A stretch of DNA of 64,000 nt from Caenorhabditis elegans (Eukaryota; Nematoda; Chromadorea; Rhabditida; Rhabditidae). Under the pieces are notes generated by a model. The model made no database searches. It was not told the origin of the DNA and saw only the letters and a program-made list of their open reading frames with translations. Location: contig NC_003284.9 in assembly GCF_000002985.6 (NCBI RefSeq), positions 2,976,001-3,040,000 of the forward strand, given 5' to 3'. Below, in pieces: positions 1-64,000 of the stretch (positions are counted from its first letter, which is position 1; each line of letters starts with the position of its first letter). A program made the position numbers and the translations under genes.

Positions 1-472
1 AAGTTTCCGCATACTTGAATAAAATTTCTAAAAGGAATCAGAGAAAGTTGAGCTTCAACTCTTTGAACCGTGAAGCTGCAAATATTTTTTCAAAATATTT
101 TCGCTGGCTCCAAGCAAAATTTTTAAAAGAGCAAAAGAGCAAATTCTGAAAAGAGAAGAAAACAAAAAAAAACGAAAAACGTCGCCACTTCATTTTCATG
201 CGTGGTTTCAAATCTCATAAAATCCTTCTTTTCAGCTGCACAAACCGATTAATTGCAGTCAACGATGCCCTCGTCCACGCGTGTATGGGTTTCAATGTCC
301 TCGTCCCGCATTCTCATTTTCGTTTCTATCCTCTTTTTTCCAATTTTTTTTTCGGTCAAAGCTACTCCGTCTCTTCCTTCTTTAAACCTCATTTTCTTAG
401 CTCCCGTATTGCGATAAAATTGTTAATATTTTTTACTATTTTTTTCCAGAATCTCCAAATGAGTGATTATCA
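1..472 (+). promoter_or_regulatory. Upstream region and 5' UTR of the AMPK gamma gene
   Basis: No convincing coding sequence is seen here. A pyrimidine-rich acceptor (TTTTTTTCCAG) ends at about 449, so either a 5' UTR exon or a trans-splice site lies just before the start codon. An in-frame TGA at 464-466 supports ATG 473 as the start for any message beginning at this acceptor. Promoter elements were not identified. Confidence 0.4.
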
Positions 473-3400
473 ATGAATAACACAACGGGCAGACTTAGGC
501 GCAATAAGGCCACAACTTTTGAATCTCCAAGCATTCCAAAAGGTGAGGTTAAACTGAATTTGTGATAATAATTGAATTTCAACCCAACAAAATGTGCATA
601 AAAGAGTTTCCTTTTTATTATCCAACTCGGAAAAATTGAGAAGACATTTTTTGTCACATTCCTAACTTTCCGTAATTCTTGTTCTTTGAATATACATTTC
701 CTGAATGAATTTCCTGTAAAAAATGAAGTTTTCATCATTAGCGGCAGAGTAGCGTCAGTAGGAATTTTGTCAAAATTGACTTATTCACAGGTACTACCTT
801 ATTCAAAATTCACAGGCCCACTAATACAAAACAACTTAATATTTTAATAAAACACTCCAAAAAAATTGTGAATTTTCAAACTTCCGGCATTATTTTATTT
901 GTTAATTGCCACGAATAATCAAAGCTAAATTAAAATATCAACATTTCAAAATTTCTTTAAATCAACTTCGTAATTCTCTTTTTTTTTTTGAAAAAAAATT
1001 TTTTTCTAATCATTTTTTGTTAAGAAAATTTTTTTTTTATTTTTTTAAATTTTTTTAAAATTGAATTTTTGTCAATCATACATGACATATATACCTGAAC
1101 ATACACTGCGAGAAAAAGCGCACAACTCTCTTCCTCAACTTCAGGATCATATATTCCATTTCAGCATTCTTCGATCTCCAACACCATTTTATATTCAGCA
1201 AGAGAAAGGCTCCGGTGGACGGCATTGAAGCTATTCAACGAGATGGGGCATCTATAAGGTTTGTTTGATAATCTGAAAAGGCATTTTTCTTCCAGAGAAA
1301 AACATCTTTCACTTTTTGCAGTGAACACGCTGTTGTAAAGTATGCAAACGATGAAAGACCGGATGAGAAAGAAAAACAAGATCTCGAGAATATGTTCAAA
1401 ACAGTTTTAAGGATAGGAGTTCGTAAGTATCAATTAGAAAAATTGCTCCTCAGGTGCTAAAATGGCCAAATGTCATAGTTAAACGTTACAAAAAAATTTT
1501 TTGAAAAACTTTTTATTGGCAGTCAAAAAGTGACAACAACTGAGTTTTTGCCGATTTTTTTTCAAATAATTTCATGCTCGAAGCCTTACAATGTTAAAAT
1601 ATTAATATTTTAAACTTTAATTTAATTCTTTTTTTAAAATTTAATCCTTATTAAAAAATATTCTTCCGAAACAGTAGCAAGAACTGAGATTTTTCCAATT
1701 TACAAAAAATCATAAAAAGTTAGACAATTTTTTTAAATTATGTTCACTATGATATTTAGTAATCGGGTTGCCAAGAACATACCTTCAACAATTCCAGAAA
1801 ATTCCGATATCGTGTACACACATCTACTACAATTATCACAATGCTATGAGGCCATGGCTAGGAACAACAAACTTATCGTTTTCACAAATGACATATCAGT
1901 ACGGAAAGCATTCAACGGTTTAATTTATAATTGTGAGTGATTGGAAACAAAAAAGTTCCAGCAAAATAACTGATTTAGGCATGCGCACAGGCTTAGTTGC
2001 TGATTCACAAACACTGGAGATTACCGGAGTTCTTTCGGTTACGGACTTCATTATGGTATTTGTTCATTGTTGAATCTGTTTTTGGGTATAACTTCCAACT
2101 AGGACTGGTAGTTAGGCTCAAAATGTGCTCATATTATGACTTGCATGAAAGGCAGGCGCGGTTTCAGGGCCTGACACCTGCCTCCAACCTGCCCGTTTTA
2201 CGCCGGCCTCTCCCCTCATTTTGCGCTATTGCGAGAATTCAAAAGCTTGGTATTTACACCACATAGTGCGAATGATGGTTCTTTTGCCACGGCCGACATT
2301 TTTGGGGTTCCGCGCCGCACTATGCCGTTCTGCATGAATGCTTGAGTTTATAGTTTATAAGTTACAAACGAAATTTGTAATAAAATATCTCAAAACTGTT
2401 TCAAAAAATTTTTTATGACCGTTCAAAACTTTGAAAAAATACCTAATTTTAGCTACATTCTTCAATTTTGGTCATTTTTCTATATCGCAATAACGTGAGA
2501 TAAATTACCAAAAATTTGCAATAAAGGCTAATATTTATTAAAGCCAACTTCTGACCGCTGCGAAACGGCAAAAATGTCAAGATTTTAGTGACCCTTTTTT
2601 TCAAAATTTCAAAATTTTTTAGTAGTTTCAATACGAAAAAACGTTCGTTTCATTGCATTTTGAGCCTATACGTTGAAATTACCCTGTACCGTTACTCCTC
2701 CTTTTATATGACACTTTTAGATTTTTTTTTGGAAAGGTGATCCAAAACTTGTAATCTTTTAAAATTTTTCAGGTTTTAATGATGTTGTGGAAATATCGAG
2801 AAAATTTGGATGAGCTTAAGGGGACTCCACTGAGCCACGAGGATTTTCGGCAAATGGATATTGCTTATATGCCCATATCTAGATGGAAAGGTATTATTTT
2901 ATAATATACTATTGACCCATTCACTATGACTTTTTTCAAGGATGTCTTGAAACGAAAGGACAATTAAAGCCATTCATCAATATTGGTTTGAAGGAGAGCA
3001 TTTTTCGCGCTGTTGAATTGCTCACTAAATATAGAATTCATCGACTTCCCGTCATGGATGAGAAGACGGGAGATTGTGCGTACATATTGACACATCGTAG
3101 GATATTACACTACATTTGGAAGCATGTATGGATTTTGTTTTCTTGTGTCTTCTTCATATTTAAAAGGATTTGATTTCAGTGTGCTCTACTACCAAAGCCG
3201 GAATGTTTGAGTCAACGAGTAGTGGACCTGGAAATAGGATCGTGGAAAAACTTGATATTTGTTAGTCGATGATTGTTTTGGAATACAAAGACCAGCAAAA
3301 ACATTTTCAGGCAAACGAACAAACACCGCTGATCGAATGCCTCGACATGTTGATTGACAATAACATCAGTGGTATTCCAATAGTTCAGAAAAATACTTTG

Positions 3401-4902
3401 AAAGTAAGCTGTCTGATGTAGAACAGGGTTCCAAAAATCTGACTTTTTTGAAAATGGAAAAAATAAAATTGTGATTTCAGAATTTTTATAACTCTAGATT
3501 AAATTATTTTAAAAGTGGAGTAACGCTAAATACACTTCTAACAATCCAAAACAACAGAATATCATGATAAAACCCTCCAAACATTTTAAAGTTTTTTTTT
3601 TAATTTCAAGTCAAAGTTTTTGCAAATCGCCAAATTTTTGAAAAAAAAATTATGAGCTTTTAAGGAAATCCAGAGCGATTTTTTGGATGTTGCGATGTTT
3701 CGGATGCCTAGAATGTTTTAACACTCATAATTAAGATGAAGTTAAAGTATAAATATCGTTTAAAAAAACAAATTTTTCGGTAGAATTTCAAAATTATGAG
3801 TGGCAAAAACTGAGTAATTTGTCGCTTTTTTACAGTGAATTAAAAATTTCCAAAATTTTTTTGAAATGTTTTACCGTAATATTCAGTCACTTTGGCACCA
3901 TAGGAGTGGTTTTAAACATGTTTCATACTGCCAATACCTTAACATAATATTTATAACTGTAAAAATTGTTTTTCTAAATGTTTTATGATTATACCAAATT
4001 TTGCAAAAGTTTAAAAACTAAAGATTAAAAAGGATTAAAGGACGATCCGTTCTTCAAGTGCTATGCGCTGCGGATCTGGGATTCAGGTACACTGCCTGGT
4101 GGTGATCCCTCTGGGCTGTAATTTAAGCCACGTCCTAGCCGGGGACTGTGGCCGATAATCCAGTCGTGGATTGCTCCACTTCCCAATAGAGGCTGGGTGA
4201 ACCTAGGGAGTGAGGCCGAACTTGAACTCGTGACCTCCAGACTGCTAGCGGCCACCACTACCGACTGAGCTATCTGCCCCCTGGGTTAATTAATTCTAAA
4301 TTTCTGAGCAAATAAGTAGTCTAGTTTTGACATTTTTGTCGGTTTCATTTTTGGTATTTTTCAGACATTTTACCACAAAATGAATATACTCAAGAAAACT
4401 TTATAAACATTATTTTTTTTTATCAATAATGAGATATTCTTCGATATTTTTCAATTTTTTTTTCAATTTTAGGTTCTTGAAGTGTACACCAGATTTGACG
4501 CCGCGTCAGCCGCATTTTCCGACCACATTGATCTCAGTGTTTCTGTAACCAGAGCAATTCAAGAAAGAGACTATCAAAATGTATGGGATAGGTTAAACTA
4601 TTTAATATTCAATTTGTGTGGTTTTTAGGGAATTCGTCGTGATGGAGTTGTCACTGCAAACTACACTACCACTTTATGGTCCCTCATTGAAATTTTCATC
4701 GACAAAAACGTTCATCGGATTTTTATGGTTGACGACCGCACAATTCTGAAAGTGAGATTAACTTTCGGGGTTTTTTAAAAAAATTTTTCATGCTACATTT
4801 TTATTACAGGGAATAATTTCATTGTCCGATGTGATAGAATTCCTGGTTCTCCGTCCGACTAAGAAGAATGGTGTTACAACCGGTGAACCAATGGAAAAGT
4901 GA
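473..4902 (+). CDS. aakg-3: AMP-activated protein kinase gamma subunit (CBS domains)
   Basis: Regulatory, adenine-nucleotide-binding subunit of the AMPK heterotrimer, acting in energy sensing. My model has 12 exons that keep phase throughout: 473-542, 1165-1258, 1322-1422, 1798-1932, 1979-2055, 2773-2890, 2941-3125, 3180-3260, 3311-3403, 4473-4580, 4629-4751 and 4810-4902, giving 425 aa. The CBS-repeat region starts around exon 4 (VYTHLLQLSQCYEAM, then NKLIVFTNDISVRKAF) and the CBS hallmarks recur, for example ELLTKYRIHRLPVMD, DNNISGIPIV and NVHRIFMVDD followed by GIISLSDVIEFLV. This order and spacing match metazoan AMPK gamma. The assignment to aakg-3 rests on recall of its position beside osm-5 on X, not on a search. 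The family call is firm; the exact paralogue is less sure. Exon 4 uses the AATTCCAG acceptor, because the alternative at 1759 breaks phase. The 1.07-kb intron 9 carries a tRNA-derived repeat. Confidence 0.88.
1440..1725. repeat. Dispersed intronic repeat ('gtgccaaaatgaccaaatatc' family)
   Basis: This block resembles stretches near 3500-3960, 11630-11800, 44640-45120, 47280-47650 and 63090-63640. They share a 'gtggagtaac/gc' motif, a 'caccaaaatg-ccaaatatcat' motif and a run resembling 'tttttatgattttttgaaa' followed by 'atctcagtttttgcca'. It lies in aakg intron 3. Copies are degenerate and boundaries approximate. Confidence 0.5.
2130..2335. repeat. Dispersed GC-rich repeat, copy 1
   Basis: A GC-rich island inside aakg intron 5. 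Its right part (ggttccgcgccgcactat) is the reverse complement of the centre of the repeat at 57600-57795 (atagtgcggcacggaacc), and both carry a 'gtcggccg' motif. This marks a shared mobile family, class unknown. Confidence 0.5.
4030..4282 (-). mobile_element. tRNA-derived SINE-like element, copy A
   Basis: Read on the minus strand the element begins with GGGGGCAGATAGCTCAGTC, which fits a pol III A box, followed by a B-box-like GGTCACGAGTTCAAGTTC at tRNA spacing. It then continues into about 180 nt of non-tRNA tail (with CAGTGTACCTGA and GCACTTGAAGAACGGATCGT). A tRNA head plus an unrelated tail is the plan of a SINE. The head matches the element at 20635-20755 and the tail matches 59035-59200. 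It sits in aakg intron 9. Confidence 0.6.
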
Positions 4903-5089
4903 TTTAAGACAACAACAACTCTGTGTCATATGCATCTCATGACTAGGCCCGTCTGCTTTAATTTTTGAATTACATCATATCTCATAATTTCTGTTTTAAT
5001 TTGAAATTAAAAAAAAAAACAATTTTTTTCACTTGGCAGATTCGGCTGTGAATATCATCATAAATTCAGGGTAAATCCGCAAAAGTTAA

Positions 5090-5262
5090 AGTATTATGGG
5101 ACCATGAGATCATGAGAATGCCTATTTACTGGCGCGAAAATATTGGCAGGCCGCGGCAGCGAGAGAGCATGTGGCGAAGAGAGACGCAGGTCCCTTCGCT
5201 ACAAGATATTTGCCGCCAAGTAGGCATTCTCATGATCTCATGGTTCCATAATAGTAGTGCCA
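5090..5262. mobile_element. Foldback (palindromic) MITE-like element, copy 1
   Basis: The ends are inverted repeats: 'ccatgagatcatgagaatgc' on the left, and its near-exact reverse complement 'gcattctcatgatctcatgg' on the right. The inner part has gaagagagacgcaggtcccttcg. A diverged copy with the same ends and core lies at 33816-33985. No coding capacity, so a non-autonomous element. Confidence 0.7.
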
Positions 5263-6055
5263 CAATCTCACCAGATTCTAAAGTGTCTCATTAAAGGCGC
5301 ATAGAGTTATTCAGATCAGTCTCAGCGTGCAAAAGATTTATTAAAGTTTTATTGTTGGAAACTTTAGTTTTGAAAATTGATTTTTATCGATTTTTTTGCG
5401 GGAAACCGCATAAAATTAATTTTTAAAAAACGTAAAGATGGAGTAGCGCCCGCCATAATTTTCAAGCATCATAGTAAACCTTTTTTAACAAACAAATTGT
5501 AAACTTTCTATTTACTGTCAACTCAATTTTTGCCACTCATAATATTGGAGCAGACCAAAAACAAAAATTCTATAACTTTTATACTTTAAGTTTGTTTCAA
5601 ATGTTCGTGTTAAGACTTTCTAGGGGTCGGATTATGCGAAATTGATTTTGACTGGATTTTTTAAATTCTAAAATGATATTCGGTTGTTAACACTACTCCA
5701 TCTCAAAAAAAACTATTGTGTTTTACTACAGCTTTAAGTGTGAATACCATCACAGTATGAATTAATTTTACGTCCATAAAAAAGCCAAATCAAAGTACAG
5801 AGAATGTCTAACTATGCAATCCCCCAAGTTCACTAAAACGTGATCTCGTGTGACATGAGTACACAATTGGTATGTACTACAGAGCGCGGATATTTACTTT
5901 TGTGAAGGAAGAGCTACACGCAAAAAGAAGGATGATACGGTTTTGACACCCGGGGCGGAGAACACTGACAGCTTATACTTCACCCCAACAACCTTCCGTA
6001 TTGAGCAAAAGTGAAAACCATTATTCACAAACCCCACCACTTTCACTTTGAAACA

Positions 6056-8035
6056 ATGCTTGCTCTTATTCCATTCGCTATGCTTCAAGCGATTCACACT
6101 GTTAATGGTACGGTACCTCGTTGGTTTTCAGTTCAAAATTTGCCACTTCTATTTCCAGCTGTTGGATACATTCCTCTCGAGACCAATAGTCTGATGAGAA
6201 CTGTGGTTGGTTACGGTTCCACGTGTGATGCTCAGGCAGAAAACAAGATTGCTCAATGTTCGGAAGAACTAATTAGCATGGGTGTTTTTAGTGCGCTGGG
6301 AGGAAAACAAACCACCTTATCAGATATGAAATCGCACTCTCAAATTCATTTTGTCCAGATGTGCGGGTAAGTTGGCGGGAGTAACGGTTCTGGGTATATT
6401 GACGTATAGACAAAAAATGCGCCGCTTTTTCGTGAAAAACACTTCTCAAAAAAATTTCAATAAAATATTATACCAGTTCAAAAATTTGAAAAAACAAATG
6501 TGGCCCAATTTTGGCCACTTTTCCGTGTCTCAGCGGTCCGAAGTTAACTTTTTTATGAATAATTATCTTTTATTGCATATTTTGCTTTTTTATCTCTATT
6601 ATTTCGTTGATTAGAGGTGGAGTAAATTTTAAAAATGTTCTTGTTTCAAACAATAGAAAATGAATCATAATGACAAAGAAAAACTGTAACAAAAAGATAA
6701 AAAATTTCTAATCTATTTTTGGATTTTTAAATTTGCAAAAATCAAAGAAACGTCGGAATTAAATTTAAACTCTCGCGCAAATGAGTGACGTCATTTTTAG
6801 ACCTTTTTACGTTTCCTGCCTTCAGCGATTTTTCATGGTTTTTTTCCAATATTTGATTTAAACATCGTTGTCAATTTTTTAAAGATATTTACCCTCAAAA
6901 GTTAGAATTAAAATTATATTATATATTGTCGATTTTTAGGCCAATTTTAAAATTTCCGCAAATTTCTATCCAAAGTTCTCTTCACGGAAAAATGCTTGAA
7001 AATTGACGAACAGTGATACAATATTTCAAAAATTTCAAAAAGATACAATATTTCAAAAATTAAGAAAAATCGATGAATTTAGCCAAAAAAACGCGAAATT
7101 ATCAAAAATGATGTCACTCATTTGCGCGGGAGTTAAAATTTAATTCGGTCGTTTCTTTAATTTTTGCAAAATTGAAAAAATCATAAGAAATTCAAAAAAA
7201 AAATTTTACAGTAGTATTCAGGTAGTACGGTCCATTCTTAGGACCACTGCGACACAAAAATTGGCCTAAATTAAAGCTAAAATTATTCCTTTTTTTAATT
7301 CGAAACTGCCATAAAAAAATTTGAAAACGAGTTTGTTGAGAAGTTTCATTACGAAATTTGTTTATTTGAGCACATTTTGAGTTTATATGCTTCAAATACT
7401 CAGAACCGTTACTCCTATAAATATAATTCTCGCAACATTTTAAAACTTATATCTGGTCTCAGGGCTTATCAAAGATTCAACAACTGCCTCGGAGGGAGCT
7501 ACATCAAACAAGCCTGCTATCCGCACGAACCGCTAAAGTCTCGCTATTCCGTTGTCGATTCAGTCTTGGATTATGTTTGTGGAGAAGGATATCAATGTAT
7601 GACTTAGGAAAATTATCCTGTAAAGCGTAGAATTTGGAAAATTTTCAGCAATGCTCAACAACTGGAATTGCTACTTGTCTGTTGCGGAAAGCAGGGAGAT
7701 TGCAATGTGTGAAGCAAGTTTCACACAATTGGCAAGAAACACTGAACAAATGTACAATGATTATTCGTCAGGAGCCGGAGCATGCTTGTGAGCTTTCATA
7801 TTATAGATTTAATTGACAACTGACAAAAATGGCTTTCAGTGCACTTCAATCATATACCGACTGCATTCGTCCTGCAATTGAAACAACCTGTGGACTTGGC
7901 TCTTTTCTGACAGTTATCCAAGCAGTTGAACGGCCAATTCAAATTTACCTTCCATTCTGTACACTTTCTTCGTCCGCGATCTCATTTGTTCAATCAATCA
8001 TAATTTCTCTTGCTGTTTTCTTGTTTTGCCTATAA
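6056..8035 (+). CDS. Secreted cysteine-rich nematode protein, function unknown
   Basis: Five exons in consistent phase: 6056-6107, 6159-6366, 7463-7596, 7649-7797 and 7840-8035. The N-terminus ([18 protein letters not shown]) is a typical signal peptide. About 12 cysteines are spread over the mature chain (for example [37 protein letters not shown]). The pattern recalls nematode-specific secreted Cys-rich families of the DUF19/T20D4.11 sort, but I cannot confirm this. The C-terminus is hydrophobic ([11 protein letters not shown]), suggesting a GPI signal or a tail anchor. Intron 1 is 51 bp and a multiple of three, so its retention would still leave an open frame. Intron 2 is about 1.1 kb and filled with dispersed repeats. 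It ends 243 bp before osm-5 on the same strand, but osm-5 has its own ciliary promoter, so an operon is unlikely. Confidence 0.72.
6735..7175. mobile_element. Palindromic MITE-like element, copy 1
   Basis: The left end (tttgcaaaaatcaaagaaacg, then cgcaaatgagtgacgtcat) is mirrored on the right (atgatgtcactcatttgcgcg, then cgtttctttaatttttgcaaa). The arms are long and imperfect. A second copy lies at 8473-8803 in osm-5 intron 1, so two members flank the short intergenic space. Confidence 0.65.
7192..7425. repeat. Dispersed repeat ending 'cagaaccgttactcc'
   Basis: Related stretches occur at about 2340-2705, 6370-6620, 48195-48540 and 55080-55260. They share 'gtcgcagcggtcc'-type motifs, 'gccataaaaaaattt', 'gagaagtttcatt-cgaaat' and 'tgagcacattttgagtttata'. 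Here it forms the 3' part of the large intron of the preceding gene. Some false ORFs arise from it. Confidence 0.55.
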
Positions 8036-8162
8036 TTTATTGTTTTGAAATTGAAAGACTCGAACCCCATAACTTAATATTGTCATTGAAAACCCCTCAG
8101 ACCTATACATGTATAAACTATTGCATCTCATTCGGTGTTACACTCTCTCTCTTGCTTACATA

Positions 8163-8176
8163 GTTACTATGGCAAC
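8163..8176 (+). promoter_or_regulatory. X-box (DAF-19/RFX site) of osm-5
   Basis: GTTACTATGGCAAC is a 14-bp imperfect inverted repeat that fits the ciliary X-box consensus RYYNYY-WW-RRNRAC. It starts 115 bp before the osm-5 ATG, the usual distance. It matches my memory of the published osm-5 X-box and is the strongest single support for naming the downstream gene. Confidence 0.93.
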
Positions 8177-8210
8177 GCTCCGCTAGCTTGACGAAAATTG
8201 TTTTCTCTTG

Positions 8211-8224
8211 GGTGCCATGGCAAC
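8211..8224 (+). promoter_or_regulatory. Second X-box-like site upstream of osm-5
   Basis: GGTGCCATGGCAAC differs from the ideal X-box GTTGCCATGGCAAC only in the second base and is nearly palindromic. It lies 35 bp downstream of the known-type X-box and 54 bp before the ATG. It may sit in the 5' UTR, or it may be a real second RFX site. Function is inferred from the motif only. Confidence 0.5.
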
Positions 8225-8277
8225 CAGAACACCAAGCAGCGCACTCTTCTCTATTTCTTCTGAGAACACTTTTCTTA

Positions 8278-11200
8278 ATGGCGAACAGCACTTTTCGTGA
8301 AGATGATGACGATTTTTACGGCGGTTTTGATTCGTATGATAAAGCATATGATATTCAGGTTTGATAATAATTTAAAAATGAATAAGAGTCTATGATTTTT
8401 TGCTATAAATGATAGTATTACTGTACAACAATTTAAACATTTTTTTCTAAATTTTTAAATATTTTTTTCAATTTTGCAAAAACCAAAGAAACGCCCAATA
8501 TGATTATAAATTTCCGCTCAAATGAGTGACGTCACCTTGGTTTTTCTTCATTGTTCTTTTATATCTCATTTGAAACTTTATTTACCAATTTTAAGAGCAT
8601 TTTTCCGACAAAAAAATTGTATGTCAATTTTTAGGTCAATTTTGAAATTTCCGCCAACCGGGTTTCAAATAAAATATAGCAGAAAGTATCTGAAAAACAT
8701 AAATATTTACCCGAAAACGCAAAAATATCAAAAATGACGTCAACTTTTCCGCGCGAATATTAAAATTCAAATGAGACGTTTCTTTGATTTTTGAAAAATT
8801 GAAAAAAAAAGAATCAAAAATTAAGGAACATTTGACCCATTTTTTATAGTTACATTTGGCTATTAGGGCCTATTTTTTATCATTTCAAGCAAAATTTCTA
8901 AATGATTCTACTCCTCCTGTAAATACGCAATAATAAATGTGTTTAATTCAGAACATAACTCAAAATCCACAATTTCAACAAGCCGTTGCTAGGTCGAGCC
9001 ATGGAAGGCGTCCGGTGAGTGACAATTGGAAAATAAACTGTTTTGTATAGTAATTAGAAATTTTTTACCTTAAAGAGAAAAATTTTTAAAACTTCAATCA
9101 AAGGAGAAATTGAGTTTGTGTGTTATTTTGCTTAAAAAATACTAAAACTGACTAAATTTTATGATTAAACTTTTTTTTCTAAAAAATTTTTCCGATTGGT
9201 AAATTTTACCTTGCTGCTCCGGTCCGAAACAGTTTTAAAAAAATCATCAGCAAAAAAAAAAAAAAAAAAAATTTCGGGCAAAGTTGACCTTTTTTTGACT
9301 TTTAAAATCTTTGAAATTTTTTTGAAAATTTTTATTACAATTTATTACAATCTTTTTCTAAGACTGCATCTCAAATGGGATTCCGAGATGCTTCCTCCTC
9401 TTATGGAAAACCGCCGGGAACGATGATGGGAAGTGAGTAACCAACTACATTTTTTTTTTGCAATCAGGATCCGTTCTTTTCAGATCAAAGTCGAATGGGC
9501 GGTCGAACAGCCATGGCTAACAACAATGAACCTGCGAGACCGATGACCGCTGTCCGCGGAGCCGGATATACATCCTTTGCAAATAAAGGTGACATCCGCA
9601 CCGTCCTAAACTATTTGTTCACAGTCACTTTTTTTCAGTTCAAGCCGCAGAAAGACCACTAAGTACCGAGAACTCGGGTGAAAAGTAAGAATATATAGTT
9701 GCGAAATTTAGTTGAAAAATCATGTAACTTGTAGTGGTGAAGAAAAATGTCGGCAGATGGAAAACAAAGTAATGGAAATGCTCCGAGAAAGTATGCTGGC
9801 TAGTGAGAAGAAAAAGTTCAAAGAAGCGCTGGATAAAGCGAAGGAAGCTGGGCGACGTGAAAGAGCAGTTGTGAAGCACAGGGAGCAACAGGGATTGGTA
9901 GAGATGATGAATTTGGATCTAACTTTCACCGTGTTGTTCAACTTGGCTCAGCAATATGAAGCGAATGATATGACTAATGAAGCGCTAAACACTTATGAAA
10001 TCATTGTAAGGAACAAAATGTTCCCAAATTCTGGGAGACTAAAGGTAAATATAAAAGTTTTTCTTAAGGATATGTATGTCCTAACAAAATTTTGGGCTGC
10101 AAAGTTCCACCCATCCAAATTGTGATATGAAATTGTTTCAGTGCATTTTTAATACTTTCAAGTTCTTTAGAATTGCTCCAAATGCTTTTTCTGCATACTT
10201 TTAATAATTTTCAAATTGGTTAGATGTTGGTAAAGATTCTGAAATGTTTTGGAAATTTCCAGTTTTTTTAAAGAGTCAAAATTTCTTAAAATCTCCTAGT
10301 ATATAAAAACAGCGTTTGGAGCAATTCTACAAAGCTTGAAAATATTAGAAATTGTGCTGAAGCAATTTCAGATCAACATTTGAAGGGTTGAGCATTAACA
10401 GTAAAGTAAAATTTTTTCATTATTTTGACTAAGCTTAATATATATTTTTTCAGGTTAATATTGGAAATATTCATTTCCGCAAACGTGAATTCACAAAAGC
10501 TTTGAAATACTACAGGATGGCTTTAGATCAAGTTCCGAGTATTCAAAAAGATACAAGAATTAAAATTCTCAACAATATTGGTGTAACTTTTGTCAGAATG
10601 GGAAGTTATGACGATGCCATAAGCACTTTTGATCATTGTGTGGAAGAAAATCCGAATTTTATTACAGCCCTCAACTTGAGTAGGTTATCACTAGAAATTT
10701 GATTTTTTTTAATGTTATTTTACAGTATTGGTAGCATTTTGCATACAAGACGCAGAAAAAATGAGAGAAGCATTTGTGAAAATGATTGATATTCCTGGGT
10801 TTCCGGATGATGACTACATGAAAGAGAAAGATGATGATGATGTTTTGTTGAATCAGACCTTGAACTCGGATATGCTGAAAAACTGGGAGAAACGGAACAA
10901 GTCGGATGCTGAAAAAGCAATCATTACTGCAGTGAAGATTATTAGCCCGGTTATTGCTCCTGAGTGAGTTTTGAATGTCAGGAAAATACAGAGTAAGATG
11001 ACAAAAAACAATTGAAAATTTTTTTGTCGGTTGTTAAAAATTTTCAACTGAATTTGTGTCGAAAATTCTAGTTTTTTTTTAAACAAAAAAAACCAAGTGA
11101 AAATATTTTTACACTTACAAAAAATTCAGGATAGAAATCATACTTTTTTTTGATAATTTCGAGATCGAATATTCAAACCCAAATTTTTTGTATGTGCAAA

Positions 11201-14088
11201 AATAGTTTGCACTTGGTTAGGCACAATATTTTTGGCAACCGACAGAAAATGGTTTGAACGAATTTCTTTCAAAATCTTTTTGTATTATTAGTTGGTATTA
11301 TGTTGTCCTTCCGGTTGCGTAATTCCGTTATATAAAAGTTTTTGATATACATAAGTAAAAAGATAAATAAATAGAAATCTTCCAGCTACGCTATCGGCTA
11401 TGAATGGTGCCTTGAATCTCTCAAGCAGTCTGTACACGCACCATTGGCAATTGAACTTGAAATGACAAAAGCTGGTGAGCTGATGAAAAACGGAGATATT
11501 GAGGGAGCAATCGAAGTGCTGAAAGTTTTTAATTCGCAAGATTCCAAAACAGCCAGTGCGGCTGCAAACAATCTTTGTATGCTGAGATTTTTGGTAAGTT
11601 GAAAGTGGAGTATAGAAATTGTTAAAACCAGTTATATGGTGCCAAAATGACCAAATATCAATGTGAAATTTTTTTAATTCATGAAAATTCTTATTAACAG
11701 TCTTATTAACAGAAAAAGTTGCAAAAAGATTTGAGATTTCTCCAATTTTTCAATTTTCAAAAAATCATATAAAATTTAGATTTTTTTTTTGGAATTTTCG
11801 CATTTTGATAATTGGTCATAGTGGTGTCATAGTCATGTCATAATCATGTTTTAATGCAATTTCAATTTCCCACCGGCACTTCTCTACCTCATTTTTGCAT
11901 ATTTCAACTTGCAGCAAGGAGGACGCCGTCTAGTAGATGCACAGCAATATGCTGACCAGGCACTTTCAATTGACCGCTATAATGCGCATGCTCAAGTCAA
12001 CCAAGGCAACATTGCGTACATGAACGGCGATTTGGACAAAGCTTTGAATAATTATCGAGAGGCGTTGAACAATGACGCTAGTTGTGTTCAAGCATTGTTC
12101 AATATTGGACTAACTGCAAAAGCGCAAGGCAACCTGGAGCAGGCACTTGAATTTTTCTACAAACTTCATGGAATCCTTCTGAATAATGTACAAGTGCTAG
12201 TGCAATTGGCTTCTATGTAAAACAGAAACGTTATGAGTGTTGAAACAAAATTGTTACTTTAGATACGAGTCATTGGAAGATTCTGCACAAGCAATCGAGC
12301 TGTATAGTCAGGCAAACAGTTTGGTTCCAAATGACCCTGCAATCCTTTCCAAGCTGGCGGATTTGTATGATCAAGAAGGTGACAAGTCTCAAGCATTCCA
12401 ATGTCATTATGACGTCAGTTTGTATAATTGAATATTATGGGACCGAATAAATTCCGGGTCAAAAAAATCATAACTTTTTTCGCTGCTTATTGATTTTTCT
12501 AAAACTGTAAGAATTTATGGTATTAAAGATGATTTTTCATTTGACGGTTATTTCAAATAGGTTTTACCACCCAAGTGTCCCTACCCGGAGCCACTTCTGT
12601 TCAGTTCATAACTGAGGTTTATAATAGGATTTTTCAAAGTTGTAAGTCTCAAGTCTTATGGGGAAGTAATGTTACAAAATCTATTTTAATACATTTATGG
12701 CGTCACAACTGTATTAAAATACATTTTTTTTATGTATTTTAATACAGTTCTGACGTCATTTTTTTCACTTTTTTAAATTTCCGACACTTTTTGTATAAGT
12801 TTTTGAAAAAAAAATGCTTTCAACAAAAAAAAATTTTTTTGTTGAAAATTCATGATTTTTTTTACAAAATTGTTGCAACCTAGTGTAAACTATTTTATTT
12901 TTGATTTAAAAATTTTTCTCGAAAAATTCTCAAAAAACTCAAAAAGAGCTCGAAAAAATCATATTTTCAATATCCATTTGAGTAAGACATATTGAACTCG
13001 GATGTTTTGTATGTGTAAAATTAGTTTAAATTTGGTTGCATCATTTTTTGAATAAAAAATCAATAAATTTATATTTTAAAAAATTCCTGAAAATTTTTTT
13101 AACGACTTTTTTGAAACTTTTATACTTTCAGTGTGTTCTTACAATTTATTTCGAATTAATCAAAATCCGCCTTAATTCCTTAGTCAAAAACTAAAAAGGA
13201 GCAAAAAGTGGCTCCGAATAGTTTTAGAAAAATTGATCAGCAGCAAAAAAAGTTATGTACTATAACCAGGAACTTATTTAAACCCATAATATAAAATATC
13301 CGACTTATGGTTTTTCAGAGCTATCGATATTTTCCATCAAACCTGGAAACCGTTGAATGGCTGGCTTCTTATTATTTAGAAACTCAGTTTTCTGAGAAAT
13401 CCATCAACTACTTGGAGAAGGCTGCCCTGATGCAGTAAGTACTTAATTTCTAATGTTTCGTAACATTAGTCTTGCGTCATGATGAATAAAATTATGAATA
13501 ATGTGCGCTTCAGGCCAAACGTTTCAAAATGGCAAATGATGATAGCCAGTTGCCTACGACGGACAGGCAATTACCAAAGAGCTTTCGAGCTTTATCGTCA
13601 GATTCATCGCAAGTTCCCTCAAGACCTCGACTGCCTCAAATTCTTGGTTCGAATTGCCGGTGATCTTGGAATGACGGAATACAAGGAGTACAAGGATAAA
13701 CTGGAAAAGGCTGAAAAGTAATATAAACATGCAAATAGAGAAAATTTCAAAACAAGCGAGTTATAGAATCAATCAACTCCGTCTACAACGGGAAAGTGAT
13801 TCAAGCCAAGGAAAACGTCACTCTGCAAATTCAACGCATTCCCTTCCCCCATCCGGCCTGACCGGTTTGGGATCGGGGTCAGGTGGTTCGAGTGGTGGTG
13901 GCACCCGTCAATACAGTGCACATGTTCCTCTTTTGCTGGATAGTGGCACCCCGTTCACGGTGGCCCAACGAGATATGAGTAAGGGCAATGGAGTTAGAGA
14001 GTATAGATTAGAGAGAGTATAGATTAGAGAGAGTATAGATTAGAGAGAGTATAGATTAGAGAGAGTATAGATTAGAGAGAGTATAGAT

Positions 14089-14124
<36 letters not shown>

Positions 14125-15351
14125 CAAGGGGTGCGCGGCAATTGCCGACCGTCAATTCAACAAAATGAACCAGTGCGGAATGTTTTCTCAAACTAGGGCT
14201 GTGCAAATCGGCGTCGTCCGATTTTGACACCACCGAACGCACATGCATCCGGTTTGGGGTAGGTTTCCACGGCGGCCGACAATTTCCGAGTTTGGCCACT
14301 CACTATACTTAATCAGCAATTTTACAGTGAGTGGCCAAACTCGGAAATTGTCGGCCGCCGTGGGAACCTACCCCAAACTGGACGCATGTGCGTCCAGTGG
14401 GTCGATGGTGCGTCCGGTGGTGTCAATATCAGACGACCGGACGCCGATTTTCACAGCCATATCTCAAGTTATTTCATTAAAATTCGATGATAAAGTATAG
14501 AAAATTATTTGCTTTATCTGAAAATACCCTTTTTTTGTTTTTATCTTCCAGACAATTTTCGAATTTTCGAGCACTTTTTCCAGTTGTTTCAAATTAAATA
14601 AAGATTATTTTTAGATAATGAAAACACTGGTCTATAGTTTTTTTTATTGAAGTAACATGGCACATAGGCTTATTTGGTAGAATTGCCGGTACCCCTGGTT
14701 TTCAAAATCTGGGTTATGAGATCTTGGTCAAACACGGAAAGTGGATGTATTCAGTAAAATGACAAAAATTATTTTTTACTGCTGTATGCATACAAACCCC
14801 CTTGAAGAAGAAGAACTGAAATGTGTGCTACATGCCCTTGAAATGTCAAAAGTTTTCTGAAAAACAATTTAAAAGATCTTCAGGTATGCTCACGAATACA
14901 ATTCCAGAAAACAGTCTGACACTAAGGAAAACTGTTAAAATGTGTATGTTCGCGTGAAATACACAAACACAAAATTTAAAATGTAGTCCCTTTTAGGGTA
15001 CTTGTTTAGCATGCCTGGCCCAAAAATTATAATTAATTTGAAAATTTTACGTGACGCTTCTCGTTTCAAAGCCTAAAAATGCAAATCAAATTTACGTATC
15101 GATTAAATTATCATTAAAAAATCATGGAAAACGAATTAAAAATTTTTTTTGGACTAGGTATACTACACAAGTACTCCAATAACACTGACAATTTGTTTTT
15201 TGTTAACATTTTTATTTCAGAAGCTGAAGATTTCTCCTATGATGATCCTGTTGCAATATCCAGCCGCCCAAAAACAGGCACGCGCAAAACTACAACAGAC
15301 ACCAACATTGATGATTTTGGAGACTTTGATGACAGCCTTTTGCCAGATTGA
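8278..15351 (+). CDS. osm-5: OSM-5, intraflagellar transport protein IFT88/Polaris
   Basis: TPR protein of the IFT-B complex, needed to build sensory cilia. Fifteen exons keep phase: 8278-8358, 8952-9014, 9363-9432, 9484-9588, 9639-9684, 9735-10044, 10454-10679, 10726-10963, 11386-11593, 11915-12216, 12263-12413, 13319-13434, 13514-13717, 13767-13978 and 15221-15351, giving 820 aa. The N-terminus is acidic (FREDDDDFYGGFDSYD), followed by the IFT88-type RPMTAVRGAGYTS. TPR units begin near residue 155 (LFNLAQQYEANDMTNEALNTY) and recur (VNIGNIHFRKREFTKALKYY, VNQGNIAYMNGDLDKALNNY, MIASCLRRTGNYQRAFELY). A basic and Gly/Ser-rich tail ends in an acidic DDFGDFDDSLLPD. The short intron at 13718-13766 avoids an in-frame TAA. 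Introns 1, 11 and 14 carry mobile elements. Expression in ciliated neurons is expected from the X-box. Confidence 0.95.
8473..8803. mobile_element. Palindromic MITE-like element, copy 2
   Basis: It shares the arms of the element at 6735-7175: 'tttgcaaaaaccaaagaaacg', then 'caaatgagtgacgtcac', and the mirrored 'atgacgtcaac' and 'gacgtttctttgatttttgaa'. It lies within osm-5 intron 1. Confidence 0.6.
12430..13300. mobile_element. DNA-transposon-like insertion in osm-5 intron 11
   Basis: The ends form long imperfect inverted repeats. The left has 'cataacttttttcgctgctta' and 'ttgatttttctaaaact'; the right has the reverse complements 'agttttagaaaaattgatcag' and 'cagcaaaaaaagttatg'. It ends in 'aacccataata', mirroring the 'tattatgggac' at the left. 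It has no ORF of note, so it is non-autonomous. Nested inside is a near-perfect hairpin at about 12700-12762. Confidence 0.65.
12700..12762. repeat. Hairpin with TGACGTCA-type ends
   Basis: The arms cacaactgtattaaaatac and its reverse complement flank a T-rich loop, with 'ggcgtca' on the left and 'tgacgtcat' on the right. A related half-element is seen at 27600-27690 (atacatttatgacgtcacaac). Confidence 0.6.
13990..14122. repeat. Tandem repeat 'gagagtatagatta' plus GA microsatellite
   Basis: About seven copies of a 16-bp unit (attagagagagtatag) run directly into a pure GA tract. The array starts a few bases after the donor of osm-5 intron 14, so slippage here lies next to a splice site of an essential cilia gene. 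Confidence 0.85.
14210..14450. mobile_element. Foldback element, copy 1 (osm-5 intron 14)
   Basis: Nearly perfect inverted arms at about 14257-14375: 'ggtaggtttccacggcggcc', 'gacaatttccgagtttggcc' and 'actcac' are mirrored after a short AT loop by 'gtgagtggccaaactcgg' and 'ggccgccgtgggaacctacc'. Outer arms with 'gcgtccg' motifs are looser. A diverged relative lies at 37200-37385 in flp-18 intron 1. Confidence 0.75.
14990..15187. mobile_element. TIR element, copy 1 (osm-5 intron 14)
   Basis: The left end 'gggtacttgtttagcatgcc' and right end 'ggtatactacacaagtactcc' are inverted relatives. A second copy at 40665-40835 shares 'aaatgcgaattttacg', 'aatggaaaacgcatt' and the right end 'aggtatactaaacaagtacc'. 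Likely a short non-autonomous DNA transposon. Confidence 0.55.
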
Positions 15352-15563
15352 TAATTTAATTAAAATAAATTTGTCTGATAATAATCATATTTTAACAACC
15401 ATTTATCACATTTATTGTGAAAAGCAATAAAGACAAAGACAAGTATAACAATTTTGTTGAATAAACATTGTAAACGAAGGAGACTTTTGGATCAAGTATG
15501 AAATATAAAATTCAGATGGAAAATCCTAAAATGACAAATTGAAACGCTATCTGAAAAACATTG

Positions 15564-15972
15564 CCCGTAATTTATATTTTTCTGAAGATGAGGAATTTAA
15601 TTTTTGATTTGCCCGTAATTTATATTTTTCTGAAGATGAGGAATTTATTTTTTGATTTGCCCGTAATTTATATTTTTCTGAAGATGAGGAATTCATTTTT
15701 TGATTTGCCCGTAATTTATATTTTTCTGAAGATGAGGAATTTAATTTTTGATTTGCCCGTAATTTATATTTTTCTGAAGATGAGGAATTCATTTTTTGAT
15801 TTGCAAGTAATTTATATTTTTCTGAAGATGAGGAATTTATTTTTTGATTTGCCCGTAATTTACATTTTTCTTAAGATGAGGAATTTATTTTTTGATTTGC
15901 CCGTAATTTATATTTTTTTGAAGATGAGGAATTTATTTTTTGATTTGCCCGTAATTTACATTTTTCTTAATA
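15564..15972. repeat. 48-bp tandem repeat, about 8.5 copies
   Basis: The unit reads gcccgtaatttatatttttc, then tgaagatgaggaattt and attttttgattt. The period is 48 bp (16 codons), so frames stay open across copies on both strands and yield repetitive false ORFs (for example the peptide PVIYIFLKMRN over and over). It starts about 210 bp after the osm-5 stop. Confidence 0.9.
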
Positions 15973-15989
15973 TACTAAAAATACTAAAA

Positions 15990-18900
15990 AAAAAAATAGC
16001 AATCCATTTTCATAAAAATTCTCCCAAAATTCCAAAATTTTTATTTTTGTTTTTTTGCGCCTGTATATACCTGTTGAAATTGGAATTCAAGACAAAAACC
16101 CCTGTAGCGCGTCTGAAAATTGATATCTTGGTACAAAAACGTACCAATAATACTAAAAACAAATTAGCAATCCATTTTCATAAAAATTCTCCCAAAATTC
16201 CAAAATTTTTATTTTGCAAAAAAGTGCAGTCATATGTATGTAAAAAAATGAATTCAAGACAAAAACCCCTGTAGCGCGGCTGAAAATTGATATCATGGTA
16301 CAAAATCGTACCAATAATACTAAAAAAACACAAAAACGTACCAATAATACTAAAAAAAAAATAGCAATCCATTTTCATAAAAATTCTCCCAAAATTCCAA
16401 AATTTTTATTTTGTTTTTTGCGCCTGTATATACCTGTTGAAATTGGAATTCAAGACAAAAACCCCTGTAGCGCGGCTGAAAATTGATATCATGGTACAAA
16501 AACGTACCAATAATACTAAAAAAAAATTAGCAATCCATTTTCATAGAAATTCTCCCAAAATTCCAAAATTTTTTTTTTGCAAAAAAGTGCAGTCATATGT
16601 ATGTAAAAAAATGAATTCAAGACAAAAACCCCTGTAGCGCGGCTGAAAATTGATATCATGGTACAAAATCGTACCAATAATACTAAAAAAACACAAAAAC
16701 GTACCAATAATACTAAAAAAAAAATAGCAATCCATTTTCATAAAAATTCTCCCAAAATTCCAAAATTTTTTTTTTGCAAAAAAGTGCAGTCATATGTATG
16801 TAAAAAAATGAATTCAAGACAAAAACCCCTGTAGCGCGGCTGAAAATTGATATCATGGTACAAAAACGTACCAATAATACTAAAAAAAAAAATAGCAATC
16901 CATTTTCATAAAAATTCTCCCAAAATTCCAAAATTTTTATTTTGTTTTTTTGCGCCTGTATATACCTGTTGAAATTGGAATTCAAGACAAAAACCCCTGT
17001 AGCGCGGCTGAAAATTGATATCATGGTACAAAAACGTACCAATAATACTAAAAAAAAATTAGCAATCCATTTTCATAGAAATTCTCCCAAAATTCCAAAA
17101 TTTTTTTTTTGCAAAAAAGTGCAGTCATATGTATGTAAAAAAATGAATTCAAGACAAAAACCCCTGTAGCGCGGCTGAAAATTGATATCATGGTACAAAA
17201 TCGTACCAATAATACTAAAAAAACACAAAAACGTACCAATAATACTAAAAAAAAAATAGCAATCCATTTTCATAAAAATTCTCCCAAAATTCCAAAATTT
17301 TTTTTTTGCAAAAAAGTGCAGTCATATGTATGTAAAAAAATGAATTCAAGACAAAAACCCCTGTAGCGCGGCTGAAAATTGATATCATGGTACAAAAACG
17401 TACCAATAATACTAAAAAAAAAAATAGCAATCCATTTTCATAAAAATTCTCCCAAAATTCCAAAATTTTTATTTTGTTTTTTTGCGCCTGTATATACCTG
17501 TTGAAATTGGAATTCAAGACAAAAACCCCTGTAGCGCGGCTGAAAATTGATATCATGGTACAAAAACGTACCAATAATACTAAAAAAAAATTAGCAATCC
17601 ATTTTCATAGAAATTCTCCCAAAATTCCAAAATTTTTTTTTTGCAAAAAAGTGCAGTCATATGTATGTAAAAAAATGAATTCAAGACAAAAACCCCTGTA
17701 GCGCGGCTGAAAATTGATATCATGGTACAAAAACGTACCAATAATACTAAAAAAACACAAAAACGTACCAATAGTACTAAAAAAAAATTAGCAATCCATT
17801 TTCATAGAAATTCTCCCAAAATTCCAAAATTTTTTTTTTGCAAAAAAGTGCAGTCATATGTATGTAAAAAAATGAATTCAAGACAAAAACCCCTGTAGCG
17901 CGGCTGAAAATTGATATCATGGTACAAAATCGTACCAATAATACTAAAAAAACACAAAAACGTACCAATAATACTAAAAAAAAAATAGCAATCCATTTTC
18001 ATAAAAATTCTCCCAAAATTCCAAAATTTTTTTTTTGCAAAAAAGTGCAGTCATATGTATGTAAAAAAATGAATTCAAGACAAAAACCCCTGTAGCGCGG
18101 CTGAAAATTGATATCATGGTACAAAAACGTACCAATAATACTAAAAAAAAAAATAGCAATCCATTTTCATAAAAATTCTCCCAAAATTCCAAAATTTTTA
18201 TTTTGTTTTTTTGCGCCTGTATATACCTGTTGAAATTGGAATTCAAGACAAAACCCCTGTAGCGCGGCTGAAAATTGATATCATGGTACAAAAACGTACC
18301 AATAATACTAAAAAAACACAAAAACGTACCAATAATACTAAAAAAAAAATAGCAATCCATTTTCATAAAAATTCTCCCAAAATTCCAAAATTTTTTTTTT
18401 GCAAAAAAGTGCAGTCATATGTATGTAAAAAAATGAATTCAAGACAAAAACCCCTGTAGCGCGGCTGAAAATTGATATCATGGTACAAAAACGTACCAAT
18501 AATACTAAAAAAAAAAATAGCAATCCATTTTCATAAAAATTCTCCCAAAATTCCAAAATTTTTATTTTGTTTTTTTGCGCCTGTATATACCTGTTGAAAT
18601 TGGAATTCAAGACAAAAACCCCTGTAGCGCGGCTGAAAATTGATATCATGGTACAAAAACGTACCAATAATACTAAAAAAAAATTAGCAATCCATTTTCA
18701 TAGAAATTCTCCCAAAATTCCAAAATTTTTTTTTTGCAAAAAAGTGCAGTCATATGTATGTAAAAAAATGAATTCAAGACAAAAACCCCTGTAGCGCGGC
18801 TGAAAATTGATATCATGGTACAAAAACGTACCAATAATACTAAAAAAAAAAATAGCAATCCATTTTCATAAAAATTCTCCCAAAATTCCAAAATTTTTAT

Positions 18901-19400
18901 TTTGTTTTTTTGCGCCTGTATATACCTGTTGAAATTGGAATTCAAGACAAAAACCCCTGTAGCGCGGCTGAAAATTGATATCATGGTACAAAAACGTACC
19001 AATAATACTAAAAAAAAAAATAGCAATCCATTTTCATAAAAATTCTCCCAAAATTCCAAAATTTTTATTTTGTTTTTTTGCGCCTGTATATACCTGTTGA
19101 AATTGGAATTCAAGACAAAACCCCTGTAGCGCGGCTGAAAATTGATATCATGGTACAAAAACGTACCAATAATACTAAAAAAACACAAAAACGTACCAAT
19201 AATACTAAAAAAAAATTAGCAATCCATTTTCATAAAAATTCTCCCAAAATTCCAAAATTTTTATTTTTGTTTTTTTGCGCCTGTATATACCTGTTGAAAT
19301 TGGAATTCAAGGTACAAAAACGTACCAATAATACTAAAAAAAAATTAGCAATCCATTTTCATAGAAATTCCCTCAAAATTCCAAAATGTTTTGTTTGTTT
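15990..19400. repeat. Satellite array with higher-order structure (532-bp super-unit)
   Basis: About 19 monomers of 166-197 bp, each starting near 'gaattcaagacaaaaacccc' and containing 'tgtagcgcggctgaaaattg', 'atatcatggtac', 'gtaccaataatactaaa' and 'tagcaatccattttcat'. Two kinds of monomer end alternate: one with 'tgcgcctgtatatacctg', the other with 'gtgcagtcatatgtatg'; some also carry a second 'acacaaaaacgtaccaataa' block. Order repeats every 532 bp in the centre (ORFs at 16713, 17245 and similar are exactly 532 bp apart). The ORFs here are repeat artefacts. Confidence 0.92.
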
Positions 19401-20469
19401 TTTTTTTCGAATTTTTCAGAAGGTTCCTAGAGAAAGTTATACAAAATCCTAGAAGTTTCTCGAGTTTCCCATAAGATTTGAGGAAATTAAAATGTTTCTT
19501 GAAATTTCTAAAAAATTCCTAAGTGTTCTTGAAGTTTTTTTAGACGGGTTCTAAAGAAAATTTCATAAATTTCTTAAATTCTCCAAAAGGCTCTAGAACA
19601 TTTCAATTTTTTTAATTTCCAGAAAATTCCAGAACATTCTAAAATTTTCGTGAATTTTCCAGAATGACATAACTGATAACATATAATAGTTTGGGTAAAA
19701 TTGGAATCGTCACTAGACCACGTAACACATTGGGACGTAAGCAACGCGTTCCATTTGGGAATAGTATTGTATTGATCCATTTATTTTGTAAAGGAGAGCG
19801 TCGCAGCTGGCCGTTAAATGTTATATTCTTAAAGGAGGAGAAGTGGGTATTTTGGAATAAAGAAACAGTTATGAAGCAGTTGTGAAACAGTGTAAATTTT
19901 CAAATTTCGGAAGTATTTTACAGGTTCATTTTCTGTTTCATTTGTCGGAATTTTAAGATTTGAAAAAGTGTATCTATCAACTTGCTAGCAAAATGCGCAA
20001 AGAGCTAAGATCACTTGAGCCATTCACTCAACCGACCCCTGAAGTGTTTTCCAACCTGTGAAAAAAACAAAAATTAAACTTTTATTTAGACAAAAATACA
20101 ATAATTGACAAAATATGTTCTACTGAATATCAGCTGGTCATTAAAACATCACAATTGTTTTGTAAACAGCATCAAATGTGATTTTATGGAGAAGGAGGCC
20201 AGATAAAGTCTCTGAAATTTGTAAAGAAAAACATTTTATCAGATATTATTATAACTGAGTACCTGGAGTTCTGTTTAGAAAAACAGTCAAAAAACATTGC
20301 ATAAATCAATGTGAGGTGTGGGAGTTTTCTGAAAAATAAATGAGTAATTTTTTTTTCTACATTCATTTCAATTTTTCTTCAATAAATGCACAAAGAAAAA
20401 AGTCAAATTCCAAATTTTAGATTTTTATAATTAGTAAAACACAGCAAGCAAGTTTTGACTAGAGGTTAT

Positions 20470-21320
20470 TACTACGTATCGCGCAGAGATATAAATCAGC
20501 CCTGTGGATAAAATAATAATGTAACGTAATTATTGATTTTTGTGAATATGACAGGGTTGCATGGAAATAGTGTTTTAAAACTGCCTTTTTTATTTTCTAG
20601 CTTGACCATATACCCTTTAAGAAGGACAAACGGTTTGGACAATTTGGTTCCACTCCCCAGCTAATTTGGAGAAACCAAAAGGGGAGGCCGGACTCGAACT
20701 CGTGACCATCGCAAGCGGCAAGCACTACTCACTGCGCTATCTCCGCAACAAGGGAAAAATAAGTGAGAAAAGGGTGCAAAAATGAAAAAGTTTTGTCCCT
20801 ACTTGATTTGGGAAAAATGGGTTTAAAAAAAAGAGACAAAAAGGAAAAAATGAAATTGGACAACCCCATAAATTTCATGAATTTTTAAAACTTCTTGCAG
20901 GAATATAAATTACTCTAATTAAAGTTTTTTTGTTTGAAAATTTTTTGATAGGCCCAAATACATACTTATCTCTAAAAAAATTACTTTTGAATTCGTTCAT
21001 TCAATGTGTAAAATCTAAACAAAAGTGACCCCCCTTGTCCAAATATTTTATCCACGAGACTAGGTACACCTCCCTTCGCGATAAATAATTGGTACATCAT
21101 TTTATCCACAGGGCTACTTCCTCCCTGCGCGATAAATTTAAAATTTTATAACTCTTTGGGTAACTAATTTTGGCAATATTTTCTTATTTTTTCACATCAA
21201 CAAAAATATTTCAAGTCTAAAAGTTGCAATAAATGCAGTTCAGAGGAAAATTGAGTCGTGTGCGAATAACGAGGAAAAAGACAGACCCATACTTCCTCCC
21301 TGCGCGATACGATCTCTATC
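20470..21320. mobile_element. Inverted-repeat element bearing a SINE-like insertion
   Basis: The left end 'acgtatcgcgcagagatata', followed by 'agccctgtggataaaataat', is mirrored at about 21100-21140 ('attttatccacaggg', 'ctgcgcgataaat') and again at 21290-21320 ('ctccctgcgcgatacg'). The motifs 'cgcgataa' and 'tatccac' recur in both directions. Boundaries are uncertain because the right end is duplicated. Confidence 0.5.
20635..20755 (-). mobile_element. tRNA-derived SINE-like element, copy B
   Basis: On the minus strand the sequence starts GTTGCGGAGATAGCGCAGTG (A box), then GGTCACGAGTTCGAGTCC (B box) and CGGCCTCCCC. This lines up base by base with copy A at 4030-4282, so both come from the same tRNA-like head. 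The tail after the B box differs and is shorter. Confidence 0.6.
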
Positions 21321-22302
21321 GACTTTTCTGGTTTTATTGTTTGGCAATGTTTATTAAATTACTCCAAAGATCAAGAAAACAATTATGAAAATTCGAGGAG
21401 GTGTAAAATAGAAAATGTTGCAGTTAAAATTTTTTAGATAAAAAGACTTTAAAACTTTGAAAAGTTAAAGAAAAAAAGCAGCCCAAAACACAAATTGAAA
21501 CGTTCGAAAATGTATTTTTTATTTCAGTTTTAATTTTTACGCTCAGTTAGTTAATTAGAAAATTAATACTGCTTGACAAAAATTGTAAATAAACGAATAG
21601 AAATACTAATCTCAGATCACTGTCAGAAAATGGCTTGCACATCATGCAAGTTTAGTTTCATAAAATGTCGAAAAGAAAAATGAAAAAGGCAATAAATATA
21701 GAATACTTGTATCATATGTACTCATTTTTTCGTGTATTATTATGTACTCATTTTTCTAACAAGGAAACGTTTTCATTTTAACGTCAGACTTTTTCAAAGT
21801 TTTTCAGGACATTTAGATATAGGTGAACAACATGGGGGATTTTTTGGAAAGTTTTAATTTCTTGGAAAAATACTGAACATTTTATTCATTCAACTCGAAA
21901 AATGTCAGGGTTTTTTTCAAAAAAATTAAGCTTTTCCAAAAAACTCCCATTGCGTTTTTCTATATTTAAACGTTCTGAAAACATTTAAAGTTTGCAGCAA
22001 CGGATTTTGGAGCAGTTCTACAGGTTTCGAAAGAAAGTAAAGTAAAAATGCACTGAAAAAATTTGAGATCGAAATTTTAGGGCTTGAGAATTGACTTTTC
22101 CTGCTCAAAGTTTTGTAATATTTTTTTTAATTTTAAAGCCCAATAGTACAAAAAAATATTCCACATGTTTCTATTTTTATGACATTATAAAAATAATTTC
22201 AAAAATGAGGGCATATATAATGTACGCAAGTATCAAATGTAGTTTTCTTAAAAATTTTAGTCTTCCTTTTTGCTGGGTCAATAAATAATTTTAGAGTAAA
22301 TG

Positions 22303-25300
22303 TTAGTAAGGCTGAACAGCTGACAACTTTAGAAAATTTTGTAGCAGGTCCGCCAGATCGGTATTTTGGGGGTTATTTTCGAATAATCCTGGTGTCACAG
22401 GTGGGAACCCGGCTGCACCCAATGGTTGTTGCGGCACACGAATTTGCAAATTTACCGGGCTCTGGGTGTGTGATAACTGATTGATTGCAGAAAAGTCAAT
22501 GTGATTAGGTTCGGATGATACCACAGTTTGAATTTCATTGTTTCTATGAACTCCCGGTATTCCGCCTAAACCGTCACACTTTTAAACTTATTTCCTGCTA
22601 AGGTTACCATTCTGAGCTTGCTGAGCATTCCAAGTGTTGTTATTGTTCTCTGTAAGGATTGAAGGAACTTCCGGAATTATTCATCAGTAGGCTGTTATCT
22701 AGAAGAAATCAAGGTTATTGATCTATGAACAATAATAAACCGGTTTTACCTGTTCTTGCTCCAACATTTGCACAATTGGGTAGACTCGCATGGGCCCATG
22801 AATTCCCGGAATTTCCATTAATCGGGAAATTCTCGCTAGCCGTAGTTGTGCGAAAACTAATCGCTAAAAAGTTTTAAAAAATATTTATTTAAAATATTTA
22901 TTTGACTCAAGCTCTTAAATTATTTCATTTTTCATTTCCATTTACATAAAATTCCTTTTTTTTTTCGAAAACCTATTGTGATATAAACTCATAATTTTCA
23001 ACGAAAATAAATAGTTTTTTAAAATCATTTTCTCTGAACAAATTGTTTAACTGTCTCCACACTATTTAATATATCACTATATTGTTAATTAATCAATATT
23101 ACTATAAAAGCTAAAAATTACAACTTACTTGCTGACGTTTGAGGCAAAGTCGAAGCGAATCGTTGGTGTTGAGTCAAGGAATTGACCACAGTAATTCCAG
23201 CCAAGAAACCTAAAACAATCATATACACAACGTGATTACAAGTTAACCACCTTTTCCATAGCTATTCTGTGATAGATTTTGAGTTTGTACTGGTGAATTT
23301 AGAAAAGAGCTCCCAACTGCGGACCCCGGCACTTGAGCATTCTGATTCAAAAACGAAGGTTTCTCAGTTTGCTCCAAGGAAGTGGATTGATGTGATGTCA
23401 TTTGCTGAGCTAAGCCTGAAAAAGGAGGAACTGAAAAGCATGCATTTTTTAAAGCTTTGAAACCATTTAGAATTGTAGGTTTTGAAAAACGATGCATAAT
23501 ATTAGAGAATATTGACGGAGAATTCTGGGTCACGGGAGGTGGAAGAGGTTCTGAAAAATGTAAATCTAGATAAGACATGTATTGTAGGCGTTTAAAACCA
23601 TTATGCAATGGGGTTTGAGCTGGAAAAGAGCTAGCAACAGCTAACTGTGTTGGCCGAACACTCTGGTCCAAAAAGAAAGGACTTGAAGTTTCAGTTGAAG
23701 TCAGCGGGGTAGTCGGTTGTAGACGATGAGCAGACAAGAAAGACGGCTGCATTGGTTCTGAAAAGAATACGAACTTTTTCGAATGAATGTAATGTGAAAA
23801 ACGTTATTTTCGAGAACGAATCTGACTACTTCAATGTTATATTTTAGTACATGGCGGTAGGTATACAGCGTAATAAAATAAAAATAAAACAAACAAGCTT
23901 TTTCTAAAAAACGCACAAATGGACGCCTCTTCTTAAATATGAGCAGAAAGCTGCAATAGTGTTTTTTTTTAAATTTTTTGTATTATTCATCCTTCCATAA
24001 ATTATGTGTACGTTTCACGCAGTATCGCAACGATAAAAAATAGCGAATTTAACTGTAATATTTGTTGAAGGAGTGTTAATGAAGTTTACTAGCAAATGTT
24101 GATAATCTACCCAGTATTAATAATATTTCTCTAAGATTATTTCAATAAACACTAAACTGGGATCTTCAAAACTGTGGAACAATTAATTTAAACCAACATT
24201 CAAATTGTTTGAAAACTTAGCGTAGAGCAAAAAAAATCTGCATTGAATACTTGAAAATAACTATTTTGATGGTGATTGACTATAAGTTGATGGTAGCGTA
24301 ACAAAGGTTTCCTGGCATGCTAAATACGATTGTCACAATTGTTTTCCAAAAAATTGTTCAGTTTCTTAATTTTGTGAATTCAAGGGGGATCATATAGCAA
24401 TGACTCTCACTGTACACTTTTTACTAGAAAAATAATTTTCAATTGCTTCGTTGTGAACGCACCTGCAATGTTAACCTAATGCCTAACAATGCAACTCATA
24501 GCTATCGAAAACTAATAACTTGCTAAAAACCACAAAAAAAACTTATCGAATATCCCATTGAATTGTGCAGAATGTGTTGCTGCCGCGGTTGCTTGATTTA
24601 GAGAAAGCATCTTTTGAAACTTAAAAAAAGAAAAAAGTCACATGCAACATATTTTCCTTACTTCACTCAATAAGTTATTTGGTTGAAGATCTTGACCGTA
24701 AAGCAAATTGTTGGGTGCTTGGATGGATTCATATGCTGCTTGTCGAGCAAAGTTTGCTTGATTGATATGTTGCTGGAGATGTTCTGAAAAATTCAAGATT
24801 CAATTTTTATTTCAAAATGTTTAAAGATGTTTAAAGATGTAAAGTGTTTTACAATAAACTACATTTTTTCCAAATGGGGTACTACATTTACAAACTGTGA
24901 AAAAAGGAGGAGTTTTACTTTTATTGCCTAATTGTAAGGAGCGGCTCGAAACAACATTCCTTGTCTTATAAGGTATAAGGTAGATCGAACTTTGAAACTG
25001 GACGTATAATTTGGAAATCCTCAAAAAAATAGTATTGCAGCTTTATTAGCACTCTCTAATATTACTGCATCTAAATAAGTGTTCCAAAATTAGTATTGCA
25101 TACTTCTCTAATAGAGGAAATACGGTAGCCAAAAATTATTTTTCAAAAATAGTTTTTGCCTGATCTGGAATTACTTACCATTTCCAAAATTAAAGTTGTA
25201 TCCCCGCGTATTTTGCACTGGCTGCACCACGGGAGCCGCTGGTTGTAGGTACTGGTGGAGAGCATTTGGTTGTGTACAAACATTGCCAGAACCTTAAATT

Positions 25301-26278
25301 TTTCACATTATCGGGGTTTCCTTCATAATTTGGTTACTAGGCTTCCATCCGTTTAGAATGGATTGATAGGCAAGTAGTTGGTCTATTTGAGTTGAAGATA
25401 GAGGTTGAACAGATTGGTGAAGTTGAAATGGTTGTAGGTTTGGAACTGGAAAAAACGTTAGAAGAACATATTACTAAACGACAAAAATGAGCAATAAAAA
25501 ATACAATCAGAAAACAAAAACAACTTCAGACCACGGCGACAAGGAAAAGCTAAAATTAGCCTTTTTCAAAATTTTGAACCGCCATAAAAATTGGTTAAAT
25601 TTTTTTTTTGAGAAGTTGGTATACGTTTAAAGTACCCATAACCTCTTTCAATCTCAAGTAAACAAATTTTCCTGAAACTTTTTCAATAGCCAATAAAAAA
25701 GACAATTATTAAATTTTTGGTTTGAGTAGATATTTCAAAAAATAGTTTTAGTTGTAAAATAAGTTTATCTTACCATTGTTTCTAAATGGCATTGGCGTAT
25801 AAGGTGAGAACCGGAGCTTAGATGAAATGGATGTTGTTGAATCAAATGGCCAAACTGGTGGGCTTGGCTCCGGTTGAAAAGGGTTGGCAAAATTGAATGC
25901 GTTCTGTTGAAGCTGTTTATGATTTTCAACCAGTCGTTGAGCTTGAGCGGCCGTTATTTTATTCTGAAAGTGAATTTGTAACCTTCACTTTTTTTTAAAC
26001 AGATTTTTACATTTTTTCCACGTGGTTTTCTTGTTGTAGTGTTCTCTGTTGATCTAGAAAAAAACGGGTTTATGAAGGCCCCAAAAACAAACTGACTCAC
26101 TGCTTTTTCATTTCGCTAGCAATAAAACTTCCATCCTGCTCTTCACTTAATCTTAAATAATTTTTAAATTACATGACTCAACCAATGAAAATCTCAATAA
26201 TGAAAGGAACTGGCAAACATTCTCTCAAAGCTCTAAAACTTTAATTAACTATACTCACTGGCTTTTTCGCTTTCCCAT
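22303..26278 (-). CDS. Gln/Asn/Pro-rich protein of unknown function
   Basis: Minus-strand gene starting at ATG 26278 (MGKRKSQLSEEQDGSF) and ending at 22303 (LSAVQPY). Exons worked out: 26278-26259, 26151-26101, 26053-26011, 25963-25774, 25445-25338, 25292-25179, 24783-24662, 24619-24543, 23757-23251, 23209-23129, 22863-22750, 22649-22608 and 22565-22303. Phases agree everywhere except between 24543 and 23757, where a small exon or another donor must be missing. The N-terminus is basic (TTRKPRGKN), which hints at a nuclear protein; NKITAAQAQRLVENHKQLQQ could be a short helix. The rest is low in complexity and rich in Q, N, P and S. The 23.3-23.7 kb exon shows an internal duplication (HNGFKRLQ versus LNGFKALK) and holds possible 48-bp and 33-bp in-frame introns. 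I do not recognise a family. Confidence 0.7.
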
Positions 26279-26513
26279 TGTGATCGGATGTGGTCTTAGT
26301 GGTCTTAGTTCCTCGTTGAGATTATTTTTTCTGTGATCAATTATCAACTGAAAAAAGTTGGCAAAATTTAGATTTTAGGATTTTAGCTGAATTTGGCTCT
26401 TTTTTCTATTAATTTTTACCCTTCATAAACAATTTTGGAAATTTTTTAAGAAGTCTTATTACGGTCATTTTGAGCCAGTTGAGCCTGTTTGAGCAACATA
26501 CCCACAAACTCTA

Positions 26514-26529
26514 CCCCCCCCCCCCCCCC
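26514..26529. repeat. Poly-C tract of 16 (G tract on the minus strand)
   Basis: An uninterrupted run of 16 C, about 235 bp upstream of the start codon of the minus-strand Gln-rich gene. In C. elegans such G/C tracts are prone to deletion when the DOG-1/FANCJ helicase is lost. Others in the window are at 38640-38649 and 48959-48972. Confidence 0.95.
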
Positions 26530-26997
26530 TTTAAAACAATTGCACCAATATAAGAAAAATGATTTTTATTCAAAATTAATTTGCTGACAGAATTATCTAA
26601 ATTTCTAAGAATCATTCTCAGACAAAAAAGTTGTGCACTGTGAATTAGTTACCAAAACTTTGAGACCTAAAACACAAAGCAAAGACAAAAATTATGGAAA
26701 ACGTGATTGCATGGGTTCAAAAACAAAATTCATGAATAATGAAAGAAAAACTCAAATAAAAAGTCGTACTTATTTGTGATTGTGTAACTGATTAATGAGC
26801 AGATAAAAGAAATAGTGTGATACTTTCGGAGGCACTTAGCAGACTCACTAATTGTTTATTGATATTGCATTTCGACTATCATATGAAAATTAGGAATCTG
26901 TCATTGTCTATATCCTATTATTCATAATTTCGCAAAAGAATCATGTGATGTTACGAATCGGTCAAAACTAGAAGATGATCTCACGGAAATTAGGGAG

Positions 26998-27135
26998 CAA
27001 GTTAGTTCGAGTTGAGTGAAACTTGGGTAAAACGTTGTTGCAGCCTGAATCCAGGTTTTGCAAAAGTCTTGCCTTAATTTAGTCAACTTCTTATCCAAGT
27101 TAATATTTTTTGGGTCAAACTTGTGCAAGACTACA
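26998..27135. repeat. Dispersed 'gcctgaatcca' repeat, third copy
   Basis: It has 'gcagcctgaatccaggtttt', 'ttatccaagttaatat' and 'gggtcaaacttg', matching the intronic block in both arms of the inverted duplication (about 51720-52010 and 53590-53920). Confidence 0.55.
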
Positions 27136-27142
27136 GTGCATT

Positions 27143-27297
27143 TTATTTTCCCACTTCTACGACTTTAAAGGCGCGCGCATTTATACAAAATGGTCCCGTC
27201 ATTGGTCTCGCCACGCGCTCAACAAATCAACGGGATGCGCGTGGCGAGACCATTGCGCGAAAATGCGCGCGCCTTTAGAGTCGTAGAAGTTTGAAAA
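27143..27297. mobile_element. Palindromic element with GCGCGC arms
   Basis: The left arm 'cacttctacgactttaaagg' plus 'cgcgcgcattt' is mirrored by 'aaatgcgcgcgcctttagag' plus 'tcgtagaag'. The inner arms 'ggtctcgccacgcgc' and 'gcgcgtggcgagacc' pair perfectly. A short central loop has 'tcaacaaatcaacggga'. It is flanked by 'agtgcatttta' and 'aaaagtgcact', also inverted. It has the hallmarks of a MITE. Confidence 0.8.
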
Positions 27298-28329
27298 AAA
27301 GTGCACTGTAGAGCCAAATGCCGATCTATATGTAAGGCATTGATTTTTCAAGATACCTAAATTTTTAAACAAATTTTGTAAAATTTTTAAAATTCAATTC
27401 TGATAAAATTAAAATTGAGTGTTTTTCATAGGAAAGTCTGCTAAATTTTCATTCAGATATCATAATAGTTAGTTGTAATCCTACTCCGTTTTTAATCACC
27501 ATCAATTTTCAGATATATTTCTTTAAAGTTTAACTTGTTTCAATTGGCACATCGAAATATCAAAAATTCGTACTCCACATTTAATTATTTTATTGAATCA
27601 TAGTAATTAATGGGGTTATTTAAGTAATGTTGCAAAATGTATTTAAATACATTTATGACGTCACAACTGACTTCAAAAATACACGCTTTCATTTATTTCA
27701 TTACAGTAGTAATTTTTCTACACTTCTCAATTTTCCGGCACTACTTGAATAACCCCATAAAGCAATTAGATTTCGTACAAACCTTTTTTTTGGATTTCAA
27801 CATTTTCACCCATTATCTCCAAATGTTAAATTGTCCAACGGATTGATCGTCTGTTCTACCCAATTTTTTCTCACCAGACTGCATAGTTCTCGGCGACGGA
27901 CGTGTAGGTTCCCACCGATCGTATAGTTCCAACACATCGCGTTCTTATGCAAAACAGTTTTGTTGTCTTCCTCCTCGGCTCGACGCAATTTCTTTGCGCT
28001 ATTTTTTTTTCATTTCGATGTGTTGGCCGATCCATCATCAAAAACGTTTTCACGACACAAACCTCTGCAAGCAATGTTTTATAGAAAGCTGAGGGTGTGT
28101 GTGTGTGCCAGATGGTGATACACTTTCTAACCAACAGTGAATTATATTTCCGTTTTTTTGTTCATTTCTAAGATTTTTCTCTAAGAAGAAATATGTAATT
28201 TTATGTCTACATTTAAAGCTTTTAAGTTTACTTTCAAATTTTCCATAGACTAATTAAACATTTGTTTTATTTTTCTACAGTACTGATATTAATGCTCCTT
28301 GAAATTTCAATCGTTAGAGTAACACACAG

Positions 28330-28560
28330 TTACACGACCTCATCAATCGTGTCACTGGTCTTTCTCTGACGAATTGAAGTTCTGGAGACAATTTTGGTTG
28401 TTGAAAAGGCTGAGTTGAGAGAAAGCATTTCAGGAATAGCATACCAATGCATCTCATTTCCGCCACCGTCTACGTGCAACGTTTTCTTCGGAGCATCATT
28501 TCCGAAAGGCCGTCGCTTCATCTGCCCGTCTCTTTTTTTCAAATAACGCTCATTTCATCT
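28330..28560 (-). CDS. Candidate coding exon, unassigned
   Basis: An island of higher GC in AT-rich DNA. The minus frame ends at 28330 with a protein-like sequence (QMKRRPFGNDAPKKTLHVDG, then EMLSLNSAFSTTKIVS and RQRKTSDTIDEVV) and is followed by an AATAAA-type signal near 28270. No splice acceptor was found that joins it cleanly to the minus ORF above (28539-28740). The plus strand is also open (28447-28728) and ends in a perfect donor (AAT|GTAAGT). So a gene fragment is likely here, but its strand and limits are not settled and no family is recognised. Confidence 0.25.
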
Positions 28561-30448
28561 GGTGCACATGGCCTAAATGAATGGGATGCAGTGTGTTCGC
28601 TTCGATTTGACGCCTTACGCCTTACTGAATCATTCCGTCGTGCACTTTTTATCGGAAAGCTGCCAAAGCTCTTTTTCTCACCCATCAGCACAGAATTTTT
28701 CGCTAACAGAAACCTCAAAACAATGTAAGTGAATTGTTTTGTGTAGATGGTGGAAATGAGCAGGCAATGTTTTCTGACTTTATTCACAGATTGAGGTACT
28801 GTTTTGAATTGAAAATATTATATTTCTATCTATAAATACTCTAAATATGTTAAAATTCACAGTTTTGAACTGGAGTGAGCGGAAATTTTCATACAAATTT
28901 TCGGCAAAACTGCAGTTGCCAAAAATGTCAAATTATCATAAATCGTTGAATTTGCAATTTCGGCAATTTCAGCAGTTTTGGCAGTTGCCAAATTTGCCGA
29001 TTGCCAAAAATTTCCCATTTCCGCGCACTCCTGGTTGGGGCAAAAAATATTTTGAAGCGTTTGAACTTGATAATTTAACTTGATAATTATTTTACACGAA
29101 TTATTTTTAAATGCCGCCCATTGTCTTGGTGAACTTTTTTTGTATAATTTTTTTGCAGTTTTTTGAAAATAAAAACAAACGAGTTAATTAATTAAATGAG
29201 CACATAGTTTGTTACATAAGATTGGCATACATAGTCTGAAAATTTAAATTTCTTAATAAAAATCAATTTAATATAGCTTTTCATAGAAATAAGAAAAAGT
29301 TCAAACTTTATCATTGAATCATTTTTGATTTGAATTTTAAAAATCCTGCAATCATGCTTGATAGCATTTCACAATATTTATAATCCAACGTTTTCCAGTT
29401 TTTCCAGTTTTTGCATGTCTTGTTTTATTTGACAGGAAAACTACATAATATATCAAACATACATTTTTCTGTAAAGCAAATTTTAAATAAAAGTTAGAAA
29501 AAAATAACTACTTTATAAGTTTCACAAGCGGTCAGAAAGGTAATGGCAAAAGGCACTGAAGGTGGACCAATTTATTTGTGGAAAATTAAGGTCACCTACA
29601 GCAGCGCCAAGTATTACTGGTATGGAAAAAAAGGGGTGCAAGACTACAATACTAATAGAGGAAATACAGTAATTAGATTTTTTTTAAAGTTGTGTCTAAA
29701 GTAGTGTTTTGAGTGATAGTATTAAGCAGCAGTGTTTACTTTTGTGCAAAAAGTTGCATTTTTCTTGTGAACGTCAAAATGTTTTAAGAGAGATCTTAAA
29801 TTCACACCGTTTTGAATTCAATAAGGTTTCTGCAGAACAAGAAAAAAATGGGGGAAAAACAACAATTGTTTAGTTAGTTTATCCCCGTACACCTCCGTTA
29901 CGTCCAAACAATAATAAGTGACAGGAATCATTCCAACCAAAACGTCATAAAGAATGGAGACGGCTAAATTGAAGATGAAGCAACTATGCAGGTAGAAAGT
30001 TGGTACATCACCATACTTGGCACATTTCTATGTTGCTATTTGATGCCACTTACCATTTTCTGTCAGTATGTAATAGCATCTGGAGACGAACATCTGCCAA
30101 CTGGATTGAACAAAACAACTTGCACACAAGAGAGAGGTCCACCTAGCAATGATGGCTCATAAAAAAATTAATGAGAAAATGCGGTTATGGCAGATGCCAC
30201 TGTTTTACAGAAGAGGAAGGAAAAGGAAACAGTTACGAATTCTGCGTCTCTACACATTCTCACCTGCTAGAGGTCACTCTTTCCAGTAAATTTTAAATTC
30301 CACATTATTTTGTTTAAATGTTTCAGAAGGAATTTTAGTTGAACAATATTTAAGAGAAGCGATTCTCAATTCAATTCATGCAAGTTGATTTTCACTATAA
30401 TTTTTCAATGTGGAATTAAAATTAATTTGTATAAAAAAATTCCTCTTT
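28561..30448. other. Intergenic, dispersed repeats only
   Basis: It holds a TTGCCG-rich repeat at 28880-29030 and a block with 'ctaatagaggaaatacagtaa' at about 29640-29680 that resembles 25105-25130. Otherwise AT-rich DNA without recognisable genes. This stretch and its left neighbours may include the upstream control region of mir-249 only if that gene is read from further right, as it lies on the minus strand. Confidence 0.4.
28880..29032. repeat. Degenerate 'ttgccgaatttgcc' repeat, copy 1
   Basis: Repeated variations on 'cggcaatttcagcagttttg', 'gcagttgccaaatttgccga' and 'ttgccaaaaa'. The reverse orientation is seen at 40985-41140. It gives a spurious Gln/Phe-rich ORF. Confidence 0.6.
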
Positions 30449-30525
30449 CGACTGGCAACGCTCAAAAGTCCTGTGACAAACATTCAGATGTTGTCGCACA
30501 GAAGACGTTTGTGCGTTGCTAGTCG
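30449..30525 (-). ncRNA. mir-249: microRNA precursor mir-249
   Basis: On the minus strand this 77-nt stretch folds into one long hairpin: the 5' arm begins CGACTAGCAACGCACAAACG and the 3' arm ends GAGCGTTGCCAGTCG, with only small bulges and a terminal loop around CATCTGAATG. The 3' arm holds TCACAGGACTTTTGAGCGTT (mature region 30454-30476), which I recognise as miR-249-3p. It lies in an intergenic region between the Gln-rich gene and the orphan secreted gene, so it is probably transcribed on its own. Confidence 0.9.
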
Positions 30526-31212
30526 TTCAAGAGTATAGATACACAATATGCAATAGAAACAATAAGAAATAATATGACAGCGCCAATGAAATAAGGGGAA
30601 AATTTTGCGGCATCGTTGCATGCACAAGATACTAGTGTTTGATTAGAGTCCGATGTTCTTTTTTATAGACACACTGAGGATATACTTTGACGTAATGAAA
30701 ATCCTGAGTTAATCTGTCTAAATGCTACAACTTGTGACGAAATATGCAGGAGAAATTGACGAAAGCAAAGTTAGTAAATACAAACAAGAATGCCGGGAAA
30801 ACAAGAGGGGATTCATTACGAGAAGTGCAACTAGATAAGTCGTACATCACTTTATCTGTTTAATGGATTAGATTTACTATAAATAACTGCAAAAATTCAT
30901 AAAACAACATCATGAAGTTCTGCTATGCGTTATTTAAAAGAAATAATATCTGCAGGCCCCAAGATCATGAATGCGTTTTGGCCTGAATTTATCTACGTTG
31001 CACATACTGCTTGATAACGTTGAAACTATTTTCAGTTTTTAATATATTGAAATAACATTTTATAACCTATCAAAGCAAAATCCATTAACGATAATATCTG
31101 AACATCATTACTATATATAAAGCGCTATTCCGTTTGTCTCTGACGTCACGGTTGACGTCACAATTTTCAGCGCAAGAAATTATTTTAGAACATTTTGAGG
31201 CTACTTATGATG

Positions 31213-32045
31213 TTTTCGTGTAACAATCTATTTTTCGTGTAACAATCTATTTTTCGTGTAACAATCTATTTTTCGTGTAACAATCTATTTTTTCGTGTAA
31301 CAATTTATTTTTCGTGTAACAATCTATTTTTCGTGTAACAATCTATTTTTTCGTGTAACAATCTATTTTTCGTGTAACAATCTATTTTTCGTGTAACAAT
31401 CTATTTTTTTGTGTAAGAATCTATTTTTTCGTGTAACAATCTATTTTTCGTGTAACAATCTATTTTTCGTGTAACAATCTATTTTTCGTGTAACAATCTA
31501 TTTTTTTGTGTAAGAATCTATTTTTTCGTGTAACAATCTATTTTTCGTGTAACAATCTATTTTTTTGTGTAACAATCTATTTTTTGTGTAAGAATCTATT
31601 TTTCGTGTAACAATCTATTTTTCGTGTAACAATCTATTTTTCGTGTAACAATCTATTTTTCGTGTAACAATCTATTTTTCGTGTAACAATCTATTTTTCG
31701 TGTAACAATCTATTTTTCGTGTAACAATCTATTTTTTCGTGTAACAATCGTGTAACAATCTATTTTTCGTGTAACAATCTATTTTTTTGTGTAACAATCT
31801 ATTTTTCGTGTAACAATTTATTTTTCGTGTAACAATCTATTTTTTTGTGTAACAATCTATTTTTCGTGTAACAATCTATTTTTCGTGTAACAATCTATTT
31901 TTCGTGTAACAATCTATTTTTCGTGTAACAATCTATTTTTCGTGTAACAATCTATTTTTCGTGTAACAATCTATTTTTCGTGTAACAATCTATTTTTCGT
32001 GTAACAATCTATTTTTCGTGTAACAATCTATTTTTCGTGTAACGT
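31213..32045. repeat. 19-bp minisatellite, about 44 copies
   Basis: The unit is ttttcgtgtaacaatctat with length variants (one to three extra T) and a sequence variant, tttgtgtaagaatctat, that recurs at intervals. One junction near 31740 has a partial unit, a sign of unequal exchange. It starts just after 'gacgtcacggttgacgtcac'. Confidence 0.95.
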
Positions 32046-32369
32046 GTAACACAAATTAGTTGAAAAATACATATCTAGTTGAACTAGTTGAAAAAAAGTT
32101 GTCACTATTGATCCTAGCCGCACCAAGGTACACCCCACTTTGTCACTTTGGATACTTTGTCTTTAAAGATCTTTGCAAAAAACCTTTCTTACAGGGCGGT
32201 TTTTGCAAAGTGAGAGAAGACTCGCCCACTAGCATAACATGAAAACGGATCATTTATCGCCTTGAGAACTATTTTAGATAATTTTGGGTCAGGTATCAGA
32301 ATGATGGAGCTAGATGCGCGAGATAAGTAGCAGTGAGATGCCCTAGATAACTACTTAAATCGCTTTGCA

Positions 32370-32540
32370 ACTAACGAACGCGCGCGCGGGATTGATCAAC
32401 GGGTAAACTTTCAGAACTCAAAGAAACAGGTCAGTGGTTCGACTCCGGGTGGTAACAGAAAACCCACTCCAAGCTTGGGGTGGCTTAATCATGTCCTCCG
32501 ACAGCGTGGGGGTGGCTTATACAAGAGCTGAAGTTAAACT
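32370..32540 (+). mobile_element. Possible tRNA-derived SINE-like element, copy C
   Basis: It contains a perfect pol III B box (GGTTCGACTCC) preceded by GTCAGT and followed by a tail with 'cccactccaagcttggggtg' and 'gtgggggtggctt'. The A box is degenerate (gggattgatcaacgg). The tail resembles that of copy A only loosely, so membership is tentative. Confidence 0.35.
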
Positions 32541-33222
32541 TTAGAATTTTTCAGCTGAAATAAGTGAAAAAAGGAAGCATAAATTGTTTTCGCAATGTGC
32601 CCTTTATGCTCGAGTTTGTTCGCAAAGACGAGCATTTTGCTCCATTTTTGCTTATGTTTTCAAATACCCATTCGAAACACGCGCGAACTTCAAATGAAGC
32701 ATAAAACTCGTACTCGCGAATGACCTGCAGGTTACAAGAAAGCCAATTTTGTCGAAATTTCAGACGTAAATTACCGGATTTCCAGAAGTCTCCCGCAAAA
32801 ATAAAATGGTATTCTTACTCGTGACAATCTCAGCTTTCGAATGACATACGACTCGACCCAAAAGGCCACTTTTTTTTTGGCCGTTCCCTAGTCAGCCAAT
32901 TCGAAAAATAAAAGCTTCGAAAGCACTTCAAATTAAAGGGAATGATCAACTTCATAAAAGTACAAGGCCATTTTTTTGAATTATGCGAGAAAATAATGAT
33001 TTTTTCTGAAAAAAAAAACATGTTTTTACCGTTGATTTTCTATGAAACCTCTCCCCATCTTTATTTTTGACGAAACGTTGTCTTTTTTGAGATTTCCATT
33101 TTGTTTTGTCCTATTAAACAAAACTACAATTGTAAATTTTCGAAAAAAATTGTTTAAACGCTAAAAAACGAAGAACTCTAGAATTCAACGGGAAAAAGTC
33201 GTTCTTGCACCAAGGTGTCAGC

Positions 33223-33270
33223 AAGTGCGCCCCAGCCCAATTAGACAAGTGCGCCCCAGCCCAATTTGCC
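33223..33270 (+). repeat. Direct duplication of about 24 bp
   Basis: Two adjacent copies of 'aagtgcgccccagcccaatt' are separated by 'agac'. It lies about 230 bp upstream of the start of the next gene. Confidence 0.8.
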
Positions 33271-33498
33271 TGACAGAGACCGTCGCCCTCCAGTTATTCT
33301 TATTGTTTTCTTGGTGCAGGTTGGTGAGTGGTGTGTTTGCTCTCGTGGTGGTGGTCGAGGTGGTGTTCCACTGTTATGTTTTCGTAATCCTTTCTAATTT
33401 ATGAATTATTTTTTCTGTTTTGGTATTTCTTGTACATGTTTTTTATTTTTCTTGACACTTTATACAGTTTCAGATAGTAATTTTTCTGATTTCAGGTA

Positions 33499-35467
33499 AT
33501 GTCATTAAACCTAATACTCGTAGCGCTGCCGATGTTGGCTTTTGCCATACACATTGATTGTTCTGAAGAAAGTACATTTTTTTATTTCGACAATGAGTAC
33601 AATTTATTCTTATCCGTCCAAAATGTTACCGAAGTTAATCGATACATCGCCTTCAAAGTCGACACGAATGCTGATGAGACAACAAAATATATGATTTGCG
33701 TGCAACACCACATGCAATGCTTGCAAGCCAACGTTGAAACTCCTGATAAAGTAGTCATTAACAAAAAGGTGAGAAAATGTTCTTATTGTATGACTAACTT
33801 TAAAAACTATGAAAAGAAACTATTAAGAAACCATAAGTTCATGAAAATGCCTTTCTGGGGCGAAAGTTGCGGCAGCAGGGAGAACATGCGACGACGAGAA
33901 ATTTAGGTGCCTTCGCAACAAGATATTCCCGCGCCAAAACGGCAGGCATTCTCATGATCCTATGGTTTCTTAATATCTAGACAGTCTTCATTTCATCAAT
34001 AAATTATTTTCAGAAACCCTCTGGTCAGGTTCGATATCTTGGAAAGAACAACTTTCTCTGTTCATTTGCCTCTTCAGATTTTCCGAACATTTTCCAAAAG
34101 AAGAAACAGCTACTCGTCTCGAAAGGAGTATATCAAGAGCCATTTGTGCTCATCAAGGGTGTCAATGTCCCGTAAAAATTTCGAAAACGGGACAACGGGA
34201 ATTCCCGTTTTTTTGAAAACACTCAAAAACGGGACAAACTGGGCGGTTTAAAAAAAGAGTGCATAGTTGGCAAAAAATGAGGGAAAATGTCCCGTTCCCG
34301 TGAAAATTTTAAAAACGGGGAAACGGGAATTCCCGTTCCCGTGAAAACACCCCAAAAACGGGACAACGGGACAAACGGAAAACGGGAATTGACACCCTTG
34401 GTGCTCATTAAGAGCAAAAAGTTGTTTCAGTTGAATGAAAAGAACTTATATTTTGAAGAAATCAATAGCTTGTCAAAAAGCTCGAAATTCAAACCTGACG
34501 GAGGTTCACACATCTTTGAGCAAAATATTGAGCAGGAATATGTTCAGTTTTCGTATCCTGCAGAAAGAGACTCCAATGACGCCGCCGATTTGGACAGCCC
34601 GAGATGGGCCTTTCACGAACTTTTACACAAAACCACTAGACATATACGAAGTTCAACGTTTTCAGCAGCATATGGCCCAAGCTTGAATATGAAAACTTGG
34701 CCTGAATGTGAAGAGTGCCCACGTAAGCTCCGCACGTTCTACTCTGTGAGTTATTCATTGCTTCACGATTTTTTTAAACAAAAGCATATTTAGGACTTCC
34801 GATTGCTCATCTCCTCTAGTCACTCGTTTTTTCTTCGAATTTGTCAAATGAATGGAAAAATTAGAAGACGCTTGCACGCAGTCTCGAAATTGTAACGGAT
34901 CTATTGGATGGCTTCAACAAAGAAATCTTCCATACCAACGCACGTTCCTCTCAAACTATGACATGTGCTCATTTACTGTCACTCTGCCCGGATCGGTGAG
35001 TATGCCTCTAATCTTTGGCATTTATATTATAACAGTTTTTGTAACCAAATTATGATTATGTGTTTTGCTCTTAAAGGTCAAATATATTAGCAGAGTGCAT
35101 GCATTCATTCATAAAAACTCGATAAGTTAATAATGTGCGTTTTAGAACGAAGGATGGACGTTGGTTAAATGAAAAGAAATGGAGCTGTGAATCATGTACG
35201 AAAATGATCGATATTGCTATCAAAGTGAGAAATTAATTTTTTTTGTGAAAAAGAGGCAATAGTAAAATGTAAATTTTATAGCTATTATCTTCATCGGTCA
35301 ACACATCATCAACGCATTTCTCCCCCAATTCCTCTGTCCGGACCAACGTAAAGAGTGTTTATCACACACACACACAACAACGACCGTACTCTCATCATCA
35401 TGGCGCTACGCACATTGGCCTAATCTTCAGTCTTCAACACCGCCGCACGGGCCCGACGGCCAATTAA
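33499..35467 (+). CDS. Secreted orphan protein, function unknown
   Basis: It starts MSLNLILVALPMLAFAIHID, a clear signal peptide, right after the acceptor TTTCAG. Exons that fit: 33499-33768, 34013 to about 34156 (or a donor at GGA|GTATAT within it), about 34398 or 34438 to 34720 (donor C|GTAAGC), about 34863-34995, 35148-35224 and 35282-35467. The mature chain has paired cysteines (ECEECP, CTQSRNCNG, CESCTK) suggestive of an extracellular fold. The last exon is His/Thr/Ser-rich (VYHTHTQQRPYSHHHG). I do not recognise a family. The middle is complicated by two insertions: a foldback element in intron 1 (33816-33985) and an inverted-repeat element at 34157-34400 that interrupts what looks like one continuous exon. 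Several junctions use weak acceptors, so the model is approximate and the gene could be decaying. Confidence 0.55.
33816..33985. mobile_element. Foldback MITE-like element, copy 2
   Basis: The ends 'aagaaaccataagttcatga' and 'atgatcctatggtttctt' are inverted relatives. The inner arms 'aaaatgcctttctggggcg' and 'cgccaaaacggcaggcatt' match copy 1 at 5090-5262, including the 'gcattctcatgat' end. It sits in intron 1 of the secreted orphan gene. Confidence 0.7.
34157..34400. mobile_element. Inverted-repeat insertion with flanking duplication
   Basis: The ends GGTGTCAAT and ATTGACACC are exact inverts; the inside is built of 'cccgttttc', 'gggacaacggga' and 'attcccgttcccgtg' in both directions. On either side stands gtgctcatcaag / gtgctcattaag, a 12-bp imperfect direct repeat that looks like a target duplication. 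It lies inside a coding stretch of the host gene. Confidence 0.7.
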
Positions 35468-36416
35468 ATGGATGCGTCAAATGTTGTGATTCAAGGTTTT
35501 TTCCTTTAATCACCCCTAATAAGTTAATTGATTAAGAATTTTTTGTTAGTCCTATCAGTACCTCATGGGTTGGATACCACTCCGAAACATACGGTACTTA
35601 AAATTATTGTTAATGAACGTAGTGAAAAGTGAAGCCATAATTAAGTAGAAAACTTGTTGACTTTGTTGACTTGCTTACAATTAATTTTAATATTGATGCT
35701 CTCTCTGAAATGAAAGAAAAATTGTACAGTACTAGATTCATCAGTGTATTGGGAAAAGCAGTTTGAAAAAATCTTCATGATCCCAGATTCAATTAATCAA
35801 ATCTGAAACTTGAAAGAGAATTAAGGACGGAAATTACCTGTGCACATGAAGTTGGTTATTTGATAATTCAAAAAACTTTTCTGCGTTTCAAATTTTTTGG
35901 AATCATTTTGATACACATGCTTCAAATTTTCAGCAGCTTCATGAATAGACTCATTTCACACTGGGTTCTGTTTAGACTTATCTAATCTGATAACTGACAT
36001 AACACAAAGCATACTTTTTCATCGTTTGAAAGCTCAATGAATCAATTCCTAAAATGCACAGAGTTGGAGGTAATTATTCTTTTCAACACACGTCAACCAT
36101 GAACAAATCTGCTTTTCAACATTGTTCAGAAAACAATTGATAGACACACAACTACATTACTCAAAAATTAGACGAACTGTGTTTGACGTAACAGGAAATG
36201 ATTCATTTAATCGTATGGAGCTCTAGAATTGACAACGTTTAGTATCATTGTTGAAAAGAGACAAAAACTTAATATTAAGTGATTGAAATGAGACGCTCGG
36301 AAGAAAAGAAGAAAAACAACGAGATCATCGAATTGTCGCTGGCACATTTTACATTCACATTCATCTGAAACTTGATACATGTCAGACTGGCAAAATCTTA
36401 TTTAGAAACTTACAAT

Positions 36417-38278
36417 TTACTTCCGTCCGAATCGGAGAACACCTGGCACACTTTTCTTGAGCAAAACCCCTGCGTAATGCTCTTCCAAGTCGGATCGCTT
36501 TCCAAATCTGAAAACAAAAACCTTGGTAAGCTGGATGAAGTCTTAAAATGATCGGACCTCAATACACCGGGAACATCGCGTTTTCCGAAACGGAGAACTC
36601 CGGGCACTTCACTGCGCTTGTCGAACGAATCAGCCATGTAATCTCTCTTTCCGAATCTCAACACTCCTGGGATCTCCCGTTTGTCCATTGGCACATCACG
36701 TTTTCCGAAACGAAGAACGCCTAAAAACTGAGATGTTATTTGATTTAGAATAGATGATGATGCCACCTGGAACACTTTTCTTCTCATCGAAATATGAGCG
36801 TTTCCCGAAGCGAAGAACTCCTGAAAGTCAATTTTCAGTATGCAATAAACCAACAAGGAACTACTTACCTGGAACACTTTTCTTCTCGTCAAAATATGCA
36901 CGTTTACCGAAACGGAGCACTCCCGGCATTTCTTTTTTCTGCACACTGCTTTCTCTTTTTTCCCAAACACCTCCACGTTTTCCAAAGCGCAACACACCTG
37001 GCATCGCCCCATCAAAGTCTGAAATTAGACAAAAAATTGATGGTTAGTTGTACGAAGAATTTTGTACCTCTTTTTGAGAATACCCGACCGTCTTGTTTCT
37101 CGTTGGTCCGAGTCACTTCGATATCCTCTGCTGGTATGTCTTCTTCGACGATTTCATAGACTGAAAATATAAGTTGTTTCAATGTGCCGTCTTGTATTTA
37201 GGGCTGCCATATCGGACGTCCGGCGTCCGACAATTTCCGAGTTGAGCCACTCATTATAAAATTATATGATTATGTATAGTGAGTGGTCAAACTCGGAAGT
37301 TATCGGACGCCGTGAAAAACTACCCCTTGGAAAAAAAAGTTTGCGCCCCTATCGGACGCTAAGCGTCCAAATTCCTCCTAATTGCAGTTATGTATGTGTT
37401 TCGATCGACCTTACGAGAATTTTCAAAAATTTCAAATTCATGCTTTCAAATCGACACAATTCAATTGTGCACCCCTGTTGAAAAAAGAAACGAAAAAAAA
37501 CACGTTTCTTGTTGATTGAAATCGTCGAAATACATCACTTTGGCAGAACGACAGCGTCATTTTACTTGGCTTCCCGCGTTGGTCTAGATGGGTACAGAGC
37601 ACCATCGAACGAAACATGTCCCAACGGGCCCCGACAAGAAAGAATAAAAAACTCAGCATCCAACTCAACACTATCTTTCCACAATATCCATAGGCGCCCC
37701 CTTTTTTTCCCGCTACATCTTGTTTTCATCCAAGCGTTTTTCCTTCCAAAAATACATTGGGCCACTCTAGATTATAGAAAGTTTGAAGGTCAGTGGAAAC
37801 ACTTTTCAATAAGACAATAACACCAAGTCTAGAGATTCACGGACCGTGGGAAGCAGCGAAGATTATTCATAGGTCTCACTGGAAAATGAATATCACAGAA
37901 GCTTATAAAAACTAATGAAGTTTCAATACGGATGCGATGTTTGAACACCGCGCAAAATTATTTCAGCTAACTACGTCAGGTCCAGAATTTTGAAAAAAAA
38001 CTAATGTACGCGAAACCAACGTTTCGACAAACTACAAAGTTAAAAATTTTAAAATAAAATTCAAGATTACATTAAGACAAATTATTGCCGTCATTTTATT
38101 CAATCTTCCACGCTGATCTGGGGCTATCCAAACTCCCTTCAAACCCAATTAAGAGATTGGATCAGCCAAGACTTTTCTTTGTTTCGTTCATCAAGAACTT
38201 ACTTGGTTCGGTATATGCGAGCGCCCCACGAAGCAAACAACACAGCGAAATGAGAAGAACGCCCGACCACCGTTGCAT
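36417..38278 (-). CDS. flp-18: FLP-18 FMRFamide-related neuropeptide precursor
   Basis: Minus-strand gene with six exons in phase: 38278-38203, 37160-37068, 37018-36869, 36820-36767, 36720-36558 and 36507-36417, giving 208 aa. It starts [20 protein letters not shown] (signal peptide). After a spacer it yields a series of peptides ending PGVLRFG before K/R cleavage sites: [31 protein letters not shown] (three times), [19 protein letters not shown] and DVPGVLRFG. The Gly supplies the C-terminal amide. This set is diagnostic of flp-18, whose peptides act on NPR-4, NPR-5 and NPR-1 to control feeding, foraging and fat. Several introns interrupt the PGVLRFG repeats at the same place (after CCA G), showing that exon duplication made the array. 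Intron 1 (about 1 kb) carries a foldback element. Confidence 0.97.
37200..37385. mobile_element. Foldback element, copy 2 (flp-18 intron 1)
   Basis: The arms 'gcgtccgacaatttccgagt' plus 'tgagccactcat' and 'atagtgagtggtcaaactcg' plus 'gaagttatcggacgc' are inverted around an AT loop. The same core occurs in osm-5 intron 14 (14257-14375). 'Cggacgt/cggacgct' motifs mark the ends. Confidence 0.7.
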
Positions 38279-38639
38279 GTCTAACCCTGAAATTATTATT
38301 TTTAGTTGTTAAAGCAATCGTTATTGTAGTTAAATAATAAACGTCTTGATGCCAATAATATGAAATATGAGAGTATTAAGCTTCTAGCCTCTTTCCTCAA
38401 GAACGACATCCCATCAAATGACACTCGCTAAAAAGTAAACGAACATTTTTAGGAAGATACGAAGAAGGAAGAAGTCACACCAGATCCTGGATTCCCCGCC
38501 TTTTCTCGTTACCGTAGAAGGTGAAGCAATGAAAAGTGACACGCTGACATCTTGACGTGGCTCATGGGTCGAGGGGAAGAAGCTGAGGAACTCGGGGTGT
38601 GTGGTTTTGCGGAAACGCGTGTACAAGGTATTCGAAACA

Positions 38640-38649
38640 CCCCCCCCCC
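38640..38649. repeat. Poly-C tract of 10
   Basis: A run of 10 C preceded by 'cgaaaca', about 360 bp upstream of the flp-18 start codon. Confidence 0.9.
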
Positions 38650-40664
38650 TTATTTGAAAATAGTGTCATCGGTGAGTGGCACATTTATCTAATGAGATTT
38701 CACTCATGTCACTTCCTAGGCGGGAAATTCAAAAGTTCGAAAACAAATCGAAATTTTGAATTACTAAATGTGAGAGAATGATGGCGTATTTTTTTGTTTA
38801 ATATTTGATCTAAGAAGAAGTAACTTGAATAGACATAACTTTCGATCTTTGGAAGGAATTTTAAGGCTTGGGAGGAAGATTTTTCATTCAAAAAAAAACA
38901 TAATTGATCAGCCCGTTCAGACACAAAAAAGACTATTTTGAAAATTGAGAAACACGGTAAGCTGAAAATTTAAAAACTTCTTTGGTTTCAGTCCTATTTA
39001 TATGAGGGGTGGGATCTATTCGAACGGACCATTGAGTTGAGGCTCCGCCCCTCCTAAGAAACAACGACGTCATTTCTTTTTTCATGGTGGAAAAAAGCAC
39101 TGATGTAGAGAATAGTTGAAGAAAGTTAGAGTTGTAGAGAAATAAGAAAAAAAGACACAATACAATTGAATAAATCGGGTGGGACCAGTAAGAACTTCAA
39201 TTGTGCGGAGTTTATCTGCACAGGTTGTGGCGCAGCTAACGAAAAGAAGATTATCTTTTTTTTCCTAAATTCTCAGCGCACGTAACACACACGTCGTGTC
39301 ATCGTCGAATCTCATTTCGGGGGTAGATTTCAAATAGATTGGCTGGTTTCCACTCAATTTAAAGAGGGTCAAGCCCACGCGTTGATTGAGGGAAGACTAC
39401 AACATCTACTTGAGCTGAGTCAAATAACACGAACCCGCCAAAACACAACTACAACACACGCTACCTTTGAAGATGATCTATGAATATTCATAGAGTAAGC
39501 TTGGAAAAAAATCAGTGCAAAAATCTATTCCGCCCAGGTCATTATATTGTAATTCAATTGATCTACTAACACTTATTGGCAAAATTAGCTTTGGGCTTGT
39601 ATCTGATCATTTTACAAAATAGAACATTCGGCTCATAAAAAGTAAGATTAAAGAAAGTTAGAAAATAAAGGTTCCGTCTCAGAAGTGAACTTGAACTGAG
39701 AAGTAGTAATAGTGTATATTAAACTGCAAAAGGTGGCATTGAAAATCATAACAATAGGTTCAAGCTTTATTTTCATGTTTTCGTGACCCTATTCCGGCTA
39801 AGCTGGGATATTTATAGAGACTGGTTAATATTCAGTAAAAAGTTGTAAGTTTTACTTTTTCATGACCATGTGGGCTTTCAATTAGCCATGTCTTAATTAA
39901 CTTCATAAGAACGACGGAGTTTCATGCATCTTTCTAAACATACGAAATGTGAGATTAATTTATTCGCAGTGTGACAAACTTTAAAATTATTGTTAATTTC
40001 AGGCACTAATAAAGAATTTTAAAAATTCATTAAAAACATCAAAATCAAAAAACAGTCCGGAATTTTTTTAAAAAAATCTCACTTTGAAATTTATCTTTTT
40101 GAGATAACCTGTGAGTTTTTAGAACAATGCAGAAGTTTGCAGTTAAATTTTGGTTTTAAAAAATTGAGAAAAGTAAACGTGAAACGACGCAGAAATTTGT
40201 GTTCAGTCAAGAGCACAATTTTTTAAGAAGTTAGTTAGAACAATATATGTTCGACAAAAATACTACAACTATATTGTAAAAATAGAAATTCATTTGGTGA
40301 TGTGATGACTGTCAGGAAATGAGTCGAAGCGTGATGTAGGATTTTTGTGATGTGGAAAACAAGGAAATTTAAGAAGGATACTGGAACAAACTGACAGGAA
40401 GTTCATCATTTTTTCAGATGTCTTATTTTTGTTTATAAGGTTTTTTTTGTGAAAAGCAAGAGTCCAAGATTTGAGTGAAGAAGAGCAAAATGTGAAAGCA
40501 ATAAATTTATGTAATTTCTGTTCCATTTCAAGTTGTACTTAGCCTAAGGAAAACAAAAAATTTAATAAAAAGGGAAGAAACACAACTTTTCCCCGTTGAG
40601 AAAAAAAAGAAAAATGTGGCATTTTGCCAAAAATTTAATTAGAATATTTTTTTTTTAGGGTTCT

Positions 40665-40835
40665 TACTTGGTACTAATACACTACTCTTTTTGTCCATAT
40701 TGGACTTAGGATTAATGTTTCTAAGCTTGAAAATGCGAATTTTACGTTTTAATTAAATGATCATTTCTAAAATAAATAAATGGAAAACGCATTGGAAAAT
40801 ATTTTGAACCAGGTATACTAAACAAGTACCAAAAC
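40665..40835. mobile_element. TIR element, copy 2
   Basis: It shares the inner sequence (aaaatgcgaattttacg, aatggaaaacgcattg) and right end (caggtatactaaacaagtacc) with the element in osm-5 intron 14. The left end (gttcttacttggtactaa) is a weaker inverse. Confidence 0.5.
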
Positions 40836-40984
40836 TGGACACAGTTTACATTATTTTATTTAGAGATTTTATCGGCGAATGCGCGAAATGTCAGTGATTT
40901 CAATTTCAAAGTTAAGTGTGTTTCAAGAATTTATAGATTAACCTTACATAATTAGCATCCTGATTAAAAAAAAATACCAGCAAA

Positions 40985-41145
40985 TGTCGGTTTTTTTTTA
41001 AATTTTTCGGCGTTTGGCAAATTTGGTAATTGCTTGTTTTTGAAATTTTCCGCATTTGCCAAAATTTCCAAAATATGAGAATTCGCCAAAATTGCCGAAT
41101 TTGCCGAAATGACTGAAATTGCCAAATAGCGATTGCCGTGCACCA
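40985..41145. repeat. Degenerate 'ttgccgaatttgcc' repeat, copy 2
   Basis: Tandem-like variants of 'ttcggcgtttggcaaatttg', 'ccgcatttgccaaaatttcc' and 'aaattgccgaatttgccg', ending in 'gccaaatagcgattgccg'. Inverse orientation to the copy at 28880-29032. Confidence 0.6.
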
Positions 41146-44100
41146 CATGTATACCCAGCTCCATCTTACAGAACCAAAAAGTAACATCATATTTAGAATT
41201 TCTACTCGTAAGCACTGAACAAATCAGATCAAATTGAACGTGACGCCTACGACCTCATTCATCGGCGTTGAAATCAGATGTGCTTAACTAAATCATATTC
41301 TGCTCAACAAACATCAAAAAGAGAAATAAATAACTTCTTTAGTTTCTTTTTTCGGACCAACCTTCTTCTCGTGGGTGTCTCATTTTTCTATTGACTTGGT
41401 TTCGAAAGAGAACTTGGTGTTTGGAAACTTAATGATTACATTCTCGAATTTTCGAGTTCACGTGAATTCGCGTCAGATCGCATTTTTTCACTCATTTTCA
41501 ACTAAATGACGCCGGAATATCGACGGAAATAGATTGAAAAGGAAGAACCTGTCAACACGTAGGCTCTACGAGACCTGCAGCGTTTCGGTGTCTTAGAATT
41601 TGTTGAAATTGGATTAGAAACTGAGTTGAGTCCTCTCTTAATACTGAGTTCCGCGCTACCTACATCACTGAAATCTAGTCAGTTGAATTGAGCCAATTGA
41701 ATTGGAGAGAATAACGAGAATTTTAGGCGCAAAGTCTGGGGAATTCCAAAGAAAAAACTTTAGGGAGTGGTGGAACATGAATTATGAGCAGGATATGGTA
41801 CTTGTAGCTCAAAAATGGCAATTATTGCTCTTGGAAATGTCTTTTGAGATCAAAAATGCTCGAGGAACTACAACTAGAAGCATAATTTTTGAGCGATGGT
41901 GTCCATTATGTTCGCGCTTCTTGTGCACTTCGATATTAAAACAACTGAAATGTAAAAATTGAACAGTGGAATTTTTAACAAAGAGTAATACTGATCAAGA
42001 TAAATTGGATGAAATAATTAAATGAAATGAAATGGCAAGTATGTAAATTTTTTATTACTATAGCATGTAAGATTATTTTGCAATCGGTAAATTTTAGCGC
42101 AATGCGGAAGGAATTCAGCAAGGTACTGTAAGTCTTTTTCGAATAACGACTGAATAAAAATTTAAAAAAAAAGACAAATATTTTCTTATAACGGTGGTGT
42201 GTAAGTTTTGCAAAAATGCCGAAAATAATAGCCGCACTGCACTGCAGCTGCACTGAATTTTCATTTTTAAAATGCAGATTTTAAGTGCAAGTCAAAATTG
42301 ACGTACTAGAAAAAATAAGGTAATTTAATTGAGTTTCTTTTCTATTTTTTTTTTTCAAAATTCGTCATATTTTGGAAATGAATTGCATGTTTTTCAAACC
42401 TACCTCCGATTCGAGCAGTATGTGACAGATTTGTTTTAGCTCAAAAATTGACGCTCTAGCACTAGTGTTCCGTGTTTTGCTCCAACAAACTCAACAAAAT
42501 TTTTTCTTACAGTATGAAAACAACCCAATGCCAGAAAATGATGATTTTCGGCTGTGAAACTTATTGGACGCAAACCAAACATTAGATAAAGACAAATGTC
42601 CTAAAAGAAAAACGTATTTCATGCTTGGCCGAAATGCATTTTTTCTGCGGGTGGTTTTTGGCTCGGAAAGGCTCAGAATAGTGCTCAAAAATCTGGATAT
42701 GAAGATGAAACCCCCGACGCCGGAAAATGTTGACGAGAAAAGTTGAAGTGGCAGTTGGGGACTAATTCGTTGAAAAAGAAGATCCTTAGACCAACGGACA
42801 ATGTGCAAAGTTGAGAGATAGATATTGAATGTGGGGCTTGTGTGCGAAATGTAGAGGTATTCAAATTCAATCTTCTTTGGTCACTGAACTTTTTTCCGAT
42901 CAAAATTTATCCTGACCTTTGAGGCAAAAGTCAAAATATAAAAATTGAATGGAAAACGGATATTACGTCTTGGCTCAGCCCGATCCTAGGTGTCAAAGGG
43001 TAGTCAAGCGATATTTGGCAACATTTTGCTTCCGGCTTCACCAAACTTTTTTTCGGAGGTCGAGCTTGGAAGGAAAGGAAAATAACTATTTACATTTTCT
43101 ATTTAGGGTGAATTGAAAAAAAACCTAAAGCTTGTTTAAAATGCCCCGATTAAAAACAAATAAAACAAAGGTAGTTCAAATGTAGGTCATTTAGTTGCTC
43201 CGAGTGCAGGAAAAACTGGAGTGCAAAACATTAAATTTTGCATGTGGTCGGAAGAAAAAAAACGAACTATCTTGGAAACACTAATTAGGGATATGCAGAA
43301 ATAGCTTTACTGCTCATTGGTGTAGTAAGACGGGTAGAATTCCTGGAAAAAATTTCAAATGGTTTTATGTAGTAACCAAAAACGTTTCAGATTGGATTTT
43401 AGAAAACTTCCTTGTACCGTTTTTTTTTCTGTTAGGCCCATTTTTAGCCTGGCGCTATTTTTCAGTATTTTGAACATTTTCTCATGAAATCATCAAAAAA
43501 ATCTTTTGGTAAAACTTTTTTTTAAAAGATAGTGTACAGTTCGGAACATTTTATCAGTTCAATCAGACAGCTTGAAATTTTTTAAAACTGGACTACGATC
43601 TGTGGGGGAATGATTAAAAAATATTTCTATGCTGCAAAAAACAAGTGTTTCCAACATTGCTACTTCAATTTTGTTTTAATTATTTGAAAACTAATTCGAA
43701 AAATAAATTCTTACATTGTATAGTTTTTCAGAAATATAAGAATTAAATATTTCAAATGGAAAGCGGTAAATTAAATAATGAGTCTGAAAAATGAAAGTCA
43801 AAATTGTAACGGAAGTTGGATTTTTTTCAAATTTTTTAATTGAAAGCAATTTTTCAATTCATGAAAGCACTATTTATGAAAAGTTATTTTTGTATTTCAC
43901 CATACACCAATTCGAAGAATCAGACAAAAAAACATATTTTAAAAACACCAAGTTCTTCACTTCCAGGAATACGCTTAAATTATCATGCTTTTCCCAAAAT
44001 ATTGTGAAATGAACTTTGTAATTGTCCACCACACCTGCCTGATTTAATTTCTCCCTTTCAGAATATATTTTTCGAAAACGTTCTCCGATACTCTAGCAGT

Positions 44101-47100
44101 TGAAAACGCCAATCCCATTACTCAGTTTTTTTTGACATTCGATGATAAGAACCGATGAAAAATTGCCGAAAACCACGTGAACACATCGAAAAGACCTTGA
44201 GTCGTTCTGTTCTCAGAGTTGATACCACAGATGTACTATGGTTCAGTGGCAGGATTGCAACATGATTTCTGAACTTATACATTTCAAAAAAGGGAAGAAG
44301 AAGAAAAAAGAGTATATTGTATTCATTTCAACAGAAACGTCACTTGTCGTTTTTCATTTTAGTGCCTCCACAATGAATTGAGCTTAACTCTAAACAAGTT
44401 TCTACTGGGACCTCTCGTGGGCGACTGTTCACTGCTCTTGAACTTTGCATTGCCTTTCAATCATTTCTGACGACCCTTTCATTCCCAACGGGTTTTTGTT
44501 TCTCTGAATAGATTTTTGGGGGTTTTTTCCTGATTTTGAGTACAAATTAAAGTTGGTGGATCTTCAACTCAGGTTTTTGAAAATTAACACCAAAAAAATA
44601 GTAAAACTGAGTTACCTGGGCTTGCTATGCATTTTATGACTACTGGTCTTCGAAAGAAAAGCTTAATTGAAGGTGGGCTACGGTCTGTGGGAAAATAAAT
44701 AAAAACCATTTAAATGTTGCTAAAATTACCAAATATGATAATAAAAGTTTAATACAATTTTGGAAACATTTTTTCGAATCAAAAAATGCTGAAAACTAAG
44801 TTTTTGAAGAATTCCACGTGCCAACCCCTGCAATGTTAAAATATAAATATTTTGAACATAATTAAAATATATAGAAGGATTATTTTTTCGATTGACGACT
44901 TCCAAAAATTTGTGAAATTTGTGTTTTAACCGCTTTTTGACTCCAAACAAGAAATTTTCAAAATTTTTTTCAAAGTTTTATTAAAGATGGACTACACCCT
45001 GTGGGGATATTGCTTTAAAACATGCCCATGGGGTCACAATGAACGAATATCATGATAAAAAAATTTTAAAAAATTTTCTAAATTTTATATGATTTTTTGA
45101 AAATTGAAAAAATCTCAGTTTTTCCCTAATTATATTTGAATTTCCGCCAATTGAATTCGTTCGTTCGAGCGCGCTTGCATTATTTTCATTAATTTTTTTT
45201 ATTTATTTTCATTATTTCACTGATTTTCTTCATTTTTTGGGTTTTTAATCGGAAAATAAATGAAATATACAAGATAAATGCAGAATGTGTGTTAAAAAGT
45301 AACTGAAAACGCCTAAAACTCTGAATAATACTAATTTCAAACTCGTCGTCGTCGGATCGCATAATTTCTGAATTTAACGCCATTTCAACGACTTTTCGTC
45401 AAGTCTCGCGCTCTGTCGGGCCGAGTTTATTTTAATTTATTCATCTACACGTGTAAATATCATAACCGGTTATGTTTTTCTTATCATATTCTTTTTGTTT
45501 CCATGATGAATAAATAAATAAATCTACTCAACCTTGGAACCATCTTCACGTTTTTGAATTATTCGAAGAGACAAAATGTTCTTGTGCGGCAAAACACAAG
45601 AAAATGATGCAAGGCAGTCAATTATTACAACCGAGCAGATGTTAAACTAAAAGCAGAGGTCAAACCCACGTTGTGTGTTTTCTTGAGTTCATCATTGAAA
45701 CTATGATCTATGATATTTGACACTTAATTATGCGATGTATTTTTATTTGATTAACTGTTAAATTTTGTGCTTTTATAATTACGGGAAAAATATCTTTACA
45801 TGTTTTTTTTTCGACATTCTGCTCATTTCAAAATGAATTGGGAGTTGTTTTTGCTAGAAGCATATGCAGTATTTGCATCATCCGTTTTTTTCCATCACTA
45901 TAGGATGATGCAAATTCACGGTGCTACCAGAAATAAAAGCTGGAGGTGTTTTTACTTTATTTTGAGTGCAAATTATGTTTTAATGTAACTTTACTCCCAT
46001 GAATTCTAAAAAATAATTCTTAATTTGTTTATATATTCGTTTAAATTTCCTGGTTGTGTTTTGCAAAGTTTCAAAAAAAATAATAAAATTATAAAAAAAA
46101 TTTAAAAAATGTTTCTAAGATATTTGGTGATTGTGGTGTCATAAGCACTGGTACTATCCCCTCTTTAATTTCAAAAAATATTATTATTTTTTTCAATGTT
46201 ATTTTCTACCATGTATCCTTTGCAATCTTTCCGACTGCAATTTTCTACAGCATGGAAGACTGAGAAAAATGCATTTAATATGTTTAAAAGCTTTTTCCTA
46301 TCCTGAAACACAATACTATCATCAAAGTGCAACAGGAAAAAACACACACACATACACAGGAATTCAATTCAATTCGGATTCCATCCACATTTCTTCTTCT
46401 TCCAAGTTTTTCTTTTTATCTGGCCGCCGTGGATTTTTCTCCGAACTTTAAATGCGTCCCTTCTTGCAAGAAAATCGGAGTTAACTACATGCATTTCGCA
46501 ATAGCGTACGCCTTTTTTTCTATGCTCTCCATGATGCAATTTATGTCTTTGGAATCATTTTCTCCAGAATGTTGTGGTGTTTTCATCTACTTTTAAATGA
46601 TTCTGAAAGCAGTAAATTTGAGGAGTATCTTTGGTCTTGCAATTCTTGTTTTTGCAAATTGTAGTACTGTCCATCCAAAAGCGAGCATAAAAAACAGTTT
46701 TTGTACGTTTTTTGCACTTCAAAATCTAAATTCACCTTAATGAACCAATGTTCACACGACTTCTCTATCTATCCATGTATATGCAATAACAACTAGAAAT
46801 TTGTCGCAGTCGTTTTCTCTGACAACCTCTGATTTAGTGTTGTCTGCCTAGTGAAGACGTGCGGAAAAGGAAAATAGGGCAAAATGTGTGTGCTCGTTTG
46901 GCGAAAAGAGCACCAGCTGCATCTACTTGCTTGTCCATATCTTCACGTACACACACACGCAGCTCGTTTTAGCTCTTTTCAACTCGATTACTCACAGTCA
47001 ACTTGACGCCGTTGACATTTATGCATTGGACTTTTGTCAATTATAAATCTTTTGTCAAATATATATTAGAGTGTTCGGGCTTTGAGTTGCATGACTCAAA

Positions 47101-48194
47101 AAAACGTTCTCATTTGTAAGAAAATCAGGGGAATTTATCTATTTTAAACAGTTACTTTTTGGATATGAGAGCATTATGTAGTTCATATTTTTATTACACG
47201 GTTAACTTTTTCAATTTTAGGAAAGTTAGAAAAATCTCTGCATTTTTCTACTGAGTTAGTTTTGAATCAGATTGAAGGTGGAGTAGCACCAGTGGGAAAG
47301 GGGTCTGAAACTACTCTTATTAAGAAAAAAAAAATTTGAATTTTTATTCACTGTGAAAAATTGAAATATACTCAGATTTTGCAACTGATAATTTTGAAAG
47401 TCGACCAAAAAATAAGTTTCTCCTACGATTTTAATGTTTTAATTATGTTTTCAATACCTAAGTATGTCGGAACATACGACATCACTCTAGATTATCTTAA
47501 AAGCTCATACTTTGGCAATTTTCCAAAACATTGACTGAAAATTTAGAAAATTCCAAAAAAAATTTGGGGTGTTTTATTATGTTATTCGGTTCTTTTAATA
47601 AAGTGTATTTAATCAAAATCCTTACTGGCGCTATTCCAAAATGTTACTAGAAGCACATTTCTCGTTATTCATTAATCAAGCGAAACCATAATTTGTTATT
47701 GTACGTCTAACTCTAATAATAATGGATCTTTGGATTTTCTTTCTAATCTTTATAAAATCCAATAGAACCAAATTCGATAAAAACGCACGTTTCCTTTCCC
47801 TCTCCACAGCTGTCATATTTCATAGCCGCACACCATATGCCGAAAAAAAAGTTCTCCAGGAAAAATTCAAGGCAGGCAGCACTTTACTAGTTGACGACTG
47901 ATCATTCTCTGCATTTTTCTTTCCGCTACCTTGCACCCAACACTGAGGTCGTTTCGGATATAATGACAAGAATAGAAGAGATACGAGTGCGAGTGCGATC
48001 GTCACTTCTCACAACTGCTCCCCACACACACACACACAGAAGGGGCAAGGGTTGGCTGTTGCCATACACTTCTGTTTCATCTTCTTATTTTTTTCCTCCT
48101 TTCTCATACATACACATATCAAATTTTTGTCCAGTTGCTGCCACCTCGTTCTATCTTACCTAGAATCTCAGTTTTCAAAACTTCAAACTAAACT

Positions 48195-48540
48195 TTAATC
48201 ATAGTATATCCTTGCTGCTTTGGACTTATTTGTTGCTCTTACGAGTAACGGTTTAGGGTATTTTTTCAGGCGGTTCGGCATTTCAAAAAAAATCTCTAGA
48301 TTTGATCGCTTTCTCGTGTCGCAGCCGATACGAAAGAAGTTAAATTGGGTCCGCTGAGACACAGAAAAATGATCAAAAACAAGAGATTTTAGGTAAAAGT
48401 AGGCCATTTTTTCGACATGTTGAACTGACATAAAAAAGTTGTTGAAAATTTTTTGAGAAGTGTCATTTGGAAATTCGTTCATTTGAGCACGTTTTGAATG
48501 TATACGTTCAAAATACCCAAACACGTTAGGCTTCCTTTAA
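48195..48540. repeat. Dispersed repeat ending 'caaaatacccaaacacgtta'
   Basis: It belongs with 7192-7425 and 55080-55260: 'gtccgctgagacacagaaaa', 'aactgacataaaaaagttg', 'gagaagtgtcatttggaaat' and 'gagcacgttttgaatgtata' occur in the same order. Confidence 0.55.
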
Positions 48541-48958
48541 GGTAAAATTCGAAAAAAACGTTCTCTAGACTTATGTACAAGTTACGTGATAAAAATTTTT
48601 AAAAATAACTTTTAGCTTGCCATTTCCTTTAATTACAAAGTTGAGTGGTTTATTTCCGATCAACTTAGATACGTGCCAAAAGCATTTAAGCTGACATATC
48701 CCATGAGAGCATTTTCTTTTTATTCTGAGAAGCTCGAACTTCGAATTCTAAGCCGCGCAGTCAATTCTTTTTTTTTTTGCTCCTCTGTGGTTTTTGGTCG
48801 GGTGCAGTGCGTTAGAAACAAAATTGATGGTCGGAAGAAGGCGATGTAAAATTGTAAAATTGTGAAACAAGCATGATAACGAGATGAGCTCACCAAATTT
48901 TATGAGCAAATCGCATGTTGTTTGAAACATTCTGGTTGCTCTGATTTCTCGTTAGGCA

Positions 48959-48972
48959 CCCCCCCCCCCCCC
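48959..48972. repeat. Poly-C tract of 14
   Basis: A run of 14 C following 'taggca', about 155 bp upstream of the first aquaporin start codon, so near its promoter. Confidence 0.95.
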
Positions 48973-49124
48973 AGAAAAAACCACGAAAAACCAAATTTCG
49001 GACGGAGGGACGCTATCTGATGCCACCAACAACGCCCCCCTCCCATCTCTCATTTTGCAGTGTCAGTTCATAGCTTTGTGGTAGATCTGTCCATCTATCC
49101 CTATTCTATTCCTTGAAACAAACA

Positions 49125-50706
49125 ATGTCGCCGCCAGGAGTCGCTATCAACATTCGGGTATGATATCGTGTTGTATAGTGGAATGATATTAAAGTGTTTG
49201 GTGTTGTACATGCATATTTCTTTTCTTCAATCCCCCTTCGAAAATCATAGTTTGTGAACAATCTTTGGAGGTTCTTTCCCCACCAAAAAGTGTAACTGAT
49301 GACCGTGTTTCGGCCATAGTTGTCAGTGAAATGATGAAGTCGAGTTTCTCACACCCTTCAATTACTTTTAGTTTTCCAACAAATCCCGCCCTCTTCCATT
49401 TTTCCCCCGTTTCTTTTGCGCATTTCTACTCCGATTCACCTGTCTAACCCAATCAATCTCTTCAGTTGTCATCATTACGTTTCAATTCCCCCCAAATTTT
49501 GATTGATCTATCGCTTTTCATCTTTCGGTTTTCAGATGGCAGCCGAACTTGAAAGGACCGAGCAAGTTCGCGCGAAGATTCAAATCAAGAATCCACTATT
49601 GCGAAATGCGCTCTCCGAGTTCTTTGGAACTTTCCTCCTCCTTTTCATTGGAATTGGAATTGTAATGCAGTTCATTCTTTCCAACGAGAAGCTGAACACT
49701 TGGATCAACGTATGTTTCCGTTTGCAGGAGTTAGGGCTTTCAGGGGAAAGCAGGCTCGATTTGAAAGCTTAACGCCTACCAGAATATTGCTGGTCTCCGT
49801 TTCCCGTGCCTACCTTAAAATCCTAGCAGTAACTTAATCAATAGTATTCTACGTTCAGATCAATTTGGGATGGGGATTGGCTATTGCGTTCACCGTCTAT
49901 ACCTGCTCTAAGACCTCTGGAGGACACTTCAACCCAGCTGTCTCAATTGCTTTCTTGACTCTTGGAAAACTTCCATTCAAAGATTTCCTCGTCTACTGTG
50001 TCGTCCAAACCATAGGTGCCGCTCTTGGATCTGCTGCCGCTTTTGGACTTTACTATGGTACCTATTCTAATAAAGGACGCTGTTTGTATATTTTATGTTG
50101 CAGATCAATTTGTCAAGTTTGCCGGAGCTTACCGCACCATCCTCGGGCCAAAGGCTACAGCCGGATGCTTCTGCTCTTATCCAGCTCTTCATGTTTCCAA
50201 CACCACCGCCTTCTTCGATCAAGTAGGCTATATCTAATCGTCTTAAATGCTTTAATGTTTGAAATTTTCAGTTTGCTGGAACTGCTCTTCTTGTGCTCTT
50301 CGTTTGCGTCGTCATTGATAAGAGAAACGGAATCCCAGGAGCCGCTCACCCACTTCTCTTTGGACTTGTCGTCATGATGATCGGAACTGCCTATGGAATG
50401 AACCTCGGATACCCAATCAACCCAGCTCGTGATCTCGGACCAAGACTTTTCAGTTTCTTCATCTACGGATCTGGAGTCTTCAGCTACCACTCGTACTACT
50501 TCTGGATCCCAGTCATTGCTCCACTTTTCGGTGCTATCTTCGGAGCCTGGTCCTACACATTCTTCGTTGGAGCTCACATTCCAGATCAACGCGAAACCAC
50601 CTATGTCCTTGTTGATGAAGCCAACCAGCCACTGAAACTTGCGTAAGAATTTATAGAAAAAGTTTTCAGAAACACAACATCTCATTATTTCAGCACCGAC
50701 GCTTAA
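49125..50706 (+). CDS. aqp-8: Aquaglyceroporin (MIP channel)
   Basis: Six-span membrane channel for water and probably glycerol. Exons in phase: 49125-49157, 49536-49709, 49859-50057, 50104-50222, 50272-50642 and 50694-50706. The first exon gives an N-terminal MSPPGVAINIR that joins in frame to a second ATG at 49536 (MAAELERTEQVRAKIQ), so products of 302 and 291 aa are possible from two starts. The two pore motifs are intact: GGHFNPAVS (loop B) and GYPINPARDLGPR (loop E). The Asp right after NPAR marks the glycerol-permeable branch. Further MIP features are NALSEFFGTFLLLFIGIG in helix 1 and a long loop C. Codon use is strongly biased (many -C-ending codons), consistent with high expression. 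An AATAAA lies at about 50861. The paralogue name is from recall of the K02G10 region on X. Confidence 0.9.
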
Positions 50707-51198
50707 ACACCAAAAGATCATCTTCATACAACTAGCCGCTTCACATTGGAATCAATTGCATAATAATGTTAATAATGATTTAGTCAACCATTTTCTCAAT
50801 TTTTGAAGTAGTATTCTTTTTCATCCTTTCCTGGCTATTCTTTCATCAGTTGTTTTGCATAATAAAACAAAAAAATCACAAAGACAGAATGATCTTGCAT
50901 AATTCGACTATATGCTCGATGTGATTATTCGAACATAACTGACAATCTTACACAATAAACTTTATTACAAACTTTATTACGAATAGTCATTTATACTAGA
51001 AAATACTGAACAAAGTAGGCTAGCTTGTACGGAAGGTTGTTAAAGAAAATTGCAATATTTGACCAACGAAACGATAACTTAACAGCAAATATACAGACAA
51101 TTTATGAAAATTAACATTGAATTCCCAAAAAAAAAAACAATAAAATGAAAGAACATGGGGTCCCTTTTTCGCATAAAACTTTCAATTCAATCACAAAT

Positions 51199-52262
51199 AT
51201 TTAGAGCAATGATGTTGATAGCATGGATATTTCACGAAAGCATCGACCATTTTCAAACAAAACTGCCTTCACACTTCATGACGTCAGAGCAAATCGAATG
51301 AGCTGTGTTCTGTAAAAATAAAATTTGAGAAAGTTGTAAAAAAATAATTTAAAATACTTCTCTGTTGAAAATTTTCCCGATCGCTTCTGTGACTAGGATC
51401 GTATTTTGAATTTTTTTGAAGCAGTGATCGTCATTCTTGGCGCAAAGGACATGGGGAGAACCTTGTTGAATTCCTGGATAAACTTCGACAACTCCTGAAA
51501 ATTCGTAATGCCAAATAAGGTAAAGATTTCGAGCAAACGCAAATTTCGAACAAACTTAAGAAAAAATGCTCACCTTTTCACTTAATTCGAACACGCGACT
51601 ACACGAGGAACAGCTCCAGACTGAGGTTGGCAACCTTCTTCCATTCGTAGTTCTGAAATACTTCCATAAAAAAACATAAATACACAGTTTGCATCTTTTT
51701 TAAGTTTGGCCCAGAAATATTAATTTGGATTAGAAACTAGCTGAACTTAGGAAAAAGTTAGGCAAGACTTTGGCAAAACTTGGATTCAGGCTTTGCCGAA
51801 GTTTAGCCAAAGTTTAATCTAACTCTTGCCAAACATTGGTCCAATCTTTTCTTTTTTCGTTTCAAACATGGACCAACGTTTGGCAAGAGTTAAGTGAATC
51901 TTGGGTTAAACTTCGGTAAAGCCTGAATCCAAATTTTAACTTTTGCACAAGTTTAGCCAGCTTCTGATCCAAGTTAATATTTTTGGGCCAAACTTGGGCA
52001 AGAAGCTAGAGCCAAATGTCAAGATAGTTGATTAAAAACACAAAGATTACAAATATACTCACTCGTCATTGCAAATGTTGAACACGTGTGAGCAAGCTAG
52101 CTTCTGCCAATTCCGGATTTCAAAAAAGCCTTCAATGATGATGTCACCAACTTGTTTCAAAAGTTTCAAGAATGCGAAGCATGTCTGTTTTGTTGCTTCG
52201 TTTTGTGAGCAGGCTCTTCTGGTCCATGAGTAGATAGTCGAAAAAGCAAAGTCCAGATCCTA
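51199..52262 (-). repeat. Left arm of a large inverted duplication
   Basis: This segment, read on the minus strand, matches 53341-54412 on the plus strand almost throughout, introns included: exon with TCACACGTGTTCAA, the 'gcctgaatccaaatttt' intron block, the exon with GGTTGCCAACCTCAGTCTGG and the 3' end with GGCAGTTT(G)TTTGAAAATGG. The unique spacer is about 1.08 kb. See the two gene entries for what each arm encodes. Confidence 0.9.
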
Positions 52263-53237
52263 AATATGTTATACTTGTTTGCAAAATATAGTGCCACTCA
52301 AAAGCAAAAAAAAAGCAAACAACTCACTGAGCCTAGTGTTTCGATCCCATCAGGACAGTCTGGGCACGTAAGTGGGGGCAGATCCAATACTTCTCGTTTT
52401 GGCCGGTTATCCTCTTCCTGAGTATCCTGGAGAGGTTTTCTGCGGGGTTTGAAGTTATCTCCATCATCGAGATTGTCATCATCATCGGTGCGACTGCGAC
52501 GGTTGGCTTTACGAGACTTCTGAAAAATAAATATTTTTCATCAATTTCTTGCTCGATGTTAAACTTACATTTTCCTCCTCTTCATAATCCTCATTCTCAT
52601 AGTCCGATTCATCTTCGTCACGGTGATTTAGGGATGAGCGACCTCTAGCGTTGTTGTTGTGACGACGTGTTGGCCGGGACTTCATCTCCTCACGATCCTC
52701 GTCCTCGTAGTCGTATTCCAGGTCTTGACTGCGACACTTCGACGTTCCACGGCGGTGAGACTTCTTCTCTTCAACGACATCGTCGTCTTCTACCTCATGA
52801 CGACGGCGCAAACGTGAATCGCGAGTTTTCGATCCAGATTCAGCCGATCTCTCTAGATCCCTGTCTGACTTGCTCTTCGGGCTCTTGGGCAAATTGTTGA
52901 TTGCCTTTGAAAGTAAGTCCTTCTCATCTGAAGTCAGTACTTCTTCCATGGAACTCCCTCTGACTTGAGAACCAATGTGATGAGTCGATGGAGCCAACTG
53001 AACTTCAGCAGATACAAAATCAAATTGAGCATCGTCCTCCAACTTGAACAATTGAATTCCATCGTGGACGAAGAACGAGTCAGCAAAAGTTCCTTTTGAC
53101 ACGAAGAACAGGTGCTCTTGCTGAAACCTGGTTGGAAGTTCGGATGCCGCGAAAGTACAACGGAAGTCAGCTTTGCCCGCACCAAGAAAACGATGAGAAT
53201 GACTGGCCGACCAGTGGTTGTTTTGTTGGTCTCGCAA
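51393..53237 (-). CDS. Charged, cysteine-motif protein, unknown function
   Basis: Minus-strand gene. Exons: an upstream one ending at 52569 (start unresolved; an ATG at 53237 opens the frame, an internal ATG gives MEEVLTSDEKDLLSKAINNL), then 52519-52328, 52259-52063, 51652-51574 and 51494-51393. The first part is very charged (DLEYDYEDEDREEMKSRPTR; DESDYENEDYEEEEN). Next come LPPLTCPDCPDG (CxxC), RRACSQNEATKQTCFAFLKL and WSCSSCSRVFELSEK (CxxC), spaced like a disulfide or metal-binding fold. I do not recognise the family. Relative to the plus-strand copy the last exon lacks one base (CTCCCCATG against CTCCCTCATG), so the frame shifts and stops early at 51393 with an unrelated tail; the cysteine-rich end conserved in the other copy is lost here. 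Confidence 0.6.
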
Positions 53238-53340
53238 TGTTCGTCCCGCTCGCGCGTGTAGATCAAAACAATTGTGTCAAAATGAAAAAAGGGAGACATA
53301 GAAACGAAGGGTGCGCGAAGAATTTGCCAAATGTATTTAG

Positions 53341-54412
53341 GATTTGAGCGTTGCATTTTCGCCTGTCTACACGTGGTCCAGAAGAGCATGCTCACACAAC
53401 GAAGAAACAAAAAAGACTTGCTTCGCATTCTTTAAACTTATGAAACAAATTGGAGACATCACTATTGAAGACATTTTTGAAAACCAGAATTGGCAGGAGC
53501 TAGCTTGCTCACACGTGTTCAATATTTGCGATGACTAGTGAGTATATTTGTAATCTTTGTATTTTTAATCAACTATTCTGGCATTTGGCTCTAGCTTCTT
53601 TCCCAAGTTTGGCCCAACTTGGATCAGAAGCTGGCTAAACTTGTGCAAAAGTTAAAATTTGGATTCAGGCTTTACCGAAGTTTAACCCAAGATTCACTTA
53701 ACTCTTGCCAAACGTTGGTCCATGTTTAAAACGAAAAAAGAAAAGTTTGGGGCAAAGTTTGGCAAGAGTTAGATGAAACTTTGGCTAAACTTTGGTAAAG
53801 CCTGCATCCAAGTTTTGCCAAAGTCTTGCCTAACTTTTTCCTAAGTTCAGCTAGTTTCTAATCCAAGTTAATATTTCTGGGCCAAACTAAAAAAAGATGC
53901 TAGAGCCAAATAAACATCAAACAAAAATAACTGTGTATTTATGTTTTTTTATGGAAGTATTTCAAGACTACGAATGGAAGAAGGTTGCCAACCTCAGTCT
54001 GGAGCTGTTCCTCGTGTAGTCGCGTGTTCAAATTAAGTGAAAAGGTGAGCATTTTTTCTTAAGATAACGTTTGCTCGAAAACTTTACCTTATTTGACATT
54101 ACGAATTTTCAGGAGTTGTCGAAGTTTATCCAGGAATTCAACAAGGTTCTCCCTCATGTCCTTTGCGCTAAGAATGGCGATCACTGCTTCAAAAACATTC
54201 AAAATACGATCCTAGTCACAGAAGCGATTGGAAAAATTTTCCACGGAGAAGTATTTTAAATTATTTTTTTACAACTTTCTCAAATTTTATTCTTACAGAA
54301 CACAGCTCATTCGATTTGCTCTGACGTCATGAAGTGTGAAGGCAGTTTGTTTGAAAATGGTCGATGCTTTCGTGAAATATCAATGTTATCAACATCATTG
54401 ATCTAAATATTT
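53341..54412 (+). pseudogene. 5'-truncated inverted copy of the neighbouring gene
   Basis: It matches the last exons of the minus-strand gene in opposite orientation: VYTWSRRACSHNEETKKTCF to VFNICDD (53341-53540), a diverged middle exon near 53970-54040, ELSKFIQEFNKVLPHVLCAK at about 54113-54250, and a final exon from about 54301 (SICSDVMKCEGSLFENGRCF). The charged N-terminal exons are absent. At the end of the first exon the donor codon has become TAG/TA-, and the next acceptor reads CAAGAC in place of CAGAAC, so the middle exon cannot be joined in frame. Yet the last two exons are open and keep the cysteines that the minus copy lost. I call it a pseudogene with caution. Confidence 0.6.
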
Positions 54413-54561
54413 GTTTTTCAATTGTCTATCCTTGTGTTCTTTCCCTAATTTCCAAAGCAACAAGTCCAATATGTTTTACATCCACTAATTTTCTCATCTC
54501 GCTCTTTGATATGTTTTACAACTGTGCAATGTCTCTAGTAAATGGAAAAATATATTACCTT

Positions 54562-54819
54562 TCAAAATAGATGGCTGTTGATCTCGTGAGTTTCTCTCAT
54601 GATGATTTCTACCAGAGCATACTTGTGATGGATGACGATTGGCTCATGTGATGATTCTCTTGGAAGCATTGACGAGTGAACTCTTTTTCTGATTCGGTAT
54701 AAGCCGTCGGATCCAAGGTAAATATCTAAATCAGTACCGAATTTCGAAATGTTGTTTTCCATTTCGCGGTAATGTTCCTGGATAATGAATTTTTGTGTCA
54801 TTCGTCTTTGTTGCAGCAA
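54562..54819 (-). pseudogene. BEL/Pao-type retrotransposon scrap (integrase region)
   Basis: The 85-residue minus frame includes DLDIYLGSDGLYRIRKRVHS, then HEPIVIHHKYALVEIIMRET and HEINSHLF. This is the order found before the integrase of Pao/BEL LTR elements (a 'DG-hR-GR...' stretch, P-hh-hh..., and an ELII...HE...H zinc-binding start). Nothing of gag, reverse transcriptase or LTRs is seen beside it, so it is a dead fragment. Confidence 0.5.
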
Positions 54820-54837
54820 TAGATTTGAATTCTAGCG

Positions 54838-55795
54838 TTAAAGGAGAACAACGGGATTTGCGGCGAGAATCGTAGCTGATTTTGGAGGAACGACGGAAGA
54901 AAGAGTAAATCTATGGATATGGCAACGCAATTTTCCGGAGACAAGCGAAAAAGGACAAAAAGGACTCTGTGTTGGCTCCCACTGATGTCTCGTGAACATG
55001 AGCACAATCGGAAAACCAAAGAAGTTTCGACCGATGGAAGCAAATAATTCCGAGGTGGAGTACCGAAATTTGAGACTTTGCGTTTTAGACACAAAATGAC
55101 GCAAACCTACCGAATTTCGTAACCAGACGTTCTGAAAATTTTTCAAAAAAAAAAATTATGGGCGCTCAAAGTTTTGGAAAAAAATGGCCCTTTTTAGCTA
55201 AAATCTCAAATTTTTGATAACTTTTCAGTGTCGCAGCGGTTGGAACTTAATTTTTATTTGATTGTCATCCTTTGCATGTTTTGGCATTTTATTACGTGTT
55301 ATTTTGTTGATCGAAATGTTTTTTGGTTGATGCGGGCACAATTATGGTACCAAAAACGCATCTCAATTAACAAAATAACACGTAGTAAAATGCCAAAATA
55401 TGCAATTAAAGATGACAATCGAATAAAAATTAAGTTTTTTGGTCGATGCGGGCACAATTATGCAACGATTTATATGTTTGTATACTTATTTGAAAACAAT
55501 GAAATATCAGCAAACAATCAAACACTAATATGCTTTTGACCACCACCGCAAAATAATTTCCGTTTAAATATAACTTCTTGATAATACGACTACAAATGCT
55601 GCTTCCAAATTATTTCCAAAAGGTTATCATTTTTAATTAATCAGTGACATTTTCATAAACCGCGATAAAGTATTTCAAGAAAGACCAAACTCCCTAATGA
55701 CGATTCGGAAATTGAAATCATCATGCAATTATGGTGCACTGATAACAGTTGTATAAAAATCGTCATCGGAGGCATTGATATCGCTCGATTCGAAA
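54838..55795. other. Repeat-bearing intergenic stretch
   Basis: It includes a dispersed repeat at about 55080-55260 (related to 7192-7425) and a direct/inverted motif pair, 'gatgcgggcacaatta' at 55330 and 55445, around an 'acaaaataacacg' inverted repeat (55285-55400). The promoter of the C-type lectin gene lies at its right end. No gene seen. Confidence 0.4.
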
Positions 55796-57067
55796 ATGTC
55801 GCAAAACTTAATTTTTGTAATTTCTCTTATTGCTTCTGTGTTTTACTGCACAAATGCTTTAACTTGCCCAACTGGAACAAAAATCTATAACGCAAAGTGA
55901 GAATCCGTTCTTATTCGAATTGCACTGTTAATACATTTGTTTAGATGCTACGCAGCTCTTGGCATGGATATGACTCGGGATAATGCCCTTGCCTACTGCC
56001 GGAAGACATACGGACCATATGCCAGACTCACCACACCCCTCACGTATGCTGAGAATAACTTTGTCACTGAACAAGTTCAATGTAAGTTTAAAACGTTTTA
56101 TCTACATACATTTGAATTATTGTAGTACATGCTAATTGGCACACTTGGCTCGAATATGTAGCTGATGGAACATATATTGTTGGAGATGACGGAAAACCAC
56201 CAATCTACACAAACTTTGCAGTTGGTAAGTTCAAAAAGCTTTCAATTGAACATTTTGTTCACCAGTCATTTTGTTTCAGGAGAACCATTCAGTGTAAACG
56301 TTGGTTATTGCATCACAATTGGAATGAACGGATACTGGTATGCTCAGCCATGCCCAGATTCTCACAGTGTACTGTGCGAATTTGACCTTGTGCCACCAAC
56401 CCCGAAACCAGTGCTCACCACAACTGTAAAACCAAGTGGATTTCCGAGCTGTGTTCAAAAGTATTTGAGTAAGTTATTTTTCTGGAGGATTTCCAAATTT
56501 ATTAATTGGCTCTTCATTTCAGACTTTGTTCCATGCCAATCCGGATGGGAGTACTATCCACCAACATGTGCTTGTTTCAAGATTATTTCCAACACTACCT
56601 ATTATAATGCTATGAACACTTGTAGAAGCATGGGAGGAACACTGGCTTCTGTTCATAATGCAGGAGAAGCTGCTTTCATTAACCGTAAGATTTTGCGCTA
56701 AAATCAATTATATATGTACTTATATTCGAATTTTCAGGTCTTGGAGTCCAAGCGAATTCATATTGGGTTTCTACCGCGACAGCTAGAGACAACATTATTA
56801 TTGGGCTAACTTATAACTCGGACCGTGGATACTTCCAATGGGATGACTCTACTGTTTTTGACTATGCTCAGGGATTCGCTCCAGCTGAGCCGGCCGACTA
56901 TACTAGCCAGGGACAGGTACTAATTTTTTTGAAACGGCATTTTTTTCAATGTTTGTTGTTTTCAGATTATCTTGAACAATCCGATGGGGTATGCAACCTA
57001 CATGAGAATGGGCAACTGTGCCTATCAAACATGTCGATATGCAGCATGTAAACGATATGTCTATTAA
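55796..57067 (+). CDS. Secreted C-type lectin with two CTLDs
   Basis: Seven exons in phase: 55796-55896, 55945-56081, 56126-56224, 56280-56468, 56523-56684, 56738-56916 and 56966-57067, giving 322 aa. The signal peptide is MSQNLIFVISLIASVFYCTNA. CTLD 1 (about residues 25-140) has CYAALGMDMTRDNALAYCR and ends CPDSHSVLCEF. A Pro/Thr linker (PPTPKPVLTTTVKPSG) leads to CTLD 2 with CACFKIISNTTYYNAMNTCR, SMGGTLASVHNAGEAAFIN and a C-terminal CAYQTCRYAACKRYVY. The EPN/WND calcium motifs are not obvious (WDDSTVFDYAQGFAPAEPAD is the nearest), so sugar binding is uncertain. Nematode clec genes of this kind are often expressed in the gut and induced by infection; that is family knowledge, not seen here. 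Downstream, AAT-rich sequence with AATAAA-like signals follows. Confidence 0.88.
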
Positions 57068-57324
57068 AAGTGTTCTATTGATTTGTTTCTTTATTCTGAT
57101 GAAGATTTTGTATTGCTGTTTTCTAATATGTTGTATACTTGAATGTGCTTCATCTTGTATAACATTTCATAAAATTTCCCTAAAATACGGTTTCAACATA
57201 AATTATCCGTTTGGATAACCGGATTTTTTCATGTTAAATGTTTCACAAAGTGTAAACTTATTGTTATAAAAACGTGTCGTTTTTTATGTGTTCGGAACCA
57301 AGAACGGAAATAAAAGTCATAGAA

Positions 57325-59524
57325 TTATACAAAAACGTTCTCAGTTTTATCATAAATCCATTCGGTCATTTTATCCATATGATCTCTACACATTCCACCA
57401 GTGCTTGTACAAATAATTTGTGTTTCCCTGAAAAAAACTACTTTTCAATTTACTTTTAGTCAAACTTACATTTGCCGAACGCAATTGTTCAATCCTTTAA
57501 TGAAATCAAATGAGAATACGGGAAGCGAACCATTGAATATTGTTATAGCCTAGAAACATGCAGATTTCCATTTGGTCCTCACGGCGTGTTGAAAATAGGG
57601 CTTCCCATAAGGTCGCTGCAACAGCGCCCGCGACGGCCTACACCCACTTGTATCCGAATTTATAGTGCGGCACGGAACCCCGAACGTGTCGGCCGCTTCC
57701 AAATAATTACCTTTCACACTTCATTTCACACAAACAAAAACGACAGGCGTCGGCGTGAGGCCCGCATTTCGCGTTTCACTCAAGTCAGCTGGGAGTCCTA
57801 GCTGAAAAAAGAAACTCACAGTCTTTTGCATACTCGCAACATGCGCTGAGGTGTTGTTTGGGAAATATGTGAACAGCTTCTCCACTTCCTCTCCTCTTTT
57901 CCATTTTGCATCAAAGCGATGATGCAACAGTGTACCATCAGACTGAACTCAAAATGAACAATTCGAATTTAACTTTCTACTATTACTCACATCTTTTGTA
58001 AGTTTTGTAGAATCCGTGAAACTTCTAACCCAATGAACTTGAGCAATAAATTGCAGAGGCATCGAAAACGTACTGGAATGTTAAATTTGATATTTTTGTA
58101 CAAAACAACGAATACTTTACCTTCGGCCACGCTGTACCATCTAGGAACACTGGCTTCGAGACTCCAGAAAATACATTTTCATAAATGCTGGGTTCCAGTG
58201 AAACATAAGAATTCTTAAATAACAATGCTCCAACATTTGTTCCAGTCATTTCCTTTGATGCATATTCCAACATTGTACCATTGCGAGGTACCATCACTTC
58301 ATCAAAATCCGCCACTGATCCAATAGTCGTTTTAATATCAAGAATACATAAGTTCAAAGCCAAAAAGTAAGAGAAAATGTATACACTGTTGTCAATTTTT
58401 GGATATTTATCCGCATTTTGCGATGGGAGACTTCCGAAATTAGGCCAGGGTCGGATTTCAATAATTCCCTGGAACTCAGGCTTACTTGAATTAGGTAAGT
58501 GTATTTTCAACCTACCATATCTCTATAATACTCCAAAACTTTCCATGTATCCTTTGTAGCAGAATGGTAAAAAACAATGAATCGAGATGCTCCGTGAGCT
58601 CTCCAAGCTGTAATATACAACACAATATTCTGCCATTGAGAGTAATAATAGACAGGTTGTAGGCACAGTGTTAGTCCCTTTTCAACTTTTTTATGAACTT
58701 CCTCGACAGTCAGATTTACTTTCCTAACGCCCAAATTGATTGTTACCTTCTCCACGCGACCATTCACATCTAAGTTTGCGAAAAATGTGTGAGCCACATA
58801 AAAGCATGGCTTAGCAGGCCCGTATGAAGATGGACACGTTTCTTCCAACGACTCTCCGTAGACTTTCAGTTTTGTGAGAGGTGGTATTCCTTTGTAAAAT
58901 AAATCAACCGATAGAAACTTATGCTTGGAGATGCAGTGATTAAGAGCGAAAATTCGAATCCGTGGAAAGTCATATCTAAATAATGTATAAAATGAAACGG
59001 TAGAGTCAATCTGACAATAAAACAATTAGGCCGGCCGTTGGCCAGAGGGCCTGTCCAACGGTAGGCCTATTTGTCTGTTTCCTTTCCAGACAGTATTTTA
59101 ATCCGCCGTCTGAACTTAAGCCCAAGGGGTGTACCAACTAGCAGTGTACCTGACTACCACTACTTGAAGTTCGGATCGTTCTTTCATCCGTCTAACCCTA
59201 TTCAAAACGAAGTGTTCTTTTTTTTTACACGAAATATATATTTGTGCGTTAAAATTCTCATGTTCGTGAAGTTTATAAAAACAAGCACAAACCTGTAATC
59301 TACATATGCAACATGATAAAACTTGATGGGAAATGAAGAATCGATCTGTTGTTCGCTGAAACTTATCATTTTTACATTTTCAAAATCTTACATAGCTCTT
59401 ATCCCAACCTTTCAAAAACAAAAGCCAACTGTTGAACTTGGTCTATACGCGAATTGACATAATAAAATAAGACACAAATGAAAGAAAGTGCAACGAGAAG
59501 AGCAAAAGTTTTCAAATTTGTCAT
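57325..59524 (-). CDS. GT92 (DUF23) glycosyltransferase, type II membrane protein, with apparent frameshift
   Basis: Minus-strand gene with eight exons: 59524-59409, 59355-59293, 58975-58516, 58468-58121, 58072-57991, 57942-57820, 57549-57470 and 57427-57325, about 457 aa in the family frame. The N-terminus has one membrane span (LKTFALLVALSFICVLFYYV), so a Golgi type II enzyme. GT92 marks are LCLQPVYYYSQWQNIVLYIT, AWRAHGASRFIVFYHS, the metal-binding-type VADFDEVMVPR, and VHWVRSFT. C. elegans GALT-1 of this family adds galactose to core fucose; the substrate of this member is unknown. Exon 5 (82 nt) is one base too long for its neighbours: frame 1 reads YVFDASAI then runs to a stop at 58025, while the family-like continuation is in the next frame. 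A different splice (weak AAG acceptor) could bypass it with loss of about 17 residues. Intron 6 holds a mobile repeat. Confidence 0.82.
57600..57795. mobile_element. Dispersed GC-rich repeat, copy 2
   Basis: The inverse relative of 2130-2335 (shared 'atagtgcggc-cggaacccc' and 'gtcggccg'). It sits in intron 6 of the glycosyltransferase gene and creates a false in-frame extension of exon 6. Confidence 0.5.
59035..59200 (+). mobile_element. SINE-like tail fragment, copy D
   Basis: It contains cagtgtacctga, taccac and acttgaagttcggatcgt, in the same order as the tail of copy A (4030-4282, minus). It starts with an inverted GC-rich part (ggccggccgttggcc, cctgtccaacggtaggcc) that has no tRNA boxes, so it is a different or 5'-replaced subfamily. 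It lies in intron 2 of the glycosyltransferase gene. Confidence 0.5.
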
Positions 59525-59976
59525 TTTTGAAATCTGAAACGGAATGTTAGAATATCTTTTAAAAATCAAGATTCCAATAATGATCTACGGTTACAATTGC
59601 CAAACAAAAGCAGTTGAAACGAATAGTAGCCCCTCCGTTTTTTGAAAATCACGGGAAAATGCAAAAATCGGGTATCATATATAATATCAGCCGCCATGGC
59701 AGTGCATGTGGCATAGTGAGAGTGAGTAACGGGGAAGAGAAGGACAACACATTGTGTGAGAGTTGAAGATAAGAGTACCATTCTTATTAAGGAGGACACT
59801 GGTAGGAACACTTTTTCTTTCATATTTCATCTTGAAAACAACTTTGAAAGCTTGGCGTGTTAGAATCTTATGCGCTTCTCGTGTATGTTTCAGGGGTTTT
59901 TGAATAAGTCTACAACTTTTCAGAGTTTTTTTCTACACACATACCCTTTACTACATAAATTTTCAAAAAAAATTAT

Positions 59977-60047
59977 TCCGTTGCGGGGAATCGAACCCCG
60001 GCCTTATGGGTGAGAGCCATAAATCCTAACCACTAGACCACAACGGA
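59977..60047 (-). tRNA. tRNA-Glu (CTC)
   Basis: On the minus strand it starts TCCGTTGTGGTCTAGTGGTT and ends in CAACGGA, pairing as the acceptor stem. The anticodon arm TTATGG-CTCTCAC-CCATAA puts CTC in the loop. The T arm GGGGTTCGATTCCCC is perfect, and the A box (TGGTCTAGTGG) and B box are intact. No intron. Probably active. Confidence 0.95.
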
Positions 60048-60162
60048 GATGTTTCAAACAGAACTTAGGCGCACCATAGAGCAGACATAGACAGAAAAAG
60101 AAGAAAACGAGTAGCATGTGTGTTTGCTGCTTTATATTTATCCTCGTGATGGAGAAAAAGTG

Positions 60163-60235
60163 TGCGTTCGTGGTGTAATGGTCAGCATGGATGCCTTCCA
60201 AGCATTCGACGGGGGTTCGATTCCCCCCGAACGCA
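60163..60235 (+). tRNA. tRNA-Gly (TCC)
   Basis: It starts TGCGTTCGTGGTGTAATGGT and ends in CGAACGCA, which form the acceptor stem. The anticodon arm GATGC-CTTCCAA-GCATT places TCC in the loop. The T arm GGGGGTTCGATTCCCCC is perfect. Divergent from tRNA-Glu, 115 bp away. A run of T follows within 15 bases, a pol III stop. Confidence 0.95.
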
Positions 60236-60920
60236 GTAACTTTTTAATTTTTCAAACAAATTTTACCATTTCTTTCTTCCTTTTCCATGGTTTACATATT
60301 TGCTAAGATTGTTTCTTTTTGAAAGTTAACATTTTCTCTTTAATACGTAGTTTTCTTATTAAGAGTGCTGCGTTTTCCTTTTCTGAAATATGATGAAATT
60401 TTGAACAGGAATGTAAAAAAATTAAAAGAATAATTTGAAGTTCATTACTGGCACCTGCCGTGTGGAATATGTACATTATGTTTATAAAGAATTTGATGTA
60501 ATAACTTCATAAAACCTAAATTCACAGAGCGTATATAAGTGAAGAATGGAAATAAAACAAGAGAGGGTTGCATTTGATAATAACCGGAACGTAAGGAAGT
60601 TGTCACAGAAAACACCAGAAATTGGCCCGTACTCAAAAAGGTGCATAACACAAAGAAAATGAAATTCCGTCAAACTTAGTCTAGGGAAATATTGGAAGTT
60701 CACTTTGAGATAAGGTCGGGAAATTTTGGAAAAAATTGAAAAATAATAGAAATTGTATCAGAGAAAGAATGGAGGAAAAGTTATCGCACCTGGAGCGATT
60801 ATTATGTATTGACCTTTTTAAGGCGAATTGAGAATAAAACCGTAAACCTATAAACCGGAATGGAAGAAGGGAAGTGATTTGTTGATAATTATTGATAACT
60901 GATGCAAATGAGAGGTAATT
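60236..60920. other. Intergenic between tRNA-Gly and the CNNM-like gene
   Basis: No gene recognised. The small minus ORFs here have no splice support. The 3' UTR of the CNNM-like gene may lie in the right part (AATAAA-like signals on the minus strand near 60915-60920). Confidence 0.4.
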
Positions 60921-61015
60921 TTTATTTATTCTTCTTCTTCTTCGTACTTTTCTTGTTTGTTGAAATGACACTCCATATTTTTTGGCAGCAAGTGGACCGT
61001 CTCGCCTTCACTTAC

Positions 61016-63025
61016 AGTTCTAAGCTTGACACTTCCGTTGCGGATTGGAGTGGATACAGCATCCTGAAACAAGGACATGAAAATTTGAACTCAAATATAG
61101 CAAAAAAGATATAAGCTTTTGACAAGTCTATAAGGGAGGTAGCATGGCGTTACGACACTTCAACAAAATTTTTTGCAAACCAATTTTGTTGCGGATTTGA
61201 TTTCACACACGCAAATAATTCCAAATATAATATAATAAATAGAGGAGTTTCAGATATGAATCAAAATAAAAATCGATTTTCAGAAGAAGTACACACGGTC
61301 ACCTTACCAGAGTAGAAGCTACACGTATGTGCCTCTACGTTTCCAACGGCCAATTAAATATTTCTAAATTTGTTTCTCAAATGATATTTGTTTCAATTTG
61401 AATTTGTAGTAATGCTAGAGCACGTTTCAAAATGTGAAATTGTCTTACCTTTGGAATTTCTTCGATCAAGCTAATTCTAGAGTTGGAGCGGACAACTTGC
61501 ATCTTTGTGTTACTGAAATTCAAATTGCTCTGCTGGAATTTCTTTTGAATAACTTACTTTTGCATTATCTGAGAAGAATTGTAGGCGAGGAGGAGATCTG
61601 CAGCAGTGATTTCACAGAAAACACATTCGTAAAGGATGACGGTATCGAAGTCCGGAATGAAACCGATTGACTGAAATAGTTTAGTTGAATTTTTTAAAAA
61701 GGCTTTTGGATATTTTTTGTGAAGTCATATTATGAAATTCGACGGTTTTCATCCAGTTTTACTCTATTTAAGCAAAATACCGACAAATTCTACACCCCCT
61801 TAAAATTGAGTAACACTCTTTTGAAATTGATAATTTAATCGAAACGTGAAATTGATTTGCATTTTTAAAATTAGAAAAACCCTAATCTGAAGTCTAATAT
61901 GTACAAAACGGGCCGCGTAAAATTTTTATAACGGTTAAAATTATTGGGGCAGGTATACAACGAATTAATTTTAAATGAATCTTTGGTAAGACTATAAAGA
62001 GTTAATATTTTGTAATGGCTTTTCGGACTTTCAAACTTTGAGCGGATTATTCCAAATCTCAAATTTACACAAACAATTAACGTGCACCATCTTCTCATTA
62101 GCCATGCTTTTCATGAAAGCTTTTCTTGCATATTCATCAATTCCTGTTTTTTTTTTCAAAGCGATAAAACTGATTATAAACAAAAAGCCGAAAAAACAAG
62201 AACTTGTATTCGTTTTCAAAGCATTGAGCATACGTAACTTGTTATTCTTCAAGAATGTTTTGGCAAATATTCAGAAAACTTGAGCTTCCGCGAGAAAGTA
62301 TAGCAATTAGCATTTTTCATGATCAAAAGGGCACAAGTTTCTTGGAAATGTGTTCTGACGGAAAGGCGCAATTTTCTGCAGAACCTCAATGAAACAAGTT
62401 GGTGGACTGGGGACCAATGAATTATTCCCAGCTACATAGCTTATTAGAATTATTTGTGTGTTTTGATATTATTTGCAAAAAGAAATGCCCTATTAAAATT
62501 TGCACTACATTTCGCTGCTATCCACTCACATTGTTCGTAATTTCAGTATTAAGAGAAACAGTCGAACGACTTGTTGACTGATTCAGAGATCTCTCGATTG
62601 CTTCAGCCATTGCATCGAGGACCTCCGTTCCAAAACTATGCCACGCGCCCGCCTCGAGCCTCATTTCCTCTTTTCCAATTGTCACAACAGCGCGCCCACT
62701 CAAAATCATGATGAACTTGTTGCTGAACTCTCCTTTTGTGAAGAGCACGGCCGGCTTAGGCTGAACGACGCCGACTTCTTTCAGACATGAGAACTGAGTG
62801 GTCTCGACCTGAAATGAAAATGATGGAGGATTTCAGTAAACTAGAAAAACGAAATACCTTCTTGCAGTTTTTCCGGATTAATTTCTCGAGAATCGTTGGC
62901 AAAATGTAGTTTGAACTGAAAATTTTGTGGCATGTGCTCATCACTTGAATTGTCACAGCGAGCATTTGAATGTTAATTGCACATTTTGCATGAGCAGTGT
63001 TCACTATTTGACTCATGTCATGATT
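61016..63025 (-). CDS. CNNM/ancient conserved domain protein (metal transporter), C-terminal part
   Basis: Five minus-strand exons in phase: 63025-62858, 62808-62530, 61670-61558, 61512-61449 and 61063-61016. They encode the cyclic-nucleotide-binding-like (CNBH) domain at the end of CNNM proteins: [55 protein letters not shown] and [10 protein letters not shown], followed by [20 protein letters not shown]. The 'LILSGR..V..GKE...L.AGA' core is diagnostic. CNNM proteins act in magnesium handling at the basolateral membrane; C. elegans has five, and this would be one of those on X (not assigned). The membrane DUF21 and CBS domains must lie further upstream, beyond 63.0 kb or outside the window. 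After 61016 a last exon at about 60945-60922 with a Lys-rich end (KSTKKKKNK) is possible. Confidence 0.82.
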
Positions 63026-64000
63026 CTGAAAAAAATATTTAAAAATTTTTTATTGCACAGAGTCTGAGCTATGTCATTTGCGATAAGACTGAAAGGTGGA
63101 ATAGCGCCAGTGAGGTAATTGCTTCAAAGCATGTCTATGGCACCAAAATGTCCAAATATCATAGTAAAAACATTCTAAAAAATTTATAAATTTTTTATGA
63201 TTTTTTGAAATTTGGAAAAATCTAAGTTTTTGCCACTTTTTGGAAGTGCTCGATCTAAAAAAATTACCTTCAATTTTGACGGTCTACATATGTTTTAAAT
63301 ATTACTGTAGGGATTCGATCATGTTAGAATGTTTCTATTTTCTCAAAAAGTGGCAAAAGTTTAATAATTGCCACTCTTTTCAAATTTTTTTTGCAACTTT
63401 TTACTATAATATTTGGTTATTTTGGCACTAAAGAAGTGGGTTTTAATAGGTTATTTCGGCGCTGGCGCTACTTTTCCTTTAAATAAAACTATAATAGTCT
63501 AACATAACCGAATATCATAATGAATGTAAAACTTTGTAGTTTTTTTCTAGAATTCTGAGTAAAAATTTTGGAGAATTTCTAAATCTTCAAAAAAAAATGT
63601 GGAGTAATTTTAAACATTGCAGCACGTCCAAAATTCAAGAGTGCTTGAATAAAATTAATGCATAAAATTTGAAATTTTTTCCTCGTCTTCCTAACTTCTT
63701 ATATAAGACTACCACTTTTTGACTGTAAGTTAAAATTCTAACACTTTTTGAAAAGTTTCACTACAAAATTCGGGCATTCTAACACCATCAAAGCAACTAA
63801 ACATTTTTCTACTGACGATATTTGTAAAAAATCTAACTGATTTAATATGTTTTATGTTGATATTCAGCAACAAATTCAAAATACAAGGTGTGGATAGAAT
63901 GCCAACTAGACCCATTAAAATATTCACATTTCAGTGCCAGCCTCCTAGGTTCAATTTCCTTGTTCTTAGAAATGTCATGCCCATTCGAATTTTGTGCTCC
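63026..64000. other. Intron or upstream part of the CNNM-like gene, with dispersed repeat
   Basis: The left half (63090-63640) is a dispersed repeat of the 'caccaaaatgtccaaatatcat' family, present in both orientations. A minus-strand exon may end at about 63930 (donor AAAT|GTGAAT) but its reading frame could not be tied to CNNM sequence, so it is not annotated. Confidence 0.4.

Follow-up and report, generated by a model that had tools for sequence, protein, structure and literature searches.

The locus at positions 51195–54424 of the window (the 64,000-nucleotide stretch of Caenorhabditis elegans DNA analyzed here, which we take to lie on the X chromosome) is most likely a partial, inverted and local gene duplication, both copies of which now appear to be decaying. 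Alignment delimited a minus arm at 51195–52266, named for the strand from which its gene is read, and a plus arm at 53334–54424, which carries a 5′-truncated copy on the opposite strand. The two are separated by a single-copy spacer of 1,067 bases (52267–53333) in which open frames and a codon scan placed the 5′ coding exons of the minus gene. In a blastn comparison the arms were 89.5% identical over 1,112 columns when gaps were counted (49 columns gapped), and with gaps left aside 998 of 1,063 columns were identical, leaving 65 differences. The alignment runs from end to end and includes introns as well as exons. The local inverted-match score of the locus was 1724, compared with 39 or less in 100 dinucleotide shuffles. 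When the window was scanned with 34 frames, each 3,600 bases long, the frame containing most of the locus reached 925 on the same score and all others 170 or less. The inverted duplication with matching exons and introns that was proposed in a preliminary description of this DNA is thus borne out by alignment and shuffles, and the arm limits given there (51199–52262 and 53341–54412) were roughly right, the arms reaching slightly further than described. The region shared by the arms starts at the acceptor of an exon designated A (TATTTAG) and ends just beyond a common TAA stop. As in an inverted partial gene duplicate, homologous arms with exons and introns thus lie on opposite strands and one copy is missing part of the gene, the plus arm beginning only at the exon A acceptor.

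In the spacer, the minus gene is represented by a 5′ coding stretch (about 53190–52569, minus strand), recognized from its open frame and the codon scan, and by a second 5′ coding exon (52519–52328, minus strand), recognized from its open frame; the splice sites of both were assigned by eye. Codon usage along the minus-strand open frame of the spacer, from 53190 to 52605, was positive at 12 of 14 steps, in a scan that was trained on only 582 codons and for which six of the eight chosen stretches were usable. On the minus strand, splicing would place this open sequence in the frame of exon A. The minus copy had been said to keep its N-terminal exons, and open, mostly codon-biased sequence does extend over ~53190–52328; however, the earliest in-frame ATG lies at 52949, and neither open frames nor the codon scan gave a convincing start for the gene within the spacer. 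A coding scan of the minus strand past 54424 also gave no convincing first exon, although isolated steps of 0.11 (at 55080) and 0.19 (at 54675) match or exceed parts of the spacer.

Four exons, A to D, were assigned to each arm. In the minus copy, exon A (52063–52259) is open, as judged from the open frames, and was not scored as coding by the codon scan. Exon B (51574–51652, with the acceptor TTTCAG intact), exon C (51358–51494) and exon D (51201–51309) were placed by arm alignment, and exon C also by its frame. The corresponding plus exons are found at 53341–53537 (A, from its open frame), 53967–54044 (B, from the arm alignment), 54113–54250 (C) and 54299–54406 (D), the last two from their frame. 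The C-terminal part of the product, as read in the plus exons, contains 11 cysteines, with four in exon A, two in each of exons B and C and three in exon D. A Pfam search with the exons returned no family at its cut-off (sub-threshold matches with E of 0.053 and 0.34), and the best match in a search of PDB sequences had an E of only 0.68. A saposin-like domain, suspected from the cysteine pattern, found no support. As expected for a worm gene, no relative was found when the arm was compared with a plasmid collection and the 65-residue plus exon A with viral contigs.

Both arms carry disabling changes in the reading frame, as pseudogenes do. In minus exon C, one base has been lost between 51454 and 51453, opposite 54154 of the plus arm, and a stop follows at 51395–51393. 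The preliminary description had recognized this loss and confined the damage of the minus copy to a single exon; the loss itself is confirmed, but exon D is damaged as well, by one extra T at 51262 within a run of T. The plus copy lacks the 5′ exons altogether and has a stop directly ahead of its exon A frame. After 65 open codons, the GA/A found at the end of exon A in the minus arm (the slash marks the exon boundary) is replaced by TA/ at 53536–53537, which gives a stop whether the transcript is spliced or unspliced. At exon B of the plus copy, the acceptor TTTCAG/A has become TTTCAAG/, and an AG persists one base downstream, out of frame. This acceptor had previously been called broken, which holds insofar as it is altered but is slightly too strong for an AG that has merely shifted by one base. 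The remaining features ascribed to the plus copy, namely a stop after its first exon, the absence of the 5′ exons and an intact cysteine-rich end, were all recovered, exons C and D being in frame up to the TAA. Read from exon A, the open frame spans 125 residues in the minus arm, 65 in the plus arm and 173 in a minus-then-plus combination, which agrees with the earlier statement that neither arm alone holds the whole C-terminal part. Among all combinations of the arms with a single switch, only those beginning in the minus arm and switching anywhere from 51652 to 51453 were open to the common stop. Inspection by eye of exons A and B revealed no other donor sites able to restore the minus frame. 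From their intact frame, exons C and D of the plus copy could still be in use.

These observations can be accommodated by a simple sequence of events in which the minus gene would be the parent, as it has exons A–D, further coding exons 5′ of them in the spacer and AATAAA signals in its 3′ flank. These signals (TTTATT on the forward strand) are located on the minus strand at 50961 and 50973, about 220–235 bases past the arm. On the plus strand, no AATAAA occurs within 1 kb past the stop at 54406; the next one is at 55422, and variants are present at 54784 (AATGAA) and 55405 (ATTAAA). A reverse copy would have been made beside the 5′ exons of the parent, extending from the exon A acceptor to just beyond the stop codon, and would then have acquired its stop and shifted acceptor and presumably lost its function. 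The parent would have lost the exon C base and gained the exon D base, so that it would now specify the N-terminal part and exons A–B with a short altered tail. After the duplication, the distal parts of the arms would have been homogenised by gene conversion. In C. elegans, the youngest duplicates that share a chromosome are reported to lie, for the most part, next to each other in inverted orientation (Katju and Lynch 2003, cited in PMC4546093), and among older duplicate pairs the two orientations are described as about equal, with no inverted bias (PMC4546093).

The divergence between the arms changes abruptly along their length. Differences occupy 29 of 204 columns on the exon A side, compared with 36 of 859 in the rest (Fisher p = 1.7e-6), making exon A more than three times more diverged, and a change point was located near 52113 with a likelihood ratio of 24.8 that was reached in none of 5,000 permutations. 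The rest of the arms forms an unusually similar tract, bounded by this step, of the kind expected from gene conversion. Between the arms, exon A has a pS of 0.21 and a pN of 0.13, and exons B–D together show five synonymous and six nonsynonymous changes. Because the excess in exon A extends to synonymous sites, the step is not accounted for by protein-level selection alone, and the simplest reading is probably an older duplication, the distal arms of which were later homogenised by gene conversion. The longest identical run in the distal part (126 columns) was not significant (p = 0.11), and the case for conversion is for this reason built on the drop in divergence past exon A. Overall, pS was 0.126 (13/103.5 sites) and pN 0.063 (26/409.5 sites; Fisher p = 0.038), a marginal indication that one copy may have been under constraint for part of the time.

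The intron between exons A and B contains, in each arm, a palindromic element of ~330 bases, identified by alignment, folding and Rfam. The element of the minus arm (51691–52017, minus strand) has one end deleted, and that of the plus arm (53583–53911, plus strand) has both of its 13-base inverted ends, as seen by eye, and an internal 9-base deletion; the two are 93.6% alike. The symmetry of the palindrome allows both of these changes to be polarised by eye, as the minus element lost its end in a deletion beside 51691 and the plus element lost nine bases that are kept by its other half. Folded as RNA, the minus intron reached −163.9 kcal/mol (z −14.8) and the plus intron −169.6 kcal/mol (z −13.1), and for neither was any of 100 shuffles as stable. 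The palindrome, which was missed in the preliminary description, would form the stronger local hairpin, and transcription of a single arm would suffice for double-stranded RNA. Both elements score above the gathering threshold of the covariance model for the mir-266 family (Rfam RF03694; threshold 80 bits), with 83.7 bits at 51749–51831 on the plus strand in the minus-arm intron and 80.9 bits at 53760–53842 on the minus strand in the plus-arm intron. On this evidence they could be regarded as genuine microRNA genes of that family, a reading we consider very improbable. The above-threshold matches are both antisense to the gene, and the opposite strand also scores, with 56.7 and 60.4 bits; moreover, the matching stem is not a discrete pre-miRNA hairpin but part of a ~330-base palindrome paired nearly end to end. 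A degenerate, partial third copy lies at 26988–27132, with a sub-threshold match to RF03694 (27003–27084, 39.8 bits). According to PMC2688010, mir-266 and mir-269 were unconfirmed by high-throughput sequencing, and related hairpins are found in introns of F54F11.2 and Y71G12B.11; PMC2486268, where it treats mir-266, merely groups it with other miRNAs by sequence. Taken together, the few copies available suggest that the sequence named mir-266 may have been one copy of a palindromic repeat that is dispersed in the genome. The intronic inverted repeats described in PMC4282642 are in introns of over 1 kb, longer than the A–B intron here.

Double-stranded RNA could also arise from the arms themselves if a single transcript crossed both, folded about the 1.07-kb spacer and fed Dicer, the resulting small RNAs silencing the minus gene. 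The arms would pair in 12 unbroken stretches, none shorter than 22 bases and the longest of 112, for a total of 578 bases. The spacer gave no convincing start for the minus gene, and a first exon beyond 54424, if there is one, would place the whole plus arm, antisense, in every primary transcript. In addition, ERI-6/7-dependent 26G siRNAs are reported to target recent duplicates and pseudogenes (PMC3213143). The same source describes the targets of ERI-6/7-dependent siRNAs as poorly conserved, and the present locus, a duplicate with no Pfam domain at the cut-off, could fall within that class. However, the copies point apart, and since the arms are head to head, transcripts made in their own orientation are both sense and unable to pair. 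A foldback requires either a minus-strand transcript from beyond 54424, where the coding scan gave no convincing first exon, or read-through on the plus strand from the neighbouring aquaporin gene past the AATAAA signals at 50861, 50954 and 51139. The suggestion in the preliminary description that a foldback transcript feeds the RNAi pathway is weakened by this geometry and is not supported, and we regard a hairpin-RNA locus as unlikely. Still less probable is a split gene of the eri-6/7 kind, in which the minus 5′ exons and exons A–B and the plus exons C–D would specify one protein, by trans-splicing or in worms where recombination between the arms has inverted the spacer. For the RNA-level version, in which the minus pre-mRNA up to exon B would be trans-spliced to plus exons C–D as eri-6 is to eri-7, with the palindromic introns as a possible bridge, the 173-residue frame obtained only with a minus-first switch speaks in favour. 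There is also a precedent in C. elegans in eri-6/7, the first exons of which are inverted in N2 and joined to the remaining exons (PMC12258893, in which trans-splicing appears in a cited title). The lack of an AATAAA within 1 kb past the stop of the plus copy argues against this repair, however, as does the expectation that self-pairing within each palindrome would be favoured over pairing between the two, and we hold it to be highly improbable. The lesions might finally be attributed to errors of sequencing or assembly, given that minus exon D gained its base in a T run and exon C lost one in a short C run. Such an origin is equally improbable in view of the four small disabling changes, two per arm, against a background of 65 differing columns, and of the published qPCR primers for M02F4.7 (PMC11126937 and PMC8602821), four of four of which match exactly next door, at 56626–56782 of the window. 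These primer matches also mark the window as C. elegans DNA. A decaying inverted partial duplicate remains the preferred explanation of the locus.

The gene to the left of the locus encodes an aquaporin domain (Pfam) and is presumably aqp-7. The AATAAA signals of this gene (plus strand) and of the minus gene (minus strand) are found within about 115 bases of each other (50861–50973), so the 3′ ends of the two genes converge and may overlap slightly. To the right, between the plus arm and a lectin gene, open stretches are present on the minus strand (54550–55155), and although a Pfam search up to an E of 1 found nothing for three of their peptides, we take them to resemble a decayed integrase region of a BEL/Pao-type retroelement. 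Elsewhere in the window, Rfam matches were obtained to mir-359 (28301–28383), mir-785 (28675–28762) and mir-249 (30440–30536). Tandemly arrayed repeats, spaced at 48 and about 168/197 bases, lie within 15465–19447, and a minisatellite with a spacing of mostly 19 bases lies at 31212–32111. A short inverted repeat at 14230–14400 has 78-base arms that are 92% complementary, with a gap of 15 bases, and a related stretch is located at 37267–37326. An open frame on the minus strand at 36410–37024 contains repeated PGVLRFGKR peptides without a Pfam match and presumably resembles a FMRFamide neuropeptide precursor.

Although of an ordinary kind, the locus provides a clear small example of the decay of an inverted duplicate, and of probable sequence exchange, in C. 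elegans. With its two intron copies, and a degenerate third one not far away, it enlarges the set of palindromic hairpins resembling the unconfirmed mir-266 and mir-269; both sequence and stem match mir-266 (Rfam RF03694) above threshold, here as part of a ~330-base palindrome and not as a discrete pre-miRNA hairpin. Similar to hairpin RNA loci of Drosophila, some of which derive from a piece of a gene (PMC10317233), the locus consists of inverted repeats, here with the copies head to head. With eri-6/7, a C. elegans gene that is polymorphic in the wild (PMC12258893), it shares gene parts on opposite strands that an inversion could rejoin. The existence of chimeric transcripts or of inversion alleles would make it another natural example, in addition to eri-6/7, of a gene divided between the two strands. 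It differs from eri-6/7 in having arms that duplicate the gene itself. Like the young inverted duplicates of C. elegans (Katju and Lynch 2003, cited in PMC4546093), the copies are adjacent, inverted, partial and furnished with introns, whereas by their divergence (pS 0.126 overall and 0.21 in exon A) they belong to an older class than the youngest duplicates considered in PMC4546093, and both are disabled. The closest likeness in terms of exchange is the inverted duplication of GSTT2 (PMC3375281), where dying inverted copies are kept alike by gene conversion; that duplication, in human and chimpanzee, measures 29 kb, whereas the one described here is about 1.1 kb and retains a step in divergence.
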